From assembly GCF_007992495.1 (NCBI RefSeq), contig NZ_BKAJ01000038.1, positions 62,001-126,000 of the forward strand: a stretch of 64,000 nucleotides of DNA, read 5' to 3'. The stretch is from Reyranella soli. GTDB taxonomy: Bacteria; Pseudomonadota; Alphaproteobacteria; Reyranellales; Reyranellaceae. The notes under the pieces were generated by a model. It did no database searches, was not told the origin of the DNA, and saw nothing but the letters and a program-made list of their open reading frames with translations. Below, in pieces: positions 1-64,000 of the stretch. Every line of letters begins with the position of its first letter. Position 1 is the stretch's first letter. A program made the position numbers and the translations under genes.

Positions 1-1
1 C

Positions 2-559
2 ATTCCCGAGCTCGTCGCCTACGCCAAGGCCAATCCAAGCAAGGTCACCTATGCCTCGACTGGCCTCGGTTCCACCAACCAGCTCGGCGCCGAGCTCTTC
101 GCGGCGGAAGCGGGCGGCCTGAAGCTTACTCACGTGCCGTATCGTGGCGGCGCGCCGGCGATCGCCGACGTGGCGGGCGGCAACGTCGATCTGTTCTTCG
201 CCAACGTGTCGGAGATCATGGGCATGGCGCGCGGCGGCAAGGTGCGCGTGCTGGCGCTCGCTTCCAGCCGGCCGACGGCGCTGGCGCCGGAACTGCCATT
301 GCTGACCAAGGACATCCCGGCCCTCGACATCAACAACTGGTTCGGCCTGGTCGGGCCTGCGGGCTTGCCCGCCGACATCAAGGACTCGCTGGCCAAGCTG
401 TTTCTCGCTGCGATGGCAGATCCCGCGAACAAGGAAACACTCGACAAGCAAGGCCTGATCGCGCTGGGGCAGGGCCCGGACGCGTTCGCTGCCTATATAA
501 AGCAGGATCGTGAACGCTGGGCGAAGGTGGTGAAGCACGGCAATATCAAAGCGGAATGA
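2..559 (+). CDS. Bug/TctC-family periplasmic solute receptor (5' end cut by window edge)
   Basis: The window opens inside this reading frame, which stops at 557-559, so only the C-terminal ~185 residues are visible. The run VPYRGGAPAIADV, followed by a segment reading FANVSE, is typical of the Bug (TctC) family, periplasmic binding proteins that capture small carboxylates. The same pattern, VAYRGEAPAIADV, occurs in the complete homologue at 45826-46794. The signal peptide lies outside the window. The stop overlaps the start of the following hydantoinase gene by 4 nt (ATGA), so the two are translationally coupled. No TctA or TctB membrane partner is visible. Bug receptors next to metabolic enzymes often lack a dedicated permease, so a sensing or shared-transporter role is possible. 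Confidence 0.9.
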   Translation: MPELVAYAKANPSKVTYASTGLGSTNQLGAELFAAEAGGLKLTHVPYRGGAPAIADVAGGNVDLFFANVSEIMGMARGGKVRVLALASSRPTALAPELPLLTKDIPALDINNWFGLVGPAGLPADIKDSLAKLFLAAMADPANKETLDKQGLIALGQGPDAFAAYIKQDRERWAKVVKHGNIKAE

Positions 560-2628
560 GTACGGCACCGCTTTCCCTCGGCATCGACATCGGGGGCACT
601 TTCACCGACCTCGTCATCCACGATCCGCGTGACGGCCGCGCCGTCATCTGGAAGGAGAGCACCACGCCCGACGATCCGGCGCGCGGCGCCCTTCTAGGTA
701 CGCGACGCGTACTGGCCAAGGCCGGCGCCAAGCCCGAGCAGGTCGGCCGCGTCGTGCATGCGACGACGCTGTTCACCAACGCCCTGATCGAGCGCAAGGG
801 CGCCAAGACCGGCCTGCTCACGACCGCGGGCTTCCGCGACGTGCTGGAGATCGGGCGCGAGCGCAAGTACGAGCTCTACGACCTCTTCATCGAGATGCCC
901 AAGCCGCTGGTCGCGCGGCCGTGGCGGCGCGAGGCCAAGGAGCGCCTGGCGCAGGACGGCACTGTCGAGATCCCGCTCGACGTCGATGCCGCACTGGCCG
1001 AGGTCGCCGATCTGGTGAAGCAGGGCGTCGAAAGCCTCGCCATCTGCTTCCTGCACGCCTACGCCAATCCCGCGCACGAGCGCGCCATCGGCGCTGCGGT
1101 CGCCGAGCGTTTTCAGAACCTCTCGATCTCGCTCTCCTCCGACATCGCGCCCGAGATCCGCGAATACCTGCGCGCAAGCACGACGGTGACCAACGCCTAT
1201 GTGCGGCCGCTGGCCGAGGTCTATCTCGAGCGCCTGGAGCAGGCGCTGCGCAGCGAGGGCATTCCCGGCGGCCTCTTCCTCATGCTGTCCAACGGAGGCC
1301 TGACCCATGTCAGCGAGGCCAAACGCGCGCCGGTGCAGCTGCTGGAAAGCGGCCCGGCGGCGGGCGCGCTGGCCGGCGCCTGGTTCGGCCGCAATGCCGG
1401 GCTCGAGCGCGTGCTGGCCTTCGACATGGGCGGCACGACCGCCAAGCTCGCCCTGGTCGACGACGGCGAGCCGCTGGTCGCCTATGGCTTCGAAGCCGCA
1501 CGCGAGAAGCGTTTCCTGCGCGGCTCGGGCCTGCCGATCCAGATCGCCACCGTCGAATTGATCGAGATCGGCGCGGGCGGCGGCTCGATCGCGCGCAAGT
1601 CCGATCTCGGCACGCTCAATGTCGGGCCCGAGAGCAGCGGCGCGCAGCCGGGACCGGCCTGCTACGGCCGCGGCGGCACCGAAGCGACCGTGACCGACGC
1701 CGACCTCACGCTGGGCTATCTCAACGCCGACTTCTTCCTGGGCGGCGCCATGAAGATCGATCGCGCGGCGACCGACGGCGCGTTCAAGCGGCTGTCGGGC
1801 ACGCTCGGCGTCGAAGCGGGCCGCGCCGCCTTCGGCGTACATGACGTCGTCAACGAGAACATGGCGGGAGCGGCGCGCGTCGCCATCGCCGAGCGCGGCC
1901 GCATCCCGGCCGAGTACGCGCTGCTCGCCACCGGCGGCGCGGGGCCGGTCCATGCCTGGCACGTTGCGCGCAAGCTCGGCGTCAGTCGCGTCGTCTGTCC
2001 GCCAGGGGCGGGCGCGGGCAGCACCATCGGCATGCTGATGGCGCCGGCGCGCGTCGATCGCGTGGCGAGCTTCAACGTGGCGCTGGCCAGCGCGGATTTC
2101 GCTGCGGTGAAGCGGACGTTCGACGGCCTGGAGAAGGAATCGCTCGACGTCTTGCGCCTCACCGGCGCGGACATCGAGCGGCGCGCCGTGCGGCACCTCG
2201 CCGACATGCGCTACATCGGGCAGGGCAGCGAGATCACGGTCGCGCTGCCCGAGCCGCTCACCGAGGCCGGCGTGAAGGTGGCGTTCGAGGCGGCCTACAA
2301 GGCATTGTTCGCCCGCACGCCGCCGGGTGCGGCCATCCAGTTCGTCGCCCTGCGGCTCTCGGCCAGCGCGCCGATGCCGGGCAGCGGCGGCGCGCTGGAA
2401 CTGCCGCGTCATCCGTCGGCCGAGGCGCTCAAGGGCACGCGGCCTGTGTTCTTTCCCGATGAAGGCAAGACGCTGCCGACGCAGGTGTGGGATCGCTACG
2501 CGCTGCAGCCCGGCGTCACGGTCGACGGCCCTGCCGTGTTCGAGGAAGACGAAAGCACCTTCATCGTCGGTCCCGGCGCCAAGGCGCGCCTGCTGGCCGA
2601 CGGTTCCATCCTGGCGGAGGTCGGCTGA
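556..2628 (+). CDS. hyuA: Hydantoinase/oxoprolinase subunit A (HyuA-like)
   Basis: This 690-residue cytosolic protein belongs to the HyuA family, the ATP-using subunit of hydantoinases, 5-oxoprolinases and acetone/acetophenone carboxylase-type enzymes. Residues 9-18 read GIDIGGTFTD, the first phosphate loop of the actin/hexokinase-like fold, and a second loop, FDMGGTTAK, lies near residue 290. The length is normal for the family. The start is fixed by the ATGA overlap with the upstream Bug receptor. HyuB follows with a 1-nt overlap (TGATG), as expected for a heteromeric enzyme. Family members open cyclic amides or carboxylate ketones with ATP, and the substrate here cannot be read from sequence. 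Co-location with a carboxylate receptor suggests an imported cyclic or keto-acid compound. Confidence 0.92.
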   Translation: MSTAPLSLGIDIGGTFTDLVIHDPRDGRAVIWKESTTPDDPARGALLGTRRVLAKAGAKPEQVGRVVHATTLFTNALIERKGAKTGLLTTAGFRDVLEIGRERKYELYDLFIEMPKPLVARPWRREAKERLAQDGTVEIPLDVDAALAEVADLVKQGVESLAICFLHAYANPAHERAIGAAVAERFQNLSISLSSDIAPEIREYLRASTTVTNAYVRPLAEVYLERLEQALRSEGIPGGLFLMLSNGGLTHVSEAKRAPVQLLESGPAAGALAGAWFGRNAGLERVLAFDMGGTTAKLALVDDGEPLVAYGFEAAREKRFLRGSGLPIQIATVELIEIGAGGGSIARKSDLGTLNVGPESSGAQPGPACYGRGGTEATVTDADLTLGYLNADFFLGGAMKIDRAATDGAFKRLSGTLGVEAGRAAFGVHDVVNENMAGAARVAIAERGRIPAEYALLATGGAGPVHAWHVARKLGVSRVVCPPGAGAGSTIGMLMAPARVDRVASFNVALASADFAAVKRTFDGLEKESLDVLRLTGADIERRAVRHLADMRYIGQGSEITVALPEPLTEAGVKVAFEAAYKALFARTPPGAAIQFVALRLSASAPMPGSGGALELPRHPSAEALKGTRPVFFPDEGKTLPTQVWDRYALQPGVTVDGPAVFEEDESTFIVGPGAKARLLADGSILAEVG

Positions 2629-4265
2629 TGGCGACGCCAAAGAAAAACAGAGAGTTCGATCCCATCGAGCTGGAACTTCTGTGGCGCCGGTTGATCTCCA
2701 TGGTCGACGAGGCGGCTGCCGCCATGGTGCGCACCAGCTTCTCCACCTTGGTGCGTGAGAGCTATGACTTCTCCTGCGTCATCACCGATGCCGCGGGGCA
2801 GTCGCTGGTGCAGGCGTCGGAGAGCATCCCGAGCTTCATCGGCACCCTGCCGGAGACGGTGAAACACTTCCTGCGCTTCTTCCCGCCCGACCAGCTCGCG
2901 CCGGGCGACGTCCTGATCACCAACGACATCTGGCTGGGCACCGGCCATCTGCCCGACATCACGCTCGCCAAGCCGATCTTCCTGGATGGCCGCTTGGTCG
3001 CCTTCAGCGCCACGACGGCGCATGCCCCTGACATCGGCGGCAAGATCAGGAGTCCCGAGCCGCGCGAGGTATTCGAGGAGGGGCTGCAGATCCCGCCGAT
3101 GAAGATGATCGCGGCCGGCAAGACCGACGAGACGCTGGTCACCATCATCCGCAAGAACGTGCGCACGCCCGACCAGACCATGGGCGACCTGTGGGCCCAG
3201 GTCGTGGCGCTCGACCTGATGGAAGACCGCCTGCGCAGCCTGATGGAAGGCTATGGCCTCGCCGACCTCACCGATCTCGCGCGCGAGATCCAGGGCCGCT
3301 GCGAGATGGCCATGCGCGCCGCGATCCGCGAGCTGCCCGACGGCACCTACCGCAGCGAGCTCAAGACCGACGGGCTGATGGAGACGCCGATCACGCTCAG
3401 GATGGAGCTGACCATCAAGGGCGACGAGATCATGATGGATTTCGCCGGCACCGACCGCCAGGTCGATCGCGCCATCAACTGCGCGCTTTGCTACACCAAT
3501 GCCATGGCGATGTACGGGGTGAAGGTCTGCACCAGCCCCAACCTGCCCAACAACGAGGGCGCCTGGCGGCCGATCACGCTCAAGGCACCCGAGGGCTGCA
3601 TCGTCAACCCGCAGTTCCCCGCGCCGGGCGGCTCGCGCATGCTGATCGGCCACTACGTGCCGATGCTGGTGTTCGGCTGCCTGGGCCAGATCGTCCCGGA
3701 GCGCGTGATGGCGGCCTGCGGTTCGCCGATGTGGGGCATGAACCAGTCAGGGGTGCGGGAAGGCGGCAAGCCCTACGCCAACATGTTCTTCTACAACGGC
3801 GGCATGGGCGGCAACACGCGGGGCGACGGCGTGACCTGCCTCAGCTGGCCGTCCAACGTCAGCTCGACCTCGATCGAGATCAGCGAGCACATCGCGCCCT
3901 TGCGCTTCCATCACAAGAAGCTGCGCCCCGACTCGGGCGGCGCCGGCCGCCATCGCGGTGGCCTCGGCCAGGAGATCCTGATCGAAAGCCGCAGCGACAC
4001 GCCGATCGCCGTGTCGTTCCTCGCCGAACGGACTCTCTTTCCCGCGTTCGGCATCGAAGGCGGCAAGGACGGCGCGCCGGGTGAGCTGCGCATCAACGGC
4101 GCCAAGACCGATCCCAAGAAGCAGTACGTCGTGCACAAGGGCGACACGATCTCGCTCGGCACGCCGGGCGGCGGCGGCCACGGCGATCCGCGCCAGCGCG
4201 ATGCGGCGGCGCTCGCTGCTGACGTCGACAGCGGCTATGTGACGGACCGCACCGCCTACGGCTAG
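2628..4265 (+). CDS. hyuB: Hydantoinase/oxoprolinase subunit B (HyuB-like)
   Basis: This 545-residue protein is the usual partner of HyuA. Family landmarks are the N-terminal WRRLISMVDEAAAAMVRTSF region, LITNDIWLGTGHLPDI near residue 100, HAPDIGG near 130, and the glycine-rich GTPGGGGHGDP motif near the C-terminus. The first two are diagnostic of the hydantoinase B/oxoprolinase family. The ATG overlaps the hyuA stop by one base, and a longer in-frame extension upstream inside hyuA is not credible because it is antiphase to hyuA coding. A methyltransferase gene starts 3 nt downstream. The A-then-B order here is the opposite of the second cassette at 41.9-45.8 kb. Confidence 0.92.
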   Translation: MATPKKNREFDPIELELLWRRLISMVDEAAAAMVRTSFSTLVRESYDFSCVITDAAGQSLVQASESIPSFIGTLPETVKHFLRFFPPDQLAPGDVLITNDIWLGTGHLPDITLAKPIFLDGRLVAFSATTAHAPDIGGKIRSPEPREVFEEGLQIPPMKMIAAGKTDETLVTIIRKNVRTPDQTMGDLWAQVVALDLMEDRLRSLMEGYGLADLTDLAREIQGRCEMAMRAAIRELPDGTYRSELKTDGLMETPITLRMELTIKGDEIMMDFAGTDRQVDRAINCALCYTNAMAMYGVKVCTSPNLPNNEGAWRPITLKAPEGCIVNPQFPAPGGSRMLIGHYVPMLVFGCLGQIVPERVMAACGSPMWGMNQSGVREGGKPYANMFFYNGGMGGNTRGDGVTCLSWPSNVSSTSIEISEHIAPLRFHHKKLRPDSGGAGRHRGGLGQEILIESRSDTPIAVSFLAERTLFPAFGIEGGKDGAPGELRINGAKTDPKKQYVVHKGDTISLGTPGGGGHGDPRQRDAAALAADVDSGYVTDRTAYG

Positions 4266-4268
4266 ACG

Positions 4269-5060
4269 ATGACGCGCGCGCCCACATCGGCACCGTTCAC
4301 CCCGGAGCGCTACGGCTCGGCTGCAGCGCACTACGAACGAGGCCGGGTGCCGTACGCGCCAGAGCTGATCCGCCGCGTCGCCGAGGTCACCGGCCTTGGC
4401 TCGCAGCACCGTGTGCTCGATCTCGGCTGTGGCCCGGGCCCGCTCGCCCGAGGCTTCGCGCCGCTCGTTCGCGACGTGATCGCGATCGATCCTTCTCCCG
4501 AGATGCTGGCCGAGGCCCGCGCGCTGTCCGGGCAGGCGGCAAACATCCACTTCGTCGCCGGCAGCTCCTACGACCTCGATCCGGCGCTGGGGAGTTTCCG
4601 CCTTGCCGTCATGGGCCGCTCCTTCCACTGGATGGACCGCGTCGACACGCTGAAGCGCCTCGACCGGATGATCGAGCCGGCAGGGGCGGTGGCGTTGTTC
4701 TACGACACCGCGCCGGCGATCCCGGCAAATGCCTGGCGCAAGACCTGGAACGGCATCCGCGAGCGCTACGAGCCCGACACCGGGCCGCACGACCACGATC
4801 CCAACTGGATACGCAACGAGGCGATCCTGCTCGACTCGGCCTTCGCTCGCCTGGAGCGCTTCGGCGTTGTCGAGCGCCGCTCGATCGACGTCGAGATGCT
4901 GGTGCATCGGGCGCTCTCGATGGGTTCCACGTCGCCCGCCCACCTCGGCGAAAACATGTCGACCATGGTGGCGGAGATCCGCGCCGCGCTCGCCGACGTA
5001 CGCGAGGAAGTCGTGGAAACCGCCGCCCTGGTGGCATGGCGGATCAGGGTTGGTATTTGA
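4269..5060 (+). CDS. Class I SAM-dependent methyltransferase
   Basis: This 263-residue protein has a Rossmann-type methyltransferase core. Motif I is VLDLGCGPGPLA near residue 50, the acidic motif II region reads VIAIDPSPEMLAEA, and the later GRSFHWMDR resembles the substrate-facing loop of UbiE/Methyltransf_11-type enzymes. It starts 3 nt after hyuB and probably belongs to that operon. Its 3' end overlaps the convergent amidohydrolase gene by 17 nt. The methyl acceptor is unknown and nothing in the sequence separates O-, N- or C-methylation. Confidence 0.85.
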   Translation: MTRAPTSAPFTPERYGSAAAHYERGRVPYAPELIRRVAEVTGLGSQHRVLDLGCGPGPLARGFAPLVRDVIAIDPSPEMLAEARALSGQAANIHFVAGSSYDLDPALGSFRLAVMGRSFHWMDRVDTLKRLDRMIEPAGAVALFYDTAPAIPANAWRKTWNGIRERYEPDTGPHDHDPNWIRNEAILLDSAFARLERFGVVERRSIDVEMLVHRALSMGSTSPAHLGENMSTMVAEIRAALADVREEVVETAALVAWRIRVGI

Positions 5061-6315
5061 AGACCCTGCCGCCCTTCATCACGAACGCCATTCGGCGCAG
5101 CGCGGTCGCGTCGGCAAGGTAGTCGCCGCGCATCGCGACGATGTCCGCCGTCATTCCCGGCGCAATCGTGCCGATCTCGCTGCCGAGATTGAGCGATTCG
5201 GCTGCGAGCGACGTCGCCGAGACGAGCGCCTGCATCGCATGCTGGCCGCCGAACTTGATGCGGTACAGCAGTCCTTCGGCATTGTGGCCGTGGGCACCCG
5301 CGGTGGCATCGCTGCCATAGACGATCTTCAGGCCGGGTACCTTGAGGGATCGCATGAATTCCTCCGGCGGCTTCGGATTGGCGATCAGCTTTTCCATCAT
5401 CGCGAACGCCTCCGCCGTGTAGTTGCCGACACCCAGGTACTTGTCCTTGTTGGCAACGTAGTTCTCGGTGACCACGCCGACCGTCGGATCGAAGAAGGTG
5501 CCTTTGGCCGCCATCAGGGCCAGCGCCTCATCGGTCATGCCGCCGGTGCCGTGTTCGATCGCCGTGCACCCCGCCTGGACCGCCATCTTCACGGCAGACG
5601 TATAGGCGTGAACGACGCTGCGCAGGCCCTGGCTGTTGCATTCGCCGCAAATGACGTCGAGCTGGGCTTGCGTGAGGGTGGGTCGCGACCCTTCGCGCAC
5701 GCTCGTCGAGGCGAAGATCTTGATGGCGTCGGCGCCGCGCGCCTTGAGATCGCGCACCATGGCCCGCAGCTCCGGTTCCGGCTGCACGGTCTGTCCGGGC
5801 TGATCGTAGCGGAACCATTGCAGCGAGGTCAGCAGTCGCGGCCCCGGCACTAGGTTGCGCGCCCACGCCTCGCGCAAGGGGAGATCCCACGCGGTGCCCG
5901 GTCCCAGGCTCTGCACCGTCGTGAAGCCGGCCTCGAGGATGCGCACGCCGTTTTCCACGCCGAACAGGACCGAGTCGGGCACGGGCTCGTCCTGTCCGAC
6001 GAGCCGGTTGTCGATGAAGCGATCGTGGCTGAAGTGGTAGGTCACGTGAACGTGGGTGTCGATCAATCCCGGCGCCACGGTCATGCCGTCGAGATCGTAG
6101 ACCTGGGCTCCTTGTGGGACCGGCCCGCCAATGCGTTCGATCTTGTCGCCGGAGACGACGACCACGGTGTCTCGCAGCGTCCCGCCCTTGCCGTCGAGCA
6201 GGGTGGCGACCTTGAGAGCGATCGGCCGCTTGGGTTGCGGCAGCTCCCAGGTGAGCGGGGGCTGGTTCGCGACGCCCAGCAGCGCTGCTGATGGGTGAGA
6301 TTGCACTGAGTTCAT
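5044..6315 (-). CDS. Amidohydrolase (imidazolonepropionase-like, metal-dependent)
   Basis: This 423-residue protein has the amidohydrolase-superfamily metal site. H88 and H90 lie in GLIDTHVHV after the beta-sandwich segment, a carboxylated-lysine candidate is in DAIKIFAS, later histidines are in HAYT and IEHGTG, and the catalytic aspartate is in VYGSDATAG. It most resembles the Xaa-Pro dipeptidase/imidazolonepropionase-like group, which hydrolyses cyclic amides and dipeptide-like substrates. No signal peptide is obvious. The start has GAGG about 8 nt upstream. It is the last gene of a minus-strand set with the DUF2867 gene 10 nt upstream and an acyl-CoA-dehydrogenase-like gene before that. 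Confidence 0.87.
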   Translation of the reverse strand: MNSVQSHPSAALLGVANQPPLTWELPQPKRPIALKVATLLDGKGGTLRDTVVVVSGDKIERIGGPVPQGAQVYDLDGMTVAPGLIDTHVHVTYHFSHDRFIDNRLVGQDEPVPDSVLFGVENGVRILEAGFTTVQSLGPGTAWDLPLREAWARNLVPGPRLLTSLQWFRYDQPGQTVQPEPELRAMVRDLKARGADAIKIFASTSVREGSRPTLTQAQLDVICGECNSQGLRSVVHAYTSAVKMAVQAGCTAIEHGTGGMTDEALALMAAKGTFFDPTVGVVTENYVANKDKYLGVGNYTAEAFAMMEKLIANPKPPEEFMRSLKVPGLKIVYGSDATAGAHGHNAEGLLYRIKFGGQHAMQALVSATSLAAESLNLGSEIGTIAPGMTADIVAMRGDYLADATALRRMAFVMKGGRVFKYQP

Positions 6316-6325
6316 GTGCGCGACC

Positions 6326-6835
6326 TCACAGCTCAGGTGGCCAGCCCGATCGCTCGGCTCGACGCAAAGACGACTTTACGATCAGGCGATGGAAAGGCGC
6401 GATTCCCGCGATATAGGCCCGCCCTCCCAGATGATTGAAGGTCACGACCGTTGTGGCGACAAGGCGGCGGCACAAAGCGGACTCTTCAACCAAGACGGAC
6501 AAACGGAAGTCGAGATGGCGATCGTCCTCGCCAAGAATGATCTCATGACGACGCCGATCGTAGACCCGGAAGAAATCGATCCTGTCGGTCGCAACGTCAT
6601 TGCGCAGCTCGGACGATGTCTTGAGACCAAACCCCGCGACCAAAGTGTCCCTCAGGGCCACCAGCCAGCCGACCCACCGCGGTTGGCCCATAAGCATATG
6701 GGCGGCGAGGCGCTCGGCGTCGCCCGTCGCATTGCTCGGCAGATCGATCGCGAATGCGTCGGCGAAGCCCGCCTTGGCGTAGAGCGGCTTGAGCAACGAA
6801 CGTTGCGGCAAATCGACTCGAGCAACGCGGGCCAT
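6326..6835 (-). CDS. DUF2867-family protein
   Basis: This is a 169-residue protein. The start at 6835 (MARVARVDLPQRSLL) is preferred over the upstream extension to 6919 because the extension is low-complexity and serine/proline-rich, while homologous sequence begins near the chosen methionine. The pattern ADAFAIDLP, then WVGWLVALRDTLVAGFGL, then HLDFRLSVLVE is that of DUF2867, a small cytosolic family of unknown function, sometimes found fused to or near NAD-dependent epimerases. It sits between the acyl-CoA-dehydrogenase-like gene (gap of about 115 nt) and the amidohydrolase (10 nt). Confidence 0.65.
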   Translation of the reverse strand: MARVARVDLPQRSLLKPLYAKAGFADAFAIDLPSNATGDAERLAAHMLMGQPRWVGWLVALRDTLVAGFGLKTSSELRNDVATDRIDFFRVYDRRRHEIILGEDDRHLDFRLSVLVEESALCRRLVATTVVTFNHLGGRAYIAGIAPFHRLIVKSSLRRAERSGWPPEL

Positions 6836-6949
6836 GGATGTTCCGCCCGGACTGAATGGAAGCGAAGAGGTGGTGGAGACCAAAGCACGAGCGGGGCTCT
6901 CCATCAAGCGGCGAGGCAAACGGGCAGGTCGGTGTCCCCTTGTCCAAAG

Positions 6950-8083
6950 CTAGAAAATGTTCTCCGGCGCCACGCCGAGCATGACCTGACCGACCGTCTC
7001 GTAGTGCAGTATGCGCCCCTGGCCCTGTTGCGCGACCGTGTCGATGTCGCGCAGACGGCGTTCGAACGGATTCTCCTCGAATACCGCCCACGAGCCGCAA
7101 TGGTGAAACAGCGTATTGACGATCTCCCGCGACGACTGAATGGCCCAGGTGGAGGCGAGGCGCAGGCGGGTCCGTTGATCGAGGTCCATCTCGCCGCGTT
7201 CCTCGATCGTCTCGAACGCTTCGTCCGCCGCAGCGTGAAGGAAATAACGCGCAGACCGCCACTTCGCCTCGGCCTGCGCCACGTCCGACTGGACGACGTT
7301 GTTCTCCACCATAGGCTTGCCCGCGCCGCCGCGAATCTTTTCCCGCGGCAGGCCCAGGAACGCGTCCATCGTGCCACGGGCAATGCCAAGGGCCACGCCA
7401 CCGAACCCGATCGAATAGAGCTGGGTACTGGTGAAGCGGTAAAGCGGGCTGTCGCTCCGGCGGTCGCGCCGATCGTCGCGATAGATGGCGCGCTCGTGCG
7501 GAATGAACAGATTGTCGACGGAATACTCGTTGCTGGCCGTGCCGCGAAGTCCCAGCGTGTGCCAGATATCGTGGAAGGTGGCGCTCGATTTGGGATACAG
7601 GAACGTCTTCGTTTCCTTGGTGCCCGCCACCCGCACATGCGCGCCAAGCCAGGTGGCGTTCTGACTGCCGCTCATGAAGCGCCATTTTCCAGTGAGGCGG
7701 TACCCGCCTTCCACGGGCGTGGCTTCGTAGGGTGAACCGGGCGGTCCCCAGGCGACGATCCCGTCCGGCCTGCCAAAAATCTCCTGGGCGATGTTCGGAT
7801 GGAGATAGGCGCTCGTGGTCGAGCAGCCGTTGCTTTGACACACCACCCACCCGGTGGATCCATCCGCAGTGGCAAGCGCTTCGGTCACTTGGGCAAAGAT
7901 CGAGGGTTTCAGCTCCATTCCGCCAACGGACTTGGTCTTCAGCATGGTGAAGAATCCGCCGTCGATCAGGGCTTTGACGACGGGCTTGGTGAGCTCCCGG
8001 ATTTCGTCGTTTTCGTCCGAGGCCGCGGCGATCAGGGGCGTGAGATCTCGCGCTTTCTGTACCTGCGGATGGACGGTCGGCAT
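6950..8083 (-). CDS. Acyl-CoA-dehydrogenase-like flavoprotein (monooxygenase subgroup)
   Basis: This 377-residue protein has the acyl-CoA dehydrogenase fold. The N-terminal helical domain includes GGFFTMLKTKSVGGMEL. The middle domain has GYRLTGKWRFMSGSQNA, the usual flavin-contacting stretch. The C-terminal four-helix domain ends in QGRILHYETVGQVMLG. Absence of the usual catalytic glutamate context and overall similarity to HsaA/DszC-like proteins suggest a two-component flavin monooxygenase rather than a beta-oxidation dehydrogenase. That is inference. The start at 8083 (MPTVHPQVQKARDL) is chosen over 8161 because GGAG lies just upstream. It is the first gene of the minus-strand trio. Confidence 0.8.
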   Translation of the reverse strand: MPTVHPQVQKARDLTPLIAAASDENDEIRELTKPVVKALIDGGFFTMLKTKSVGGMELKPSIFAQVTEALATADGSTGWVVCQSNGCSTTSAYLHPNIAQEIFGRPDGIVAWGPPGSPYEATPVEGGYRLTGKWRFMSGSQNATWLGAHVRVAGTKETKTFLYPKSSATFHDIWHTLGLRGTASNEYSVDNLFIPHERAIYRDDRRDRRSDSPLYRFTSTQLYSIGFGGVALGIARGTMDAFLGLPREKIRGGAGKPMVENNVVQSDVAQAEAKWRSARYFLHAAADEAFETIEERGEMDLDQRTRLRLASTWAIQSSREIVNTLFHHCGSWAVFEENPFERRLRDIDTVAQQGQGRILHYETVGQVMLGVAPENIF

Positions 8084-8184
8084 AATGTGTGTCTCCTGCT
8101 CCGCGAACGCGCGGCTTGATTGATTACCGACGGGCCGGACGCTCTGGTCAAGCGATGGCAACGCAGGGCTGCTATAGTCGGCCC

Positions 8185-9339
8185 ATGACCGCGCGCCTCA
8201 GCAACCTGTCCCCAACCAGGATCGAAAAGCTCGAGACGTTCCTGATCGAGCGCTGGTGCCTGCTGCGCATCCACTGCGAGGACGGCACGGTCGGCACCGG
8301 CGAGGCAGGCGTACACGGCTGGCCACGGCCAACCGCCGCCATGATCGACGAGATGACGTCCTATCTCGTGGGGCGTGACCCCTCGACGATCGAGCATCAC
8401 GCGCAGGCGCTGCAGCGGCACTCGCACTTCATGGGCGCGCTGGTCGGCGGCGCCATTTCGGCGATCGACATCGCGCTCTGGGACATCAAGGCCAAGCGCT
8501 ACGGCGTGCCGATCTACGAGCTGATGGGCGGCAGGACGCGCGACCGCGTGCGCTGCTACATGCACGCCAAGGGCGACACGCTCGATGAGCTGGTGGCCGA
8601 TGCCGTCGCCAAGAAGCGCCAGGGTTTCACGGCGATCCGCTTCTCGCCTTTTGCGCCCGACTATCATCTGCGCAAGTCCTTCGAGGAATGGGTGAGCGAG
8701 GCCGAGCGCCGCGTCGGCGCGGTGCACGAGGCGCTCCAGGGCGACGCCGACATCTGCATCGAGCTGCACCGCCAGATGAACCCGGCCGAATCGATTGCGC
8801 TCGCGCAGCGCCTGAGGAAGTTCCATCCGTACTTCTATGAAGACCCGATGCTGCCCGACAGTCCGGCGATGATGGGCGATGTGCAGGCGCGCAGCGGGTT
8901 GCCGGTGGCGACGGGCGAGCGCTTCTCGTCGATCTTCGAATTCCAGGAGCTTCTGGCGAACAACGGCTGCGCCTACGTCCGGCCCGATGTCTGCCTCTGC
9001 ATGGGGCTCACCGGCAGCAAAAAGGTGGCGGCGATGGCCGAGGCGCACCACGTCAAGGTGATCCCGCACAATCCTCTGTCGCCGATCTCGACGGCGGCCT
9101 GCGTGCAGCTCGACGCCTGCATCCCGAACTTCGCGCTGCAGGAATACACGGGCGAGTCGGATCCGCCCAAGCGCGACATGGTCGTGCAGCCACTGGTGTT
9201 GAAGGATGGTTATCTCGAGGTACCGGATGCGCCGGGCCTCGGCATCGAGTTGAACGACACCGCCCTGGCGCGGCTCAGGCTGCGCGAGGTCGTGACCGAG
9301 CCGCCGATCGGTCGCGATGGGTCGGTGCAGGATTGGTGA
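8185..9339 (+). CDS. Mandelate racemase/muconate lactonizing-type dehydratase (galactonate dehydratase-like)
   Basis: This 384-residue enolase-superfamily protein aligns closely with D-galactonate dehydratase (DgoD). The DgoD catalytic set D183, H185, E209, E235 and H285 maps with a constant +10 offset to E193 (IELHRQ), H195, E219 (FYEDP), E245 (ATGERF) and H295 (VIPHNP). The only change is Asp to Glu at the first metal ligand. The expected reaction is Mg-dependent dehydration of a sugar acid to a 2-keto-3-deoxy acid. The ATG at 8185 is chosen because the lid domain starts there. The gene stands alone, divergent from the flavoprotein gene, with no sugar-acid kinase or aldolase nearby, so the substrate is open. 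Confidence 0.85.
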   Translation: MTARLSNLSPTRIEKLETFLIERWCLLRIHCEDGTVGTGEAGVHGWPRPTAAMIDEMTSYLVGRDPSTIEHHAQALQRHSHFMGALVGGAISAIDIALWDIKAKRYGVPIYELMGGRTRDRVRCYMHAKGDTLDELVADAVAKKRQGFTAIRFSPFAPDYHLRKSFEEWVSEAERRVGAVHEALQGDADICIELHRQMNPAESIALAQRLRKFHPYFYEDPMLPDSPAMMGDVQARSGLPVATGERFSSIFEFQELLANNGCAYVRPDVCLCMGLTGSKKVAAMAEAHHVKVIPHNPLSPISTAACVQLDACIPNFALQEYTGESDPPKRDMVVQPLVLKDGYLEVPDAPGLGIELNDTALARLRLREVVTEPPIGRDGSVQDW

Positions 9340-9408
9340 CAGGTGCGGCAAGGATTTGTCTCAGGCCAACTTCGGCGGGAAGCAGACACGCGTGCTGCGC
9401 GGTTCATT

Positions 9409-9548
9409 CCTCCCCAGCGAAGCTGGGGAGGTGGCCCCCATTTCTCCATGAACAGAGGCCGGAGGGGTCATGGGCAGCAGTACTGATGCCCATGACTCCT
9501 CCGCCCTCGTGTGACGAGGGCACCTCCCCACGCTTGTGCGTGGGGAGG
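9409..9548. repeat. Cluster of four consecutive hairpins (intergenic palindromic repeat)
   Basis: The 337-base gap between the dehydratase and the TPR gene holds four strong inverted repeats in 140 bases. They are a 10-bp stem with GAA loop at 9409-9431, a 16-bp stem with one mismatch and 10-nt loop at 9461-9502, a 7-bp stem at 9504-9520, and an 11-bp stem with TTGT loop at 9523-9548. The first and last share the CCTCCCCA/TGGGGAGG core, so the cluster is roughly symmetric. It looks like a mosaic intergenic palindrome (REP/BIME-like) rather than a simple terminator, since no U-tract follows. Nothing else was seen between 9340 and 9676. Confidence 0.75.
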
Positions 9549-9676
9549 GAGTGATTCAAGCAGCGCGGACTATGCTCTAATCGATCTTGACCTTCGCCGC
9601 CCTGACCATCGGCACCCACTTCTCGGAGGGCGAAGTTTGCTAGATGCCCAATCGCTTTCCGGTAGAATTGGGGATC

Positions 9677-12499
9677 ATGCCGGCAATCCGCACGATCTCT
9701 GAATTCTTGTTGGCGCTTTTCTTGTCGGCGATGCCCATGGTCGTCCACGCGCAGACCGGGACGTCTTCTGCCGCGCAGTCCTTGCCTCCAGGCATCAATG
9801 CTCAAGTGGAAGCGCTGCTGCAACAATCCGCCAGGCTCGAGAGCGCAGGCAAGCCGGCGGATGCGGAGGTGGGATATCGGACGGCCGTTGCCGTAGCCGA
9901 AAGCATCATCGACCCGCGAGAGAAGGCCGAGCTCGCACGAGCGCTCGTTTGGCAAGCGTACTTTCTCTCCAGGCAGAAGAGGCACGACGAGGCTTGGGCT
10001 GTCGGCGAGAGGGCGTTGCATCGATACGAACAGGTCGTGGGCCCGCAGGATCCACGGACCGCAAAGGCTCACGTAATGCTGGGCGCATTCGCCAACAGCA
10101 CACGCAACTTCCAAAAGGCCGAAGCGCATCTTCGCATCGCGCTGGATGAGTATGACCGCGATCCCGCCGAGGGACGCCGAGTCGAGGCCGGGACTGCTGC
10201 GCTGAATCTTGCCTTCGCTCTCCGGAGCCAACGGCGCTTTGACGAAGCTGAGCAAGCCCTGAAAAAGGCAATCGACATACGGGAACGCACCACCCCTCGC
10301 GATCAGGTCGGCATCGCAAACGCCTACCAGTCGCTAGCGATCAACAGCATAGCTCAGGGGCGTACCGCCGACGCAGCAGCTGCCTATGAGGCGGCGATCA
10401 AGGCCGCGGAAAACCTCCGAGGGCCCCAGATTGCCGTGCTCGCGACGATGCTGCTTGGTCAGGCGGGACTTCTTCGAAGCCAGCAGCACTTTGGCGAGGC
10501 CCGATCGGCGGCCGAACGGGCGCTATCTTTGCGCGAGAACCTTTTGGAGACAGATCATCCGGCTGTCGTCTCTGCCCTTGTCGAGCTGGGAAGGATCGCC
10601 TTGGCCCAGGGCGATCGCGCCGGGGCTGATACGCAATTCAGCTCGGCGTTGCAAACTTACCATCGCCATCCAGTCCAGGAGAGCGCAGTGGCCGCATCGA
10701 TGGCCAGCTATCAATTGACGGCGTCTTTGAGACTGGAACGCCGCTTCCCGGAAGCGGAAAAAATGATTCGAGACTCCATCGCTCTTCGCGAGACTGTCTC
10801 GCCAGGCGATGAGACGAGTCTTGCCGCCTCATATCAGTTGCTCGCTCTTGTTTGTGCCGACCAGCGCAAGCTCGCGGAGGCTGAAACCGCATTCAGGAAG
10901 GCGATCGACCTCTACAGTCGCGCGCTCGGACCCGACCGGCCAGAGGTGGCGTATCTGTATCAATGGCTTGGCGATGCATATTTCGCCGCCGGTCGATATC
11001 GCGACTCCGAGGCGCCGCTTCGGACGGCCGTCGGCATACTTTCGAAACACGACGATGTGCTCGCCTTGGCAACCGCACAAATTCATCTCGCCGTCACCTA
11101 TCGCTATCTGCGGCGTTTCGAAGAGTCCGAAGCACTGGTGCGTCAGGGTCTCATGGCGCGTGAACAGAAGCTGCCAGCCGATCACCCGTTTGTCGCGGAT
11201 GCCCTATTCAACCTCGGTGCGGTGCTGCGATGGCAGAACAGGAATGCCGAGGCTGAACCCTTGCTGCGGCGCTCGCTCGCTATTCGTCTGAAAGCGTATG
11301 GTCCTGACAACCAGCATGTCCTTGCAGACATGAACGCTCTCGCGCTTGCCCTGGATGGAATGGGCCGATCAACCGAAGCGGAGCCACTGTTCCGGCAGGC
11401 GCTTGAGGGACGCGTGAAACTGCTCGGCGCCGTGCATGAGGAAGTCGCGGATACCCTGGTGAGCATGGTCTGGAGCTTGCGGCGTCAAGGCCGCTTCGCC
11501 GAAGCCGCGGAGCTTGCCGAGAGGCCGCTCGAGATCTATCGCAAGAGTCTCGGACCCGACCATCCTTTCAACATTCGCGCCTTGCTTCCGCTGGCGACGA
11601 TCCACCAGGAACGAGGCGAGTTCGACGAAGCAGAGCGCCTGTTCCGCGACGCCCTGCGCATCCGCATCTCGGTTTACGGCGCCAACGACATCTCCGTGGC
11701 CGACAGTTACGCCGATCTGGTCAGGCTGTCCGTCGCGCGTCGCCAGTTCGAGGAAGGTGCCGGTTACGCATCGAAGATGTTGGCCGTCGTCGAGCAAAAG
11801 TTCGGCGCCGACGATCCGAGGATCATTCCGGCAATGACCGTTTATGCCGAGCTTCAGACATTCCTCGACAAGCTGGACGCTGCGGAGCAGTTGCTTCGTC
11901 GCATGCTCGCAATCTGCGAACGGACATACGCGCCTGATTCGCTTGCTGTCGGTATCGCCTTGTCGAACATGGCTTATCTCTATCGGCTGCGCGGCAAGTA
12001 CGGCGACGTTGGGCAGTATTACGAGCGGCCCCTCGCGATCTATCGCAAGATCTTTGGCGATCGCCATCCCGTGGTCGCGAATTCGCTGAACTGGCTCGCC
12101 CAACTCCGTATCGGCCTTGGGCATCCCGAGGAAGCCGAAGCGCTCTATGACGAGGCTGCCTCCATTCTGGTCGAAGCGTACGGGGCCGACAGCCCGGCCC
12201 TGAGTGGAGCGCTCAACAACAAGGCACTTCTTCTGAAGCAGCTGGGGCGCCACCAGGAAGCTGAGAAAGACTATCGGAAGGCAATTGAGTTGCTGCGCAA
12301 GGGCTCAGGCAAGCCTACCCCATCGCTCGCGCTGGTTTTGGTCAATCTGGCAATCCTCTGCGAGACCACAGGCAGAGATGCCGAGGCGGCCGCTCTGATG
12401 AAGGAAGCAATCGGCATCTATGAGCAATCATACGGCCCGGATCGCATGCCGCCGCTCGTTCCGGGGCCAATGCTGCCACCGCCGCCGGAGCGGACGTAG
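9677..12499 (+). CDS. Secreted tetratricopeptide (kinesin-light-chain-like) repeat protein
   Basis: This is a 940-residue protein. The start at 9677 gives a clean signal peptide (positive MPAIRT, hydrophobic FLLALFLSAMPMVV, cleavage near HAQ), with GGGG a few bases upstream. The mature part is almost entirely helical repeats of about 42 residues carrying the TPR_10/TPR_12 pattern. Recurrent pieces are LGRHQEAEKDYRKAIELL, YGPDHP-like turns and LRRQGRFAEAAELAERPL. About 20 repeats fit. The expected role is a periplasmic or surface protein-protein scaffold. The C-terminus is proline-rich (VPGPMLPPPPERT). Neighbours give no functional hint. Confidence 0.85.
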   Translation: MPAIRTISEFLLALFLSAMPMVVHAQTGTSSAAQSLPPGINAQVEALLQQSARLESAGKPADAEVGYRTAVAVAESIIDPREKAELARALVWQAYFLSRQKRHDEAWAVGERALHRYEQVVGPQDPRTAKAHVMLGAFANSTRNFQKAEAHLRIALDEYDRDPAEGRRVEAGTAALNLAFALRSQRRFDEAEQALKKAIDIRERTTPRDQVGIANAYQSLAINSIAQGRTADAAAAYEAAIKAAENLRGPQIAVLATMLLGQAGLLRSQQHFGEARSAAERALSLRENLLETDHPAVVSALVELGRIALAQGDRAGADTQFSSALQTYHRHPVQESAVAASMASYQLTASLRLERRFPEAEKMIRDSIALRETVSPGDETSLAASYQLLALVCADQRKLAEAETAFRKAIDLYSRALGPDRPEVAYLYQWLGDAYFAAGRYRDSEAPLRTAVGILSKHDDVLALATAQIHLAVTYRYLRRFEESEALVRQGLMAREQKLPADHPFVADALFNLGAVLRWQNRNAEAEPLLRRSLAIRLKAYGPDNQHVLADMNALALALDGMGRSTEAEPLFRQALEGRVKLLGAVHEEVADTLVSMVWSLRRQGRFAEAAELAERPLEIYRKSLGPDHPFNIRALLPLATIHQERGEFDEAERLFRDALRIRISVYGANDISVADSYADLVRLSVARRQFEEGAGYASKMLAVVEQKFGADDPRIIPAMTVYAELQTFLDKLDAAEQLLRRMLAICERTYAPDSLAVGIALSNMAYLYRLRGKYGDVGQYYERPLAIYRKIFGDRHPVVANSLNWLAQLRIGLGHPEEAEALYDEAASILVEAYGADSPALSGALNNKALLLKQLGRHQEAEKDYRKAIELLRKGSGKPTPSLALVLVNLAILCETTGRDAEAAALMKEAIGIYEQSYGPDRMPPLVPGPMLPPPPERT

Positions 12500-12595
12500 C
12501 CTGGCGAAACGGGTTCTCGCCGTAGCGGAACAGGGCGATTGAACCTCCCGGCAGCCGCCGTTACGCTCGATACCGGTTGCATGGGAGGAAAAAAG

Positions 12596-13699
12596 ATGAA
12601 GATGTTTGCCGCCGCCGGACTGGCGTTGAGCGCGATTGCCTTCGGAGTAGGGACGAGCGCATGGTCGCCCGCGAACGCGCAGGCTCAAGCCGCCACCGCC
12701 AAGCTCTGCGACAATCCCCGCCAGATGGATGGCTTCAAGACCTGCGCCAATCTCGAGAAGGCCAAGGCCGAGGGCGCCTTTGTGCTCTATTCGACCGATC
12801 CCGAGCAGGGCCAGGTCAAGCTTCTCGCCGCCTTCAACAAGATGTTCCCCGAGATCAAGACCAGCTACGTGCGCCTGCAGGCGGGTGCGCTCTACGCCAA
12901 GGTCCTGTCCGAGCGTCAGGCCAAGTCCTACCTGGTCGACGTCATCCAGATCTCCGACATGGGCATGATCCTCGACTTCCAGCGGCGCGGCGGCTTCCGC
13001 CAGTACATCTCGCCGCAGATGGACGCCTTCAAGCCCGAGTACAAGAGCAAGCCCGAGGGCTTCTGGACCTGGGGCTCGATCATCATGGCGGGCATCGCCT
13101 ACAACCCCAACAACGTTTCCGCGGCCGAGGCGCCCAAGACGTGGCAGGACCTTCTCGATCCGAAGTGGAAGGACGCCATCAACGTCAAGGTCTCGAACTC
13201 GGGCCTGCAGCACGGCGTATGGTACGTGCTGAAGCCGATCCTCGGCCTCGAGTACTTCAAGAAGTTCGCCGAGAACAAGCCGCGCGCCTTCGACTCCTAC
13301 GTCCAGCAGTACGGCCGCCTGGTCGACGGCCAGGACAAGATCATCATGGGCGCGCAGTACTCGGGCTACATCGAGTTCAAGGCCAAGGGCGCGCCGCTCG
13401 CCTTCGTCTTCCCCGAGACCGGCGTGCCGGCGGTGTCGGAGACCTACGGCATCGTCCAGGACGGCCCGCATCCCAACGCCGCCGAGCTGTTCATGGACTG
13501 GTTCCTCGCCCCCGTGGGCCAGCAGGCGCTCGCCGACGCCCTGCTGCTGCATTCGCCGCGCGCGGACGTGCCGCCGCCGGGCGGCGGCGTGGCGCTGAAG
13601 GACATGAAGCTCCTGTTCCCGGCCGACTGGGACGCCTTCGAGAAGGACCGTCCGGACTTCGCCAAGGAGTGGGACCGCATCGTCGGCGCCCGCCGCTGA
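12596..13699 (+). CDS. ABC transporter substrate-binding protein (Fe3+/AfuA-type family)
   Basis: This 367-residue periplasmic receptor begins MKMFAAAGLALSAIAF, a signal peptide cleaved near NAQA. GGGAGGA lies immediately upstream of 12596 and decides the start over the in-frame ATG at 12581. The mature protein has the extracellular solute-binding family 1 pattern: GAFVLYSTDPEQGQVKLLAAF, then WTWGSIIMAGIAYNP, then TWQDLLDPKWKDAI. This group includes ferric, 2-aminoethylphosphonate and thiamine receptors, so the ligand is uncertain. The permease gene follows after 7 nt and the ATPase overlaps that, giving a complete importer. Confidence 0.88.
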   Translation: MKMFAAAGLALSAIAFGVGTSAWSPANAQAQAATAKLCDNPRQMDGFKTCANLEKAKAEGAFVLYSTDPEQGQVKLLAAFNKMFPEIKTSYVRLQAGALYAKVLSERQAKSYLVDVIQISDMGMILDFQRRGGFRQYISPQMDAFKPEYKSKPEGFWTWGSIIMAGIAYNPNNVSAAEAPKTWQDLLDPKWKDAINVKVSNSGLQHGVWYVLKPILGLEYFKKFAENKPRAFDSYVQQYGRLVDGQDKIIMGAQYSGYIEFKAKGAPLAFVFPETGVPAVSETYGIVQDGPHPNAAELFMDWFLAPVGQQALADALLLHSPRADVPPPGGGVALKDMKLLFPADWDAFEKDRPDFAKEWDRIVGARR

Positions 13700-13706
13700 G
13701 CCGGTC

Positions 13707-15413
13707 TTGACGCTCTCAGCCGCGGACGCGCTTCGCCCGCGTCGCAACTGGCAGGCGATCGTCACGGTCGCCATCCTGCTGGTGGTGGGTTTCCTCGTCA
13801 TCCTGCCGATGGTGTTCCTCATCGAGGAATCGCTGAATGTCGGCGATCCGATGGCGTTCCCACCCCAGGCCTACGGGCTGAAGAACTACATTGCGATCTT
13901 CGACGAGGATATCAACGTCCTCTGGAACACGCTGATCATCGCGGTGATGGCCACCATCATGGCCATCCTGATCGGCTTCACCTTGGCCTGGATCCTGACC
14001 CGCACCAACGTGCCCGGCAGCGGGATGCTCGAGCGGCTGATGGAATTGCCGTACTACATGACGCCGCTCGTTGGCGCGCTCGCCTGGGCCATCATCGCCG
14101 GCCCCAAGAGCGGCTTCATGAACCAGCTGTGGAAGGGGATCGGCGGCAGCGGCGACATCGCCGACATCTACACCCATTTCGGCATCGCCTGGGTGATGGC
14201 GCTGTTCGAGGGCACCGTGGCCTTCGTCATGATCTCGGCCTCGATGAAGTCGATGGACCCTGCGCTCGAGGAATCGGCGCGCGTCATGGGCGCCTCGAAG
14301 CTCCGCACCACGCTCACCGTCACCCTGCCGCTGGTCATGCCGGGCGTGCTCGGCGCCACGCTGTTCGTTTTCGCCGAGATGCTGGGCTCGTTCGCCGCCG
14401 CCCTGGTGATCGGCATTCCCGGCCGCATCTACGTCATCACCACGGCGATCTGGGACTCCACGCTCTCCTATCCGCCGGACTACGGCCGCGCCTCGGCGAT
14501 GGGGCTCACCCTGTTCGTCGTCATGTTCGGCATGCTCACGTTCTACCGCTACATGATCGTGGGCGGCAGCTTCGCCACCATCACCGGCAAGGCGTTCCGG
14601 CCGCGGCCCATGAACATGGGCAGGCTCGCCTGGGTCCTGTTCGCGGTCTGCCTCCTCTATGTCTTCCTGGCGGTGGTCCTGCCGGTCGCGGCCCTGCTGC
14701 TGACCTCGTTCCAGCGCTTCGCCACCGTGATCCTGAGCCAGGCCCAGTTCACGTGGGCCAACTACCAGACGGCCCTGTCGCTGGGCCCGGTGCGTACCGC
14801 CATGGCCAACAGCCTGATGCTGGGCTTCGGCGTGGCGACCGTCGGCGTGCTGGTCATGGCCGTGCTGGTGTGGATCATCTATCGCTCGCAGCTCACGGGA
14901 CGCGGCGCCGTCGAATACCTCGTGATGTTCCCCGGGGCCGTGCCCCGGCTGGTGTTCGGGCTGGCGCTCCTGTGGGCCTGGCTCAACATCCCGATCTCGA
15001 TCTACGGCACGCTGTGGCTGCTGGCGCTTGCCTATTTCACGGTGATGCTGCCGCTCGGGGTGCGCACCCTGGCCGGCGTGGTGCTGCAGATCGACAAGAG
15101 CCTCGAGGAATGCGCCCGCGTCTGCGGCGCCGGCTGGGGCTACCAGATGCGCACCGTGACCCTGCCGCTGCTGCGGCCTGGCATCCTCGCGGCCTGGCTG
15201 CTGATCTTCATGGCCTGTGTGCGCGAGCTCGGCGTCTCGGTGTTCCTGATGGGGCCCAATGCCAAGGTGATCGCGCCGTCGATCGTCAGCGCCTTCGCCT
15301 CCAGCGGCACGGAGCTGACGGCGGCGATGGCGCTCATCCAGACCTTCACCGTCATCGTGGCGTTGGTCATCCTGTTCCGCGTGACCCGCGGCATGACAAA
15401 GGAACTTGCGTGA
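13707..15413 (+). CDS. ABC transporter permease, duplicated-core Fe3+-type
   Basis: This 568-residue inner-membrane protein has two permease halves. Each carries an EAA loop: EESARVMGASKLRTTLTVTLP around residues 190-210 and EECARVCGAGWGYQMRTVTLP around 470-490. About 12 hydrophobic segments are visible, the arrangement of AfuB/FbpB-type permeases that act as a single fused subunit. The start is TTG at 13707 with GAG 6 nt upstream. No ATG lies before the first membrane segment, so TTG is preferred. The stop overlaps the ATPase start (GTGA). Confidence 0.9.
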   Translation: MTLSAADALRPRRNWQAIVTVAILLVVGFLVILPMVFLIEESLNVGDPMAFPPQAYGLKNYIAIFDEDINVLWNTLIIAVMATIMAILIGFTLAWILTRTNVPGSGMLERLMELPYYMTPLVGALAWAIIAGPKSGFMNQLWKGIGGSGDIADIYTHFGIAWVMALFEGTVAFVMISASMKSMDPALEESARVMGASKLRTTLTVTLPLVMPGVLGATLFVFAEMLGSFAAALVIGIPGRIYVITTAIWDSTLSYPPDYGRASAMGLTLFVVMFGMLTFYRYMIVGGSFATITGKAFRPRPMNMGRLAWVLFAVCLLYVFLAVVLPVAALLLTSFQRFATVILSQAQFTWANYQTALSLGPVRTAMANSLMLGFGVATVGVLVMAVLVWIIYRSQLTGRGAVEYLVMFPGAVPRLVFGLALLWAWLNIPISIYGTLWLLALAYFTVMLPLGVRTLAGVVLQIDKSLEECARVCGAGWGYQMRTVTLPLLRPGILAAWLLIFMACVRELGVSVFLMGPNAKVIAPSIVSAFASSGTELTAAMALIQTFTVIVALVILFRVTRGMTKELA

Positions 15414-16474
15414 GCGTTACCCGTATCGAGGTGAAGGACCTCGTCATCCGCTATGGCGACACGACGGCCGTGAACGGTGTCAGCTTCACCGTCGGGCGAG
15501 GGGAGCACGTGACCCTGCTCGGCCCCTCAGGCTGCGGCAAGACCACGACGTTGCGCGCCATCGCCGGGCTGGAGCAGCCGGTGGGCGGCAGCATCTCGAT
15601 CGACGGCCAGGCGATGTACGATGCCAGCCAGAAGCGCAACATCCCGACCGAGCAGCGCGGCGTCAGCATGGTTTTCCAGTCCTACGCCGTGTGGCCGCAC
15701 ATGACGGTGTTCGACAACGTGGCCTACGGCCTGCGCGTGCGGAAGCAGAACGCCGCCGACATCAAGGCCAATGTCGAGCGCGCGCTCGACCTGGTGCAGA
15801 TGCGGCACCTTGCCGACCGCGGCGCCTCCAAGCTGTCGGGCGGCCAGCAGCAGCGCGTGGCGCTGGCCCGCGCCATCGCCTTCTCGCCGACCGTCGTGCT
15901 GTTCGACGAGCCGCTCAGCAACCTCGACGCCAAGCTGCGCGCCGAGATGCGGGTCGAACTGCGCGAGCTGCAGCGCCGCCTCGACATCACCTCGGTCTAC
16001 GTCACCCACGACCAGGAGGAGGCGCTCGCCATCTCCGACCGCGTCATCGTCATGAACGTGGGCGTCATCGAGCAGATCGGCACGCCGGAGCAGATCTATA
16101 ACCGCCCGCGCAGCCGCTTCGTCGCCGATTTCGTGGGCTCGGCCAACATCATCAAGGGCAAGCTTTCAGGCGACGGCCTGTTCGCGACCGACGGCGGCGT
16201 CACGCTGAAGGCGACTTCTGCGCACAAGCCGCACGGCAAGGAGAGCGAGGTCGCGGTGCGCACCGCCTATGTCGACCTCGAGCCGCGGCCCGGCGACAAT
16301 CATGTGCCGGGCAAGGTGCGCCAGCGCCTGTTCCACGGCGACTTCGTGCAATACGTCATCGATAGCGCCCTGGGCGCGCTGATCGTCCGCCGCCCGCCGG
16401 TCAATCTCCTGAGCGAGGGCGCCGATGTGACGCTGTCCTTCTCCCCCGACCACTGCGTCCTTCTGGAAGCGTAG
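15410..16474 (+). CDS. ABC transporter ATP-binding protein (Fe3+/spermidine type)
   Basis: This 354-residue ATPase starts at a GTG overlapping the permease stop by 4 nt. Walker A GPSGCGKT is at residues 38-45, the Q-loop in MVFQSYAVWPHM, signature LSGGQQQR near 142, Walker B VVLFDEP near 162 and the H-loop in VTHDQEEA. After residue ~240 a TOBE-like regulatory domain follows, as in FbpC/PotA/UgpC proteins. It energises the importer encoded upstream. A palindromic hairpin (16475-16530) directly after the stop may end the transcript. Confidence 0.93.
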   Translation: MSVTRIEVKDLVIRYGDTTAVNGVSFTVGRGEHVTLLGPSGCGKTTTLRAIAGLEQPVGGSISIDGQAMYDASQKRNIPTEQRGVSMVFQSYAVWPHMTVFDNVAYGLRVRKQNAADIKANVERALDLVQMRHLADRGASKLSGGQQQRVALARAIAFSPTVVLFDEPLSNLDAKLRAEMRVELRELQRRLDITSVYVTHDQEEALAISDRVIVMNVGVIEQIGTPEQIYNRPRSRFVADFVGSANIIKGKLSGDGLFATDGGVTLKATSAHKPHGKESEVAVRTAYVDLEPRPGDNHVPGKVRQRLFHGDFVQYVIDSALGALIVRRPPVNLLSEGADVTLSFSPDHCVLLEA

Positions 16475-16530
16475 CGCGGACCTGCCTGCGCGAAGCCGGA
16501 GCGGCTTCGCTTTGGCGAAGGCAGGCCGCG
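16475..16530. repeat. Nested intergenic palindrome, possible terminator
   Basis: An inner perfect 8-bp hairpin with GGAGC loop (16490-16510) sits inside outer arms CCTGCCT (16481-16487) and AGGCAGG (16519-16525), extended by CGCGG (16475-16479) pairing with CCGCG (16526-16530). It lies immediately after the ABC ATPase stop and before the convergent antitoxin remnant. There is no T-run, so it may be an intergenic repeat that also blocks read-through. Confidence 0.6.
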
Positions 16531-16544
16531 GGCGTCCCGCCCGC

Positions 16545-16760
16545 TCATTTTATGCCGAAGCGACGAGTGACCTCGTCCCGGCCCATTCGGTCGAAGTCAT
16601 CGGGTACGGTGATCTCGCCAGCACGGAATCCCAGCCGCCGTGGCGAAGATGCGTGACGCGGCTCAAGCGGCACGATCTTGGCCATCGGCTTCCCGGCCTT
16701 TGCAATCATGAAGCCTTCACCTTTTGACGCCTGTTCAACTAGGCGGGACAGGTGCCTTCT
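16545..16760 (-). pseudogene. 5'-truncated Phd/YefM-family antitoxin
   Basis: From position 16754 downward the minus strand encodes HLSRLVEQASKGEGFMIAK and then AGKPMAKIVPLEP, the core of Phd/YefM antitoxins, ending FGIK. A normal family member begins about 12 residues earlier with a VNIHEAKT-like strand. Here that part is replaced by unrelated sequence (APRHVRR) that is the 3' end of the neighbouring gene. The frame stays open to 16820, but that extension does not look like an antitoxin N-terminus. No VapC/Doc toxin gene is found on either side. The gene appears cut by insertion of the island to its right and is probably inactive. Confidence 0.6.
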
Positions 16761-17496
16761 CACGTGGCGTGGTGCCGTAGCCGACTTGAAACCATTTGTT
16801 CGCCACGGCGAAGAAGCCATCGCGAGTCACTTGGTCAATGGGCGTGCGCGATTTGAAATAAGGGAGATAGTTGACTGTCGCGGGGACGAATACCTTCCCC
16901 ATTTCCTCCAATAGCGCTTTGAGCAAGCCGGCATCATGAAACGGGCCGGGCTTCGCTAGTTTGCTGCCAGTCGGGCGCAGTAAAGCGAACGCCTTGGGGT
17001 TAGGATGCGCGAACGTGCTAAGCGTCCGATAGTGCTCGGCGCGCTTTTGTTCCGTGAAACCATCACGCGCGTCAAGTGCCGTTCTGATATGAACGGGTTC
17101 GAACTCGCGCCGATCTTTTTTTGGTTCTGTCTCACGCCATTTCGCGACTAGCTGCGGATCGGTGCGTAAGTAGTCAAGCAAGAACGCTGTTTCGAGAACG
17201 TCACGCAAATGACTGGCAGTGTTCTGATAATAGCCGGCGAGCAACAGTTTGAGCGCCGCGGCCCCACCGTTGAACAGGCGCAATCCCAAATGCTGAACTG
17301 TTAGCAGATCCAAATCATCTGTTAGCCAGCCCGCGGAAAAGTGCTCTAGGGCTGTCATCGACGCTTCCACCACACTAACGTGCAGGTGCAATGCTGTGTC
17401 GCTGGCGATGTGATCGAGGGTGACCATCCGGACACGCTCTTCCGCACTGTGCAGCAACAAAAAGTTCTCGGGTATCGCCATCTTGTGTCTGGTCAT
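16735..17496 (-). CDS. Uncharacterised protein with HPN motif (DUF5677-like)
   Basis: This is a 253-residue protein, probably cytosolic and largely helical. The stretch SHLRDVLETAFLLDYLRT followed further on by HYRTLSTFAHPNPKAFALL resembles the DUF5677-like family of unknown function, whose members share a (Y)xxLSxxxHPN signature. Its start overlaps the preceding pseudogene by 4 nt (ATGA), showing the two were once a coupled pair. Its 3' end runs into the truncated antitoxin, so the last ~8 residues may be encoded by foreign DNA across the junction. Base composition is more AT-rich than the flanking host genes. Confidence 0.6.
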   Translation of the reverse strand: MTRHKMAIPENFLLLHSAEERVRMVTLDHIASDTALHLHVSVVEASMTALEHFSAGWLTDDLDLLTVQHLGLRLFNGGAAALKLLLAGYYQNTASHLRDVLETAFLLDYLRTDPQLVAKWRETEPKKDRREFEPVHIRTALDARDGFTEQKRAEHYRTLSTFAHPNPKAFALLRPTGSKLAKPGPFHDAGLLKALLEEMGKVFVPATVNYLPYFKSRTPIDQVTRDGFFAVANKWFQVGYGTTPREKAPVPPS

Positions 17497-18165
17497 TTGT
17501 CATCAAGCGCCAGTTCGCAGCGTTCAATTAGACTCGGCATTGCGTCCGCTATGGAATTGTAGGCGAATTCCGTCATCGCTAACGACCCAATCAACGCTTT
17601 GGTCACTAGGACGGAGAAGCGGTCGGTCTTGCGCACTCCGCGTCGTTGTCTTGGTTGCGGCGCTTGATTGACTAAACGCGCCGGCACTACCCCAAAAATT
17701 GGGATGTGCACTCTCGCTCATTTGGTCCTATGTTTCACGAAGGCCCGAGAATCGCTTGTCCGCTCTATCGATAAATGTGAGGACATTCACAGCCTCGGGA
17801 AAGTCCGGTTGGCCTTTGTGCCCCATAAGCAAGCGCATAACGACGGCGTCCAAGTCTGGCTGGACGCCGGTGTTAACCTGTTGCTTGACTAAGGTGTCGA
17901 GATACCACAGAGCGCAGGCCGTTTCTGTCAAGCTCCGGGCCAAGACCATGGCGGCAACGACATCATCCTTTTCAAGGGCATCGTATGCACACCGCCCGAG
18001 TTCCTCAATGCGCCAAATGTAACCTTCCCGGCAGCTAAGAACCTTGAACGGGATTTTGGCATTTGTGTGCAAAGCCGCGGCTTCGACGGACGTGGGAAGC
18101 GACGACTGAATCAGTTTTAGCCGTTCGCGCGCTTCGGCAAGCTCATCTAGGTATTTCGAGTGCAT
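17493..18165 (-). pseudogene. Broken HPN-motif gene (nonsense codon plus frameshift)
   Basis: From ATG 18165 (preceded by GAGGAACCG) the frame encodes MHSKYLDELAEARERLKLIQ and later AMVLARSLTETACALWYLDT, then hits TAG at 17728-17730. Reading through that codon continues as DQMSESAHPNFWG, the same HPN motif as the downstream paralogue, with the stop exactly where a tyrosine is expected. Further on the frame must shift by one base, somewhere about 17600-17680, to continue as TDRFSVLVTKALIGS to the original stop at 17493, which overlaps the next gene's ATG. The length of 673 bases (3n+1) agrees with one inserted base. Two lesions make this a decaying gene. Confidence 0.65.
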
Positions 18166-18184
18166 CGGTTCCTCAGCCGCAAGA

Positions 18185-18895
18185 CTAACGCGTGTAATCG
18201 ACAATCCTTAGACTGGTGCCGCGGTCAGGGTGCCACGCGTCCGCTAGCGATTTGAGGCGTTGTCGTTCCGCATCGGCAAACGTCACTCGCACCGAAAGAT
18301 TGGCCACCCCTTGGAACCACGTCGCGGCCAAGATGGTGTTCGCGCCGCTTTTGGTGACCAGTTCGATATCCGATGTGCCTACGTGCGGTTCGCCACCATC
18401 CGTTAGGCCAAAACCAAAATTCAAATAGAGCCCCGGATGCGCCACACTATCAAGAATTGCGCGGCGGAAAGGGGAAAGGTCGATGGCAACGTTCAAGTCC
18501 GCGATATGACAACCGAATAGTTTCGCGAAGTACAGATGGACATTGAGCATTTGACGCCGCGTATCGGGCGCAAAAACATTTGTCCCCGAGAAGCGCTGAC
18601 CCGCTTTCATATATGGCAGCCGGCGCCGAAGGGCGCGGGACAGTTTGGTCCAAGCCTCGTCGTGTGGTTGCGTCCGCGTCGAGTTGCAAGAGATACAGAT
18701 TGGTCCCCCCGACTTAAGCCGATCGTTCTTTAAGCTGATAATACGCTGGTTCCGCCTCGCATCATTGTGAAGATACAAGGGGTGTTCGGCGCTCACGTTG
18801 CCGAACAAGTCCTGCAAATCGGATCGCTTCACCCGGTGTTCTTTGGAAAGCGGCCCAGTGCTGTCGCAGATCCAGCACCGCTCGCGCTTGCTCAT
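18185..18895 (-). CDS. HNH-nuclease-like zinc protein
   Basis: This 236-residue protein starts at 18895 with a strong GGGAGGTGAGA ribosome-binding site, which excludes the much longer upstream frame. The N-terminus has CWICDS, then SKEHRVKRSDL, then CISCNSTRT with a following histidine. This CxxC-H-CxxCN layout fits a treble-clef HNH endonuclease-like fold. The remaining ~130 residues show no recognised domain. It heads an operon with the two HPN-motif genes (20 nt to the next start). Nuclease activity is inference from the metal-binding pattern only. Confidence 0.6.
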   Translation of the reverse strand: MSKRERCWICDSTGPLSKEHRVKRSDLQDLFGNVSAEHPLYLHNDARRNQRIISLKNDRLKSGGPICISCNSTRTQPHDEAWTKLSRALRRRLPYMKAGQRFSGTNVFAPDTRRQMLNVHLYFAKLFGCHIADLNVAIDLSPFRRAILDSVAHPGLYLNFGFGLTDGGEPHVGTSDIELVTKSGANTILAATWFQGVANLSVRVTFADAERQRLKSLADAWHPDRGTSLRIVDYTR

Positions 18896-19009
18896 TCTCA
18901 CCTCCCTGTGCCCGACTTTAGCAAACATCGTATTTGGTTGCATGCGATGACGACACACGCGTCGTTTGGGCAGAGCGCGCGGGGTGGATAAGCCGGCTAC
19001 GAATGGTCC

Positions 19010-19267
19010 ATGCTGACCCCTGTCGATGCCCGCGCCTACCTCCACACCGCCGCGTGTTACGGCCAGCCGCTTGGTGTGCGCTGCCGGTCCGGCGAACGAC
19101 GTGCCTTGGTTCCGCTGGACGTGATCGGCGCCAAGTCCAGGAACATGCGCGAGTTGCGCACGCTGCCGCTCAAGTGCCGGACGTGCGGCGGGCGGGACGT
19201 CGAGCTTTGGTTGTTTGTGACCGGCGAGGTGGGGCGTGTTTGGTGCGAGGACTCTAAGACCGTTTAG
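19010..19267 (+). CDS. Small zinc-ribbon-like protein
   Basis: This is an 85-residue frame with CRTCGGRDVELWLFVTGEV near the C-terminus and a single cysteine pair (CxxC), plus earlier cysteines in AACYGQPLGVRCRSGE. The pattern resembles small alphaproteobacterial zinc-ribbon proteins of unknown role. The start at 19010 has only a weak ribosome-binding site (GGTCC). The last 14 nt overlap the convergent DUF3800 gene. It is plausible but short. Confidence 0.45.
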   Translation: MLTPVDARAYLHTAACYGQPLGVRCRSGERRALVPLDVIGAKSRNMRELRTLPLKCRTCGGRDVELWLFVTGEVGRVWCEDSKTV

Positions 19268-20000
19268 CTTTCTGGCCGGCATTCCAATCCAAAAACCAGA
19301 TGTCAATGCCACGAAGTGCTACATGCTTCATGGTTTCCTGCGCCAGGGAGGGAAGAAACCATTTCTGTTCGATGAACTCGATGATGTCCTTCTTGTGGGC
19401 GGCCGAATATTCACGGTTCCACGCTGCCGCGATTGCGCCGGTAAACAAGTCGGCCGCCTGTACCAAGCGATTGTCCTTAGATTCCACAAAGTGGACGAGT
19501 TTGTACGCCTCGTACGTGCGTCCGTGCTCTCGCGCATCCCGATAATTCAGCGTAATCCGGGTCACTTCGGGCGAGTAACGGGTACCTCTGTTGTCGAGGT
19601 GAACGTAGAACTCGGGCAAAGCGGCGCCACTCTTGGCGTGTATGCGGGCGAACTTGTAGAGTAGCGTGAAGGCGTACTTGGTGAAGCCGAGTTCCCGATC
19701 ACCTTCGTTGTAGTCTTTGTGATTGGCCCGATGACTGTCGATCACCAGACAGTGGAAGCGAACGACTCCCGATTTCATCAACGGATGCAGCGCGTTGATA
19801 AGGGACTTGTACATCGGAACATTGTGCTTGCGGATTTTCGTCCACTTCAGTTCCGAGGTCCCACGGTAGGGTGGGCCAATGGCCTTTTCGATGGTGGCGA
19901 TCACCTGTTCAGTGCGATCCGCTCGGCCGTACATCGCGCCTATGACGATGTAGCGGTGATCCGTCTGCGAGCTTTCATCGCAATGTATGTCCCAGTGCAC
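19254..20000 (-). CDS. DUF3800-family protein
   Basis: This 248-residue protein starts at a GTG (20000). The N-terminal HCDESSQTDHRYIVIGAMY, the central FYVHLDNRG, and FVESKDNRLVQAADLFTGAI near residue 185 are the conserved acidic blocks of DUF3800, a family with a predicted RNase H-like fold that is common on mobile elements and in defence contexts. The acidic residues look intact. It is the right-most gene of the accessory island. Between it and the SRAP operon lies a tRNA 3'-end fragment. Its function is not known. Confidence 0.75.
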   Translation of the reverse strand: MHWDIHCDESSQTDHRYIVIGAMYGRADRTEQVIATIEKAIGPPYRGTSELKWTKIRKHNVPMYKSLINALHPLMKSGVVRFHCLVIDSHRANHKDYNEGDRELGFTKYAFTLLYKFARIHAKSGAALPEFYVHLDNRGTRYSPEVTRITLNYRDAREHGRTYEAYKLVHFVESKDNRLVQAADLFTGAIAAAWNREYSAAHKKDIIEFIEQKWFLPSLAQETMKHVALRGIDIWFLDWNAGQKAKRS

Positions 20001-20152
20001 GGGACGCGAGTAGACATTTAGCCGGCAACATTAGCAACACGGGAGCGACGGCCCCGCTTTGCCAACACACGGCGTTTGGCTACGCCCCGCCGGCTATATT
20101 GGACACTTATTTAACATGAAAACCGGCCGATCAAAAAAAAGCTTGATTCTAT

Positions 20153-20180
20153 TGGCGCGCCCTACGGGATTCGAACCCGT
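20153..20180 (-). other. Detached tRNA 3' end (T-arm, acceptor strand, CCA), probable attachment-site scar
   Basis: On the minus strand 20180-20164 folds as a perfect 5-bp T-arm with loop TTCGAAT. It is followed by acceptor strand AGGGCGC, discriminator G and CCA (20155-20153). A complete tRNA would need GCGCCCT about 65 nt upstream and a D-arm. Neither is present, so only the 3' end exists. Such a fragment is what integration at a tRNA gene leaves at one end of an element. The isoacceptor cannot be assigned. The rest of 20001-20471 shows no convincing gene. Confidence 0.6.
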
Positions 20181-20471
20181 GTTTCAGCCTTGAGAGGGCC
20201 ACATCCGGGCTACAGAAGAGGCTGACACGCCCGCAAGGATGTATGCGCGACCTGAAAGCACTCACGGGATGTCGTGTTGCCAGGGGTGAAGTCGGAGCGC
20301 ACACAGCCGCCTAGTCTCGTCTATGTTAGGCGCAGCAAACGCAGCACCTCGTTCAGAGAATCCGAAGATGTTGGGCGCTCCGCAGCCCAGGATCGCCAGC
20401 GCAAAGCCAAGCGTGTCGCAAAGCGCGGCCAAGGTGACTGTGGTCGCTGCTGAGCGTCAGCTCTACTGCAG

Positions 20472-21119
20472 CTACGACTGACCACTGACGGGCGTAGGCG
20501 TCTTCTTGGGCACCCACAGGTCTTTGGTTGCCGTGATCTCGATCAATTCGTTCGGAAAGGCCCGTTGCTGGAAAGCCACAAGGTCTTCGAACGAGCCGTG
20601 CAGCCACTGGTCGAGCTCGTGCGGATGGAGCAGCACCGGCATCCGGTGATGCAACGGCCGTATCGCGTCATTGGAGTCGGTCATCACACCGGAATAGACG
20701 GGGCCCCATTCGTCGCTCTCGCGCCACAGGCCTGCCCAGGCGGCGATGGGTTGGTCCTTGATCGTGACCCATGTCCTGGTCTTCCCGCCTTTCGGCCCTT
20801 CCGGCTCGGCGAAGCTCGTCAGGGGAATCAGGCAGCGCGATTGCGGCTTCTGCGCCAACGGCTTCCAGGGGAACTTGGCGATATCGGCGATGTTGTTGAC
20901 GGGTTTGGGTTTGGAGCCTGGCTTCATGGTCGCGAAGCGCATCGGAAAGCCCCACACCATCGACTGCAGGATGCGCTCGCCGTCGGCTTCACGGACCACC
21001 AGTCCGGGAGCGCCGGGCAGGATGTCGTCCGGCAGGTTCGGTTCGACAGGCGGCCTTCGCGCTCGGAAGGTTTGGGCGACTTCATCCCTGGTTTTGCGCA
21101 CGGTGTAGAGAGTGCACAT
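20472..21119 (-). CDS. SRAP-domain protein (YedK/HMCES-like), active site intact
   Basis: This 215-residue SOS response-associated peptidase (SRAP) protein belongs to the family that crosslinks to abasic sites in single-stranded DNA through Cys2 after methionine removal. The start at 21119 (MCTLY) is preceded by GAGGAG. The four positions known for YedK are present: C2, N75 (KPVNNIADI), E105 (TSFAEPEG) and H157 (PLHHRMPVLL). Length is typical. It is the last gene of a minus-strand operon and lies 41 nt after a degenerate paralogue. The predicted role is shielding abasic sites at stalled forks. LexA control is suggested by the box at 22651-22665. Confidence 0.88.
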   Translation of the reverse strand: MCTLYTVRKTRDEVAQTFRARRPPVEPNLPDDILPGAPGLVVREADGERILQSMVWGFPMRFATMKPGSKPKPVNNIADIAKFPWKPLAQKPQSRCLIPLTSFAEPEGPKGGKTRTWVTIKDQPIAAWAGLWRESDEWGPVYSGVMTDSNDAIRPLHHRMPVLLHPHELDQWLHGSFEDLVAFQQRAFPNELIEITATKDLWVPKKTPTPVSGQS

Positions 21120-21160
21120 GTCGGCTCCTCGAATCGGGCGATCCTGCGGTGTCCCCAGGC

Positions 21161-21808
21161 TCAAAGCAACGCGCCGTAGCGCGCGCGGGGTCGCTGCACC
21201 CACAGGTCTTTCGTGCGCTCGACTTCCATGCGATCGGCCGGGAAGGGGGGCCGGAACTGGAACTCGATCACGTCGTCGATCGAGCCTTCGAGCCATTGGT
21301 CGTATTCGTCCGGGGCAAGCATCACCGGCATGCGTGGATTGAGCGGGGCGACGGCGCTGTTGCTGTCGGTCGTCATGGCGCCGTAGACGGGTCCCCATTC
21401 CTCGCTTTTGCGACAGAATCCCGCCCAGGCGAAGATCGGCCAGTCCTTTGCCTTGAACCACGTGCGTGTCATCGAGCCGCGCTTGCCGTCCGGCTGCGCG
21501 AACGCCGCCACCGGGATGAGACAGCGGTAGCGCGGGTCCGGCGCCATCGTGCGCCACATTGGATTGGTCAGGTCGGCAATGAGGTTAACTGGCTCGTGAT
21601 GCAGCAGCCCGCCGGCTCCATCCTTCTGTGGCCGCGGGAAGCCCCACGTCGCCGGCAGCATCACGCGCTGACCGACGGAGCCTCGCACGATGATGCCGGG
21701 CTCTCCGCGCTTCGTTTCGTGCGGGATGTCGAGCTTGGGCGGATCCGCAACACCGAAGTGGGCCGCCATGTCTGCGATGCTTTGAGGGGCTTCGTAGAGA
21801 TTGCACAT
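21161..21808 (-). CDS. SRAP-domain paralogue lacking two active-site residues
   Basis: This 215-residue protein is colinear with its neighbour and begins MCNLY, so Cys2 is kept, as is N75 (EPVNLIADL). The catalytic glutamate is glutamine at 105 (AAFAQPDG) and the histidine is asparagine at 157 (APLNPRMPVML). In studied SRAP proteins Glu and His support Schiff-base chemistry and crosslink reversal. A protein with only Cys and Asn might bind abasic DNA without normal chemistry, form a non-reversible adduct, or act on something else. It starts 2 nt after the stop of the 191-residue protein gene, so co-translation is likely. Confidence 0.85.
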   Translation of the reverse strand: MCNLYEAPQSIADMAAHFGVADPPKLDIPHETKRGEPGIIVRGSVGQRVMLPATWGFPRPQKDGAGGLLHHEPVNLIADLTNPMWRTMAPDPRYRCLIPVAAFAQPDGKRGSMTRTWFKAKDWPIFAWAGFCRKSEEWGPVYGAMTTDSNSAVAPLNPRMPVMLAPDEYDQWLEGSIDDVIEFQFRPPFPADRMEVERTKDLWVQRPRARYGALL

Positions 21809-21810
21809 GG

Positions 21811-22386
21811 CTAGAGCACCTGGTCATTGGGCGCACAGCGCCAGAACCACGCGCGGTGCTCACGTTCGGCCCATTCGATGCAGACGCCGGCGTAGGTCAT
21901 CGCGTCGTCGACCGAGCGATCGATCTGCTCGACCGTCTTTGCCGCCGCAGCGTGCGCCGAGTGGGAATAGGTTCCGCGGCGGCGCTCGAAGCGATAGGTC
22001 TGCACGATCTCCGACAGCGCCTTCTTGGCGCGCGCCCAGCCCAGGATGGCTTCCCGTTGCGCTGCCAGTCGCTGCCACTCGGCTTCGACTTCCGCCGGCG
22101 TAGGTGCCTGCAGGCTTTCGGGAACAAGGCGATGCAGTCCGTCGCGCAGCAGGAAGGCGGCCATGGTCGCACTCTGCTCGGGGAAGCGGAAATGGAAGTA
22201 CTCGATGCCGTTGAACTTGCCGCCGCGCCACTTGGGATCGATCTCACCCGCCTTCACGAGGATGCGGCCTTTCTCCGTGTAGGTGAGGGTTCCGCGCGCG
22301 ATGCGGGCGACGCGCGCCGGAAAGAGCCGCTCGACATCGGCCGAAGAGAGGTAGCCGCGAACAATGTCGTCTTCGGACGTCATCAT
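21811..22386 (-). CDS. Unrecognised 191-residue protein of the SRAP operon
   Basis: I do not recognise this family. The protein begins MMTSEDDIVRGYLSSADVER (ATG 22386, GGAG 5 nt upstream), has a central FNGIEYFHFRFPEQSATMAA, and a helical, Arg/Glu-rich second half (EAEWQRLAAQREAILGWA, RFERRRGTYSHSAH). No signal peptide, membrane segment or cysteine cluster was seen. The start overlaps the upstream zinc-ribbon stop by 4 nt (ATGA) and the SRAP paralogue begins 2 nt after its stop, so it is firmly embedded in the SRAP operon. A DNA-damage function is inferred from context only. Confidence 0.75.
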   Translation of the reverse strand: MMTSEDDIVRGYLSSADVERLFPARVARIARGTLTYTEKGRILVKAGEIDPKWRGGKFNGIEYFHFRFPEQSATMAAFLLRDGLHRLVPESLQAPTPAEVEAEWQRLAAQREAILGWARAKKALSEIVQTYRFERRRGTYSHSAHAAAAKTVEQIDRSVDDAMTYAGVCIEWAEREHRAWFWRCAPNDQVL

Positions 22387-22622
22387 CGGTACTCCGCCAT
22401 GAACCGCTTCACGTGGCGGCGTTCGCGAAAAACGTGGGGCGTGAACTCGCGCCGTCCGCAGTGGCTGCAGATGAACGGCAGCGTGTCGACGCATCGCAAG
22501 TTGCCCTCGCGGGCGCCGATGCGGTCGTGTTCGACGAGCGCGCGATGCAGGCAGTGATTGCACGAGATGCCGAGCGGCAAGTGACTATCCCAGACGTCAT
22601 GAAGATCCGCGGATGGAGACAT
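22383..22622 (-). CDS. Small zinc-ribbon protein, first gene of the SRAP operon
   Basis: This is a 79-residue protein starting MSPSADLHDVWDSHLP at 22622 (GAGAG upstream). An upstream TTG extension to 22667 would run through the LexA-type box and is not preferred. Two cysteine pairs, ISCNHC and FICSHCGRREF, spaced about 35 residues apart fit a four-Cys zinc ribbon of a small DNA- or protein-binding type. Its last codon overlaps the next gene (ATGA). The promoter region directly upstream carries a LexA-type box. Confidence 0.7.
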   Translation of the reverse strand: MSPSADLHDVWDSHLPLGISCNHCLHRALVEHDRIGAREGNLRCVDTLPFICSHCGRREFTPHVFRERRHVKRFMAEYR

Positions 22623-22650
22623 TGGCCAGTTCTCTCTGTCCCACTCATGA

Positions 22651-22665
22651 GAACAAAATGAGAAC
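22651..22665 (-). promoter_or_regulatory. LexA-type SOS box, GTTC-N7-GTTC
   Basis: On the minus strand the sequence is GTTCTCATTTTGTTC, an exact match to the alphaproteobacterial LexA direct-repeat consensus. It ends 28 nt before the preferred start of the zinc-ribbon gene, where it could occlude the promoter of the whole four-gene SRAP operon. The match and location are seen directly; LexA binding is inferred. Confidence 0.75.
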
Positions 22666-22669
22666 AATG

Positions 22670-23079
22670 ACCTGATGAGTCAATCCATAGGGCTTGGCGC
22701 TGTCGGGGCGGATACCCGCTGTATGTTGTCCTCAAGCGGTTCTTCCACACGTGGCACCGACCTCTCGGCATCGGCCGACAGAAGTACATTCTCATGAAGG
22801 TGCTGCCGCTTCTTCTGCTGGGCGCATGGGGCAGGCGCAAGATTCGGGAGCTGGTGTTCCGGCCCCTGGTCCTAAGACCTGCCGAAAGAACTACTGCTGC
22901 TCGCGGGACAGAGATGTCCTGCTGGACTCACGGGACAAGAAGAAGCGGTTGCAGCGAAACACTCCTCCAGACTCCGCATCGGATTTGGGCGGCGCCCAAC
23001 TCGTGTGCAAGATCGCGAGCGGCTATAGAGAGGGAACCCGAGCCTGCAGTCTGTTGAACTGCCGCGACAAGAGGAGCCA
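22670..23079. other. Intergenic region without a convincing gene
   Basis: This ~410-base stretch lies between the SRAP operon promoter and the LysR gene. A plus-strand frame from 22671 to 23057 is open and encodes a basic, leucine-rich segment (ILMKVLPLLLLGAWGRRKIR), but no start with a ribosome-binding site precedes most of it and the later part looks random. It could be a gene remnant. A GAGGAG before 23080 serves the LysR gene. Confidence 0.4.
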
Positions 23080-24069
23080 ATGCGCCGCATAAGATCCAGC
23101 AGACCGACGGTTACGACATTGTCATTCGATCTTGGCGTGCTTCAAGTCTTCCTGATGGTTTGCGAAAAAGGAAGTATGGGTGCCGCGGCGAAAGCACTCG
23201 GGATTACGCAGCCTGCCGTCTCGCAGGCGATCTCGGATCTCGAACGTGGGTTGGGCAAGAAGTTGTTCGAGCGATCGGTCAGGCCGCTGGCGCTCACGGC
23301 CGTCGGAGCCCTGCTGAGGCAGAAGGCGAATTTGCTCGTGGCGGAAGCGCACGAGGTTTCAGCCGCAATTGGCGATGCCGAACAGGGATATCTATTTCGG
23401 GTCAGATTGGGGCTTGCCGGCTCCGTGATGCGTGCCTTTGCACTGAGGCTTGCGGAGTTCCTGAGCACGCAGGCATCCGAGGTAGCCATCTACTCCGGAT
23501 CCACGCCTTCCCATATCGAAGGCATCATCAACCGCACCGTCGATATGTCGATCAGCTGGAGTGGGATGGAGGACACCGATTGGGCCGAGCGTCACTCCAT
23601 TCTGGAAGAGTCGTACATCCTGCTCTTTCCCAGTTCCTTTCCTGAGTCTCGCGAGGGCCTGGCGACGATAGCCAAGCGTCTGCCTCTCATTCGTCACAGC
23701 GCGCGCTCGCAAACCGGCAAGGATGTCGACCGGCACCTGAGGCGCATGGGCATCGACATTCCTCGATTCCTCGAGTTCGACAGCCCCATCGGAGTGACGG
23801 CCGCGGTCGCGGCCGGAATCGGATGGGCGATCACCACGCCGCTTTCCAACTTCGAGGGCGGGCTGACGCCGCTGATCAGGCCAATGAAACTCCCCGGGCC
23901 TGGCTTTACCCGCCGCCTGTACCTGTTTGCCCGGAAGAACGAGCTTGGCCGCCTGCCAAGAGCCGTGGCGAACGAAGCAAAGCAAGTCCTCAAGAGCGAC
24001 ATCGTCCCCCAGCTTGCCAAGTACATGCCCTGGGCGAAAGACAAGGTTCGGATAGAGCCCATACGCTGA
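23080..24069 (+). CDS. LysR-family transcriptional regulator
   Basis: This 329-residue protein starts at ATG 23080 with GAGGAG upstream. The N-terminal winged helix-turn-helix includes FLMVCEKGSMGAAAKALGIT and QPAVSQAISDLERGLG (about residues 25-65), typical of LysR regulators. The C-terminal ~230 residues form the effector-binding domain. Its nearest plus-strand neighbours are a dihydroxyphthalate-decarboxylase-like gene and a PotDABC importer, 370 nt and more downstream, making these its likely targets. Confidence 0.9.
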   Translation: MRRIRSSRPTVTTLSFDLGVLQVFLMVCEKGSMGAAAKALGITQPAVSQAISDLERGLGKKLFERSVRPLALTAVGALLRQKANLLVAEAHEVSAAIGDAEQGYLFRVRLGLAGSVMRAFALRLAEFLSTQASEVAIYSGSTPSHIEGIINRTVDMSISWSGMEDTDWAERHSILEESYILLFPSSFPESREGLATIAKRLPLIRHSARSQTGKDVDRHLRRMGIDIPRFLEFDSPIGVTAAVAAGIGWAITTPLSNFEGGLTPLIRPMKLPGPGFTRRLYLFARKNELGRLPRAVANEAKQVLKSDIVPQLAKYMPWAKDKVRIEPIR

Positions 24070-24442
24070 ATGCCCGTCGGCGGATATCGTAGCGAGAAGA
24101 GGGCCCGCTGCGGTGATCGGCGGGTTCGAATTGCTCCAGCACCCTTCTGCCAACGTCTTTGCCTTCCTGAAGCCTGGAAGCGGCGAGGACGCAACGCACT
24201 ATCACGCCCGAGTAGAGATGCCATGGCTGGGAACGGGTCCGTCGAGCGGCGCCAGATGTCGTCCGGATCAGACGACAACATCACATCTGCTTATGTAGAC
24301 GCTTCCAATCGGCCTCCAACATAGTGCTGCCGACGTGCTGCCCGATGGTCATGGGTCGGCAGGCACTCGGACTAGGAACTCCACCGGCGAGAGATTTCGC
24401 ATGGCGCGCGGATTGGCTCTGTTTCTTCAGCAGGAGAAGTGA
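24070..24442. other. Intergenic region, probable control region of the downstream importer cluster
   Basis: This is 373 bases between the LysR gene and the decarboxylase-like gene. A short open frame (24113-24298) contains HYHARVEMPWLG and could be a gene remnant, but it has no ribosome-binding site. No strong palindrome or sigma-70 promoter was recognised with confidence. As the space downstream of a LysR gene it is a reasonable place for its operator. Confidence 0.3.
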
Positions 24443-25354
24443 GTGATCGTATACGGCGGCGACTACGAGCACACGCTCGACGTGTCTTCCATTCGCGACG
24501 GTATCGAGTTGCGCTATCAAGTGACGCCGCGGAACGAACTGTTCGCGAAAGTCCTCGAGGCGCAAGAGTTCGACGTATGCGAGTTCTCGCTATCGAACTA
24601 TATGATGATGCGCGCGCGGGGCGCGGACTGGCTTACGGCCATTCCGATCTTCCCGAGCAGGGGCTTTCGGCACAGCACGTTCCTCGTTCGAAAGGACGAT
24701 AGTGCCGCACAGTTTTCCGACCTTGTCGGAAAGCGCATTGGCATTGACGATTACACCATGACTGCCGGAGTTTGGGGACGGGGGATCGTCGCCGAGTTCC
24801 ACCGGCTGCATTGGTCCCAGGTCGAGTGGTTCTCGAGTCCACGACAGCGCTTCGCGCCTCCTCCAGCAGCTCGAGTCAAGATCATCGATGAAGATCTCGA
24901 AGACGCTTTGGCAGGAGGGCGCCTCGACGCCTTGCTGTTTCCACGCACTCGCGACTCGCTGCTGCCGCCTTCCGAGCGGCGCTTTCGACCGCTTCTGAAG
25001 AATTGGCGCGAGGCAGAATTGGAATACTACCGGTCGACCGGCACGTATCCGATCAGCCACACCGTGGTCATCCCGCGCGCGAAGATCTCTTCCTGCCCGT
25101 CATTGCCGGGTACCGTCATCGCAGCGTATGAGCACAGCATGACTCGCGCCAAGCAACGTCGCGTAGGTTCGACGTTCTTGCCCTGGGGCGACGACAACTG
25201 GACCGCAACGATGAAGATTTTCGGCAACGATCCCATGCCCCACGGGTCAACCGCCGCGAACCAGGCGACCGTTGCCAAGTTGCAAGACTACCTTCTGGAG
25301 CAGCAGCTGATCGGCGCGCACTTGCCCTATGCCGACCTGTTTTGGCGGGCGTGA
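24443..25354 (+). CDS. 4,5-dihydroxyphthalate decarboxylase-like / substrate-binding-fold protein
   Basis: This 303-residue protein resembles the family named after phthalate-pathway 4,5-dihydroxyphthalate decarboxylase, which has a periplasmic-binding-protein (NMT1-like) fold. Landmarks are VYGGDYEHT at the N-terminus, FDVCEFSLSNYMMMRARG, WLTAIPIFPSRGFRHSTFLV, and LVGKRIGIDDYTMTAGVWGRG. The start is GTG at 24443, because an in-frame TGA immediately precedes it and GGAG lies upstream. No signal peptide is present, which favours a cytosolic enzyme over a transport receptor. Most annotated relatives are not proven decarboxylases. Confidence 0.75.
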   Translation: MIVYGGDYEHTLDVSSIRDGIELRYQVTPRNELFAKVLEAQEFDVCEFSLSNYMMMRARGADWLTAIPIFPSRGFRHSTFLVRKDDSAAQFSDLVGKRIGIDDYTMTAGVWGRGIVAEFHRLHWSQVEWFSSPRQRFAPPPAARVKIIDEDLEDALAGGRLDALLFPRTRDSLLPPSERRFRPLLKNWREAELEYYRSTGTYPISHTVVIPRAKISSCPSLPGTVIAAYEHSMTRAKQRRVGSTFLPWGDDNWTATMKIFGNDPMPHGSTAANQATVAKLQDYLLEQQLIGAHLPYADLFWRA

Positions 25355-25486
25355 TCGGACACGCCTTCCCGAGGGGCGGTCGGTCGCACGCGATGGGTCT
25401 CCCGAAGCGACCATAAAATTTGCTTATCGAGACAATCGGATTGCGCGCCGATTAAAGTGCTTCAGCAGCCCTGAAGAGGTGGAGCA

Positions 25487-26560
25487 ATGTTCGAGATCCG
25501 CAAGGCTTCCAAGAGCTCGGGAGCGAAATCTACTTCCCGTCGAGATGTCCTGATCGGCGGCACCGCGGCGATCGCGGCTCCCTATGTTCTCAGCACGGCC
25601 GCAAAGGCGTCGGATCGGCTCGTGCTGGTGTTCGCGGGGGGATCGACGCAGATCGCCCTTGAGGAGGCCATCGTCAAGCCCTTCACGGCGGAGACGGGAA
25701 TTCCGGTGACGATCGTGAATACGATCGACATGGCGAAGCTCAAGATCCAGGTGGAATCGAAGACAACCGAATGGGATTTGTTCGACTTCGTCGGCCCGGC
25801 TCTCATGCAAGCCGGGTCTCAAGGCCTCCTCGAAAAGATCGAACCCGATGTTTTCAAGGGAACGGCCATGTTCGAGAATCCGAGTCCCTATATGGTCGGA
25901 TACGGCATCTACGTCGGTGGAATCTGCTGGGATCCGGCCCGAAATCCGAAAGCGCCCCGTACCTATCCCGAGTTCTGGGACGTCAAGAAGTTTCCCGGTC
26001 GCCGCGGGCTGCGCATGCGCGCCAGCGAGACCTTGGAGTGTGCGTTGCTCGCCGACGGCGTTCCGCCAAAGGAGATCTACCCGATGGACCTCGATCGCGC
26101 ATTCAGGTCTCTCGAGCGCATCAAGCCGTATGTTCGCAAGTGGGTTGAGCAGACTCAGCAGACCGTGGATTTGGTGCAGACCGGCGAACTGGACTTCTCG
26201 TACACTTACCTCAATCGGACGAAGGCGGCTCGCGATGCTGGCATCAGCATGGATTTCTCGCAGGACCAGCTCGTCGTCTATGGCTCATACTATGTCGTCC
26301 CGAAGGGCGCTCCGCACAAGAACGCAGCGATGCGGTATCTGTCGTTCTTGTTGCGCCCTGATCGGCTGGCGGATTACTGCAGGCGCGTGAGTGTGATTCC
26401 CGGCAACTTGAAGGCAAATGAATTCCTGGATGAGGCCACCAGAAAATCCCTGCCGGACGTGAACAATCCGGCCTACGTGGTTCTCAACAACGCCTGGTGG
26501 GCAGAGAACTTCGCGAAGGTCGAGCCTCGCTTCAAGGAATTCGTTCTGAGTTCGCGATAG
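25487..26560 (+). CDS. PotD-type ABC substrate-binding protein (Tat signal)
   Basis: This 357-residue receptor has a twin-arginine signal, TSRRDVLIGGTAAIAAPYVL, so it is probably exported folded to the periplasm. The mature part (LVLVFAGGSTQIALEEAIVK, then TEWDLFDFVG) matches the spermidine/putrescine-like extracellular solute-binding family. GAGGTGGAG lies just before the start. It is followed by PotA-, PotB- and PotC-like genes in order. Many PotD-like receptors bind compounds other than polyamines, and the decarboxylase-like neighbour hints at a carboxylate. Confidence 0.88.
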   Translation: MFEIRKASKSSGAKSTSRRDVLIGGTAAIAAPYVLSTAAKASDRLVLVFAGGSTQIALEEAIVKPFTAETGIPVTIVNTIDMAKLKIQVESKTTEWDLFDFVGPALMQAGSQGLLEKIEPDVFKGTAMFENPSPYMVGYGIYVGGICWDPARNPKAPRTYPEFWDVKKFPGRRGLRMRASETLECALLADGVPPKEIYPMDLDRAFRSLERIKPYVRKWVEQTQQTVDLVQTGELDFSYTYLNRTKAARDAGISMDFSQDQLVVYGSYYVVPKGAPHKNAAMRYLSFLLRPDRLADYCRRVSVIPGNLKANEFLDEATRKSLPDVNNPAYVVLNNAWWAENFAKVEPRFKEFVLSSR

Positions 26561-26592
26561 CGGTTACCGGGCAATCCAACAAAGGGGGATAG

Positions 26593-27669
26593 ATGACAGT
26601 CGTGGAGTTGAAGGGTGTCAGTCGAAAATACGGAAATATCGTCGCCCTCGACTGTCTCGACCTCGTCGTTGAAAAGGGGGAATTCCTGACGCTGCTCGGC
26701 CCAAGCGGTTCGGGCAAGACAACGTTGCTGAACATCATAGCGGGCATGACACCACCATCTTCGGGTCGCGTTGAGATAGATGGCCGCGACGTTACGGACA
26801 TGCCCACGCGCCAACGCGGCCTGGGCATGGTCTTTCAGAATTATGCGCTGATGCCGCATATGACGGTTTTCGACAATATTGCCTTTCCGCTGCGCGTCAG
26901 GCGGGTTCGCGAACAGGAGATCCGGATCCGCGTCGCCGAGGTGCTCGACATTGTCAATCTTCGGGATCTTGGCGGTCGAAAGCCACGCGAGCTCTCCGGC
27001 GGGCAGCAACAACGGGTCGCCATAGCCCGATGTCTGGTTTACAAACCCAGCCTCATTCTGATGGACGAGCCGCTCGGTGCGCTCGACAAGAAGCTGCGGG
27101 AACAACTACAGCTCGAGATAAAGCGCCTGCATTCCGATCTCGGCGTGACGGTCGTTTACGTGACGCACGACCAGGAGGAGGCGCTCACGCTGTCCGACAG
27201 AATCTGCCTTATGAACACCGGCCGAATCGAGCAGCTTGGAACGCCGCACGAGCTGTATTTTGCGCCAGAAACGGTGTTCGGAGCCCAGTTTCTCGGGGAG
27301 TCGAACGTGTTGACCGCGACGGTTTCGGAAAGCAGCTCCGAGGAGACCGTATTGCGATGCTCGGTCGGCACGATCAGGGCGCCGACGACGAGCGTCGCAA
27401 CGGGCGCCGAAGTCACCATTGTCGTCCGCCCGGAAAACATTCGCAGGTTGGCGCCGGGCGAGTGCATCGGCAACGAGCTGTCGGGCGAGCTGATCGATAC
27501 AACCTTCGTCGGTGGTGTGACGAGGTACTATGTCAGGCCTGACAATGGCAGCGTCCTTGTCTTGAAGGAGTTGACCAATAGGACGGCCTGGGCGGCAGGG
27601 AGTGGGAAAGTCAGAATTGGCTGGTCGGCGGAACACACGCTGGTCATTCAGAACATTGCCGGAAGGTGA
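26593..27669 (+). CDS. PotA-type ABC ATP-binding protein
   Basis: This 358-residue ATPase has Walker A GPSGSGKT at 36-43, Q-loop in MVFQNYALMPHM, signature LSGGQQQR, Walker B LILMDEP and H-loop in VTHDQEEA. A C-terminal TOBE domain of ~120 residues follows, as in PotA/CysA-type proteins. AAAGGGGG lies before the start. It powers the permease pair encoded immediately downstream, whose first gene begins 3 nt after its stop. Confidence 0.93.
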   Translation: MTVVELKGVSRKYGNIVALDCLDLVVEKGEFLTLLGPSGSGKTTLLNIIAGMTPPSSGRVEIDGRDVTDMPTRQRGLGMVFQNYALMPHMTVFDNIAFPLRVRRVREQEIRIRVAEVLDIVNLRDLGGRKPRELSGGQQQRVAIARCLVYKPSLILMDEPLGALDKKLREQLQLEIKRLHSDLGVTVVYVTHDQEEALTLSDRICLMNTGRIEQLGTPHELYFAPETVFGAQFLGESNVLTATVSESSSEETVLRCSVGTIRAPTTSVATGAEVTIVVRPENIRRLAPGECIGNELSGELIDTTFVGGVTRYYVRPDNGSVLVLKELTNRTAWAAGSGKVRIGWSAEHTLVIQNIAGR

Positions 27670-27672
27670 ATT

Positions 27673-28500
27673 GTGAAGCCCTCCATTTCGCAAGCTGAGT
27701 CGCTGGCGTTTCTTGGTCCGGTTTGCGCGGTCATGAGCCTTGGATTCATTGTCCCGCTCGGATTTATTTTCTTCCGTAGCTTCACGATAGACGGCGTCTT
27801 CACGCTCGAAGGTTTCAGGAGCTTGCTCACGAGCCCGCTTTTTGTGCGGGTATTCTGGACGACTCTTGAAATCTCCCTGATTGCCAGCATTGTCGCGCTG
27901 GCCGTGGGGTATCCGGTTGCTCTTCACATATCGCGTCAATCCGAGAGAGTGCGCTCGCTCTACCTGATCATGGTCCTCCTGCCGTTCTGGACGAGCATTC
28001 TGGTGAAGAGCTACGCGTTCACGGTGATCCTCGGCGATGCCGGGCTGATCAACACCGCGTTGCGCGCTTTGCGCCTTCCTCAGTTTGAAATGATATTCAA
28101 TCGGTTCGGGGTGCTCGCCGCATCGACGAACTTCCTCGTTCCGTTCGCGGTATTTCCAATCCTCGCCAACCTGCTTGCCCAGGATCCGAACCTTGGCAAG
28201 GCGGCGGAAGTGATGGGCGCGGGCCCGCTCAGGATATTCTGGCGAATTACCTTCCCGTTGAGCGGGTCGGGTGTCCTGGCCGGATTTATCCTTACGTTCG
28301 TCCTATCGCTGGGGCTCTTCGCGACACCAGCGCTCCTCGGCGGGCGTCACGACATGATGATGGCCAATCTCATCGATTTCTACACGAGGGATACCCTGAA
28401 TTGGAACGCAGCGTCCGCCATCGCAGTGATTCTGCTGTTCACAAGCGCCGTGCTTCTTCTACTGCTGAACCGGGTCCGGGGCACAGAGAAATTTGCCTGA
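27673..28500 (+). CDS. PotB-type ABC permease
   Basis: This 275-residue inner-membrane protein with about six hydrophobic segments starts at GTG 27673. The EAA loop reads AAEVMGAGPLRIFWRITFPL near residue 180, the site of contact with the ATPase. It pairs with the following PotC-like permease. Length and topology are normal for the family. Confidence 0.9.
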   Translation: MKPSISQAESLAFLGPVCAVMSLGFIVPLGFIFFRSFTIDGVFTLEGFRSLLTSPLFVRVFWTTLEISLIASIVALAVGYPVALHISRQSERVRSLYLIMVLLPFWTSILVKSYAFTVILGDAGLINTALRALRLPQFEMIFNRFGVLAASTNFLVPFAVFPILANLLAQDPNLGKAAEVMGAGPLRIFWRITFPLSGSGVLAGFILTFVLSLGLFATPALLGGRHDMMMANLIDFYTRDTLNWNAASAIAVILLFTSAVLLLLLNRVRGTEKFA

Positions 28501-28528
28501 TCCTAACGGCAAGCGAGAGACGAACTCC

Positions 28529-29374
28529 ATGAACAGTCCGGCCAGGAAGCTAAATCTGGGCGCCATCGGGAAGCCCGTGCATTGGAGGTTTCCGCTGACG
28601 GGCATCATGGCCTGGTCCGCATTTGCTTTCCTGCTTCTACCCAGTCTCATCATTATCCCGATCTCGTTCGGTAATAAGAACCAGATCGTCTTTCCTCCGA
28701 CGGCGTTTCATTGGGATCTTTACTATCTCTTCTTTACAACCTCCACTTGGATAGCGGCGACGACTCAGAGCGCCAAGGTCGCGCTGTTGAGCACCGCCAT
28801 TGCGTTGACGCTCGGTACGCTGGCCGCCTACGGAATCGAGCGGTCGCGCTTGCGCGGAAAGCAGCTGTTGCTGGTCGTACTGCTGAGCCCACTTCTCATT
28901 CCTGGCGTGGTTACCGCCCTGGGTCTCTACTCGTACTTCGCCGTGATCGGGCTTTCAGGCAGCACCACCGCGCTTGTCATGGGGCACACCGTCTTCTTGT
29001 GCCCATTCGTCATCGTGACGGTTTCTGCGGGAATCAAGGAGCTCGACGGCAGCATTGAAACTGCTGCCTCGGTAATGGGGGCGGGCCGATTCAAGATCTT
29101 TACGGCGGTCGTGCTGCCGCAGCTGCGCCCTTCGCTGGTGAGCGCCGGCCTATTCTCCTTCCTCATGTCCTTCGACGAGCTGGTGATTTCCTGGTTCATA
29201 TCTGGCGCGCAAACGACCACGCTTCCTGTGAAGATGTACAGCAGCGTCCAAACGGAGACGTCGCCAATTCTCGCCGCCATTTCGACGATGTTGACCATCC
29301 TGTCTGTGATCATCTGCCTCGGCGCCGAGGGCGCCAGGAACCTCAGGAAAAAGGCCGTTGCCGCAGACAGCTGA
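28529..29374 (+). CDS. PotC-type ABC permease
   Basis: This 281-residue permease has six predicted membrane segments and an EAA loop, TAASVMGAGRFKIFTAVVLP, near residue 180. The ATG at 28529 is preferred over a TTG at 28493 because GAGAGA lies upstream and the earlier extension is hydrophilic and overlaps potB. It completes the importer. The VOC protein gene follows after 114 nt. Confidence 0.9.
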   Translation: MNSPARKLNLGAIGKPVHWRFPLTGIMAWSAFAFLLLPSLIIIPISFGNKNQIVFPPTAFHWDLYYLFFTTSTWIAATTQSAKVALLSTAIALTLGTLAAYGIERSRLRGKQLLLVVLLSPLLIPGVVTALGLYSYFAVIGLSGSTTALVMGHTVFLCPFVIVTVSAGIKELDGSIETAASVMGAGRFKIFTAVVLPQLRPSLVSAGLFSFLMSFDELVISWFISGAQTTTLPVKMYSSVQTETSPILAAISTMLTILSVIICLGAEGARNLRKKAVAADS

Positions 29375-29488
29375 GATGATTTTGCAGACCATAGGTTCCC
29401 CTTGGCTGCGTGGGACAACATGGATACTTCGTCCCGGCGGGTCTTGTTGACGCCGTCCTGACCTTCCCCTGACCGACTGGAGATACTC

Positions 29489-29899
29489 ATGCCGCTTGGC
29501 GCCCTGCAGCACTACACGATCGAACCTTCCGACCTCGAGCGCACCAGGAACTTCTACTGCGACGTACTGGGGCTCGAAAACGGCGAGCGCCCTCCGCTCG
29601 GCTTTCCGGGCTACTGGCTCTATTCGGGAGGTGTCGCGACAGTCCATCTCCTGGGCGAGCGTAAGCCGCGCGAGGGCATCGTCGTGAGGGGCACCAATGC
29701 CAGGTTCGAGAATACCGGCCGCTTCGACCATATTGCCTTCGCTGCCACCGACATCGACGGCGTTCGCAAGCGGCTCCAGTCGAACAACGTGACGTTCCGT
29801 GAGCAGACCATCCCGCGCACCGGCGGCCAGCAGATCTTTCTGTACGATCCCGATGGCGTCGGCGTCGAGCTGAACTTTCCCTCGGCAAACGCGCGCTGA
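29489..29899 (+). CDS. VOC/glyoxalase-fold protein
   Basis: This 136-residue single-module protein of the vicinal oxygen chelate superfamily has LQHYTIEPSDLERTRNFYCD at the N-terminus, GRFDHIAFAATDIDGV in the middle and QQIFLYDPDGVGVELNFP at the end. Candidate metal ligands H8, the central H and the terminal E are in their usual places. GGAG precedes the start. It may be a dioxygenase, isomerase or lyase acting on the compound taken up by the Pot-type importer, but the reaction cannot be specified. Confidence 0.82.
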   Translation: MPLGALQHYTIEPSDLERTRNFYCDVLGLENGERPPLGFPGYWLYSGGVATVHLLGERKPREGIVVRGTNARFENTGRFDHIAFAATDIDGVRKRLQSNNVTFREQTIPRTGGQQIFLYDPDGVGVELNFPSANAR

Positions 29900-30135
29900 A
29901 GCGCGCTGGCTTCGCTCGAGTTCGATATCCCTCCAGTCCGGTAATGACGCCACAAACGCGGTGCTTTCGATTCGAGCATCGGCAGATCCTGCCGCTCGTT
30001 CAGGATCGCGATGGTGTGTCGACGTTGACAGCACTGCTGGCACTCGCGTCCGGCGACACAAGGCGCGGCGTTATTATTGCGCGTCAGACCCCTCTACGGG
30101 GCGCAAAAACTCGCGAAAACGAAATCGAGGATCGC

Positions 30136-30175
30136 AACCAAAGTTATTGACTGGACTGCACTTTGGTTATATAGA
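30136..30175 (+). promoter_or_regulatory. Candidate sigma-70 promoter inside an inverted repeat
   Basis: TTGACT (30147-30152), a 17-nt spacer and TATAGA (30170-30175) give near-consensus spacing. A perfect 8-bp inverted repeat, AACCAAAG (30136-30143) and CTTTGGTT (30161-30168), brackets the -35 element and spacer and would suit a repressor. No protein gene follows on the plus strand, so it would drive a short RNA or be fortuitous. Confidence 0.45.
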
Positions 30176-30336
30176 TGCTTCGTTGCACTGCTTACCGGTG
30201 TTCCCGCTCTATGCATCGTTTATCCGATCGCGTGCCAGACGGCTCCTGCCCGGGAGCTTGTCATCCCGTCCGGCTGCGTTCGGTCGGACGGGCGCAATGA
30301 TCGTCCGTAAGGGGTGCCGTCAGCGGAGGGGCAGCA

Positions 30337-30436
30337 GAAAATGCATAAAATGCAGAAAATCCAAAAGCGGCGTGAATTCAATGGCCTGGCGGACACCGGC
30401 CGACCTGCAAAAAATATGCAGAAAATGCAGAAATTC
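30337..30436. repeat. Two clusters of 9-nt AAAATGCAG-type repeats
   Basis: Cluster one (30337-30367) reads as consecutive units AAAATGCAT, AAAATGCAG and AAAATCCAA. Cluster two (30409-30436) has ATGCAG, AAAATGCAG and a degenerate unit. The stretch between them starts with CGTGAATT and the second cluster ends with AATTCACG, an 8-nt inverted pair. The 9-nt period gives an apparent three-residue protein repeat in any frame, which explains the odd open frames here. Confidence 0.6.
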
Positions 30437-30516
30437 ACGAGCGAGGCGACTGCAGTGCATGCACTCTCCGGCAACGCACTGTGCTTGCGCGTCACGGCGC
30501 GGCGGCAGTCGCGAGC

Positions 30517-31356
30517 CTAGACGGGCTCCGTCCCCGCCACGATCACGCGATGCATCAGCCGTCGCTCGCCTTCGGGATAGTCGGCGTTGGCCTTGTGCAT
30601 GGTGCAGCGGTTGTCCCAGATCACGATGTCGCCTTGCCGCCAGACATGGCGGTACTGGTATTTCATCTGCGTCGCGTGCTCGATCAGCTCGTCGAGCAGC
30701 CGATCGCTCTCGTCCAGATCGAGCCCGACGATGCGCTCCATGCGATTGGGATTGAGATAGAGCGACCGGCGATGCGTCTCCGGATGCGTGCGCACCAACG
30801 GATGCGTGGCCTCCGGCATTGCCGCCATCTCCTCGGCCGGCCGCGTCGAGACGTAGGTGAGCTTGCGCCGCGAATGGTATTTGTGGACCACCTTCAGCGG
30901 ATCGATGCGCCGCTTCATGTCGGCCGGCAGGTCGTCGTAGGCGGCGTACATGTTGGTGAACTGCGTGTCGCCGCCCTTCGAGGGCACGACGACGCCGTAG
31001 AGCATGGTGAGCGAGCAGGGGGCGCGCATGAAGCTGTCGTCGGTGTGCCAGTTGGCGCCGTTCACAATCTTGCGGCCGTCACCCAGCGTGTCGCGGTCCT
31101 CGCTCGAGATGATGTTGACCTCGGCGCACTCCGGCGTGCGCTCGAGTTGCTTGCGCAACATCGGCACGCCGAACCGCGCCATCGCGTCGCGAAATGCCGG
31201 CGGCGCCAGCTTCTGGCCGCGTACGCACAGCACCAGATTGTCGTGCAGCACATCGACCAGCGCGGCCTGCGTTGCTGCATCAGGCAGCTGATTGAGGTCG
31301 ATACCGCTGACCGCCGCGGCCATGTGGCCGCCGAGTTTCTCGGTCTGAAAACTCAT
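30517..31356 (-). CDS. TauD/TfdA-family Fe(II)/2-oxoglutarate dioxygenase
   Basis: This 279-residue enzyme has the facial triad H104-x-D106 (NWHTDDSFM) and H254 (CTMHKANADY), plus R270 in LMHRV for 2-oxoglutarate. The family hydroxylates taurine, 2,4-D and other sulfonates or aryl ethers, releasing succinate and CO2. The start at 31356 is preceded by GGGAG. A longer frame to 31440 is not needed because family similarity begins at MSFQTEKLGG. It is divergent from the glutathione transferase gene, 65 nt away. Confidence 0.9.
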   Translation of the reverse strand: MSFQTEKLGGHMAAAVSGIDLNQLPDAATQAALVDVLHDNLVLCVRGQKLAPPAFRDAMARFGVPMLRKQLERTPECAEVNIISSEDRDTLGDGRKIVNGANWHTDDSFMRAPCSLTMLYGVVVPSKGGDTQFTNMYAAYDDLPADMKRRIDPLKVVHKYHSRRKLTYVSTRPAEEMAAMPEATHPLVRTHPETHRRSLYLNPNRMERIVGLDLDESDRLLDELIEHATQMKYQYRHVWRQGDIVIWDNRCTMHKANADYPEGERRLMHRVIVAGTEPV

Positions 31357-31421
31357 GGCGTTACTCCCAAGATGCGCGATAACGTGCGCGCCCAATCGAC
31401 GAATCTCAAGAGGGGGAACCC

Positions 31422-32018
31422 ATGAAGCTCGCCTATTCACCCGCCAGCCCGTATGTCCGCAAGGTCAATGCCTGCGCCATCGCCCGCGGCATCGACAAGC
31501 AGGTCGAGCGCTGGAAGGTCGGCACGACCGATCCCGCGCTGCTCGACTTCAACCCGCTCTCCAAGGTGCCGACGCTGATCCTCGACGACGGCACTCGGCT
31601 CTACGACAGCCCGGTGATCTGCGAGTATCTCGACAGCGTCGGCAGTGCGCCGAAACTCTTCCCGGCGGCCGGCCCAGCGCGCTGGAAGGCGATCACCCAG
31701 CAGGCGCTGGGCGATGGCATTCTGGACGCCACCCAGCCGCGCCGCCGCGAGATCGCGCTGCCGCAGGATGACGGCCGCAAGGCCTACATCGAGCTGCAGC
31801 GGGGCAAGGTGAAGCGGTCGCTCGCCGAGCTGGAGAAGGACGCGGGTTCGCTCGGCGATCTCAAGACCATCGGCGAGATCACCATCGGCTGCGCGCTGGG
31901 CTATCTCGACTTCCGCTACGCCAACGAGCCGTGGCGCCCCGGCCATCCCAAGCTCGAAGCCTGGTACGCCAAGGTCGTGAAGCTGCCGCCGCTTGCCGAG
32001 ACCACGCCGGTGGGGTGA
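31422..32018 (+). CDS. Glutathione S-transferase-like protein
   Basis: This 198-residue protein has an N-terminal thioredoxin-like domain (LAYSPASPYVRKVNACAI, with the NPLSKVPTLILDDG cis-proline region and the DSPVICEYLD glutathione-binding loop) and a helical C-terminal domain. AGAGGGGGA precedes the start. A serine in the PASPY segment is the probable glutathione-activating residue. The partner of the reaction is unknown. A nested palindrome follows 8 nt after the stop. Confidence 0.87.
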   Translation: MKLAYSPASPYVRKVNACAIARGIDKQVERWKVGTTDPALLDFNPLSKVPTLILDDGTRLYDSPVICEYLDSVGSAPKLFPAAGPARWKAITQQALGDGILDATQPRRREIALPQDDGRKAYIELQRGKVKRSLAELEKDAGSLGDLKTIGEITIGCALGYLDFRYANEPWRPGHPKLEAWYAKVVKLPPLAETTPVG

Positions 32019-32026
32019 GTCTCATT

Positions 32027-32100
32027 CTTGCCGGACCGCGGACCTCCAGGTCCGGAAGACGAAGATCATGAGCGGACCTGAAGGTCCGCGGTCCGGCAAG
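32027..32100. repeat. Nested inverted-repeat element (28-bp arms)
   Basis: The left arm 32027-32054 and right arm 32073-32100 are complementary over 28 bases with one mismatch. Each arm also contains its own palindrome (CGGACCT/AGGTCCG). The 18-nt loop contains GAAGAC and ends ATCATGAG. It lies between the glutathione transferase stop and the HpaB-type start. It shares its architecture with the element at 38301-38375 though the arm sequences differ. Confidence 0.75.
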
Positions 32101-32172
32101 ACTATCGGCAAGTGGCTTGCTCGTGTCGGGACATCGGACAAAACTCTTACACACGTCAGACAAGGGGCGACG

Positions 32173-33612
32173 ATGCCGGCACGGACGGGCGAGCAATTCC
32201 TGAAGGGCCTGCGAGGCCCGCGCGAAGTATGGGTCGACGGCGAGCGCATCAAGGACGTCGTCGACCATCCCAAGCTCACCGGCGCCGCCCATGCGCTGGC
32301 CGAGGTCTTCGATCTGCATCACCAGCATCCCGACATCCTGCTGATGCCGGACGAGGAGACGGGCGAGCCGATCCCCGTCAGCCACATGATCCCGCGCTCG
32401 CGCGACGACCTCCTGCGCCGCAGCAAGGCACTGCGCCGCGTCGCCGAGTATTCGGTCGGCCTGATGGGCCGCACGCCCGACTACATGAACGTCACCTACG
32501 CCGGTTTCGCCGGCAATCGCGGCGGATGGGCCGACCACGGCAACGAGGCTGGCGCCGAGCGCCTGGTCGCCTACCAGAAATTCCTGCGCCGGGGCGACAT
32601 CTCGCTCACCCATACCATCGTGCAGCCGACCGTCGACAAGGCGATGGGCGACGCGCCGCAGGCCGGCAACCCCTATGGGCTGCGCAAGGTCGGTGACACC
32701 GAGCACGGCATCGTCGTGCGCGGCGCGCGCATCCTCGCCACGCTGGCGCCGTTCGCCGACGAGATCGCGGTCTATCCCGCGCTGCCGCTGCCCGCCGGCG
32801 CCGACGCCTATGCCCTGTCGTTCTGCATCCCCATGAGCGCGCCCGGGCTGAAGTTCCTGTGCCGCGACAGCGCCTCGGCGTCGTCCAACCGCTTCGACCA
32901 TCCGCTGTCGAGCCGCTTCGACGAGCAGGACGCCTTCGTCATCTTCGACGACGTCGAGATCCCGCGCGACCGCCTGTTCATCGACGGCAACCTCGCCGCC
33001 TACAACTCGGTGATGACGACGAGCTGGCCGGCCAACATCCAGCAGCAGACCATGATCCGCGCCTCGGTGAAGCTCGACTTCGCCTGGGGCCTGGCGCTGC
33101 GCGTGGCGGCCGCCATCAATGCCGCCGATCCCGAGACGATGCGCATGATCGGCGAGATCTGGAGCTATTCCGAGTTCACCCGCTCGGCCGTCGTCGCCGC
33201 CGAGACCGAGGCGCGGGAATGGCCGGGCGGCCTGTGGACGCCGGCGACGGCGCCGCTGCATGCCCTGCGGGCGACGCTGCCACTGTGGTTCCCGCGGGTG
33301 AACGAGATCCTGCGCCTGATCGGCTCGCACAATGTCTTCGCCACGCCGACTACCGCGCAGATGGCCGACAAGGACCTGCGGCCGCTGATCGACCAGTACC
33401 TGCCCGGCGCCAAGGGCATGCCGGCCGAGGAGCGCATTCGCATCTTCCGCCTCGCCTGGGACTTCGCCGGCAGCGCGCTTGCCAGCCGCAACGAGCAGTA
33501 CGAACGCTTCTATCTCGCGTCCTCGCCGCGCAATCTCGCGCGCCACCTCGTCTTCACCGACCGCAACCGCGCCGACCGGCTGGTCGATCGCTTCCTGAAG
33601 GAACCGTACTGA
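32173..33612 (+). CDS. 4-hydroxyphenylacetate 3-hydroxylase-type FADH2 monooxygenase (HpaB-like)
   Basis: This 479-residue protein shows the HpaB family pattern: KGLRGPREVWVDGERIKDV at the N-terminus, YMNVTYAGFAGNRGGWAD near residue 110, LTHTIVQPTVDKA near 150, and FDDVEIPRDRLFIDGN near 270. These enzymes hydroxylate phenols with FADH2 from a separate reductase, and no reductase gene is nearby. The ATG at 32173 with AAGGGG upstream is chosen. The open frame continues upstream through the palindromic element to 31993, but that part is not family-like. The phenolic substrate is undetermined. Confidence 0.88.
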   Translation: MPARTGEQFLKGLRGPREVWVDGERIKDVVDHPKLTGAAHALAEVFDLHHQHPDILLMPDEETGEPIPVSHMIPRSRDDLLRRSKALRRVAEYSVGLMGRTPDYMNVTYAGFAGNRGGWADHGNEAGAERLVAYQKFLRRGDISLTHTIVQPTVDKAMGDAPQAGNPYGLRKVGDTEHGIVVRGARILATLAPFADEIAVYPALPLPAGADAYALSFCIPMSAPGLKFLCRDSASASSNRFDHPLSSRFDEQDAFVIFDDVEIPRDRLFIDGNLAAYNSVMTTSWPANIQQQTMIRASVKLDFAWGLALRVAAAINAADPETMRMIGEIWSYSEFTRSAVVAAETEAREWPGGLWTPATAPLHALRATLPLWFPRVNEILRLIGSHNVFATPTTAQMADKDLRPLIDQYLPGAKGMPAEERIRIFRLAWDFAGSALASRNEQYERFYLASSPRNLARHLVFTDRNRADRLVDRFLKEPY

Positions 33613-33766
33613 CCAGAGCGCGCAGGCGTGCGATAATCGGGGTCTTGCAAGGGGCAGGGACGGCATACGCCCGTTGCAGGAGTTTGGGGATTTTCGCGCG
33701 TTCGATCGAGAAGTCCACGTCAGCTTGGTTTCGTGTCAGGGGGTCAACGGCCAAGGCGGAGTTGAG

Positions 33767-36394
33767 GTGGTCGACAAGTTCTCGCTGCTTGCCAACACTG
33801 CGTCCGACTGGTGGTGGGAAATGGACGCCGAGTTGCGCGTCACCTTCCTGTCCGAGCGGTTCGCCGAACTGTTCGGCGTGCCGGTCTCATCCATCGTGGG
33901 AAAGCGCCGCTCCGAAATAACCCGGGCTGACGACGACACGCCCGAATGGCGCGCCCATCTCGACGATCTCGCGAACCACCGGCCCTACCGGGATTTCCTC
34001 ACGACCTTCGTCGACGCGCGCGGCGTGTCGCGGCCGGTCAAGATATCGGGCACGCCCATCTTCGGGCCGGACGGCTGCTTCCAGGGCTATATCGGCGTCG
34101 GCCACGACCTCACCGAGCTGCGCCAGAAAGAGCACGAGGCCCTGCGCGAAGCCCACAAGCTCGCGTCCATCCTGGAGCACATCGACCAGGGCGTGGTCTA
34201 CTTCGACGCCGACTTGCGCGTCGCCGCCTACAACCCTCCGGCCATACGCTGGCTGCAGCTCGAAGATGTCGGCGACCCGATGGGCCTGCATCACTCGGAC
34301 CTCATGCGGCGGCTCGCCGAACGCGGCGAATTCGATCCCGAGGACAAGGAGGAGGCGGTTGCCTGGCGCGCAGCCGTCGTAAAGGCGGGCCACCACCTCG
34401 AGGGCGAGCGCGCGCGCCGCGACGGCCGCATCTTCGCCTATGCCTACAACCCGCTGCCCGGGGGCGGCGGCGTGCTGACCTTTTCCGACGTGACCGAAGC
34501 CCGCCGGCGCGAGGCCCGGCTGGCGCGCAGCGAGGAAGGCTTCCGCTATCGCTTCCGCAATCTGCCGTTGCCGGTGTGGACCTACAGTGCCAAGACGCTG
34601 AAGTTCCTCGACGTCAACGACGTAGCGATCGCCGAGTACGGCTATACGCGTGAAGAGTTCCTGTCGATGTCGGCCATCGACATGTGCGGCCCGGAAGGCG
34701 CCGAGCGGCTGAGCAAATGGCTCGCCGAGGGTCGTTCGTCAGGCTTCGAGCCCAATGAATGGTTCAATCGCCGCAAGGACGGCCGCATCCTCCAGGTCGA
34801 ATCCTACGGTCGCGACATCGACTTCAACGGTGAGCCGGCCCGCATCACCGTCGTCATCGATGTCTCGGCACGCAAGGAGGCCGAGCGGCTGAACCAGCGG
34901 CTGGTCGAGACCTCGCAGGACCTGGTCTTCGTGACCGACAGCAAGGCCAAGCTCCTCATTGTCAGCCCCAGCGTCACGCGCATCCTCGGCTGGTCTGCCG
35001 AAGACATGGTCGGCGGCAACACCGCAGACTTCATGGCGCCGGAAGACCTCGAGGCGGCTCGACGGGCGTTCAAGGGGGCGAAGCGCGGCCTGCCGGTCTC
35101 CAACCACAGGTCCCGCTACCGGCACAAGGACGGTCGGCTCGTCTCGCTGCTGTGGATGGGCATGTGGTCCGAGGCCGATCGCCGTCACTACATGGTCGGC
35201 CGCGACATGACCGACATCGACCGCACCGAGGCCCAGCTGCACGAGGCGCAGAAGATGGAGGCGGTCGGCCGGCTCACCGGCGGCGTCGCGCACGACTTCA
35301 ACAACATCCTGATGGTCATCATGGCCAACGTCGACGAGCTGGCCGAGGACGACCGAATGCCGCCGGACCTCGGCAAGCGGATCACGCGCATCGCCCAGGC
35401 GACCCATCGGGCTTCCGACCTCACGCACCAGCTCCTGGCGTTCGCGCGCCGCCAGACGCTGCGGCCGCAATGGACCGACGTGAACGACCTGGTATCGGCC
35501 ACCACGCGGCTGATGCGCCGCGCGCTGGGCGAGACGGTGAGGATCGAGAGCGTGCTGGCCGACGCCATGTGGCCGATCGAGGTCGATCGCGGCCAGCTCC
35601 AGTCGGCGTTGGTCAACATCTGCATCAACGCCCGCGACGCCATGCCGAAGGGCGGCACCCTGCTGATCGAGACGCGGAACGTCGCGTTCGACGCCGACTA
35701 TGGCAGGCACAATCCCGACGCCGTTGCCGGCGACCATGTCCTGATCTCCGTCACCGACACCGGCACGGGCATCGCGCCGGAGATCCTGGACAGGGTCTTC
35801 GAGCCCTTCTTCACCACCAAGGAAGTGGGGCGCGGCACCGGGCTCGGCCTCAGCATGGTCTACGGCTTCGTGCACCAGTCGCGCGGCCACGTGAAGATCG
35901 AAAGCGCGCTTGGCCGCGGCACGTCGGTGCGCATCTACCTGCCGCGCAGCACCGAGAACCGACCGGCCGAAGCGGCTGCCGCGCGTCCCGCCGAACCGCA
36001 TGGCACGGAGAACATCCTGCTGGTCGAGGACGATTCCAAGGTCCGCATGTCGGTCGGCGAACAGCTCCGCACCCTGGGCTATCGCGTCACCGAGGCGTCG
36101 AATGGTCCGGCGGCGCTTGGCATGCTGGAGACGGCACAGCATCCCTTCGACCTGATGCTGACCGATGTGGTCATGCCCGGCGGGATGTACGGCGATGCGC
36201 TGGCCGACGCGGTCGCCGAGCGCTGGCCGGAGGTCAAGATCGTCTTCATGTCGGGCTATACCGACAGCGCCAACGAGTTGCGCGGCCGGCTCGATCGCGA
36301 CGTCCTGCTGCTCGACAAGCCTTTCCATCGCCGTGAACTGGCGCAGGTCCTGCGGCTCGCGCTCGACGCCCGCGCCGGCGCGCGATCGATCTGA
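33767..36394 (+). CDS. Cytosolic multi-PAS hybrid histidine kinase
   Basis: This is an 875-residue protein from GTG 33767 (GGAG 5 nt upstream); a TTG at 33674 would add 31 residues. Four PAS domains can be traced, starting near residues 5, 125, 255 and 380. The dimerisation/phosphoacceptor helix has H509 in GGVAHDFNNILM. The ATPase domain shows NICINARDAM, DTGTGI and GTGLGLSMVYGF, and a C-terminal receiver has LLVEDDS and phosphoacceptor D800 in LMLTDVVMPG. No membrane segment exists, so an intracellular signal is expected. No separate response regulator lies nearby. Confidence 0.92.
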   Translation: MVDKFSLLANTASDWWWEMDAELRVTFLSERFAELFGVPVSSIVGKRRSEITRADDDTPEWRAHLDDLANHRPYRDFLTTFVDARGVSRPVKISGTPIFGPDGCFQGYIGVGHDLTELRQKEHEALREAHKLASILEHIDQGVVYFDADLRVAAYNPPAIRWLQLEDVGDPMGLHHSDLMRRLAERGEFDPEDKEEAVAWRAAVVKAGHHLEGERARRDGRIFAYAYNPLPGGGGVLTFSDVTEARRREARLARSEEGFRYRFRNLPLPVWTYSAKTLKFLDVNDVAIAEYGYTREEFLSMSAIDMCGPEGAERLSKWLAEGRSSGFEPNEWFNRRKDGRILQVESYGRDIDFNGEPARITVVIDVSARKEAERLNQRLVETSQDLVFVTDSKAKLLIVSPSVTRILGWSAEDMVGGNTADFMAPEDLEAARRAFKGAKRGLPVSNHRSRYRHKDGRLVSLLWMGMWSEADRRHYMVGRDMTDIDRTEAQLHEAQKMEAVGRLTGGVAHDFNNILMVIMANVDELAEDDRMPPDLGKRITRIAQATHRASDLTHQLLAFARRQTLRPQWTDVNDLVSATTRLMRRALGETVRIESVLADAMWPIEVDRGQLQSALVNICINARDAMPKGGTLLIETRNVAFDADYGRHNPDAVAGDHVLISVTDTGTGIAPEILDRVFEPFFTTKEVGRGTGLGLSMVYGFVHQSRGHVKIESALGRGTSVRIYLPRSTENRPAEAAAARPAEPHGTENILLVEDDSKVRMSVGEQLRTLGYRVTEASNGPAALGMLETAQHPFDLMLTDVVMPGGMYGDALADAVAERWPEVKIVFMSGYTDSANELRGRLDRDVLLLDKPFHRRELAQVLRLALDARAGARSI

Positions 36395-36436
36395 ACCGGC
36401 GAGGCAACCGCGTCCAGGTGGCCACGTTCGCTGGGC

Positions 36437-37327
36437 ATGGCCTCTCAGCGCAGGAAGCGCCCGGGTGACGTCCGCATCGGCCTTTCGGGCTGGACCTACA
36501 AGTCCTGGCGCGGTCGCTTCTATCCCAAGGGACTGCCGCACAAGCGCGAGCTTGCGCATGTCGGCTCGGTGTTCCCCACGGTCGAGATCAACGGCACGTT
36601 CTACAGCATGCAGCGCCCCGAATCGTTCGGGCGCTGGGCCGAGCTGACGCCCGACGACTTCGTCTTCGCGGTCAAGGGGCCGCGCTTTCTCACCCACATG
36701 AAGCGTCTCAACGAGCCGCTGGCGCCGCTGGCGAACTTCGTCGCTTCCGGCGTGCTGCGCCTCGACGGCAAGCTCGGCCCGATCCTGTGGCAACTGCCGC
36801 CGAGCTTCCGCTTCGATCGCGACAAGCTCGACGCCTTCTTCCGGCTGCTGCCGCGCGACACTGCGGCGGCGGCGAGGTTGGGGCGCCGCCACGATCATCG
36901 GCTGAAGGCGCGGGCCTGGCTGCGCGCCGGTCCCGGGCGACATCGGCTGCGCCATGCAATCGAAGTCCGCCACGACAGCTTTTGCGACCCGGCCTTCATC
37001 GACCTGCTGCGCCGCCACGACATTGCCCTGGTCTGCGCCGACACGGTCGACTGGCCGCTGCTGATGGATCTCACGTCCGACTTCGTCTATTGCCGCCTGC
37101 ACGGCTCGCGCGAGCTCTATCGCAGCGGCTACAGCACCGCCGAGCTCGGCCGCTGGGCGAAGCGCATTCGCGCCTGGCGTGACGGCAAGCCGATGCGCGA
37201 CGGCACCTTCGTCGGCACGCCGGCCAAGGCCGAACCACGTGACGTCTATGTCTACTTCGACAACACCGACAAGCTGATGGCGCCGCGCGATGCGCTGGCG
37301 CTGATGCGCCGCCTCGAGGAGGGCTGA
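36437..37327 (+). CDS. DUF72-family protein (YecE-like)
   Basis: This 296-residue cytosolic protein has VRIGLSGWTYKSWRGRFYP at the N-terminus, FPTVEINGTFYSMQRPESF, FVFAVKGPRFLTHMKRL and a C-terminal DVYVYFDNTDK, the conserved blocks of DUF72, a TIM-barrel-like family of unknown function. The gene stops 1 nt before the UdgX start, implying one transcript. DUF72 proteins have been suggested to relate to nucleic-acid metabolism, and the UdgX neighbour fits that weakly. Confidence 0.85.
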   Translation: MASQRRKRPGDVRIGLSGWTYKSWRGRFYPKGLPHKRELAHVGSVFPTVEINGTFYSMQRPESFGRWAELTPDDFVFAVKGPRFLTHMKRLNEPLAPLANFVASGVLRLDGKLGPILWQLPPSFRFDRDKLDAFFRLLPRDTAAAARLGRRHDHRLKARAWLRAGPGRHRLRHAIEVRHDSFCDPAFIDLLRRHDIALVCADTVDWPLLMDLTSDFVYCRLHGSRELYRSGYSTAELGRWAKRIRAWRDGKPMRDGTFVGTPAKAEPRDVYVYFDNTDKLMAPRDALALMRRLEEG

Positions 37328-37328
37328 C

Positions 37329-37925
37329 ATGCCTGCCGCCGCCACGCAGCTCAAGGCTGTCGCCAAGGAGGCGGCGTCGTGCACGCGCTGTCCGCTCTAC
37401 CGCAACGCCACCCAGACGGTGTTCGGCGAGGGGGCGGCGCGGGCGACCATCATGCTGGTGGGCGAGCAGCCGGGCGACCAGGAGGACCTCGCCGGCCACC
37501 CGTTCGTCGGGCCGGCCGGCAAGGTGCTCGATCGCGCCATGGCCGAGGCCGGGCTCGATCGCAAGAAGGTCTGGCTCACCAACGCCGTGAAGCACTTCAA
37601 GAACGAGCCACGCGGCAAGAAGCGCCTGCACAAGCGGCCCAACCGCTACGAGGTCGAGGTCTGCCGGGTCTGGCTGCGCCAGGAGATTTCCCTGGTGAAA
37701 CCGCAGCTCATCCTGGCCCTGGGGGTGACGGCGGCGATTGCCCTGGCGGGCCGCCCGGTGGTGCTGTCGCGCGAGCGCGGCAGGGTCATCGAGCTGGAGG
37801 ATGGCCAGCGCGGCATGGTGACCACCCATCCCTCGTCGATCCTGCGCATGCCCGACCCGAAGGCCCGACATGCAGCCTTTGCGGCCCTGGTGAAAGACCT
37901 CAAAGCGGCTGTGAAAGCCGCCTGA
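37329..37925 (+). CDS. udgX: UdgX-type uracil-DNA-binding glycosylase
   Basis: This 198-residue family-4-like uracil-DNA glycosylase is of the UdgX branch. Motif A is GEQPGDQED (residues 45-53), motif B is THPSSILR (166-173), and the branch-specific loop KKRLHKRP carries H101, equivalent to the histidine that forms a covalent bond with the abasic product in mycobacterial UdgX. Fe-S cluster cysteines C18, C21 and C112 are present. The position of the fourth cysteine of ordinary family 4 is H89 (NAVKHF). It probably seals uracil sites as a protein-DNA adduct. It is co-transcribed with the DUF72 gene. Confidence 0.88.
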   Translation: MPAAATQLKAVAKEAASCTRCPLYRNATQTVFGEGAARATIMLVGEQPGDQEDLAGHPFVGPAGKVLDRAMAEAGLDRKKVWLTNAVKHFKNEPRGKKRLHKRPNRYEVEVCRVWLRQEISLVKPQLILALGVTAAIALAGRPVVLSRERGRVIELEDGQRGMVTTHPSSILRMPDPKARHAAFAALVKDLKAAVKAA

Positions 37926-37990
37926 ACGGCCGTTGCAATGCATCGCAGTCTGGCCAAATCTATGCCAGGTGACAGTGCAGGAGACGGCCG

Positions 37991-38296
37991 ATGAGCGATA
38001 TCGACGTCAAACCCGATACCATTGCCAAGCCGAAGATCGAGCAGCCGCGGCTCCACAAGGTGATCCTGATCAACGACGACTACACGCCGCGCGAGTTCGT
38101 GACAGCCGTATTGATGATGGTGTTCCATATGAGCGAGGACCAGGCCTATCGCATCATGATGACGGCGCACCAGCGCGGCGCCTGCGTCGTCGCCGCCTTC
38201 ACCCGCGACATCGCCGAGAGCAAGGCGACCGAAGGCACCAATGCCGGCCGCCAGAATGGCCACCCGCTGGAATTCACGACGGAGCCGGAGGAGTAG
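37991..38296 (+). CDS. clpS: ATP-dependent Clp protease adaptor ClpS (ClpS2-like)
   Basis: This 101-residue adaptor has HKVILINDDYTPREFVTAVL, which carries the N-degron pocket residues (NDDYT). AYRIMMTAHQRGACVV includes the conserved histidine segment, and HPLEFTTEPEE closes the fold. It delivers N-end-rule substrates to ClpA. The sequence resembles the second ClpS (ClpS2) that many alphaproteobacteria carry, and there is no clpA next to it. A perfect nested palindrome follows 4 nt after the stop. Confidence 0.92.
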   Translation: MSDIDVKPDTIAKPKIEQPRLHKVILINDDYTPREFVTAVLMMVFHMSEDQAYRIMMTAHQRGACVVAAFTRDIAESKATEGTNAGRQNGHPLEFTTEPEE

Positions 38297-38300
38297 GGCT

Positions 38301-38375
38301 GGGGGCGCGCCACTCCAGTGGCGCGTCTTCTCGCGGTCCAGAAGACATGACGCGCCACTGGAGTGGCGCGCCCCC
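38301..38375. repeat. Nested inverted-repeat element (27-bp perfect arms)
   Basis: The left arm 38301-38327 and right arm 38349-38375 are perfectly complementary over 27 bases. Each arm holds its own palindrome built on GCGCCACT/AGTGGCGC. The 21-nt loop contains CAGAAGACAT, similar to the GAAGAC-containing loop of the element at 32027-32100. It sits between the convergent clpS and GlcG-like genes. A solo copy of the same palindrome occurs at 41860-41885. Confidence 0.8.
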
Positions 38376-38381
38376 GGCAAA

Positions 38382-38807
38382 TCATCCGTGTAACAACCCC
38401 GCCGCCTCGACGCCGGCGATGCACACCGCTTCGTCCTCGTCGCCCGTGCCGCCGCTGGCGCCCGCGGCGCCCAGCACGCTGCCGTCCTTGTCCTTGATCA
38501 CCACCGCGCCGGTCTGCGGCAGGAACTTGCCCTGCGCCGTCGCGGACAGCGCGCCGAAGAACTGCGGGTTCTCCTTGGCCCGGGCGAGCAGCGTGCGGCT
38601 CGCCACGCCCATGCCGACCGAGGCGTACGCCTTGCCAATGGCGACATCGCAGCGGAACATGCTGGCGCCGTCCTCGCGCTGCAGCGACTTCACATGACCC
38701 GACTGGTCGAGCACGGCGACGGCGAGGGGCTTGATCTTCATCTCGCGCGCCTTGGCGAGAGCCACTTCGACGATCTTGTTGGCTTGCGTGAGGGTCAGGG
38801 TCGACAT
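38382..38807 (-). CDS. GlcG/HbpS-family protein
   Basis: This 141-residue protein has the GlcG/HbpS (DUF336) signature: LTLTQANKIVEVALAKAREM, then PLAVAVLDQSGHVKSLQRED, then ALGVSG-like GAAGASGGTGDEDEAVCIAG. The family includes heme- or cobalamin-binding and glycolate-operon proteins of unclear role. The start at 38807 has GGAAC upstream. It is convergent with clpS, with the nested palindrome between, and divergent from the TRAP importer, 101 nt away. Confidence 0.82.
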   Translation of the reverse strand: MSTLTLTQANKIVEVALAKAREMKIKPLAVAVLDQSGHVKSLQREDGASMFRCDVAIGKAYASVGMGVASRTLLARAKENPQFFGALSATAQGKFLPQTGAVVIKDKDGSVLGAAGASGGTGDEDEAVCIAGVEAAGLLHG

Positions 38808-38908
38808 GGGTGTGTTCCGTTTCGAGTGAGTTGTCGTGAGTTGAGCACGAATTTGCGTGGCATGCATTTTGCTGACTTCGAACGGTAACGGGGAAGAAGG
38901 GGGCTGAC

Positions 38909-39958
38909 ATGCTGAATCGATGGTTGGCGGGGTTGGCGCTGACGGCCGCTCTCGCATCCGGCGCTGCTGCGCAGGATCTGCCCAAAAGCCAATTCAAGGT
39001 CATCGGGCTCAACAGCCCGACGCCGGTGTCGATCCACGACGAGCTGCCGTTCTGGCGCAAGACCATCCCGGAAGCGTCGAAAGGCGCCATCACGGCCGAC
39101 ATCACGCCGCTCGACCAGATGAGCATCGACGACAAGACGATGCTGCGGCTCTTGAAGCTCGGCGTCATGGATTTCGGCGCCATGGACATTTCCAAGATGG
39201 CGGGCGACGACCCGCGCTTCGAGGCCTGTGATCTCGCCGGCCTCACCCTCGATCCGGACAAGGCACGGGCGGCCTGCAATGCCTACCGCGCGGTGATCGA
39301 CCGGCAGATGCAGAAGAACTGGAACGTCAAGCTCCTGGCGTTCGGCGGCAACACGCCCCAGGTATTCTGGTGCAAGGACGTCGCGACCGGCCTTGCCGGC
39401 TTCAAGGGCAAGAAGGTCCGCGTCTTCAACAACACCATGCGCGACTTCCTGGCCGGCGTCGGCGCCACGGCGGTCAGCATGGCCTTCGCCGAAGTCGTGC
39501 CGGCGCTCTCGGCCGGTGTCGTCGATTGCGGCGTCACCGGCAGCCTGTCGGGCAACACCGCGGGCTGGGCCGAGGTGACCAAGTCGATCTATCCGATGTC
39601 GCTCGGCTGGAGCATCAACGTGCTGGCCGTCAACCTCGACAGCTGGAAGCGGCTCGACCCCAAGACCCAGGCCTTCCTGCTGGAGCAGTTCAAGGCCTAC
39701 GAGGACAAGATGTGGGCGACCGTTAAGACGACGACCTCGGAGGCCGACAACTGCAACACCGGCCAGCAGCCCTGCACCATGGGCAAGCTCGCCAACACGA
39801 CCATCGTCGCGGTGAAGCCCGAGGAGATGGAGACCCACAAGAAGCTGGTCGAGGGTGCCGTGCTGGCGGGCTGGGCCAAGCGCTGCGGCGCCGAATGCGC
39901 CAAGGAGTGGAACGAGACCGTCGGCAAGGCGCTCGGCCTCACGGCGCCCACGCCGTAA
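38909..39958 (+). CDS. TRAP transporter substrate-binding protein (DctP-type)
   Basis: This 349-residue periplasmic receptor has a signal peptide (MLNRWLAGLALTAALASGAA, cleaved after AAAQ). FKVIGLNSPTPVSIHDELPF, a long TRAP receptor helix region and VRVFNNTMRDFLAGVGATAV, where R402-type carboxylate-binding arginine would be expected in VRVFN, point to a carboxylate ligand. Four cysteines near the C-terminus (NCNTGQQPC, RCGAEC) suggest two periplasmic disulfides, which is less usual. The small and large permease genes follow directly. Confidence 0.88.
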   Translation: MLNRWLAGLALTAALASGAAAQDLPKSQFKVIGLNSPTPVSIHDELPFWRKTIPEASKGAITADITPLDQMSIDDKTMLRLLKLGVMDFGAMDISKMAGDDPRFEACDLAGLTLDPDKARAACNAYRAVIDRQMQKNWNVKLLAFGGNTPQVFWCKDVATGLAGFKGKKVRVFNNTMRDFLAGVGATAVSMAFAEVVPALSAGVVDCGVTGSLSGNTAGWAEVTKSIYPMSLGWSINVLAVNLDSWKRLDPKTQAFLLEQFKAYEDKMWATVKTTTSEADNCNTGQQPCTMGKLANTTIVAVKPEEMETHKKLVEGAVLAGWAKRCGAECAKEWNETVGKALGLTAPTP

Positions 39959-39971
39959 AGACCTTGGACGC

Positions 39972-40571
39972 ATGAAATACCTGCAAACGATCGCGGGAGA
40001 AATCTCCCGCGTCGGCGCGATCGTGGGCGGCGCGATGCTGCTGGTGGCGTCGATCCTGATCTGCATCGACATCACGCTGCGCTACACGGTGTCGATCACG
40101 CTTGGCGGCGCCGACGAGCTGTCGGGCTATGCGCTGGCCATCTCCAGCGCCTGGGGCTTTTCCTCCGCGCTGCTCAGCCGCTCGCACATCCGCATCGACA
40201 CGGTCTATGTGCGCATCAAGTCGATCGGCGCGCGGGCGATGCTCGATCTCATCAGCCTCGGCACCTTGCTGGGTTTCTTCGGCATGGTCACCTGGTACGC
40301 CTGGGGCGTCGTCTGGCAGTCCTGGGTATCGGGCTCGCGCTCGCTGTCGGCCATCGAGGCGCCGCTGGTGATCCCGCAGGGCCTGTGGTTCGCCGGCCTG
40401 CTCTTCTTCGTCCTCCTGTCGGTGCTGCTGCTGGTGCGTGGCCTGCTGGCCTTCATCGCCGGCGACTACAACGGCCTGTTCGCGCTGATCGGCTCGAAAT
40501 CGGCGCTGGCCGAGGCCGAGGAGGAGATCGCCGCCGTGGCGCACGGGCTCGAGCAGGAGAAGAAGCCATGA
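39972..40571 (+). CDS. TRAP transporter small permease (DctQ-type)
   Basis: This 199-residue inner-membrane protein has four hydrophobic segments, for example GAIVGGAMLLVASILICIDI and LDLISLGTLLGFFGMVTWYA, the normal DctQ topology. ATG 39972 follows the dctP stop by 13 nt. The last codons overlap the large permease start (ATGA). It forms the Na+-coupled importer together with DctM. Confidence 0.88.
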   Translation: MKYLQTIAGEISRVGAIVGGAMLLVASILICIDITLRYTVSITLGGADELSGYALAISSAWGFSSALLSRSHIRIDTVYVRIKSIGARAMLDLISLGTLLGFFGMVTWYAWGVVWQSWVSGSRSLSAIEAPLVIPQGLWFAGLLFFVLLSVLLLVRGLLAFIAGDYNGLFALIGSKSALAEAEEEIAAVAHGLEQEKKP

Positions 40572-41854
40572 CCGCGGGCGTCTCCCTTGTCGTGCTGCTC
40601 TTCCTGCTCGGCAGCTCGATCGCGGTCGCAGCCGGCATGGGCCTGGCCGGCGTGATCCTGAACCAGTTCTATTCGACGATGCCGATGAGCCGTATCGTCG
40701 GCGAGCTCACCTGGTCGACCACCAGCAACTTCATCCTGACGGCCATTCCCTTCTACATCATGTTCGGCGAGATCCTGCTGCGCAGCGGTACGGCCGAGCG
40801 CATGTATGCCGCCCTGGTGCAATGGTTGTCGTGGCTGCCCGGCGGCCTGATGCACTCCAACATCGGCTCGTGCGCCCTGTTCGGCTCGGTCTCCGGGTCG
40901 AGCGTCGCCACGGCGGCGACCATCGGCGTCGTGGCGATGGGCGAGATCGACAAGCACAAATACAACGAGCCGCTCTTCCTGGGAACGCTCGCCGCCGGCG
41001 GCACGCTCGGCATCCTGATCCCGCCCTCGATCAACATGATCATCTACGGCGTGATGACCGACACGTCGGTGCCCAAGCTTTATCTGGCTGGCTTCCTGCC
41101 AGGCTTCATCCTGACGGTGCTGTTCAGCCTCACCGTGCTGGTCGCCTGCATCTGGAAGCCGCAATGGGGCGGCAACCGCATCGAGACCAACTGGGAGATG
41201 CGCATCAAGCTCTTGCCCGACCTGCTGCCGCCGCTGGTGCTGCTGCTGATCGTGATCGGCGCCATCTTCTTCGGCGTGGCAACGGCGACCGAGGCGGCTG
41301 CCGTCGGCATCGTCGGCGCGCTGGCGATCACCGCATGGCGCGGCCGGCTCTCGTGGCGCATGCTGCGCGACGTCTGCGAAGGCACCGTGCGCACGACGGC
41401 GATGGTGGTGGCGATCCTGGTCGGCGCCTTCTTCCTCAACGTCATCATCCAGACGATCGGCCTCACCCAGCAGCTCAGCAAGCTGATCTCGGCCTACCAG
41501 CTCTCGCCGCTGCAGGTCCTGATGGCGGTGATCGTCCTCTACCTCGTGCTGGGGACCTTCATGGAGGAGCTTTCCATGATGATCTCGACCATCCCCATCA
41601 CCACGCCGCTCATGGTGCAGGCGGGCTACGATCCGGTCTGGTACGGCATCCTGCTGGTGCTGCTGATCCAGACGGCGATGATCTCGCCGCCCTTCGGCAT
41701 CAACCTCTTCGTCATCCACGGTATCCGCGGCCGCGGCACGCTCTCCGATGTCGAGAAGGGGTCGGCGCCGTTCGTGATTGCCCTGCTGGCCATGATCGCC
41801 ATGATCTGCGTCTGGCCGGACATCGTGATGGTGGCCGTGCGCTGGTTCGGCTGA
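40568..41854 (+). CDS. TRAP transporter large permease (DctM-type)
   Basis: This is a 428-residue integral membrane protein with about 12 hydrophobic segments. Conserved TRAP motifs include FGSVSGSSVATAATIG near residue 110, LGILIPPSINMIIYG near 160 and the late MISPPFGINLFVI. The ATGA overlap with dctQ fixes the start. It is the transport subunit of the importer. A palindrome follows the stop and separates it from the convergent hyuA. Confidence 0.92.
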   Translation: MTAGVSLVVLLFLLGSSIAVAAGMGLAGVILNQFYSTMPMSRIVGELTWSTTSNFILTAIPFYIMFGEILLRSGTAERMYAALVQWLSWLPGGLMHSNIGSCALFGSVSGSSVATAATIGVVAMGEIDKHKYNEPLFLGTLAAGGTLGILIPPSINMIIYGVMTDTSVPKLYLAGFLPGFILTVLFSLTVLVACIWKPQWGGNRIETNWEMRIKLLPDLLPPLVLLLIVIGAIFFGVATATEAAAVGIVGALAITAWRGRLSWRMLRDVCEGTVRTTAMVVAILVGAFFLNVIIQTIGLTQQLSKLISAYQLSPLQVLMAVIVLYLVLGTFMEELSMMISTIPITTPLMVQAGYDPVWYGILLVLLIQTAMISPPFGINLFVIHGIRGRGTLSDVEKGSAPFVIALLAMIAMICVWPDIVMVAVRWFG

Positions 41855-41859
41855 GCTGG

Positions 41860-41885
41860 GGGCGCGCCACTGGAGTGGCGTGCCC
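41860..41885. repeat. Solo palindrome between convergent genes, possible bidirectional terminator
   Basis: Arms GGGCGCGCCACT (41860-41871) and AGTGGCGTGCCC (41874-41885) pair over 12 bases with one mismatch. The core is identical to the internal palindrome of the element at 38301-38375. It occupies most of the 38-base gap between the DctM stop and the hyuA stop, so it could end both transcripts. Confidence 0.6.
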
Positions 41886-41892
41886 TCCAACA

Positions 41893-43980
41893 CTACAGCG
41901 TGATCACGATGTTGCCGCCGCCGTCGCGCTCGGCGTGGGCACCCGGCGGGACGACGCAGGTCGAATCGTATTCCTCGACGATCAGCGGGCCGTCGCGGCC
42001 ACCGGCGAGGTCGGCGCGGCTCAGCACGGGCGTTTCCAGCCAGCCATGGGAGTCGCCGAAATAGGCCTGACGCGAGGTCTGCGTGGCGCTTTCGCGGCGG
42101 CTCGACACGACGCTTTGCGGCACGCCGCTGCCCTCGCGCAGGCCCGACCCGACCAGCTGGATCGAGACCAGTTCGACCGGCTCGTCCGGCCCGGCGCGAT
42201 GGCCGTAGGTCCGTTCATGCTCTTCGGCGAAGGCCTGTTCGAGGTGCGTGGCCATGCGCGCATCGATGGCACCGTCGGGCACCGGCGCCGTGAGCTCGTA
42301 GCTCTGGCCCTTGTAGTGCAGGGCCGCCGATCGCCTGAGACGCGCGCGCTCGCCGGTAAAACCCTCGGCGGCAAGCTGGTCGCTCGCCTGCCTGGCCAGC
42401 GCGTCCCAGGCGGCGGCGATTTCGCCCATGTCTGCCTGGCGCAGCAGCCGCCGGAAGGTGCGGGCGTAGTGGTGCTCGACATCGGCATAGAGCAGGCCGA
42501 ACGACGAGAAGAGCCCGGCCGACGGCGGTACGACCACGCGGTTGATGCCCAACGACGCCGCCATGCCGGCGGCGAACAACGGCCCGTTGCCGCCGAAGGC
42601 GAACAGCGCGAAGTCGCGCGGGTCGCGGCCGCGCTCGGTCGACACCGCCTTGATGGCACGGATCATGTTGGAGGCCACGATCAGATGGGCGCCGTAGGCC
42701 GCACGCTCGATCGGCATGCCGAGCGGCTTGGCGATCTTTTCGGCAAACGCCGAACGCGCCTTCTCCGCGTTGAGCTTGAGCGCGCCGCCGACGAGATGCG
42801 CCGGGTTGATGTAGCCCAGCAGCACGTTGGCGTCGGTGATGGTGGGCTCTGTCCCGCCCTGGTCGTAGCAGACCGGGCCGGGCGAGGCGCCGGCGCTCTC
42901 AGGCCCGGCCTGCAGGGCGCCGCCGCCATCGATCCACACGTGCGAGCCGCCGCCGGCGCCGACCTCGGCGAGGTCGATGGCCGGCACCTTGAGCGTATAG
43001 CCGGCGCCCGTAAGCAGCCGCGAGCCGATCATGATGCCTGCACCCACGGCATATTCCTGGGCGCGCGCGACCTCGCCATGCTCGACCATCGAGGCCTTGG
43101 CGGTCGTGCCGCCCATGTCGAAGGTGATGATCTTGTCGAGATCCTTGGTGCGCGCCAGCGCCTGGGCCCCGACCACGCCGCCGGCCGGGCCGGATTCGAT
43201 GATGTTCATCGGCCGCTCGGCCGCCGCGCCGTCGGTCGTCAGGCCGCCGTTCGACTGCATCAGCAGCAGGCGCGCTGGGATGCCGCCGGCGTCGAGCCCC
43301 TTGCGCAGTGCCCGCAGGTAGGTGGCGACGATCGGCATGACATAGGCATTGATCACCGTCGTCGAGGTGCGTTCGTATTCCTTGATCTCCGGTAGCACCT
43401 CGAACGACAGACTTTTAGGCAGGTGGGGGGCCTTGCGATCAATCACCGCCTTCAGCATCGCCTCGTGGACGGGATTGGCGAAGGAGTTCAGCAGGCAGAC
43501 GGCAATGGCCTCGACCTTCTCGGCCAGCAGGGCGTCGACGGCCCGCTCGGCATCGGCTGGATCGAGGGCACGCTCGACATGGCCGCGATGGTCGATGCGC
43601 TCGTCGACCACCTTGCGCAGGTAGCGCTCGACCAGCGGCTCGGGCTTGGTCCAGCCGATGTCGTAGAGCTTGGGCATGCGCAGCGTGCGGATCTCCAGCA
43701 CGTCGCGGAAGCCCTTGGTGGTGATAAGCCCGACGCGCGCGCCCTTGTGCTCGAGGATGGCGTTGGAGGCGACGGTAGTGCCGTGGCGGATCTCGTCGAT
43801 GGCCGCACCGGAAAGGCCGGTCTCGCCAAAAACCTCGCTCAGCCCGTCGACGATCGCCTGGGCGTAATTGCCGACGCTGGATGAGATCTTCTTGGTATGG
43901 ACGGTGCCGTCCGATCCAAGCAGCACGATGTCCGTGAAGGTGCCGCCGATATCGACACCGGCGCGATAGGTGACAGCCAT
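41893..43980 (-). CDS. hyuA: Hydantoinase/oxoprolinase subunit A (HyuA-like), second copy
   Basis: This 695-residue protein has GVDIGGTFTDIVLL at residues 8-21 and FDMGGTTAKASMV near 285, the two phosphate loops of the ATP-using HyuA fold. It is divergent in detail from the copy at 556-2628, so the two cassettes probably handle different substrates. It starts 3 nt after the hyuB stop and is the last gene of the Bug-HyuB-HyuA operon. Confidence 0.92.
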   Translation of the reverse strand: MAVTYRAGVDIGGTFTDIVLLGSDGTVHTKKISSSVGNYAQAIVDGLSEVFGETGLSGAAIDEIRHGTTVASNAILEHKGARVGLITTKGFRDVLEIRTLRMPKLYDIGWTKPEPLVERYLRKVVDERIDHRGHVERALDPADAERAVDALLAEKVEAIAVCLLNSFANPVHEAMLKAVIDRKAPHLPKSLSFEVLPEIKEYERTSTTVINAYVMPIVATYLRALRKGLDAGGIPARLLLMQSNGGLTTDGAAAERPMNIIESGPAGGVVGAQALARTKDLDKIITFDMGGTTAKASMVEHGEVARAQEYAVGAGIMIGSRLLTGAGYTLKVPAIDLAEVGAGGGSHVWIDGGGALQAGPESAGASPGPVCYDQGGTEPTITDANVLLGYINPAHLVGGALKLNAEKARSAFAEKIAKPLGMPIERAAYGAHLIVASNMIRAIKAVSTERGRDPRDFALFAFGGNGPLFAAGMAASLGINRVVVPPSAGLFSSFGLLYADVEHHYARTFRRLLRQADMGEIAAAWDALARQASDQLAAEGFTGERARLRRSAALHYKGQSYELTAPVPDGAIDARMATHLEQAFAEEHERTYGHRAGPDEPVELVSIQLVGSGLREGSGVPQSVVSSRRESATQTSRQAYFGDSHGWLETPVLSRADLAGGRDGPLIVEEYDSTCVVPPGAHAERDGGGNIVITL

Positions 43981-43983
43981 GGG

Positions 43984-45780
43984 TTACTCGGCAGCGCGAC
44001 TCAGCAGTTCGGGCTCGTGCCACTGTACCTTGGGCGTCTCGGTCCAGCCGCGTGCCCGACGGATTTCGTCGCGTCGCCGCGCCGTTGCCGCCGCATCGAC
44101 CGTCCAGTTCGTGGTGTCGACGACCACGCCGTAGTCAGCCAGAGCCTTCTCGGCTGACAGAAGCTCATTGCGCACGTCGCGCAGCACGGCGGCTGGGTCT
44201 CGCTCCAGCGGATCACCCCAGCCGCCGGCACCCGCCAGCACGTGGCGGAACACGTCGCCTTTCTTGATAGTCATCGTGAGCTTGGACGGCAACAGGCGGT
44301 TCTCGCCGTCGGGATTCATGAAATTCTCCGACGGCGCGCCCGGGCTGCCGCCATAGAGGCCGAAGGGGCGATGGTCGCGCCGGTCCGAGCGGACCTGCAG
44401 CATGCCTTCATTCTCGAGGAACCTGTAGTCACGCCGGAACGGCACGCCGCCGCGATACTTGCCGGCGCCGGCGCGGTCGGCGACGAACTCGTAGGCCAGG
44501 AGCTGCATGGGCTGCTCGGCCTCGGTGACCTCGATCGAGTGCGAGGCCATGTTGGCGAACATGTGCGAGTTGCCGTCGAGCCCATCGGCCCAGGGGCGCG
44601 CGCCCCAGGCGCCGCAGGTGAAATCGACATAGACGAACGGCTTGCGCTCGGCGTCGTAGCCACCGATCGAGATGCCGGTGTTGCCGCCGTCACCCGCCGC
44701 CTTGACCTTGTCGGGCAGCATCATGGCGAGTGCTCCGAACATGCAGTCGACCATGCGGAAGCCGGTCAGGCCGCGCGCCGCGCACGCCGCCGGCAGCACG
44801 CCGTTGCCCACGGTGCCCGGCGGGCAGATCACCTCGATGGCGCGGAAGACGCCCTCGTTGTTGGGAATGCCGGGCGGCAGGACGGAGCGCACGCCGGTGT
44901 AGGAGGCGGCCTTGGTGAAGGAGAGCGTGTTGTTGATGGCTCCCTTGACCTGCGGATTGGTTCCCGTCCAGTCGACCACCATGTGGCCGCCCGTCTTGCG
45001 GACGGTGACGAAGAGGCGGATCGGCTTGCCGTAATCGACGCCGTCGTCATCGATCCAGTCCTCGAAGCTCCATTCGCCGTCGGGCAGCTTCTCCAGCGCC
45101 GCCCGCGTCAGCCGCTCGGCGTAGTCGATGACCTCCTTGAGATAGAACTTGGTCTTGTCCGGTCCATAGCGCGCGACGATCTCGGCGAATTGTGTTTCGC
45201 CGATATGGCAGGCGGCAAGCTGGGCGCGCAGGTCGCCGAACAGCTGGACCGGCAGGCGGACGTTCTTCTCGATGAACGTCATGATCGTCTTGTTGAGCTT
45301 GCCCGCCTCGTAGAGCTTCATCGGCGCGATGCGCAGGCCCTCGGCGTAGATCTCGGTCGAGTCCGACGCGTTCGAGCCGGCGACGCGGCCGCCGACGTCG
45401 ATGTGATGGCAGACGGTGCAGGCGAAGGCCAGCCGCTCACCCTCATGATAGAGCGGCTTGAAGACGAAGATGTCGGGCAGATGCATGCCGCCGTCGAACG
45501 GGTCGTTCATGATGAAGACGTCGCCCGGCGCCATGTCGTCCTTGAAGTGGCGCATGATGGCGTCCATGGCTGTCGGCACCGAGCCGAGATGGCCGGGCAG
45601 GGTCAGGCCCTGCGCCGCGAGCTTGCCGTTGGCGTCGGCGAAGCCCGTCGAATAGTCCATGTTGTCCTTGAGCACGCCGGAGTAGGTGGTGCGGAACACC
45701 GTCAGCGCCATCTCGTCCGCGATCGAGAAGATCGCGTTCTTGAACAGCTCCAGCTCGATCGGATCGGAACTCAATGCCAC
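43984..45780 (-). CDS. hyuB: Hydantoinase/oxoprolinase subunit B (HyuB-like), second copy
   Basis: This 598-residue protein has NAIFSIADEMALTVFRTTYS at the N-terminus, VFIMNDPFDGGMHLPDIFVF near residue 95 and CHHIDVGGRVAGSN near 125. The MNDPFDGGMHLPD form is nearer acetone carboxylase/hydantoinase B proteins with this motif than the TNDIWLGTGHLPD form of the first copy. It is longer than the first copy by 53 residues. It lies 45 nt downstream of the Bug receptor. Confidence 0.92.
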   Translation of the reverse strand: MALSSDPIELELFKNAIFSIADEMALTVFRTTYSGVLKDNMDYSTGFADANGKLAAQGLTLPGHLGSVPTAMDAIMRHFKDDMAPGDVFIMNDPFDGGMHLPDIFVFKPLYHEGERLAFACTVCHHIDVGGRVAGSNASDSTEIYAEGLRIAPMKLYEAGKLNKTIMTFIEKNVRLPVQLFGDLRAQLAACHIGETQFAEIVARYGPDKTKFYLKEVIDYAERLTRAALEKLPDGEWSFEDWIDDDGVDYGKPIRLFVTVRKTGGHMVVDWTGTNPQVKGAINNTLSFTKAASYTGVRSVLPPGIPNNEGVFRAIEVICPPGTVGNGVLPAACAARGLTGFRMVDCMFGALAMMLPDKVKAAGDGGNTGISIGGYDAERKPFVYVDFTCGAWGARPWADGLDGNSHMFANMASHSIEVTEAEQPMQLLAYEFVADRAGAGKYRGGVPFRRDYRFLENEGMLQVRSDRRDHRPFGLYGGSPGAPSENFMNPDGENRLLPSKLTMTIKKGDVFRHVLAGAGGWGDPLERDPAAVLRDVRNELLSAEKALADYGVVVDTTNWTVDAAATARRRDEIRRARGWTETPKVQWHEPELLSRAAE

Positions 45781-45825
45781 TGATCCACTCCCTTCTGCCT
45801 AAAGCGACGCAATAGTCGTGCCGTG

Positions 45826-46794
45826 TCATTCCGGCGCGCGGATATTGGCACGTCGTATGACCTCGCCCCAGCGCACCGCTTCCGACTTGATCAGCGCGTC
45901 GAGCTCCTCCGGCGAACTCGGCGTCACCGACAGGCTGAGCTCGGCGAAGCGCTGCTGCAGGTCGGGTACGGCCAGGGCCTTGCGCACGTCGACATTCAGC
46001 CGCTGCACGATTTCGCGTGGCGTCCCGGCAGGCGCGGTGAGGCCGAACCAGGTTTCTACGTCGGCGCCCTTGATGCCCGCCTCGGCGAGCGTCGGCACAT
46101 CGGGCAGACCCGGCGCGCGCTTGGGTGACGTCACGGCAAGCGCCCGGAGCGTGCCGGCCTTCACCTGACCGGTCACTACCGAGACATTGGCGAACAGCAG
46201 CGGCAACTGGCCCGCCAGCACATCGGCGATCGCCGGCGCCTCGCCGCGATAGGCGACGTGGGTCATGCGGATGTCGGTCGTGAACAGGAAGAGCTCTGCG
46301 GCCATGTGCGGCGTCGTCCCCACGCCGCCCGAGCCGAAGTTGATGGCGCCCGGCTTGGCCTTGGCCATCTCGATCAGCTCGCCCACGGACTTTGCGGCGA
46401 ACGATGGATTGACGACCAGCACCAGCGGCGAGGCGCCGAGCAGGGAAATGCCCGCAACGTCGCGCGGTGCATCGAACGCCACCGACTTGTAGAGCTGTGG
46501 CGCCACGGCGTAGGTCGTCTGTGCCGCCACCATCAAGGTGGTGCCGTCGGGCGGTGCCTTTGCGAGGATGTCGGCGGCGATCAGGCCGCTGGCGCCGGTC
46601 TTGTTGTCGACCAGGACCTGGCCTGACGAGCCTTCGGCCATCTTCTGCGCTACCAGGCGAGCGATCACGTCGTTGCCGCCGCCGGCGGCGAAGCCGACCA
46701 GGACGCGAATCGGCTTGCTCTGGGCGAAGGCGCTGCTGGCAAATCCGAAGGCCGCCGTTCCGCCGAGGAAATATCGACGCGATGTCCTGACCAT
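45826..46794 (-). CDS. Bug/TctC-family periplasmic solute receptor
   Basis: This 322-residue receptor begins at 46794 with a twin-arginine-like signal (RTSRRYFLGGTAAFGFASSA, cleavage after AFAQ). An upstream extension to 46911 is rejected because it precedes the signal and overlaps the regulatory region. Family motifs are FAAGGGNDVIARLVAQKM, VDNKTGASG and VAYRGEAPAIADVLAG. These proteins bind small carboxylates, usually without tight specificity. It heads the cassette and, like the receptor at the window start, has no TctA/TctB neighbour. Confidence 0.9.
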   Translation of the reverse strand: MVRTSRRYFLGGTAAFGFASSAFAQSKPIRVLVGFAAGGGNDVIARLVAQKMAEGSSGQVLVDNKTGASGLIAADILAKAPPDGTTLMVAAQTTYAVAPQLYKSVAFDAPRDVAGISLLGASPLVLVVNPSFAAKSVGELIEMAKAKPGAINFGSGGVGTTPHMAAELFLFTTDIRMTHVAYRGEAPAIADVLAGQLPLLFANVSVVTGQVKAGTLRALAVTSPKRAPGLPDVPTLAEAGIKGADVETWFGLTAPAGTPREIVQRLNVDVRKALAVPDLQQRFAELSLSVTPSSPEELDALIKSEAVRWGEVIRRANIRAPE

Positions 46795-46894
46795 GAAGCC
46801 GCTCCCTCGGGCGTGGAGGGCGCACTGTAGCGTGATTCGCGGCCAATGGGCGGGCTTGACGGGGCGATCCGCTGTCCTATATAGCCAGATTAGA

Positions 46895-46914
46895 ATATAG
46901 CCAAAAGGCAATAT
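46895..46914 (+). promoter_or_regulatory. Candidate operator upstream of the ArsR-type regulator
   Basis: ATATAGCC (46895-46902) and GGCAATAT (46907-46914) form an inverted repeat with a 4-nt spacer and one mismatch, 11 nt before the ArsR start. A further TATATAGCCA half-site lies at 46878-46887. The AT-rich symmetric site in the promoter position is what an autoregulated ArsR dimer would use. Inference. Confidence 0.55.
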
Positions 46915-46925
46915 AAGAGGCGCCG

Positions 46926-47279
46926 ATGCAACAGCTCGATCTTGTCTTCTCGGCGCTCGCCGATCCGACGCGGCGCGCGATCCTGGCGCGGCTGGCGGAA
47001 GGCGAGGCCACGGTGAATGAGCTGGTGGGGCCGTCCGACCTTAGCCAGCCCACCATCTCCAAGCATCTCAAGGTGCTGGAGCGGGCAGGGCTGGTGTCGC
47101 GCGGCCGCGAGGCCCAGTTCCGTCCGGTGCGGCTGAACGCGGCGCCATTGGAAGGGGCGGCGGAGTGGCTGGGCGACTATCGCCGCTTCTGGGAGGAGAG
47201 CCTCGACCGGCTCGACGTCTATGTGAAGGAACTCAAGCGCAAGGAGGGACGACATGTCAGCAAACGCAGGCGCCGGTGA
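46926..47279 (+). CDS. ArsR-family transcriptional regulator
   Basis: This 117-residue winged-helix protein has LDLVFSALADPTRRAILARL, then the recognition helix LSQPTISKHLKVLERAGLVS and the wing RGREAQFRPVRLN. No metal-binding CxC motif is present, so it belongs to the metal-independent ArsR group commonly paired with an AHSA1/SRPBCC gene. It overlaps the SRPBCC gene by 26 nt. It probably represses its own operon through the inverted repeat just upstream. Confidence 0.9.
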   Translation: MQQLDLVFSALADPTRRAILARLAEGEATVNELVGPSDLSQPTISKHLKVLERAGLVSRGREAQFRPVRLNAAPLEGAAEWLGDYRRFWEESLDRLDVYVKELKRKEGRHVSKRRRR

Positions 47280-47742
47280 GGCCGAGGCCGATCGGGAGCT
47301 CATCATCACGCGCAGCTTCGACGCGCCGGCGCGGCTGCTGTTCGAGGCCTGGAGCAAGCCCGAGCACCTGAAGAAGTGGTTCGGGCCGGTCGGCTACCCG
47401 GTGACGATGTGCGAGATGGACTTCCGCAAGGGTGGCCAATGGCGCGCCGCCATGACCGGGCCCAGCGGCACGCAGCAGACTCCGTTCGGCGGCGAGTATC
47501 TCGAGATCGTGCCCAACCGGAAGATCGTCTTTACGAACGGCTTCGAGCTGGCCGGCGCGGAGAAGATGATCATGACCATCACCTTCGACGAGAAGGATGG
47601 CAGGACGCTGCTCACCATCCGCACGCTGTTCGCCTCGATCGCCCAGAAGGCGACCCATGTCGGCGCCGGCATGGCGGAGGGCATCGCCTCTGGCCTCGAC
47701 CAGCTCACCGATGTGGTGGCCGCGCTGAAGGCTGCGGCATAG
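47254..47742 (+). CDS. SRPBCC/AHSA1-domain protein
   Basis: This 162-residue protein starts at 47254 inside the ArsR gene with AAGGAGGG upstream, a near-perfect ribosome-binding site. LIITRSFDAPARLLFEAWSK, then HLKKWFGPVGYP and GGEYLEIVPNRKIVFTNGF are the START/AHSA1 hallmarks. The fold makes a hydrophobic ligand cavity, and the ligand is unknown. Pairing with ArsR suggests it is induced under the same signal the regulator senses. Confidence 0.88.
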   Translation: MSANAGAGEAEADRELIITRSFDAPARLLFEAWSKPEHLKKWFGPVGYPVTMCEMDFRKGGQWRAAMTGPSGTQQTPFGGEYLEIVPNRKIVFTNGFELAGAEKMIMTITFDEKDGRTLLTIRTLFASIAQKATHVGAGMAEGIASGLDQLTDVVAALKAAA

Positions 47743-47756
47743 TGGCAATCCTCTTG

Positions 47757-47793
47757 ATGATCAAATATCTTTGTTATAAAGATAAATGATCAT
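47757..47793 (+). promoter_or_regulatory. Long AT-rich inverted repeat with promoter-like elements
   Basis: ATGATCAAATATCTTT (47757-47772) and AAAGATAAATGATCAT (47778-47793) pair over 16 bases with two mismatches around a 5-nt spacer. A TTGATG (47754-47759) and TAAAGA (47777-47782), 17 nt apart, lie inside it, so regulator binding would cover the promoter of the small membrane protein gene starting at 47811. Confidence 0.55.
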
Positions 47794-47810
47794 CGAGAGG
47801 AACCCCGTCC

Positions 47811-48257
47811 ATGCTGATCATCGTGGCGGTCGCCGCCGCGCTGGCCTGTGCCAGCGTCGGCGGCGGCCTTTATGAGTTCTCCGTCGTCGATCCGTTCTGG
47901 CCCAAGCGCCCCGACCTGGTGCAGCCATCGCAGGGTGGCATCTCGCGCAAACGCTTCTGGATCGCCATCCACGTCGCCTTCGAGGTCGTGCTGATCGCAG
48001 CCCTGGTCTCAGCCTGGTCGCGGCCGGCCGTGCGCACCTGCCTCCTGGTCGCATTGGCGAGCCACGGCGTCATGCGCGTGTGGTCGGCCTTCGACTTCAT
48101 TCCCAAGGCGCTCGCCTTCGAGAAGGCCGCCCCCGGCACGGTGAGCGAGGCGGCGGCCCGGCGCTGGACGGCGCGCAGCCGGCTGCGCCTGCCGCTGGAT
48201 CTCGTGACGAGTGGCAGCCTGTTGTGGGCCTTGGTCCTGGCAGCGCGAACGGTCTAA
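47811..48257 (+). CDS. Small inner-membrane protein, unknown family
   Basis: This 148-residue protein has four hydrophobic stretches: residues 2-20, about 48-68, 72-90 and a C-terminal one (LVTSGSLLWALVLAA). Between the first two lies a conserved-looking VVDPFWPKRPDLVQP loop. GAGAGG precedes the start. I do not recognise a functional family. The strong AT-rich inverted repeat upstream suggests dedicated regulation separate from the ArsR operon. Confidence 0.7.
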   Translation: MLIIVAVAAALACASVGGGLYEFSVVDPFWPKRPDLVQPSQGGISRKRFWIAIHVAFEVVLIAALVSAWSRPAVRTCLLVALASHGVMRVWSAFDFIPKALAFEKAAPGTVSEAAARRWTARSRLRLPLDLVTSGSLLWALVLAARTV

Positions 48258-48356
48258 TTTGGCCGAAGTTTTCTCATCAATTGATAGATAAAACGAACGA
48301 GGAACGCGGACGGGAACGCCTTATGCTGTTCCCGAAGATCAATTTGGAGGGACGTC

Positions 48357-49613
48357 ATGAGCCTTCTCAAGGACGCCGAGATCAACGTTGCGCCTTACGT
48401 GCCGACGCTTCAGCTCACGGAAGGGCAAGCGCCGCCCGTCGCCGCGAACGGCGGCCTGTCCTACATGTCGTTCGACCGCGACGGCGATGCGGGTACCACC
48501 AAGGCAATCGAGGATGCGCTTGCCGAGATCGCCGGCGGCGAGGGCCAGCGCGTAATCGACATGATCGACAAGGCGCCCTCCGGTCCGATCAAGACCAAGT
48601 GGGGGCTCGCCTTCCACGACTACGACGAGTGCATGAGGTACATCCGCGAGTCGAACAGCCTCAAGGCGCCGGAAGGCGGCGTGGTGCTGCCGCTGGCCTA
48701 TACCGTCCACGAGCGGCCATCATATTCCATCGTTCCGTCCAACGTCATCTGGCACGACCCGGCACGCGCCGAACTCGCGGCGAAGCTGCGCAAGAACGAG
48801 GAGGACAATCGCCGGCGGAACCTCTATTTCCCGCATGTGCTGCGCGATGCGCGGCGTATCGGCGAGTACTACCCGGGCCTCTCGCCCAACAGCCCCGAAT
48901 GCATGGACAAGCTCGGCGTCTCGCTGGCGCATCTCGAGTCCAAGTGCACGAACTTCTATGATTCGGCCGAGGTGGAGCGAGTGTTCTACCCCGAGATCGA
49001 GAAGCTGCTGCTGGATTTCTTCCCCGGCGCCACCGATGCGCTGGTCTACAACCATGACGTCTTCGACAAGGACTACACGGGCGACCGTACCGAAGACCAG
49101 GACAACAAGAACCCGGGCGTGAATGCCCGCTACGTCAACCTCGTGCACAACGACCTGAATGACAATTCGGGCCGCGTGCGCTGCCGCGAGCTGCTGACGA
49201 AGAACCTGCGCAACTTCGGGCGCCCGCAGAACTACACCGAGGCGGAGGCTGATGCGAAGATGTCGCGGCGGTTCATGTCGCTCAATCTCGCTAAGCCGAT
49301 GGAGACGGTCGAGCAGTTCCCGTTCGTGCTCTGCGCCTGGCCGTCCTTCGCCGACCAGCCCTACATCAACAACTACCGGATCTACGACGACCGCGTCGGC
49401 GAGACGACCCGCTTCACCTACCGGCCTAACCACGAGTGGTACTGGTTCCCCCGGCAGACCTCGACCGAGGTCTCGATGCTGAAGTGCTACGATTCCGTCA
49501 CCGACGGCTCGGTCTCGCGCTGGTCCTTCCATACCGCCTGCATCGATCCGACCGCGCCGGCCAATGCCCGTTGCCGCAAGAACGTGGTGGTTCGGTCCTA
49601 CGTCTTCTTCTAG
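48357..49613 (+). CDS. CmcJ/NvfI-family oxidoreductase
   Basis: This 418-residue protein carries the pattern of the CmcJ/NvfI (GA4-desaturase-like) family. VNLVHNDLNDNSG has H264 and D266 as probable iron ligands, followed by CAWPSFADQPYINNYRIYDD, EWYWFPRQTSTEVSMLKCYD, and a terminal SFHTACIDP and RKNVVVRSYVFF with a further histidine and arginine. Family members act as Fe/2-oxoglutarate-type or related oxygenases in secondary metabolism. GGAGG lies upstream of ATG 48357. The N-terminal ~100 residues are longer than in many relatives. The substrate is unknown. Confidence 0.75.
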   Translation: MSLLKDAEINVAPYVPTLQLTEGQAPPVAANGGLSYMSFDRDGDAGTTKAIEDALAEIAGGEGQRVIDMIDKAPSGPIKTKWGLAFHDYDECMRYIRESNSLKAPEGGVVLPLAYTVHERPSYSIVPSNVIWHDPARAELAAKLRKNEEDNRRRNLYFPHVLRDARRIGEYYPGLSPNSPECMDKLGVSLAHLESKCTNFYDSAEVERVFYPEIEKLLLDFFPGATDALVYNHDVFDKDYTGDRTEDQDNKNPGVNARYVNLVHNDLNDNSGRVRCRELLTKNLRNFGRPQNYTEAEADAKMSRRFMSLNLAKPMETVEQFPFVLCAWPSFADQPYINNYRIYDDRVGETTRFTYRPNHEWYWFPRQTSTEVSMLKCYDSVTDGSVSRWSFHTACIDPTAPANARCRKNVVVRSYVFF

Positions 49614-49625
49614 GAGAACAGGGGC

Positions 49626-49649
49626 GGGACCGGGCGTTGGCCCGGTCCC
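49626..49649 (+). terminator. GC-rich hairpin after the CmcJ-like gene
   Basis: A perfect 10-bp stem, GGGACCGGGC with GCCCGGTCCC, encloses a GTTG loop 12 nt after the stop codon. No T-run follows, so termination would need Rho, or the hairpin may stabilise the mRNA end. Confidence 0.5.
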
Positions 49650-49708
49650 GGCCCACAACCGGCCCCCAAGCCATTATGATCATTGACGAATTTTAGGCAG
49701 GTCCTGGG

Positions 49709-49737
49709 TTGACGCGGCGCTTCCAGGTCCTTATTTT
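49709..49737 (+). promoter_or_regulatory. Candidate sigma-70 promoter of rpmJ
   Basis: TTGACG (49709-49714), a 17-nt spacer and TATTTT (49732-49737) lie about 55 nt before the rpmJ start. Spacing and the -35 element are good, and the -10 is moderate. Confidence 0.5.
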
Positions 49738-49756
49738 CCGCGCTCTTTCGGAATTC

Positions 49757-49779
49757 CCCCGGCGCCGGCCGGGGCTTTT
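49757..49779 (+). promoter_or_regulatory. Leader hairpin with short U-run, possible attenuator of rpmJ
   Basis: CCCCGGC (49757-49763) pairs with GCCGGGG (49768-49774) around GCCG, followed directly by CTTTTG. In the 5' leader between promoter and start it resembles an intrinsic terminator and could attenuate rpmJ transcription. Only the fold is seen; function is inferred. Confidence 0.4.
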
Positions 49780-49792
49780 GTTGAGAAGAACC

Positions 49793-49918
49793 ATGAAGAT
49801 CCGCCATTCCCTCAAGTCTGTGAAGCTGCGCCACAAGGACAGCCGCATCGTCCGCCGCAAGGGCCGCGTCTACGTCATCAACAAGACCAACCCGCGCTTC
49901 AAGGCCCGCCAGGGCTGA
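49793..49918 (+). CDS. rpmJ: 50S ribosomal protein bL36, zinc-independent type
   Basis: This 41-residue basic protein, [18 protein letters not shown], ends in [14 protein letters not shown]. It has no cysteines, so it is the C-minus (YkgO-like) form that does not bind zinc, as is usual in alphaproteobacteria. GAGAAG lies 6 nt upstream of ATG 49793; an in-frame upstream extension to 49709 is not used. A strong bidirectional terminator follows 22 nt after the stop. Confidence 0.95.
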
Positions 49919-49940
49919 AGCCCGGCCGTCTTTCGCGTGC

Positions 49941-49975
49941 AAAGCGGCGGAAGCCCCCTGGCTTCCGCCGCTTTT
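49941..49975. terminator. Bidirectional intrinsic terminator
   Basis: AAAGCGGCGGAAGCC and GGCTTCCGCCGCTTT form a perfect 15-bp stem with a CCCCT-type loop. A T-run lies at the right end and an A-run at the left, so it can terminate rpmJ on the plus strand and the CitE-like gene (stop at 50002) on the minus strand. Confidence 0.85.
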
Positions 49976-50001
49976 GCGTTCGGCACGGTGGTTGTCCGGC
50001 C

Positions 50002-50865
50002 TCAGCTGGCGGTGCGCTGCAGCGAGGACAATATGCGCCGTGCCTGGGTGAGGTGCGGTGCGTCCAGCATCTTTCCGTCGAGCTCGATCACGTTCGATCC
50101 GGCCGCCTCGAAGGCACCGACGACACGCTCGGCCCACAGCCGCTCCGCCTCAGTCGGGGTGAAGCGGGCGTTGATGATCCCGACCTGCGCGGGATGGATG
50201 GCCGCCTTCGCCGTGAAGCCGTCGCGCCGGGCGGCATCGGTTTCCCGCGCCAGCGCATCGCGGTCGCGGAAGTCGGTGAAGACCGCGTCGATCGCGGCCA
50301 CCCCCGCGGCGTGCGCCGCCAGCAGGCAAAGGCTGCGCGCCAGCGCGAAAGGGGCTGTGTAGCGGCCGCTGTCGTCTCGATTGGCCGTGGCGCCGATCGC
50401 CGCCGACAGGTCCTCGCCACCCCACAGCAGGCCGCTGAGCCGCGGATGCTTCCACGACCGGGCGGCGAGCGACAGCGTCGCCTGAGGCGTCTCGGTGCAG
50501 ACGGCGACGATGCGGGTCGATCCGGCCTTCGGGGGCAGCTCCCAGCGGCCGATCAACGCGTTCAGATGATCGAGGTCCTCGGGGCCGGACACTTTCGGTA
50601 GCACGATCCCGTCCGGCGCGGCTGGCAGGACCGCTTTCAGATCGCCTTCGCACCACGGCGTGTCGAGCGCGTTGACGCGGACGTAGCGCAGGGGCGGCGC
50701 GGGCGGGCCGCCGGCGAGGCCCGCCGCGACCAGCGGCCTCGCCGCCTCCTTGTGGTCGCGATGAACCGCGTCCTCGAGGTCGTAGATGACGACATCGGCG
50801 CCCGAGGCCTCGGCCTTCGCCATCATCCTGGCGGAGCTCCCCGGGACGAAGAGCAGCGAACGCAT
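50002..50865 (-). CDS. HpcH/HpaI-family aldolase, CitE-like CoA-ester lyase
   Basis: This 287-residue TIM-barrel enzyme begins MRSLLFVPGSSARMMAKA and has VIYDLEDAVHRDHK, then VLPKVSG and LLWGGEDLSAAIGA, all typical of citrate lyase beta/malyl-CoA/citramalyl-CoA lyases, which cleave C-C bonds of CoA esters with Mg2+. ATG 50865 follows the MaoC stop directly. It is the last gene of the minus-strand acyl-CoA carboxylase operon, where it would split a hydroxyacyl-CoA such as a malyl-type or HMG-like ester. Confidence 0.87.
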   Translation of the reverse strand: MRSLLFVPGSSARMMAKAEASGADVVIYDLEDAVHRDHKEAARPLVAAGLAGGPPAPPLRYVRVNALDTPWCEGDLKAVLPAAPDGIVLPKVSGPEDLDHLNALIGRWELPPKAGSTRIVAVCTETPQATLSLAARSWKHPRLSGLLWGGEDLSAAIGATANRDDSGRYTAPFALARSLCLLAAHAAGVAAIDAVFTDFRDRDALARETDAARRDGFTAKAAIHPAQVGIINARFTPTEAERLWAERVVGAFEAAGSNVIELDGKMLDAPHLTQARRILSSLQRTAS

Positions 50866-51327
50866 TCAGGCCGCGGCGGCCGGCCGCTTGCGCATGAGCG
50901 CTGCGCGCTCGCAGGTCGCCACCACCAGGCCGTCCTGGTTGGTCATCTCGTGGAAGAAGTTGACGATGCCTTCGTTGGGGCGCGACTTGCTCTCGCGCTT
51001 GGACAGCACCGTCGTGCGTACCTTCACCGAGTCGCCGGGAAACAGCGGCTTGGGGAAGTTCACTTCCTTCATGCCGAGGTTGGCGAGCGTGGTGCCGAAG
51101 GTCGTGTCGTTGACCGACATGCCGATCAGCAACCCGAGCGTGAACAGGCTGTTGACCAGGGGCTTGCCCCATTCGGACTTCGCCGCGTAGTGCGCGTCGA
51201 TGTGCAGCGGCTGCACGTTCATGGTGAGCAGCGAGAACCAGTGGTTGTCCGTCTCGGTGATGGTGCGGGACCATTCATGATTGAACACCATCCCGTCCTT
51301 GAATTCCTCGAACCACAGCCCGGCCAT
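50866..51327 (-). CDS. MaoC-family dehydratase with altered catalytic motif
   Basis: This 153-residue hotdog-fold protein begins MAGLWFEEFKDGMVFNHEW and carries TMNVQPLHIDAHYA. The canonical hydratase-2 motif is D-x-N-P-L-H; here the Asp position is N37 while H42 remains. The same NxQPLH variant occurs in mesaconyl-CoA-type hydratases as I recall them, so activity on a methyl-branched enoyl-CoA is possible. The start overlaps the carboxylase alpha stop by one base (TGATG), and the CitE-like gene follows with no gap. Confidence 0.82.
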   Translation of the reverse strand: MAGLWFEEFKDGMVFNHEWSRTITETDNHWFSLLTMNVQPLHIDAHYAAKSEWGKPLVNSLFTLGLLIGMSVNDTTFGTTLANLGMKEVNFPKPLFPGDSVKVRTTVLSKRESKSRPNEGIVNFFHEMTNQDGLVVATCERAALMRKRPAAAA

Positions 51328-53336
51328 CAGCGTTTCTCCTCGGCAGCTTCCGGCGAGATTTCGACGAGGACGGCACCCGCCGGGACGGTGTCGCCCTCTG
51401 CGCAACGAATCGATTGGATGCGCCCGGCCAGCGGGGCCTTCAGCGTATGGACGAGCTTCATGGCCTCCATCTGCAGGACCGGAGTGCCTTTCTCGACGGC
51501 ATCGCCGACCGCGACGTAGAGCTTCGACACGACGCCGTGAAGCGGCGCGTCGACGACGTTGCCCGACCGGTCGAGCTGTCCGGCCGCGCGCGGCATATCG
51601 ATCCGCGGCAGAAGCGTGGCGGTGAGGGCGAGGCCGGCGTGCGCAACGGCAACGGCGTCGCCGTGACGGCGGTGGACGAAGCCGGCGAGGGGATCCGCTT
51701 TCGCGCGCGACCGCGGAAATTCGACCGCAGCTCCGTCGAGTTCGACGACGATACGATCCTGGCCGACGCGCAGCTCGGCTTCGGCACTGCCATAGTCGTC
51801 AGCGACGTGCAGCGAGACCCGGGCGGGGCGGACAGCGGTGGTGACCCGCACGGCGCTGCGCCGGTTCCAGGGGCTGACCCAGTCGCTGCCGCGGTCGGCC
51901 GTCTCGGGCTCCGCCCACCGCACGACGGCGGCGGCGCGCAGGCGGCGCAACGTGTCGGCTTGCGGTTGCCAGCCGCCGGGAAAGGCCGTCTCGATGAAGC
52001 GGGTCGTGGCCTTGCCGTCGGCGAATAGCGGATGCCTGACTGCATCCCGCAGGAAGGCCTGTGTCGTCGGCAGGCCGAGCAGCGTCAGCTCCGCCAGCCC
52101 GTCCGCCAGACGCGCCAGTGCCTCGGCGCGGTCGCCGCCATGCGCGACGAGCTTGGCTAGCAGCGAATCGTAGTACAGGCCGATGCGGGAGCCGGCCGCG
52201 ACGCCGGAATCGAAGCGCAGGCCGCGCGGCGGTTCGACGGCCGTGAGATCGCCGGTGACCGGCTGGAACGCGCGATCCGCCCGCTCTGCGGTGATGCGCG
52301 CCTCGATCGCGTGGCCGCGCTGGACGATGCGGTCCTGGCCGAGCGGCAGCGGCTCGCCCGCCGCTGCCAGGAGCTGCCATTCGACGAGGTCGATGCCGGT
52401 GATCAGCTCCGTCACCGGATGCTCGACCTGCAGGCGGGTATTCATCTCGAGGAAGTAGGGGCTGTTGCTGCCCTGCTCCATGATGAACTCGATCGTGCCT
52501 GCCGAATCGTAGCCGATGGCGCGGCCAAGGCTGAGCGCCGCGTCGAAGAGCGTGCGTCGCACCGCGTCCGGAAGGTTGGGGGCCGGCGCCTCTTCGAGGA
52601 CCTTCTGGTTGTTGCGCTGGACAGAGCAGTCGCGCTCGAAAAGGTGCACCAGGCCGCCGAGCCGGTCGCCGGCGAGCTGCACCTCGAGGTGCCTCGGGTT
52701 CAGGATGAATTTCTCGAGCAGCACGGATTCGTCACCGAATGCCGAAAGCGCTTCCGCCTTGGCGCTTGCCAGCGCCTCCTCGAACTCCTCCGCCCGATCG
52801 ACGCGCCGCATGCCGCGTCCGCCGCCGCCGGCCGATGCCTTGATCAGGACGGGAAAGCCAATGCGCTGCGCCGCCTGGAGGAGGCTCGCCGAATCCTGTG
52901 CCGCGCCGTGATAGCCCGGCACGACCGGTACGCCCGCCGCCTCGGCAATACGCTTGGATTCGATCTTGGAGCCCATCTTCTCGACGGCATCTGCCGAGGG
53001 CCCGACGAATATCAGCCCGGCTTGCTCGCAGCGCCGTGCGAAGGCGGCGTTCTCTGACAGGAAGCCGTAGCCCGGATGAACGGCGTCGGCGCCCGACCGC
53101 CCGGCGGCCGCAAGGATGGCCGCCATATCGAGGTAGCTTGAGCGCGCCGGAGCCGGCCCGATGCGGATCGCCTCGTCGGCAGCCCGGACATGCATGGCGC
53201 GTTCGTCGGCGTCGGAATAGACGGCGATGGTGCGTATGCCGAGCCGCTTACAAGTGTGCATGATACGCACGGCGATCTCGCCGCGATTGGCGACCAGGAC
53301 AGAGCGGATGGGGCGAGGAGAATTGAGAAAGCGCAA
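51327..53336 (-). CDS. Acyl-CoA carboxylase alpha subunit (biotin carboxylase + biotin carrier)
   Basis: This 669-residue protein has an N-terminal biotin carboxylase domain (SVLVANRGEIAVRIMHT), the ATP-grasp glycine loop KASAGGGGRGMR, and FLEMNTRLQVEHPVTE. A middle region leads to a C-terminal carrier domain with biotinyl-lysine K627 in QMEAMKLVH. The size matches methylcrotonyl-/geranyl-/propionyl-CoA carboxylase alpha. The start appears to be TTG at 53336 (RFLNSPRPIRSV), since no ATG precedes the conserved N-terminus. It works with the beta subunit 11 nt upstream. Confidence 0.92.
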   Translation of the reverse strand: MRFLNSPRPIRSVLVANRGEIAVRIMHTCKRLGIRTIAVYSDADERAMHVRAADEAIRIGPAPARSSYLDMAAILAAAGRSGADAVHPGYGFLSENAAFARRCEQAGLIFVGPSADAVEKMGSKIESKRIAEAAGVPVVPGYHGAAQDSASLLQAAQRIGFPVLIKASAGGGGRGMRRVDRAEEFEEALASAKAEALSAFGDESVLLEKFILNPRHLEVQLAGDRLGGLVHLFERDCSVQRNNQKVLEEAPAPNLPDAVRRTLFDAALSLGRAIGYDSAGTIEFIMEQGSNSPYFLEMNTRLQVEHPVTELITGIDLVEWQLLAAAGEPLPLGQDRIVQRGHAIEARITAERADRAFQPVTGDLTAVEPPRGLRFDSGVAAGSRIGLYYDSLLAKLVAHGGDRAEALARLADGLAELTLLGLPTTQAFLRDAVRHPLFADGKATTRFIETAFPGGWQPQADTLRRLRAAAVVRWAEPETADRGSDWVSPWNRRSAVRVTTAVRPARVSLHVADDYGSAEAELRVGQDRIVVELDGAAVEFPRSRAKADPLAGFVHRRHGDAVAVAHAGLALTATLLPRIDMPRAAGQLDRSGNVVDAPLHGVVSKLYVAVGDAVEKGTPVLQMEAMKLVHTLKAPLAGRIQSIRCAEGDTVPAGAVLVEISPEAAEEKR

Positions 53337-53347
53337 GGCGGTGAGTC

Positions 53348-54949
53348 CTACATGCGATAGACCGGCCGCGGGCCGGTAACGGGTGGCTCCATTGCGCCGA
53401 TCGCCAGGCAGAGCCCCAGCACGTCGCGGGTATCGGCGGGCTCGATCAGGCCGTCATCCCACAGCCGGGCCGTGCAGTAGTAGGGATCCGACTGCTCGTC
53501 GAACATCCTGCGCAGCTTGGCCTCATGCTCGGCGAGTTCCACTTCTGTCGCGGGATTGCGCGAGATGCTGGAGCGGCGCAGGTCCATCAGCACCGAGCTG
53601 CCGACGTCGGGGCTCATCGTGCCGAGCCGCGCGTTTGGCCACATAAACATGAAGCGCGGCCGGAAGCCGCGGCCGCTCATGCCGTAGTTGCCGGCGCCAT
53701 AGGAGCCGCCGGTGACGATCGTGTAGCGCGGCACGCGGGCGTTCGACACGGCATAGACGAGCTTGGCCGAGTTCTTGGCGATGCCGCCGCGCTCGGCGTC
53801 GGAGCCCACCATGAACCCAGTGATGTTCTGCAGGAACACGATCGGCACGTTGCGCTGGTCGCAGAGTTCGATGAAATGGGCGCCCTTCAGCGAGGAATCG
53901 GAGAACAGCACGCCATTGTTGGCCAGGATGCCGACCGGCAGGCCCTGGATGTGGCCGAAGCCGCACACCAGGGTGGCGCCGTACAGCGGCTTGAATTCGT
54001 GGAATTCGCTGCCGTCGACCAGGCGCGCGATGATCTCGCGCTGGTCGAAGGGCCGCGTCAGGTCGGCACCGACGATACCTGGGATCTCGGCCAGGTCGAA
54101 CAACGGCGGCCGCGGTGGGCGAATGTCGCCATGGGTACGCTGCACCCGGTTGAGCGCGCCCACGATGTCGCGGGTCTTGGCGATCGCCTCCATCTCGTCG
54201 CGCGCAAAATGGTCGGAGACGCCTGACACGGTGCTGTGCATCTCTGCGCCGCCCAGCGTGTCGCGGTCGACGATCTCGCGGATCGCTGCCTTGACGATCT
54301 GCGGCCCGCCGAGATGCACGCTGCTGTTGCCGGCGGTCATGACGACCTCGTCCGCGAGGGCGGGGATGTAGGCGCCGCCCGCCGTGCATTCGCCGAACAC
54401 GGTCGCGATCTGAGGGATGCCTGCCGCCGACATGCGGCACTGGCGGTAAAAGGCGCCGCCGAAATGATCCTGGTCGGGGAAGACCTCGTCGCCCTGCTGC
54501 AGATTGGCGCCGCCGCAATCGACGAGATAGACGACGGGCAGCCGGCTCTCGAAGGCGATGTCCTGGGCGCGCACGTGCTTGCGGATGGTCTCCTTGAAGA
54601 AGGAGCCGCCCTTCGTCGTGGCGTCGTTGGCGATGATCATGCAGGTGACGCCGCGAATCGTGCCGATGCCGGTGACGATGCCGGCGGCGGGAACGGCGTT
54701 ACCGTAGAGTCCCCAGGCGGCCAGCGGCGACAGCTCCAGGAAGGGGCTGAGCGGGTCGACCAGCAGGTCGATGCGCTCGCGCACCGGGATCTTGCCGCGT
54801 TCGCGGTGCCGCTGGACCATGCGCTCGCCGCCGCCGGCCATCGACCAGGCCTGCCGTTCCCGCAGCGTCTTCAGCAGGCCGTCATAGACAGCGGCATTCG
54901 CACGGAAGGTCTCGGATGCGGGGTCAATCGCGCTCGTCAACGTCGCCAT
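53348..54949 (-). CDS. Acyl-CoA carboxylase beta subunit (carboxyltransferase)
   Basis: This 533-residue carboxyltransferase has HRERGKIPVRERIDLLVDP near residue 55, the oxyanion loop FGECTAGGAYIPALADE near 190, GGPQIVKAAIREIVD and the late GGSYGAGNYGMSGRGF. Overall it is closest in feel to methylcrotonyl- or geranyl-CoA carboxylase beta rather than propionyl-CoA carboxylase. It transfers CO2 from biotin to the acyl-CoA. It is the second gene of the operon after the MaoC gene, with a 16-nt gap. Confidence 0.9.
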   Translation of the reverse strand: MATLTSAIDPASETFRANAAVYDGLLKTLRERQAWSMAGGGERMVQRHRERGKIPVRERIDLLVDPLSPFLELSPLAAWGLYGNAVPAAGIVTGIGTIRGVTCMIIANDATTKGGSFFKETIRKHVRAQDIAFESRLPVVYLVDCGGANLQQGDEVFPDQDHFGGAFYRQCRMSAAGIPQIATVFGECTAGGAYIPALADEVVMTAGNSSVHLGGPQIVKAAIREIVDRDTLGGAEMHSTVSGVSDHFARDEMEAIAKTRDIVGALNRVQRTHGDIRPPRPPLFDLAEIPGIVGADLTRPFDQREIIARLVDGSEFHEFKPLYGATLVCGFGHIQGLPVGILANNGVLFSDSSLKGAHFIELCDQRNVPIVFLQNITGFMVGSDAERGGIAKNSAKLVYAVSNARVPRYTIVTGGSYGAGNYGMSGRGFRPRFMFMWPNARLGTMSPDVGSSVLMDLRRSSISRNPATEVELAEHEAKLRRMFDEQSDPYYCTARLWDDGLIEPADTRDVLGLCLAIGAMEPPVTGPRPVYRM

Positions 54950-54965
54950 GTCTGGTGCTCCGGAA

Positions 54966-55454
54966 TTAGCGAGCCGACTCGGGACGACGCTTCATCAGCA
55001 GCACGATGGAGCCGGTCTCCACGATCTCGTCGCGCTGATTGAGCACGTCGAACCCGAGCGTCAGCACGCCGCGATCGGGCTTGCTGGAGGGCCGTGCCTC
55101 GAGCGGCGTCACGCGGGCGCTGATCGTGTCGCCGAGCTTCACCGGCCTGTCGAACTTCCACGACAGTCCGAGCAACCCCATGGCGGTGCCGTCGATCCAA
55201 TTGAGCTGGGACATGAGGCCGATCGCGGTCGACAGGATGAGCGGCCCATGCGCGACGCGGCCGCCGAAGAGACTCTGGCGGCAGAACTCCTCGTCGACGT
55301 GTAGCGGATTGTGGTCGCCGACCAGGCCGGCGAAGAGCGAGACGTCGCCTTCGCCGATGGTGCGGCCGCGTGTGCGGTGCGCGACGTCGATTTCGAAATC
55401 TTCGAGGTAGAGGCCCAAGGATCGTTTTTCCCGTTCAAGCGCGTGGCGGAACAT
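54966..55454 (-). CDS. MaoC-family enoyl-CoA hydratase
   Basis: This 162-residue hotdog protein has the intact (R)-hydratase motif: D47 and H52 in VGDHNPLHVDEEF, plus GGRVAHGPL. It would hydrate a 2-enoyl-CoA. It is the first gene of the minus-strand carboxylase operon and starts at 55454, only 19 nt from the TetR-type palindrome at 55473-55488, so repression by the divergent TetR is likely. Confidence 0.88.
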   Translation of the reverse strand: MFRHALEREKRSLGLYLEDFEIDVAHRTRGRTIGEGDVSLFAGLVGDHNPLHVDEEFCRQSLFGGRVAHGPLILSTAIGLMSQLNWIDGTAMGLLGLSWKFDRPVKLGDTISARVTPLEARPSSKPDRGVLTLGFDVLNQRDEIVETGSIVLLMKRRPESAR

Positions 55455-55472
55455 CCCGCATGGCGATGTTAA

Positions 55473-55488
55473 CTAACCGTACGGTTAG
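55473..55488. promoter_or_regulatory. Perfect 16-bp palindrome, probable TetR operator
   Basis: CTAACCGTACGGTTAG is fully symmetric and lies in the divergent promoter region between the MaoC-led operon and the TetR gene. Flanking GTTAA and AAAC extend the symmetry imperfectly. Length and position fit a TetR-dimer operator controlling both directions. Confidence 0.75.
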
Positions 55489-55562
55489 CAAACCGTCTTG
55501 TCAGATAGGAAGCTACCGGCTATCGTTTTTGAACGCAAGACGGGCCATTCCGCGGGGCAGGC

Positions 55563-56339
55563 ATGTTCCCAACCAAAGAAGATATTCACGGGATCAAACG
55601 CCGGGCGGTGCTGCAGGAAGCGGCGGCGTCCTTCAATCTCAAGGGCTTCCACGGCACCTCGATGAACGAGATCGCCGCGAGCCTAGGCGTGACCAAGGCC
55701 GCGCTCTATCACTATTTCCCCAACAAGAACGCGCTGCTTGCTGGCTGCTTCGACTACGCGATGGAGGCGGCGTTCGCGAGCCTCGAGCGCGGCCGCAAGC
55801 AGGGACGCAACGGGCGCGAACGGCTGATCCTCACGATCGCGGGCTACGTCACCGAACTCCTGGACGAGCTCAATTGCTGCGTCGTCCTGATGGAAGAGCA
55901 TGCGCTCGAGCCCGAGGACAAGGCCAAGCTGGTGCAGCAGCGCGATAAGTTCGAGCGCGCGTTGCGTGCGCTGGTGCGTGAGGGAATCGCCGATGGCAGC
56001 GTGGCGCCCTGCGACCCCAAGCTCGCGATCTTTGTCATCCTGGGCGCGATGAACTGGGTGCCGAAGTGGTTCAAACCGTCCGGCCCGTGGAAGCCCGAAC
56101 AGCTCACGCGCGCGCTGAGCGACATCTTCGATCGGGCGATTTCGTCGTCGCCGGCGGCGGCGATGGTTCGCGACGTCGGCGAGCTGCCGCTGCGTCCATC
56201 GTCGGAGCGTCAGCGCAGCGATGACGCATCCCGAGCACCGGCGATCAGGCAGTCCATCAAGGCCGTGCGCCGCGATGCCGAAGCGGAGCGCCCGGCACGC
56301 CTGCGAGCCGTCGGCAAGGGGCGGGTGAGGCTGCGATGA
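55563..56339 (+). CDS. TetR-family transcriptional regulator
   Basis: This 258-residue protein has a TetR helix-turn-helix, GFHGTSMNEIAASLGVTKAA and LYHYFPNKNALLAG (about residues 27-60). The C-terminal ligand domain contains VVLMEEHALEPEDKAKLVQQ, as in regulators of acyl-CoA catabolism. The extra ~40-residue basic tail is longer than usual for the family. Its stop overlaps livH by 4 nt (ATGA), so it is co-transcribed with the importer. It probably controls both divergent operons via the palindrome at 55473-55488. Confidence 0.9.
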   Translation: MFPTKEDIHGIKRRAVLQEAAASFNLKGFHGTSMNEIAASLGVTKAALYHYFPNKNALLAGCFDYAMEAAFASLERGRKQGRNGRERLILTIAGYVTELLDELNCCVVLMEEHALEPEDKAKLVQQRDKFERALRALVREGIADGSVAPCDPKLAIFVILGAMNWVPKWFKPSGPWKPEQLTRALSDIFDRAISSSPAAAMVRDVGELPLRPSSERQRSDDASRAPAIRQSIKAVRRDAEAERPARLRAVGKGRVRLR

Positions 56340-57208
56340 TCGCCAATCTCATCGTCGGCGGACTCGCCGCGGGTTGTCTCTATGCGATGGTGGCGATCGC
56401 CATCGTGATCGTGCTCAACATCACCGATATCGCCAACTTCGCTCAGGGCGAAATGGCGATGCTGACGACCTTCTTCGCCTATTGGCTGCTCGACGATCTC
56501 GGCCTGCCGTGGTGGCAGGCGGTGGCGATTGCCGCCGTGTTCGGCCTGGTGCAGGGCGTGATCGTGCAGCAGGTGATCATCCGGCCCCTGATCGGCAGCC
56601 CAGTCCTGTCGGCCATCATCGCCACGCTGGGGCTGAACGTGGTGCTGAACAGCGTGGCGGGGCTGATCTGGGGACACCAGACCTATACCTTTCCCTCGCC
56701 CTTCGCCTTCTCCGCGCCCTTCCATGTCGGCGGCGTGGCGGTGCCGGTCACCAGCGTGGTCAATATCGCCGTCGGGCTCGCGATCATCCTCGGAATGACG
56801 CTCTTCCTGCGTGCCACCTGGACCGGCATGGGAATGCGGGCGGCGAGCCAGAACCAGACCGTGGCACGCCTGATGGGCGTGTCGATCACCAAGTCCTCGG
56901 CGATCGCCTGGGGGTTGGGCGGCCTGGTCGGCGGCATCGCCGGCATCCTGGTGGCACCCGCGGTCTTCCTCGATACCAACCTGATGGGCGCCTTGCTCAT
57001 CAAGGCCTTTGCGGGTGGCGTGCTGGGCGGTCTCAACAGCCTGATCGGCGTCTTCCTCGGCTGCCTGGCGCTCGGCGTTGCCGAGAACCTGACGAGCGCC
57101 TACCTGTCGCCGTCCTTCGGCGAGGCGATCACGTTCCTCGTCATCATCGCCGTGCTGATCGTGCGACCGGAAGGCGTCTTTGGTCACGTCAAGGTCCGCA
57201 AGGCGTGA
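56336..57208 (+). CDS. livH: Branched-chain-type ABC permease LivH
   Basis: This 290-residue membrane protein has the LivH pattern. IVGGLAAGCLYAMVAIAIVI is at the N-terminus, GEMAMLTTFFAYWLLD follows, and ATWTGMGMRAASQNQTVARL with LMGVSITKSSAIAWGLGGL forms the cytoplasmic coupling loop. Its partner LivM overlaps by 4 nt. Such importers carry leucine-family amino acids but also aromatic and short-chain carboxylates. The acyl-CoA context here favours an organic acid. Confidence 0.92.
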   Translation: MIANLIVGGLAAGCLYAMVAIAIVIVLNITDIANFAQGEMAMLTTFFAYWLLDDLGLPWWQAVAIAAVFGLVQGVIVQQVIIRPLIGSPVLSAIIATLGLNVVLNSVAGLIWGHQTYTFPSPFAFSAPFHVGGVAVPVTSVVNIAVGLAIILGMTLFLRATWTGMGMRAASQNQTVARLMGVSITKSSAIAWGLGGLVGGIAGILVAPAVFLDTNLMGALLIKAFAGGVLGGLNSLIGVFLGCLALGVAENLTSAYLSPSFGEAITFLVIIAVLIVRPEGVFGHVKVRKA

Positions 57209-58173
57209 CCAACGCGACCGACATCGCCGGGCTGCCCGGCCGGCGCAGTTCGCATGGTTCGGAACTCGTCCTCGCCGGGCTGGGCGTCGCGCTCGCCTGC
57301 GTCGCGCCGTTTTGGCTGAACGGCTACGGCCTCTACCTGCTGACCCTGACCGCGATCTTCGCCATCGTGGCGCTCGGGCTCAACCTGCTGACAGGCTATG
57401 CCGGCCAGATCAGCCTCTGCCATGCGGCGCTCTTCGGCGTCGGCGCCTATGCTACCGCCCTGCTGACCAGCAAGGCGGGGTGGCCCTACCTCGTCTCGTT
57501 GCCGGTGGGCGCGCTGCTGACGACGGCGATCGGCGCCGCCGTCGCCGTGCCGGCCTTGCGCCTCAAGAACCTCTATCTCGCCATTGCAACGCTGGGCTTC
57601 GGCGTGGTGCTGCAGAAAACCATCTTCGAGTGGCGCAGCCTCACCGGCGGGGGCGGTGGCCTGTCGCTCGCACCGCCGACCATCGCCGGCCACGAGCTCG
57701 GTGCCACCGGGCTCTACTATCTTGCGCTGGCCTTCCTCGTGCTCGGCTTGTGGGGTGCATGGAATCTCAGTCGCGGGCGGACCGGCCGGGCGCTGCGCCT
57801 GATCAAGGAGAGCGAGATCGCGGCAGCGTCGCTCGGTATCCACATCGCCCGCTACAAGGTGACGGCCTTCGCCGTCAGCGCCTTCTACACGGCCATTGCC
57901 GGGGGGCTGTTCGCCTACCTGGTCCGCTACATCAATCCCGAAAGCTTCAACGTCGGCCTGTCGATCGGCTTCCTCAGCATGATCGTCATCGGCGGGCTGG
58001 GCACGATCGGCGGCTCGATCGTCGGTGCGTTGTTTTACGTCGTCGTGCCCGAGCTGCTGCGCGGCATCAAGGATGCCCCCGGTCTGGTCTTTGGTGTCGT
58101 GCTGGTCATGGTGATGGTGTTCATGCCGCAAGGATTGTGGGGCATGGCGCGCCGCTTCCTCGGGAGGCGCTGA
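57205..58173 (+). CDS. livM: Branched-chain-type ABC permease LivM
   Basis: This 322-residue membrane protein starts at GTG 57205 overlapping the livH stop (GTGA). ALGLNLLTGYAGQISLCHAA is the classic LivM signature, and GRALRLIKESEIAAASLGIH is the coupling loop. About nine membrane segments are seen. The open frame continues far upstream within livH in another phase, which is not used. livG follows after 1 nt. Confidence 0.92.
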   Translation: MTNATDIAGLPGRRSSHGSELVLAGLGVALACVAPFWLNGYGLYLLTLTAIFAIVALGLNLLTGYAGQISLCHAALFGVGAYATALLTSKAGWPYLVSLPVGALLTTAIGAAVAVPALRLKNLYLAIATLGFGVVLQKTIFEWRSLTGGGGGLSLAPPTIAGHELGATGLYYLALAFLVLGLWGAWNLSRGRTGRALRLIKESEIAAASLGIHIARYKVTAFAVSAFYTAIAGGLFAYLVRYINPESFNVGLSIGFLSMIVIGGLGTIGGSIVGALFYVVVPELLRGIKDAPGLVFGVVLVMVMVFMPQGLWGMARRFLGRR

Positions 58174-58174
58174 G

Positions 58175-58945
58175 ATGGGGCGCCTTGCGATCGAGAACGT
58201 GTCGGTGGATTTCGGCGGCGTGCATGCGCTCAAGGACGTGAGCTTCGCCTTCGAATCGGGTTCGATCGTCGGCCTGATCGGTCCCAACGGAGCGGGCAAG
58301 AGCACGCTGCTGAACTGCATCTCCGGCATCACCCGCCCGACCGCCGGCCGCGTGCGCCTCGACGAGGCGGTGTTGTCCGAGCGCAACGCTTCGAGCGTGG
58401 CGGGCCTGGGCATCGGCCGGGTGTTCCAGCATCCCGAGCTCGTGCTCGACCTGTCGGTGCGCGAGAACCTGATGATCGCCTGTCACCGCTCGCTGGGCTA
58501 CGGGCTGGTGAGCGAGCTCCTGATGGTGCCGTCGGTATGGCGCCGTGAGCGCGAGGCGGCGGGCCGGGTGGCGGACGTGCTGCGGCGCCTGGGCATCGCC
58601 GACAGCGCCGACGCCGAAGTTCGCAACCTGCCTTACGGCCATCGCAAGCTGATCGATCTCGGGCGGGCGCTCCTGATGGACATCGGCTTCCTGCTGCTCG
58701 ACGAGCCGATTGCCGGCCTGAACGATCCCGAGATTGCCCATCTGACCGAGCTGCTGTTCGAGCTGCGGCGGGAGTTCGGTTTCGGCATCCTGGTGGTCGA
58801 GCACAACATGCCGTTCGTGTCCCGTCTGTGCGAGCGGCTGGTCGTGCTCGATCTCGGTCAGCTCATAGCCGACGGCCGGCCGGCCGATGTGCTCGGCGAT
58901 GCCCGCGTCATCGCCTCCTATCTCGGCGAGGCGGCGGATGCTTGA
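58175..58945 (+). CDS. livG: Branched-chain-type ABC ATPase LivG
   Basis: This 256-residue ATPase has Walker A GPNGAGKST at 36-44, the Q-loop region GRVFQHPELV, the LivG-type signature LPYGHRKLIDLGRAL and Walker B FLLLDEPIAGLN. The usual LSGG is replaced by LPYG, as is normal for LivG. Its end overlaps livF by 8 nt. It energises transport with LivF. Confidence 0.93.
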   Translation: MGRLAIENVSVDFGGVHALKDVSFAFESGSIVGLIGPNGAGKSTLLNCISGITRPTAGRVRLDEAVLSERNASSVAGLGIGRVFQHPELVLDLSVRENLMIACHRSLGYGLVSELLMVPSVWRREREAAGRVADVLRRLGIADSADAEVRNLPYGHRKLIDLGRALLMDIGFLLLDEPIAGLNDPEIAHLTELLFELRREFGFGILVVEHNMPFVSRLCERLVVLDLGQLIADGRPADVLGDARVIASYLGEAADA

Positions 58946-59639
58946 GGTCAAGGATCTCTCGGTGCGCTACGGGTCGGTCGAGGCGCTGCACGACGTGTCG
59001 ATCAAGGTCGAGACGGGCGGCCTCGTCGCCATCCTGGGTGCCAACGGAGCCGGCAAGTCTACCCTGCTGCGCACGATCAGCGGCATCGTCAAGGCGGCGT
59101 CCGGCAACGTTGCACTCGACGGCACGGCGATCACCGGCCTGCGCCCGGAAGAGATCGTACGGCGCGGCATCGCCCACGTTCCGGAGGGCAGGGGCATCCT
59201 GCCCGACTTCACGGTGCGCGAGAACCTGATGATCGGCGCCTACGTGCGACGCGGCCAGGACGTTTCGCCGGACTATCGTCGCGTGATGGGGATGTTCCCG
59301 GCGATCGAACGGCGCGAGCGCAAGCTCGGCTACACGCTGTCCGGTGGCGAGCAGCAGATGCTGGCGATCGGCCGGGCGCTGATGGCGGCGCCGCAGGTGC
59401 TGCTGGCCGACGAACTGAGCCTCGGCCTCGCCCCGATCATCGTCCGCCAGGTCTTTGCCACCCTCGACCAGGTGCGCCGGACCGGCGTCACCGTCCTGGT
59501 GGTCGAGCAAAACGCACGGCTCGCCATGAAATTCGCGGACTACCTCTACGTGCTCAAGTACGGGCGCGTCGTCATGGAGGGACCGCGGGAAACCTTCGCG
59601 AAGTCGACGGACCTCGTCGATGCCTACCTCGGTGCTTGA
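58938..59639 (+). CDS. livF: Branched-chain-type ABC ATPase LivF
   Basis: This 233-residue ATPase starts at ATG 58938 (MLEVKDLSVRYGSVEAL). Walker A GANGAGKS is at 34-41, signature LSGGEQQMLAIGRAL, Walker B VLLADELSLGLAP with D-E, and the H-region reads LVVEQN. Length is typical. It is followed after 3 nt by the acyl-CoA ligase gene, tying transport to CoA activation. Confidence 0.93.
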   Translation: MLEVKDLSVRYGSVEALHDVSIKVETGGLVAILGANGAGKSTLLRTISGIVKAASGNVALDGTAITGLRPEEIVRRGIAHVPEGRGILPDFTVRENLMIGAYVRRGQDVSPDYRRVMGMFPAIERRERKLGYTLSGGEQQMLAIGRALMAAPQVLLADELSLGLAPIIVRQVFATLDQVRRTGVTVLVVEQNARLAMKFADYLYVLKYGRVVMEGPRETFAKSTDLVDAYLGA

Positions 59640-59642
59640 GTC

Positions 59643-61250
59643 ATGAAGGACTATCCCCTGAAGCAGCGTACGATCGGTCACGTCCTTGCCGACAAGGCGG
59701 CGAGGCTGGGCGATCGGACCTGGCTGATCCATGGCGCGGATCGCTATGGCTACGCCCAGGCTCACGATCTTTCCAACCGCTATGCCAACGGCTTTCGCGC
59801 GCTCGGCATCGCCAAGGGCGACCATGTCGCAGTCATGTTGCCCAACTGCCCAGAATTCATCTGGACCATCTGGGGGTTGGCCAAGCTCGGCGCCGTGGCC
59901 GTGCCGCTGAACACCGCAGCGCGCGGCGAACTCCTGCGCTATTTCATCACCCAGTCCGACTCCGTGGTGGCGGTCGTGGCGGCAGAATGGGCGCCACGCG
60001 TGGCTGAGGCTCTGACCGGGGAGCACAAGGTGCGCACGTTCGTTGCCCTGGGCAACGGCGCGCCACTGGCCGGGCTCGGCCGCCCGGTGGCCGATCTCGC
60101 GGCCTTCGCATCGGCTTCCGCAGAGGAGCCCGATCGCGACGCGGTGCTCGCCAGCGATCCGCAATACATCATGTACACGTCCGGCACGACCGGACCGTCG
60201 AAGGGCGTGATCAGCCCGCATTCGCAGGCGCACGGCGTCGGCCGTTCGCTGACGCAGAACTTCGGCTACCGGCCGGATGACGTCCTCTACACCTGCCTGC
60301 CGCTCTTCCACGGCAACGCCCTCTGGTATTCCTGCTATGCCGCCCTGTGGGCCGACGCGGCGCTCGCGATCTCTCCGCGTTTCACGGCCACCGGGTTCTG
60401 GGACGAGATCCGCGCCACCGGCGCCACGCAATTCAATTCGCTGGGCGCCATGACCAACATTCTGCTGCGGGCGCCGGCGTCGCCGCGTGACCGCGAGCAT
60501 CGCGTGCGCCAGGCAATGATCGTTCCGTTGTCGCCGCAGACCTATCGCGAGGTCTCTGATCGCTTTGGCGTGCAGGTCACCTCGCTCTACGCCATGACCG
60601 AGACGTTCGCCGTGACCATGTTCACGCCGGACGACCCGGAGGCCAAAGGCGCTTCGGCCGGCCGGCCGCGCGGCCTGGCGGAGCTGCAGATCGTGAGCGA
60701 CGAGGACGAGCCGCTGCCGATCGGTCAGGTGGGCGAGATCTGCGTACGGCCGCTCGAGCGCGGCATCGTGATGTCGGGCTATTACAAGATGGCCGAGGCC
60801 ACGGTCCGTGACACGCGGGACCTCTGGCTGCATACCGGTGATCGCGGCTGGCTCGATGAGCAGGGCTACCTCTTCTTCGTCGATCGCAAGAAGGAGGCGA
60901 TCCGCCGCCGCGGCGAGAACATCTCGGCCTACGAGGTCGAGATGCTGATCTCCCGGCATCCGGCCGTGATGGAGGTCGCGGCCGTGCCCGTCACCTCCGA
61001 GCTCAGCGAAGACGAGGTGATGGTCTACGTCGTCTGTCGCGACGGACACAGCATCACCGAGGAAGAGTTGGTCCGCTTCGCCAACCGGCACATGGCGCAT
61101 TTCATGGTGCCTCGCTTCGTGCGTTTCATCGACGCGCTGCCGAAGACGCCGAGCGAGAAGATCGAAAAATACAAGCTCAAGGTCTGGGCCGAGCAGAATC
61201 GCCAGGCACTGTGGGACCGCGAGGTGGTCGGGCTGAAGCTCGAGCGGTGA
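59643..61250 (+). CDS. AMP-forming acyl-CoA synthetase/ligase
   Basis: This 535-residue ANL-superfamily enzyme has the P-loop YTSGTTGPSKGV near residue 178, the adenine motif TSLYAMTE near 317, and LHTGDRGWLDEQGYLFFVDR with the hinge DRKK and RRRGENISAYEVE near 415-435. The catalytic lysine is expected near the C-terminus in TPSEKIEKYKL. It activates the imported carboxylate to its CoA thioester using ATP. It lies directly after livF and before the LivK-type receptor. Confidence 0.9.
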   Translation: MKDYPLKQRTIGHVLADKAARLGDRTWLIHGADRYGYAQAHDLSNRYANGFRALGIAKGDHVAVMLPNCPEFIWTIWGLAKLGAVAVPLNTAARGELLRYFITQSDSVVAVVAAEWAPRVAEALTGEHKVRTFVALGNGAPLAGLGRPVADLAAFASASAEEPDRDAVLASDPQYIMYTSGTTGPSKGVISPHSQAHGVGRSLTQNFGYRPDDVLYTCLPLFHGNALWYSCYAALWADAALAISPRFTATGFWDEIRATGATQFNSLGAMTNILLRAPASPRDREHRVRQAMIVPLSPQTYREVSDRFGVQVTSLYAMTETFAVTMFTPDDPEAKGASAGRPRGLAELQIVSDEDEPLPIGQVGEICVRPLERGIVMSGYYKMAEATVRDTRDLWLHTGDRGWLDEQGYLFFVDRKKEAIRRRGENISAYEVEMLISRHPAVMEVAAVPVTSELSEDEVMVYVVCRDGHSITEEELVRFANRHMAHFMVPRFVRFIDALPKTPSEKIEKYKLKVWAEQNRQALWDREVVGLKLER

Positions 61251-61288
61251 TCACGTTCAATGGGGCAAGAGAGGAAGAGGAGACATCC

Positions 61289-62461
61289 ATGAAGGACAAA
61301 TTTGCCGAACCGGTGCTGTCGCGGCGCGCCGTCCTGCTGGCAGCGGGAGCTACGGCCGTGGCCACGGTAGCGGCGCGTGCCGAGGAGCCGCCCGTGAAGG
61401 TCGGCATGAGTGGGCCGTTTTCGGGCGGCCTGTCGTTGCTCGGCCAGGGCGTGCGCGACGGCGTCGAGGTGGCCTTTGCCGAGATCAACGCGCAGGGCGG
61501 CGTCGGGGGCCGCAAGCTGGTGTTCATCGCCGAGGACGATGCCTACGAGCCGATGCGCACCATCGCCGCCGCGCGCAAGCTTGTGGAGCAGGACAAGGTC
61601 GCGGCGCTGCTCGCCGTCACCGGCACGGCGCCGTCGGCGGCGCTGCTTCCCTTCGTGACGGAGAGCAAGACGCCATTGCTCTTTCCCTATGCGTTCTCGC
61701 ATTCGCTGACGACGCCGGTGAAGCGCGACGTCTTCACCACGCTGCCGGAAGTGCGCGTGCAGATGCGCGTGCTCGCCAACTACATCCTGAAGACGTTGAA
61801 GCAGACCAAGGTGGCGGCGATCTACCAAAACGACGATTTCGGCCAGGATGCGGTGGCCGGTCTCGAAGAGCGTTTCGGCCGCGACAAGATCCCGCTGGTC
61901 AAGCTGCCGTTCGACCGCGGCACGACGAACTTCAGCGGCGTTGTGGCTCAGGCCAAGGCCGCTGGTGTGGAGCACATCGTCTTCCTCGGCATTCCCAAGG
62001 ACGCCGCGCTGGTCATGCGCGAAGCCAACAATCTCGGCTGGAAGCCGCAGTTCAGCGGCCACAATGCGCTCGGCGACCCACAGACCTTCCAACTCGCGGG
62101 ACCGCTCGCCGAGGGCGCCCTGGCCGTGGCGGTGATGGAGCCGCTCGATTCGGACAAGCCGGCCGTCAAGGCCTTCATCGAGGCGCAGAAAAAGTACAAG
62201 TCCAGCACGAAGCCCACGACCTACAGCATGCACGGCTACCAGTCGGGCAAGCTGCTCGCTGAAGTGCTGAAGCGCTCGGGCGGCAAGTCCGACGAGCCGT
62301 CGCTCGTCGCTGCTCTCGAGGGCATGAAGGGCTACGACACCGGCCTGATGGCGCCAATCACTTTCTCGCCCCAGCAGCATGCCGGCGCGCTCGCGGGCGC
62401 GATCATGAAGGCCGAAGGTGGGAAGTGGAAGCTCATCACAGGCTGGCTCGAGGCCGACTGA
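61289..62461 (+). CDS. LivK-type ABC substrate-binding protein
   Basis: This 390-residue periplasmic receptor starts at 61289 (AGAGGAAGAGGAG upstream) with a twin-arginine-like signal LSRRAVLLAAGATAVATVAA. VKVGMSGPFSGGLSLLGQGV, then VGGRKLVFIAEDDAYEP and ALLPFVTESKTPLLFPYAF are the Peripla_BP_6 hallmarks. It supplies the LivHMGF transporter encoded upstream. The ligand is probably the acid that the adjacent ligase activates. Confidence 0.9.
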   Translation: MKDKFAEPVLSRRAVLLAAGATAVATVAARAEEPPVKVGMSGPFSGGLSLLGQGVRDGVEVAFAEINAQGGVGGRKLVFIAEDDAYEPMRTIAAARKLVEQDKVAALLAVTGTAPSAALLPFVTESKTPLLFPYAFSHSLTTPVKRDVFTTLPEVRVQMRVLANYILKTLKQTKVAAIYQNDDFGQDAVAGLEERFGRDKIPLVKLPFDRGTTNFSGVVAQAKAAGVEHIVFLGIPKDAALVMREANNLGWKPQFSGHNALGDPQTFQLAGPLAEGALAVAVMEPLDSDKPAVKAFIEAQKKYKSSTKPTTYSMHGYQSGKLLAEVLKRSGGKSDEPSLVAALEGMKGYDTGLMAPITFSPQQHAGALAGAIMKAEGGKWKLITGWLEAD

Positions 62462-62474
62462 GCGGACCGCGGCG

Positions 62475-63518
62475 ATGCGTGCCGTGATCGCGGAAAGGAC
62501 CGGCCCCCCGTCGGTCCTGCGCGTCGCCGAGGTGGCGGCGCGCGAACCGGGCCCTCGCGAGGTCCGGATCGCGGTTGCCGCCTGCGGCGTGTGCTTCCAC
62601 GACGTCGTGGTGCGCAACGGCACCTTCCGGCGCGGCGTCGAGATGCCGGTGATCCTCGGCCACGAGGTCGCCGGCACCATCGACCGCCTGGGATCGGAAG
62701 TGACGGGCCTGCGTGTCGGCGACCTGGTGGCCACCACGATCCACAGCCATGTCTGCGGCCATTGCCGGCATTGTCGCCGCGGCCGCGAGAACTCCTGCCC
62801 CGAGCGCGTCTTCCTGGGTGATGCCGGGCTGAACGGCGGCTACGCCGAGCTGGTTTGCGTCGATGCCGACGCGGCGCTGCCGGTGCCGGCCGGAGTCACG
62901 GCGGACGAGGCGGCCATCGTCGCCTGCACCATCGGGACGGAACTGAACGCCGTGCGCGACGTCGGCCAGGTCCGGCTGGGCGAGCGCGTGCTGGTGACGG
63001 GAGCGGGCGGGGGACTCGGCCTGCACGGCGTGCAGCTTGCGCGTTTGGCCGGCGCGTTCACCATCGCGGTCACGACGAACGCGGGCAAGGCGGCGCGCAT
63101 TCGCGAGGCTGGCGCCGACGAGGTCGTGGTCTTCGGCAGGGGAGAGGATTTCTCGGCCGAGATCCGTCGGCTCACCGGGGGGAAGGGCGTCGATGTCGTG
63201 ATCGACAACGTCGGAAGCCCGGTCTTCGAGGCGGTCCGCCGCAGCGCTGCCTACGACGCGCGCATCGTGCTCGTGGGCCAGCTCACCGGCGACTTCGTGA
63301 CGTTCAATCCCGCCCAGCTTTTCCTGCGCAATGTCTCGATCCTGAGTGCCAAGGGCGTGTCACGGTCGCAGCTCGAAGACGCTTTGGAACTCGTGGCGCG
63401 GAAGCGCATAAAGCCCGTCGTCGAGCGTGCCTACCGGCTTGAGGAAGCCGCCTTGGCGCATGGCATGGTCGAAGCGGGCCTTGCGACGGGCCGCTTGCTG
63501 CTCAAGCCGGCGCTCTAG
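62475..63518 (+). CDS. Zinc-dependent alcohol dehydrogenase (MDR family)
   Basis: This 347-residue medium-chain dehydrogenase has catalytic zinc ligands in AACGVCFHD and GHEVAG. The structural-zinc lobe has four cysteines within CGHCRHCRRGRENSC, and the nucleotide loop is VTGAGGGLGLHGVQLA. The ATG at 62475 lies 13 nt after the receptor stop. It would oxidise or reduce an alcohol/aldehyde intermediate with NAD(P). Its place in a CoA-ester cluster suggests a role in preparing the substrate or in side-chain metabolism. Confidence 0.9.
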   Translation: MRAVIAERTGPPSVLRVAEVAAREPGPREVRIAVAACGVCFHDVVVRNGTFRRGVEMPVILGHEVAGTIDRLGSEVTGLRVGDLVATTIHSHVCGHCRHCRRGRENSCPERVFLGDAGLNGGYAELVCVDADAALPVPAGVTADEAAIVACTIGTELNAVRDVGQVRLGERVLVTGAGGGLGLHGVQLARLAGAFTIAVTTNAGKAARIREAGADEVVVFGRGEDFSAEIRRLTGGKGVDVVIDNVGSPVFEAVRRSAAYDARIVLVGQLTGDFVTFNPAQLFLRNVSILSAKGVSRSQLEDALELVARKRIKPVVERAYRLEEAALAHGMVEAGLATGRLLLKPAL

Positions 63519-63547
63519 AAATTCTCGACCCAGAAGGGAAGCAGCCC

Positions 63548-64000
63548 ATGTCCTCGACACACGACACAACGGCCGGCGCTGGTCAGGCGGTCTCGCTCGC
63601 CTGGCCCGACCCGGATATCGCTCTCGCCACCATGGTTCGCGAGCGGGAGATGAATACGCTAAGCCTGGAGCTTCTGGACGAGCTCGGTGCGTCACTGACG
63701 GCCAGCGTCGCCGGCGGCGCGCGGGCTTTGATCGTCACCGGCCAGGGCCGTGCCTTCTGTGCCGGCGCCCATCTGCGCTATTTCACCCAGCCTGACCCGC
63801 GTATCGGTAGCGGTGCCTTCGCCCTTCGCGACAAGTATCTGCAGCGCATCGCCGAGCTGTTCGATAGCATCGAAACCCTGCCCATTCCGGTGATCGCGGC
63901 GATCAACGGCTTCGCTCTGGGCGGCGGCTGCGAGATGTCGCTGGCCTGCGACCTGCGCGTCATGGCGGACAACACGAAGATCGGGGTGCCGGAGACCCGG
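63548..64000 (+). CDS. Enoyl-CoA hydratase/isomerase (3' end beyond window)
   Basis: From ATG 63548 (AAGGGAAG upstream) the frame stays open to the last base, giving 151 residues. ALIVTGQGRAFCAGAHLRYF and IPVIAAINGFALGGGCEMSL are the oxyanion-hole and CoA-binding motifs of the crotonase family. The first catalytic glutamate position falls in the E of GGGCEMS; the second lies outside or at the edge (PETR). It continues the acyl-CoA catabolic operon. Confidence 0.9.
   Translation, partial: MSSTHDTTAGAGQAVSLAWPDPDIALATMVREREMNTLSLELLDELGASLTASVAGGARALIVTGQGRAFCAGAHLRYFTQPDPRIGSGAFALRDKYLQRIAELFDSIETLPIPVIAAINGFALGGGCEMSLACDLRVMADNTKIGVPETR

Follow-up and report, generated by a model that had tools for sequence, protein, structure and literature searches.

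Gene content and layout of the locus

The window, by which we mean the whole stretch of 64,000 nucleotides that was analyzed, contains four closely spaced minus-strand genes at 20472-22622. Two of these encode proteins of the SRAP family, and the set is headed by a copy of the motif GTTC-N7-GTTC. In the order in which they would be transcribed, the features are:

22651..22665, minus strand: LexA-type box GTTCTCATTTTGTTC at the head of the operon, with 28 nt between it and the ATG of the zinc ribbon
22383..22622, minus strand: zinc-ribbon protein of 79 aa with two CxxC motifs, ATG at 22622
21811..22386, minus strand: 191-aa protein with an alpha/beta N-terminal part and a helical C-terminal part
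21161..21808, minus strand: SRAP-A, 215 aa, the upstream SRAP (Pfam SRAP 58.1 bits, 1.1e-15)
20472..21119, minus strand: SRAP-B, 215 aa, the downstream SRAP (Pfam SRAP 86.0 bits, 3.5e-24)

The zinc-ribbon and 191-aa genes overlap in an ATGA, the 191-aa and SRAP-A genes are separated by 2 nt, and SRAP-A and SRAP-B by 41 nt. The four genes, these junctions and the position of the box are all as an initial sequence-only reading of this DNA had described them, and both of the genes that it called SRAPs are real, each exceeding the curated Pfam cut-off for the SRAP family (PF02586) of 27.1 bits. No sigma-70-like promoter was found by a promoter scan. We also considered and rejected a defense-system reading, as no PADLOC model matched any of the four proteins at E <= 1. 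A tRNA-like 3' end is seen at 20153-20180; however, an island boundary at this point is not supported, given that the 28-base string occurs once in the genome and that ARAGORN detected no tRNA in the 64-kb window.

A LexA-type box conserved across Reyranella

A single exact match to GTTC-N7-GTTC was found in the 64-kb window, against 1.62 expected by chance, and we accordingly rejected the box as evidence by itself. LexA sites of alphaproteobacteria fall into a GTTC group and a GAAC group (PMC6473078, in the part available to us). In Reyranella the motif is present upstream of lexA in all 21 loci examined and upstream of recA in 25 of 28. Where it is missing at recA (three loci), the upstream DNA extends for just ~80-170 nt. 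Loci with split, weak or cut-off matches (lexA L182-L190, recA L219 and L220) were left out of these counts. This marks GTTC-N7-GTTC as the LexA-type box of the genus, in line with the earlier reading, which took this box type to bind LexA in alphaproteobacteria.

The exact box also precedes the unit containing the 191-aa gene in 15 of 15 Reyranella loci (the window and L036-L049), a set defined by a full-length 191-aa relative together with upstream DNA, from which L050 was excluded because it is cut off upstream. It is likewise found ahead of a unit in genome G058 that consists of the zinc ribbon and SRAP-B. The footprint at the 191-aa unit has invariant GTTC ends, with most flanking bases being variable. 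Because it is conserved across the Reyranella loci, the box at the operon stands above the chance level. Relative to the gene, the motif has the opposite orientation at lexA and recA and the same orientation at the SRAP operon. On the strength of the conserved box, the predicted control of the operon by LexA is well supported.

Asymmetric loss of active-site residues in the SRAP pair

Using YedK of E. coli MG1655 as the reference and for residue numbering, we tabulated the four active-site positions across the SRAP proteins collected in our searches. SRAP-B of the window retains all four YedK residues, namely Cys2, Asn75, Glu105 and His160, and SRAP-A retains Cys2 and differs by N75L, E105Q and H160N. 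The same pattern is typical of the SRAP-A relatives: among 20 SRAP-A rows, L75, N160 and Arg162 are each seen in 20/20, Glu105 is changed in 19 (16 Asn, 3 Gln), and Ser2 is found in 18; the plasmid-borne SRAP-A proteins show C2S in addition. All four residues are intact in every SRAP-B row (22/22), in every SRAP row outside the A, B, C, D and MCGKFT classes (22/22), and in the unpaired SRAPs from other genomes (7/7). Protein rows shorter than 180 aa were dropped from this table, including the G044 SRAP-A fragment, the L261 SRAP-B pieces and the L270 and L271 pieces, and four further rows were excluded, having been judged to be fragments or in the wrong frame. The G044 fragment carries the SRAP-A motifs FAQPDG and LNPRMP.

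The His, Glu and Cys of the SRAP family were termed absolutely conserved in the 2013 family paper (PMC3765255, in the part available to us). In YedK, E105Q severely impairs crosslinking, with no reversal or crosslink exchange after 24 h, H160Q is ~10-fold slower with severely slowed reversal, and N75A has a very modest effect only (PMC9436759, as far as the available part goes). Taken together with the N75L/E105Q/H160N changes, these mutant data lead us to expect from the SRAP-A of the window no more than poor crosslinking, without reversal. The initial reading had cast both SRAPs as abasic-site crosslinkers; this remains apt for SRAP-B, which keeps the four residues, but not for SRAP-A, which has lost three of them, and on these residues we rejected the notion of two equivalent crosslinking SRAPs. 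The term 'dead' may not apply to every SRAP-A, as those of the window and G057, alone in the clade, keep Cys2, and that of L268, again alone, keeps Glu105. By its sequence SRAP-A is classed as a SRAP-fold homologue, with no claim that it is a working SRAP enzyme.

In a 94-row tree the SRAP-A proteins form one clade (support 100/99) that branches among SRAP-B rows, and within it the 3 Reyranella rows are sister to the 17 plasmid rows, with the changes at 75 and 160 common to both branches. The best explanation is that SRAP-A represents an ancient duplicate of the SRAP-B lineage. Five comparisons for each protein, some with saturated dS, gave dN/dS values of 0.055-0.22 for SRAP-A and 0.03-0.13 for SRAP-B; the former values indicate that SRAP-A has been maintained under purifying selection.

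SRAP-A/SRAP-B pairs on plasmids

Searches of plasmid records with tblastn yielded 231 matches for SRAP-A and 306 for SRAP-B. Among the matches listed (40 per query) we fetched 22 distinct plasmid records, which were picked by similarity and are not a random sample. Both SRAPs lie on one strand in 16 of the 22 fetched stretches, invariably with SRAP-A upstream (16/16), and the hosts of these stretches belong to Rhizobiaceae and Sphingomonadaceae. The gap between the two genes is below 50 nt in 12 of the 16 pairs and wider in L222, L226, L227 and L269; in L261 SRAP-B is broken by an in-frame stop and SRAP-A is open. Elsewhere in the set, SRAP-A occurs alone (L223), SRAP-B occurs alone (L224, L272), both SRAPs are in pieces beside an IS element (L270), a partial gene is seen (L271), or a B-like gene is preceded by a weak degenerate SRAP-like ORF (L228). 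One of the rows set aside from the residue table (L228 4315-4983) lies directly upstream of this B-like gene, matches the SRAP profile (7.6e-15) and is without any of the four residues; it may be a real gene.

All 17 plasmid SRAP-A rows start with Met, Val or Leu followed by Ser-Arg-Leu. The open frame of L221, L222 and L226 begins just one to three codons earlier, and hence the absence of Cys2 from these three is not a start-site error. The plasmid pairs often adjoin imuA-imuB-dnaE2; of 19 annotated stretches, 14 have imuB- or dnaE-type polymerase genes no more than 5 kb away. Five of the 16 pairs (L221, L227, L261, L265 and L267) have the box 57-65 nt upstream of SRAP-A, in L222 and L269 it is within ~270 nt of SRAP-A, and in L226 it is 2 kb away. 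No exact box was found within the fetched stretch in the other 8 of the 16, of which six follow dnaE2 and have their operon head outside the stretch (L225, L260, L262, L263, L264 and L266) and two are not behind dnaE2 (L259, L268). Viral contigs gave no relatives of SRAP-A with the patterns used, and SRAP-B matched 9 phage records, all at below 60% identity.

The zinc ribbon and the 191-aa protein as a separate dyad

Within the order, 23 of 76 genomes contain a match to the 191-aa protein (E <= 0.001), and for 16 of them E falls below 1e-30. Both the zinc ribbon and the 191-aa gene are kept in 13 of the 15 Reyranella loci, the exceptions being G012, whose zinc-ribbon frame has a stop, and G065, which is without a zinc-ribbon match. 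Searches across 385 genomes of the class matched the 191-aa family in 5 and the zinc ribbon in 13, and among the genomes searched the full-length dyad was found only in Reyranella. The SRAP pair adjoins this dyad in just 2 of the 15 loci, those of the window and G057, and in the latter an extra 120-aa gene is placed between the 191-aa gene and SRAP-A, and the SRAP-B frame is disrupted. Other arrangements include that of G058, with the box, the zinc ribbon and SRAP-B but without the two middle genes, and that of G066, with the box, SRAP-A and SRAP-B but without the dyad. Considering the surroundings more broadly, 26 other stretches contain a 191-aa-like gene, and 7 of these, G057 among them, have a SRAP gene within 6 kb (264 kb searched), against an expectation of ~0.05 estimated from 76 SRAP matches in 65 genomes. 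The link between SRAP and the 191-aa family is therefore real, though loose.

These observations bear on the earlier proposal of a dedicated four-gene abasic-site response unit in which the zinc ribbon and the 191-aa protein are partners of the SRAPs. The over-representation of SRAP genes near 191-aa-like genes speaks for it, but the four are not fixed together: the 2/15 count does not fit fixed SRAP partners, and the SRAP pairs of the plasmids and of G066, which have no dyad, do not fit a fixed four-gene unit. The search for conserved co-occurrence that had been suggested as a check, and which we ran, gave a divided answer, with the box and the dyad conserved in Reyranella and the SRAP pair adjacent in few of the loci. 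On the best reading of these neighborhoods, the zinc ribbon and the 191-aa protein would constitute a separate LexA-boxed dyad, to which the SRAP pair is joined in the window.

Neither of the two dyad proteins gave a family library match over the cut-off or at E <= 0.02. The best scores of the zinc ribbon remain under the curated cut-offs (15.7 vs 25.5 bits in Pfam and 14.1 vs 20.9 in NCBIfam), and its four Cys are invariant in an alignment of 13 rows. The AF2 model of the 191-aa protein (mean pLDDT 85.8; C-terminal part alone 91.4) is confident and two-part, and against solved structures neither the whole model nor the C-terminal part had a Foldseek match at E <= 0.001. The best VIA Z values, 6.6 for the N-terminal part (66 aligned, rmsd 2.5) and 6.5 for the C-terminal part (63 aligned, rmsd 3.1), lie in the background range. 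Three comparisons gave dN/dS values of 0.22-0.27 for this protein, and no phage or plasmid relatives were matched at the limits used. A related C-terminal part is found in other genes, some of them near SRAP genes and one adjoining a helicase-like gene.

Divergently transcribed SRAP pairs

Reyranella also has seven divergent SRAP pairs, which we term C/D (two in G000, on C217 and C115, and one each in G017, G049, G052, G023 and G058), with the box between the two genes in 7/7. The C member has the four residues intact in all five rows kept; its anomalies are a Met1 codon that reads Lys in G017 and a disrupted frame at both G000 loci. The C row of L037 was counted as canonical though its Met1 codon reads Lys. 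The D member is without Asn75 and Glu105 in 7/7 and without His160 in 5/7, and it is also without an in-frame Met-Cys start in 7/7 (first 90 residues kept); the letter shown at position 2 for D rows in the residue table is an alignment artefact. In G333, from another family, a divergent pair has one member with Phe105 and Asn160, and there is no exact box between the genes. In the 94-row tree the grouping of the long C and D branches may be spurious, according to a warning of the tree tool. The divergent C/D pairs form a second case of such asymmetry, likely independent of the tandem A/B pairs.

Proposed function and alternative explanations

We favor, with a probability of roughly 0.55, the interpretation that this is a LexA-repressed operon in which SRAP-B shields abasic sites and SRAP-A serves as its pseudoenzyme partner. 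DNA damage would relieve LexA repression of the operon, and SRAP-B, being of the YedK/HMCES type, would shield abasic sites in single-stranded DNA via a reversible Cys2 crosslink. SRAP-A, co-encoded with SRAP-B and without the acid-base residues on which ring opening, formation of the Schiff base and reversal depend, would bind either SRAP-B or DNA of the type that SRAP-B binds, and would either tune the residence of SRAP-B on the lesion or pass the site to a translesion polymerase. It could do so as a competitor, a heteromeric partner or a variant that does not reverse, and would in this way decide what becomes of the abasic site; the SRAP-A of the window, with its Cys2 kept, may crosslink slowly and without reversal. 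The steps of LexA relief and shielding are proposed because of the box and the SRAP family, and the partner role of SRAP-A we infer from gene pairing and selection. Arg162 of SRAP proteins has a role in DNA contact, and DNA binding by SRAP-A is our guess from the fold and the retention of this residue. That a working copy and a disabled one recur together on plasmids suggests a distinct task for the latter. The cases in which SRAP-B is disrupted beside an open SRAP-A (G057, L261) or SRAP-A occurs alone (L223) sit poorly with a role that requires SRAP-B. The zinc-ribbon/191-aa dyad, too, may have some role in the damage response.

The uniformity of the replacements within the clade (L75 and N160 in 20/20, S2 in 18/20) is what a new active site would show, and SRAP-A could accordingly be an active enzyme with altered chemistry, which either has an activity of the Schiff-base/lyase type or crosslinks to another substrate slowly and irreversibly. 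YedK C2A and C2S do form Schiff-base intermediates, a SRAP without the Cys2 side chain gives lyase-type cleavage (PMC9436759, in the part available to us), and the SRAP-A of the window keeps Cys2. However, the lyase rate of YedK C2A/E105Q is ~25-fold below that of C2A (0.002 vs 0.05; same source and part), and with Glu105 absent from 19 of 20 SRAP-A rows we regard such an activity as unlikely. We think it similarly improbable that the four are independent SOS genes which merely share one LexA box, without physical or functional partnership. The modular content of the loci would accord with this, as seen in the dyad without an adjacent SRAP pair in 13/15 loci, in G058 and G066, and in the 120-aa gene of G057, but the A-B order and asymmetry are shared by Reyranella, Rhizobiaceae and Sphingomonadaceae, and there are more SRAP genes near 191-aa-like genes than expected. 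Finally, the loss of three or four catalytic residues, and the failure to find SRAP-A beside SRAP-B in G058, L224 and L272, could point to a decaying duplicate heading for loss; dN/dS of 0.055-0.22 and the retention of one clade across three families make this very improbable indeed.

Relationship to known systems and implications

The plasmid pairs recall the imuABC cassettes treated by Remigi et al. 2014 (PMC4151985). Those cassettes are plasmid-borne, as the plasmid SRAP pairs are, as well as SOS-controlled and mutagenic, and also occur on pTi and pAt (PMC4151985, in the part available to us); in the main text of that paper the terms 'peptidase' and 'DUF159' do not occur. SRAP neighborhoods with ImuA/ImuB/DnaE2, DinB or UmuCD, and a SRAP-Ku association with two Zn-ribbon-like domains, were reported by Aravind et al. 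2013 (PMC3765255, available part). The available part of that paper describes neither paired SRAPs nor a catalytically degenerate member. Hence, SRAPs in SOS operons and with Zn ribbons (PMC3765255), and imuABC on plasmids (PMC4151985), are already known, to the extent covered by those parts. A maintained pair of an active and a dead SRAP may be new: in the open-access literature searched, no paper names inactive or paired SRAPs in its title or abstract. ImuB, the inactive partner of DnaE2, is likewise a catalytically dead paralogue kept in an SOS module, as far as the available parts of the sources go; its fold and chemistry are different from those of the SRAP pair, and the comparison is an analogy only.

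As a tentative generalization, for which we would not claim even odds, active/dead SRAP pairs might constitute a general alphaproteobacterial two-component abasic-site system that has arisen at least twice (tandem A/B and divergent C/D), in which the dead SRAP would govern the residence of the DNA-protein crosslink formed by the active SRAP, its reversal, or its transfer to the mutagenic polymerases of the SOS response. To our knowledge, it is an open question in the field how SRAP crosslinks are resolved and what determines whether an abasic site is shielded or bypassed mutagenically. A direct handle is offered by natural SRAPs which, beside an intact partner, either bear a substitution known from the YedK work (E105Q) or are without Cys2, and the SRAP-A of the window is a natural N75L/E105Q/H160N protein that is testable against its own partner SRAP-B. 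If the generalization is true, the pairs on plasmids would link the protection of AP sites to imuABC mutagenesis as the plasmids spread.

Surroundings of the operon

Several further features were noted in the window besides the operon of the zinc ribbon, the 191-residue protein and the two SRAP proteins:

16545-16820, minus strand, Phd/YefM antitoxin (weak match, E = 4e-5, under the curated cut-off)
19010-19267, plus strand, second zinc-ribbon paralogue
19254-20000, minus strand, DUF3800 protein
20153-20180, minus strand, tRNA-like 3' end

The zinc-ribbon paralogue was recovered in a profile search with the zinc-ribbon profile (E = 3e-10); it is encoded on the opposite strand to the operon, at a distance of about 1.2 kb. 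A DUF3800 gene is likewise found near the SRAP pair of plasmid pQ15_94_4. The tRNA-like string is situated immediately beyond the operon, where a complete tRNA is absent, and occurs only once in the genome searched; it is a possible old integration site. In other loci, a small acidic protein is encoded close to the 191-aa-like gene (L040, L047, L049 and L053), as is a putative methyltransferase, predicted from sequence (L040, L047 and L049).

Candidate altered SRAP members

In the residue table, 18 Reyranella rows (loci L055, L117, L120, L122, L124, L125, L129-L134, L153 and L156-L160) belong to a SRAP lineage with a mostly MCGKFT N-terminus, in which the position of Asn75 is occupied by His, Glu105 is retained and His160 is absent from the alignment, which is uncertain at 160. 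With that uncertainty, this lineage possibly represents a third altered SRAP active site.

In the window's own genome, both divergent SRAP pairs (L141 and L142; C217 and C115) display a disrupted reading frame in the canonical member and an open frame in the degenerate member. One further SRAP-like gene was detected on Sphingopyxis indica plasmid pMC4 (L228):

4315-4983, plus strand, SRAP-like ORF (annotated CDS 4477-4986, 'hypothetical protein')

This ORF matches the SRAP profile (7.6e-15), has none of the four catalytic residues and is directly followed on its 3' side by the B-like SRAP of pMC4; judged from these sequence features, its product is perhaps another degenerate SRAP partner.
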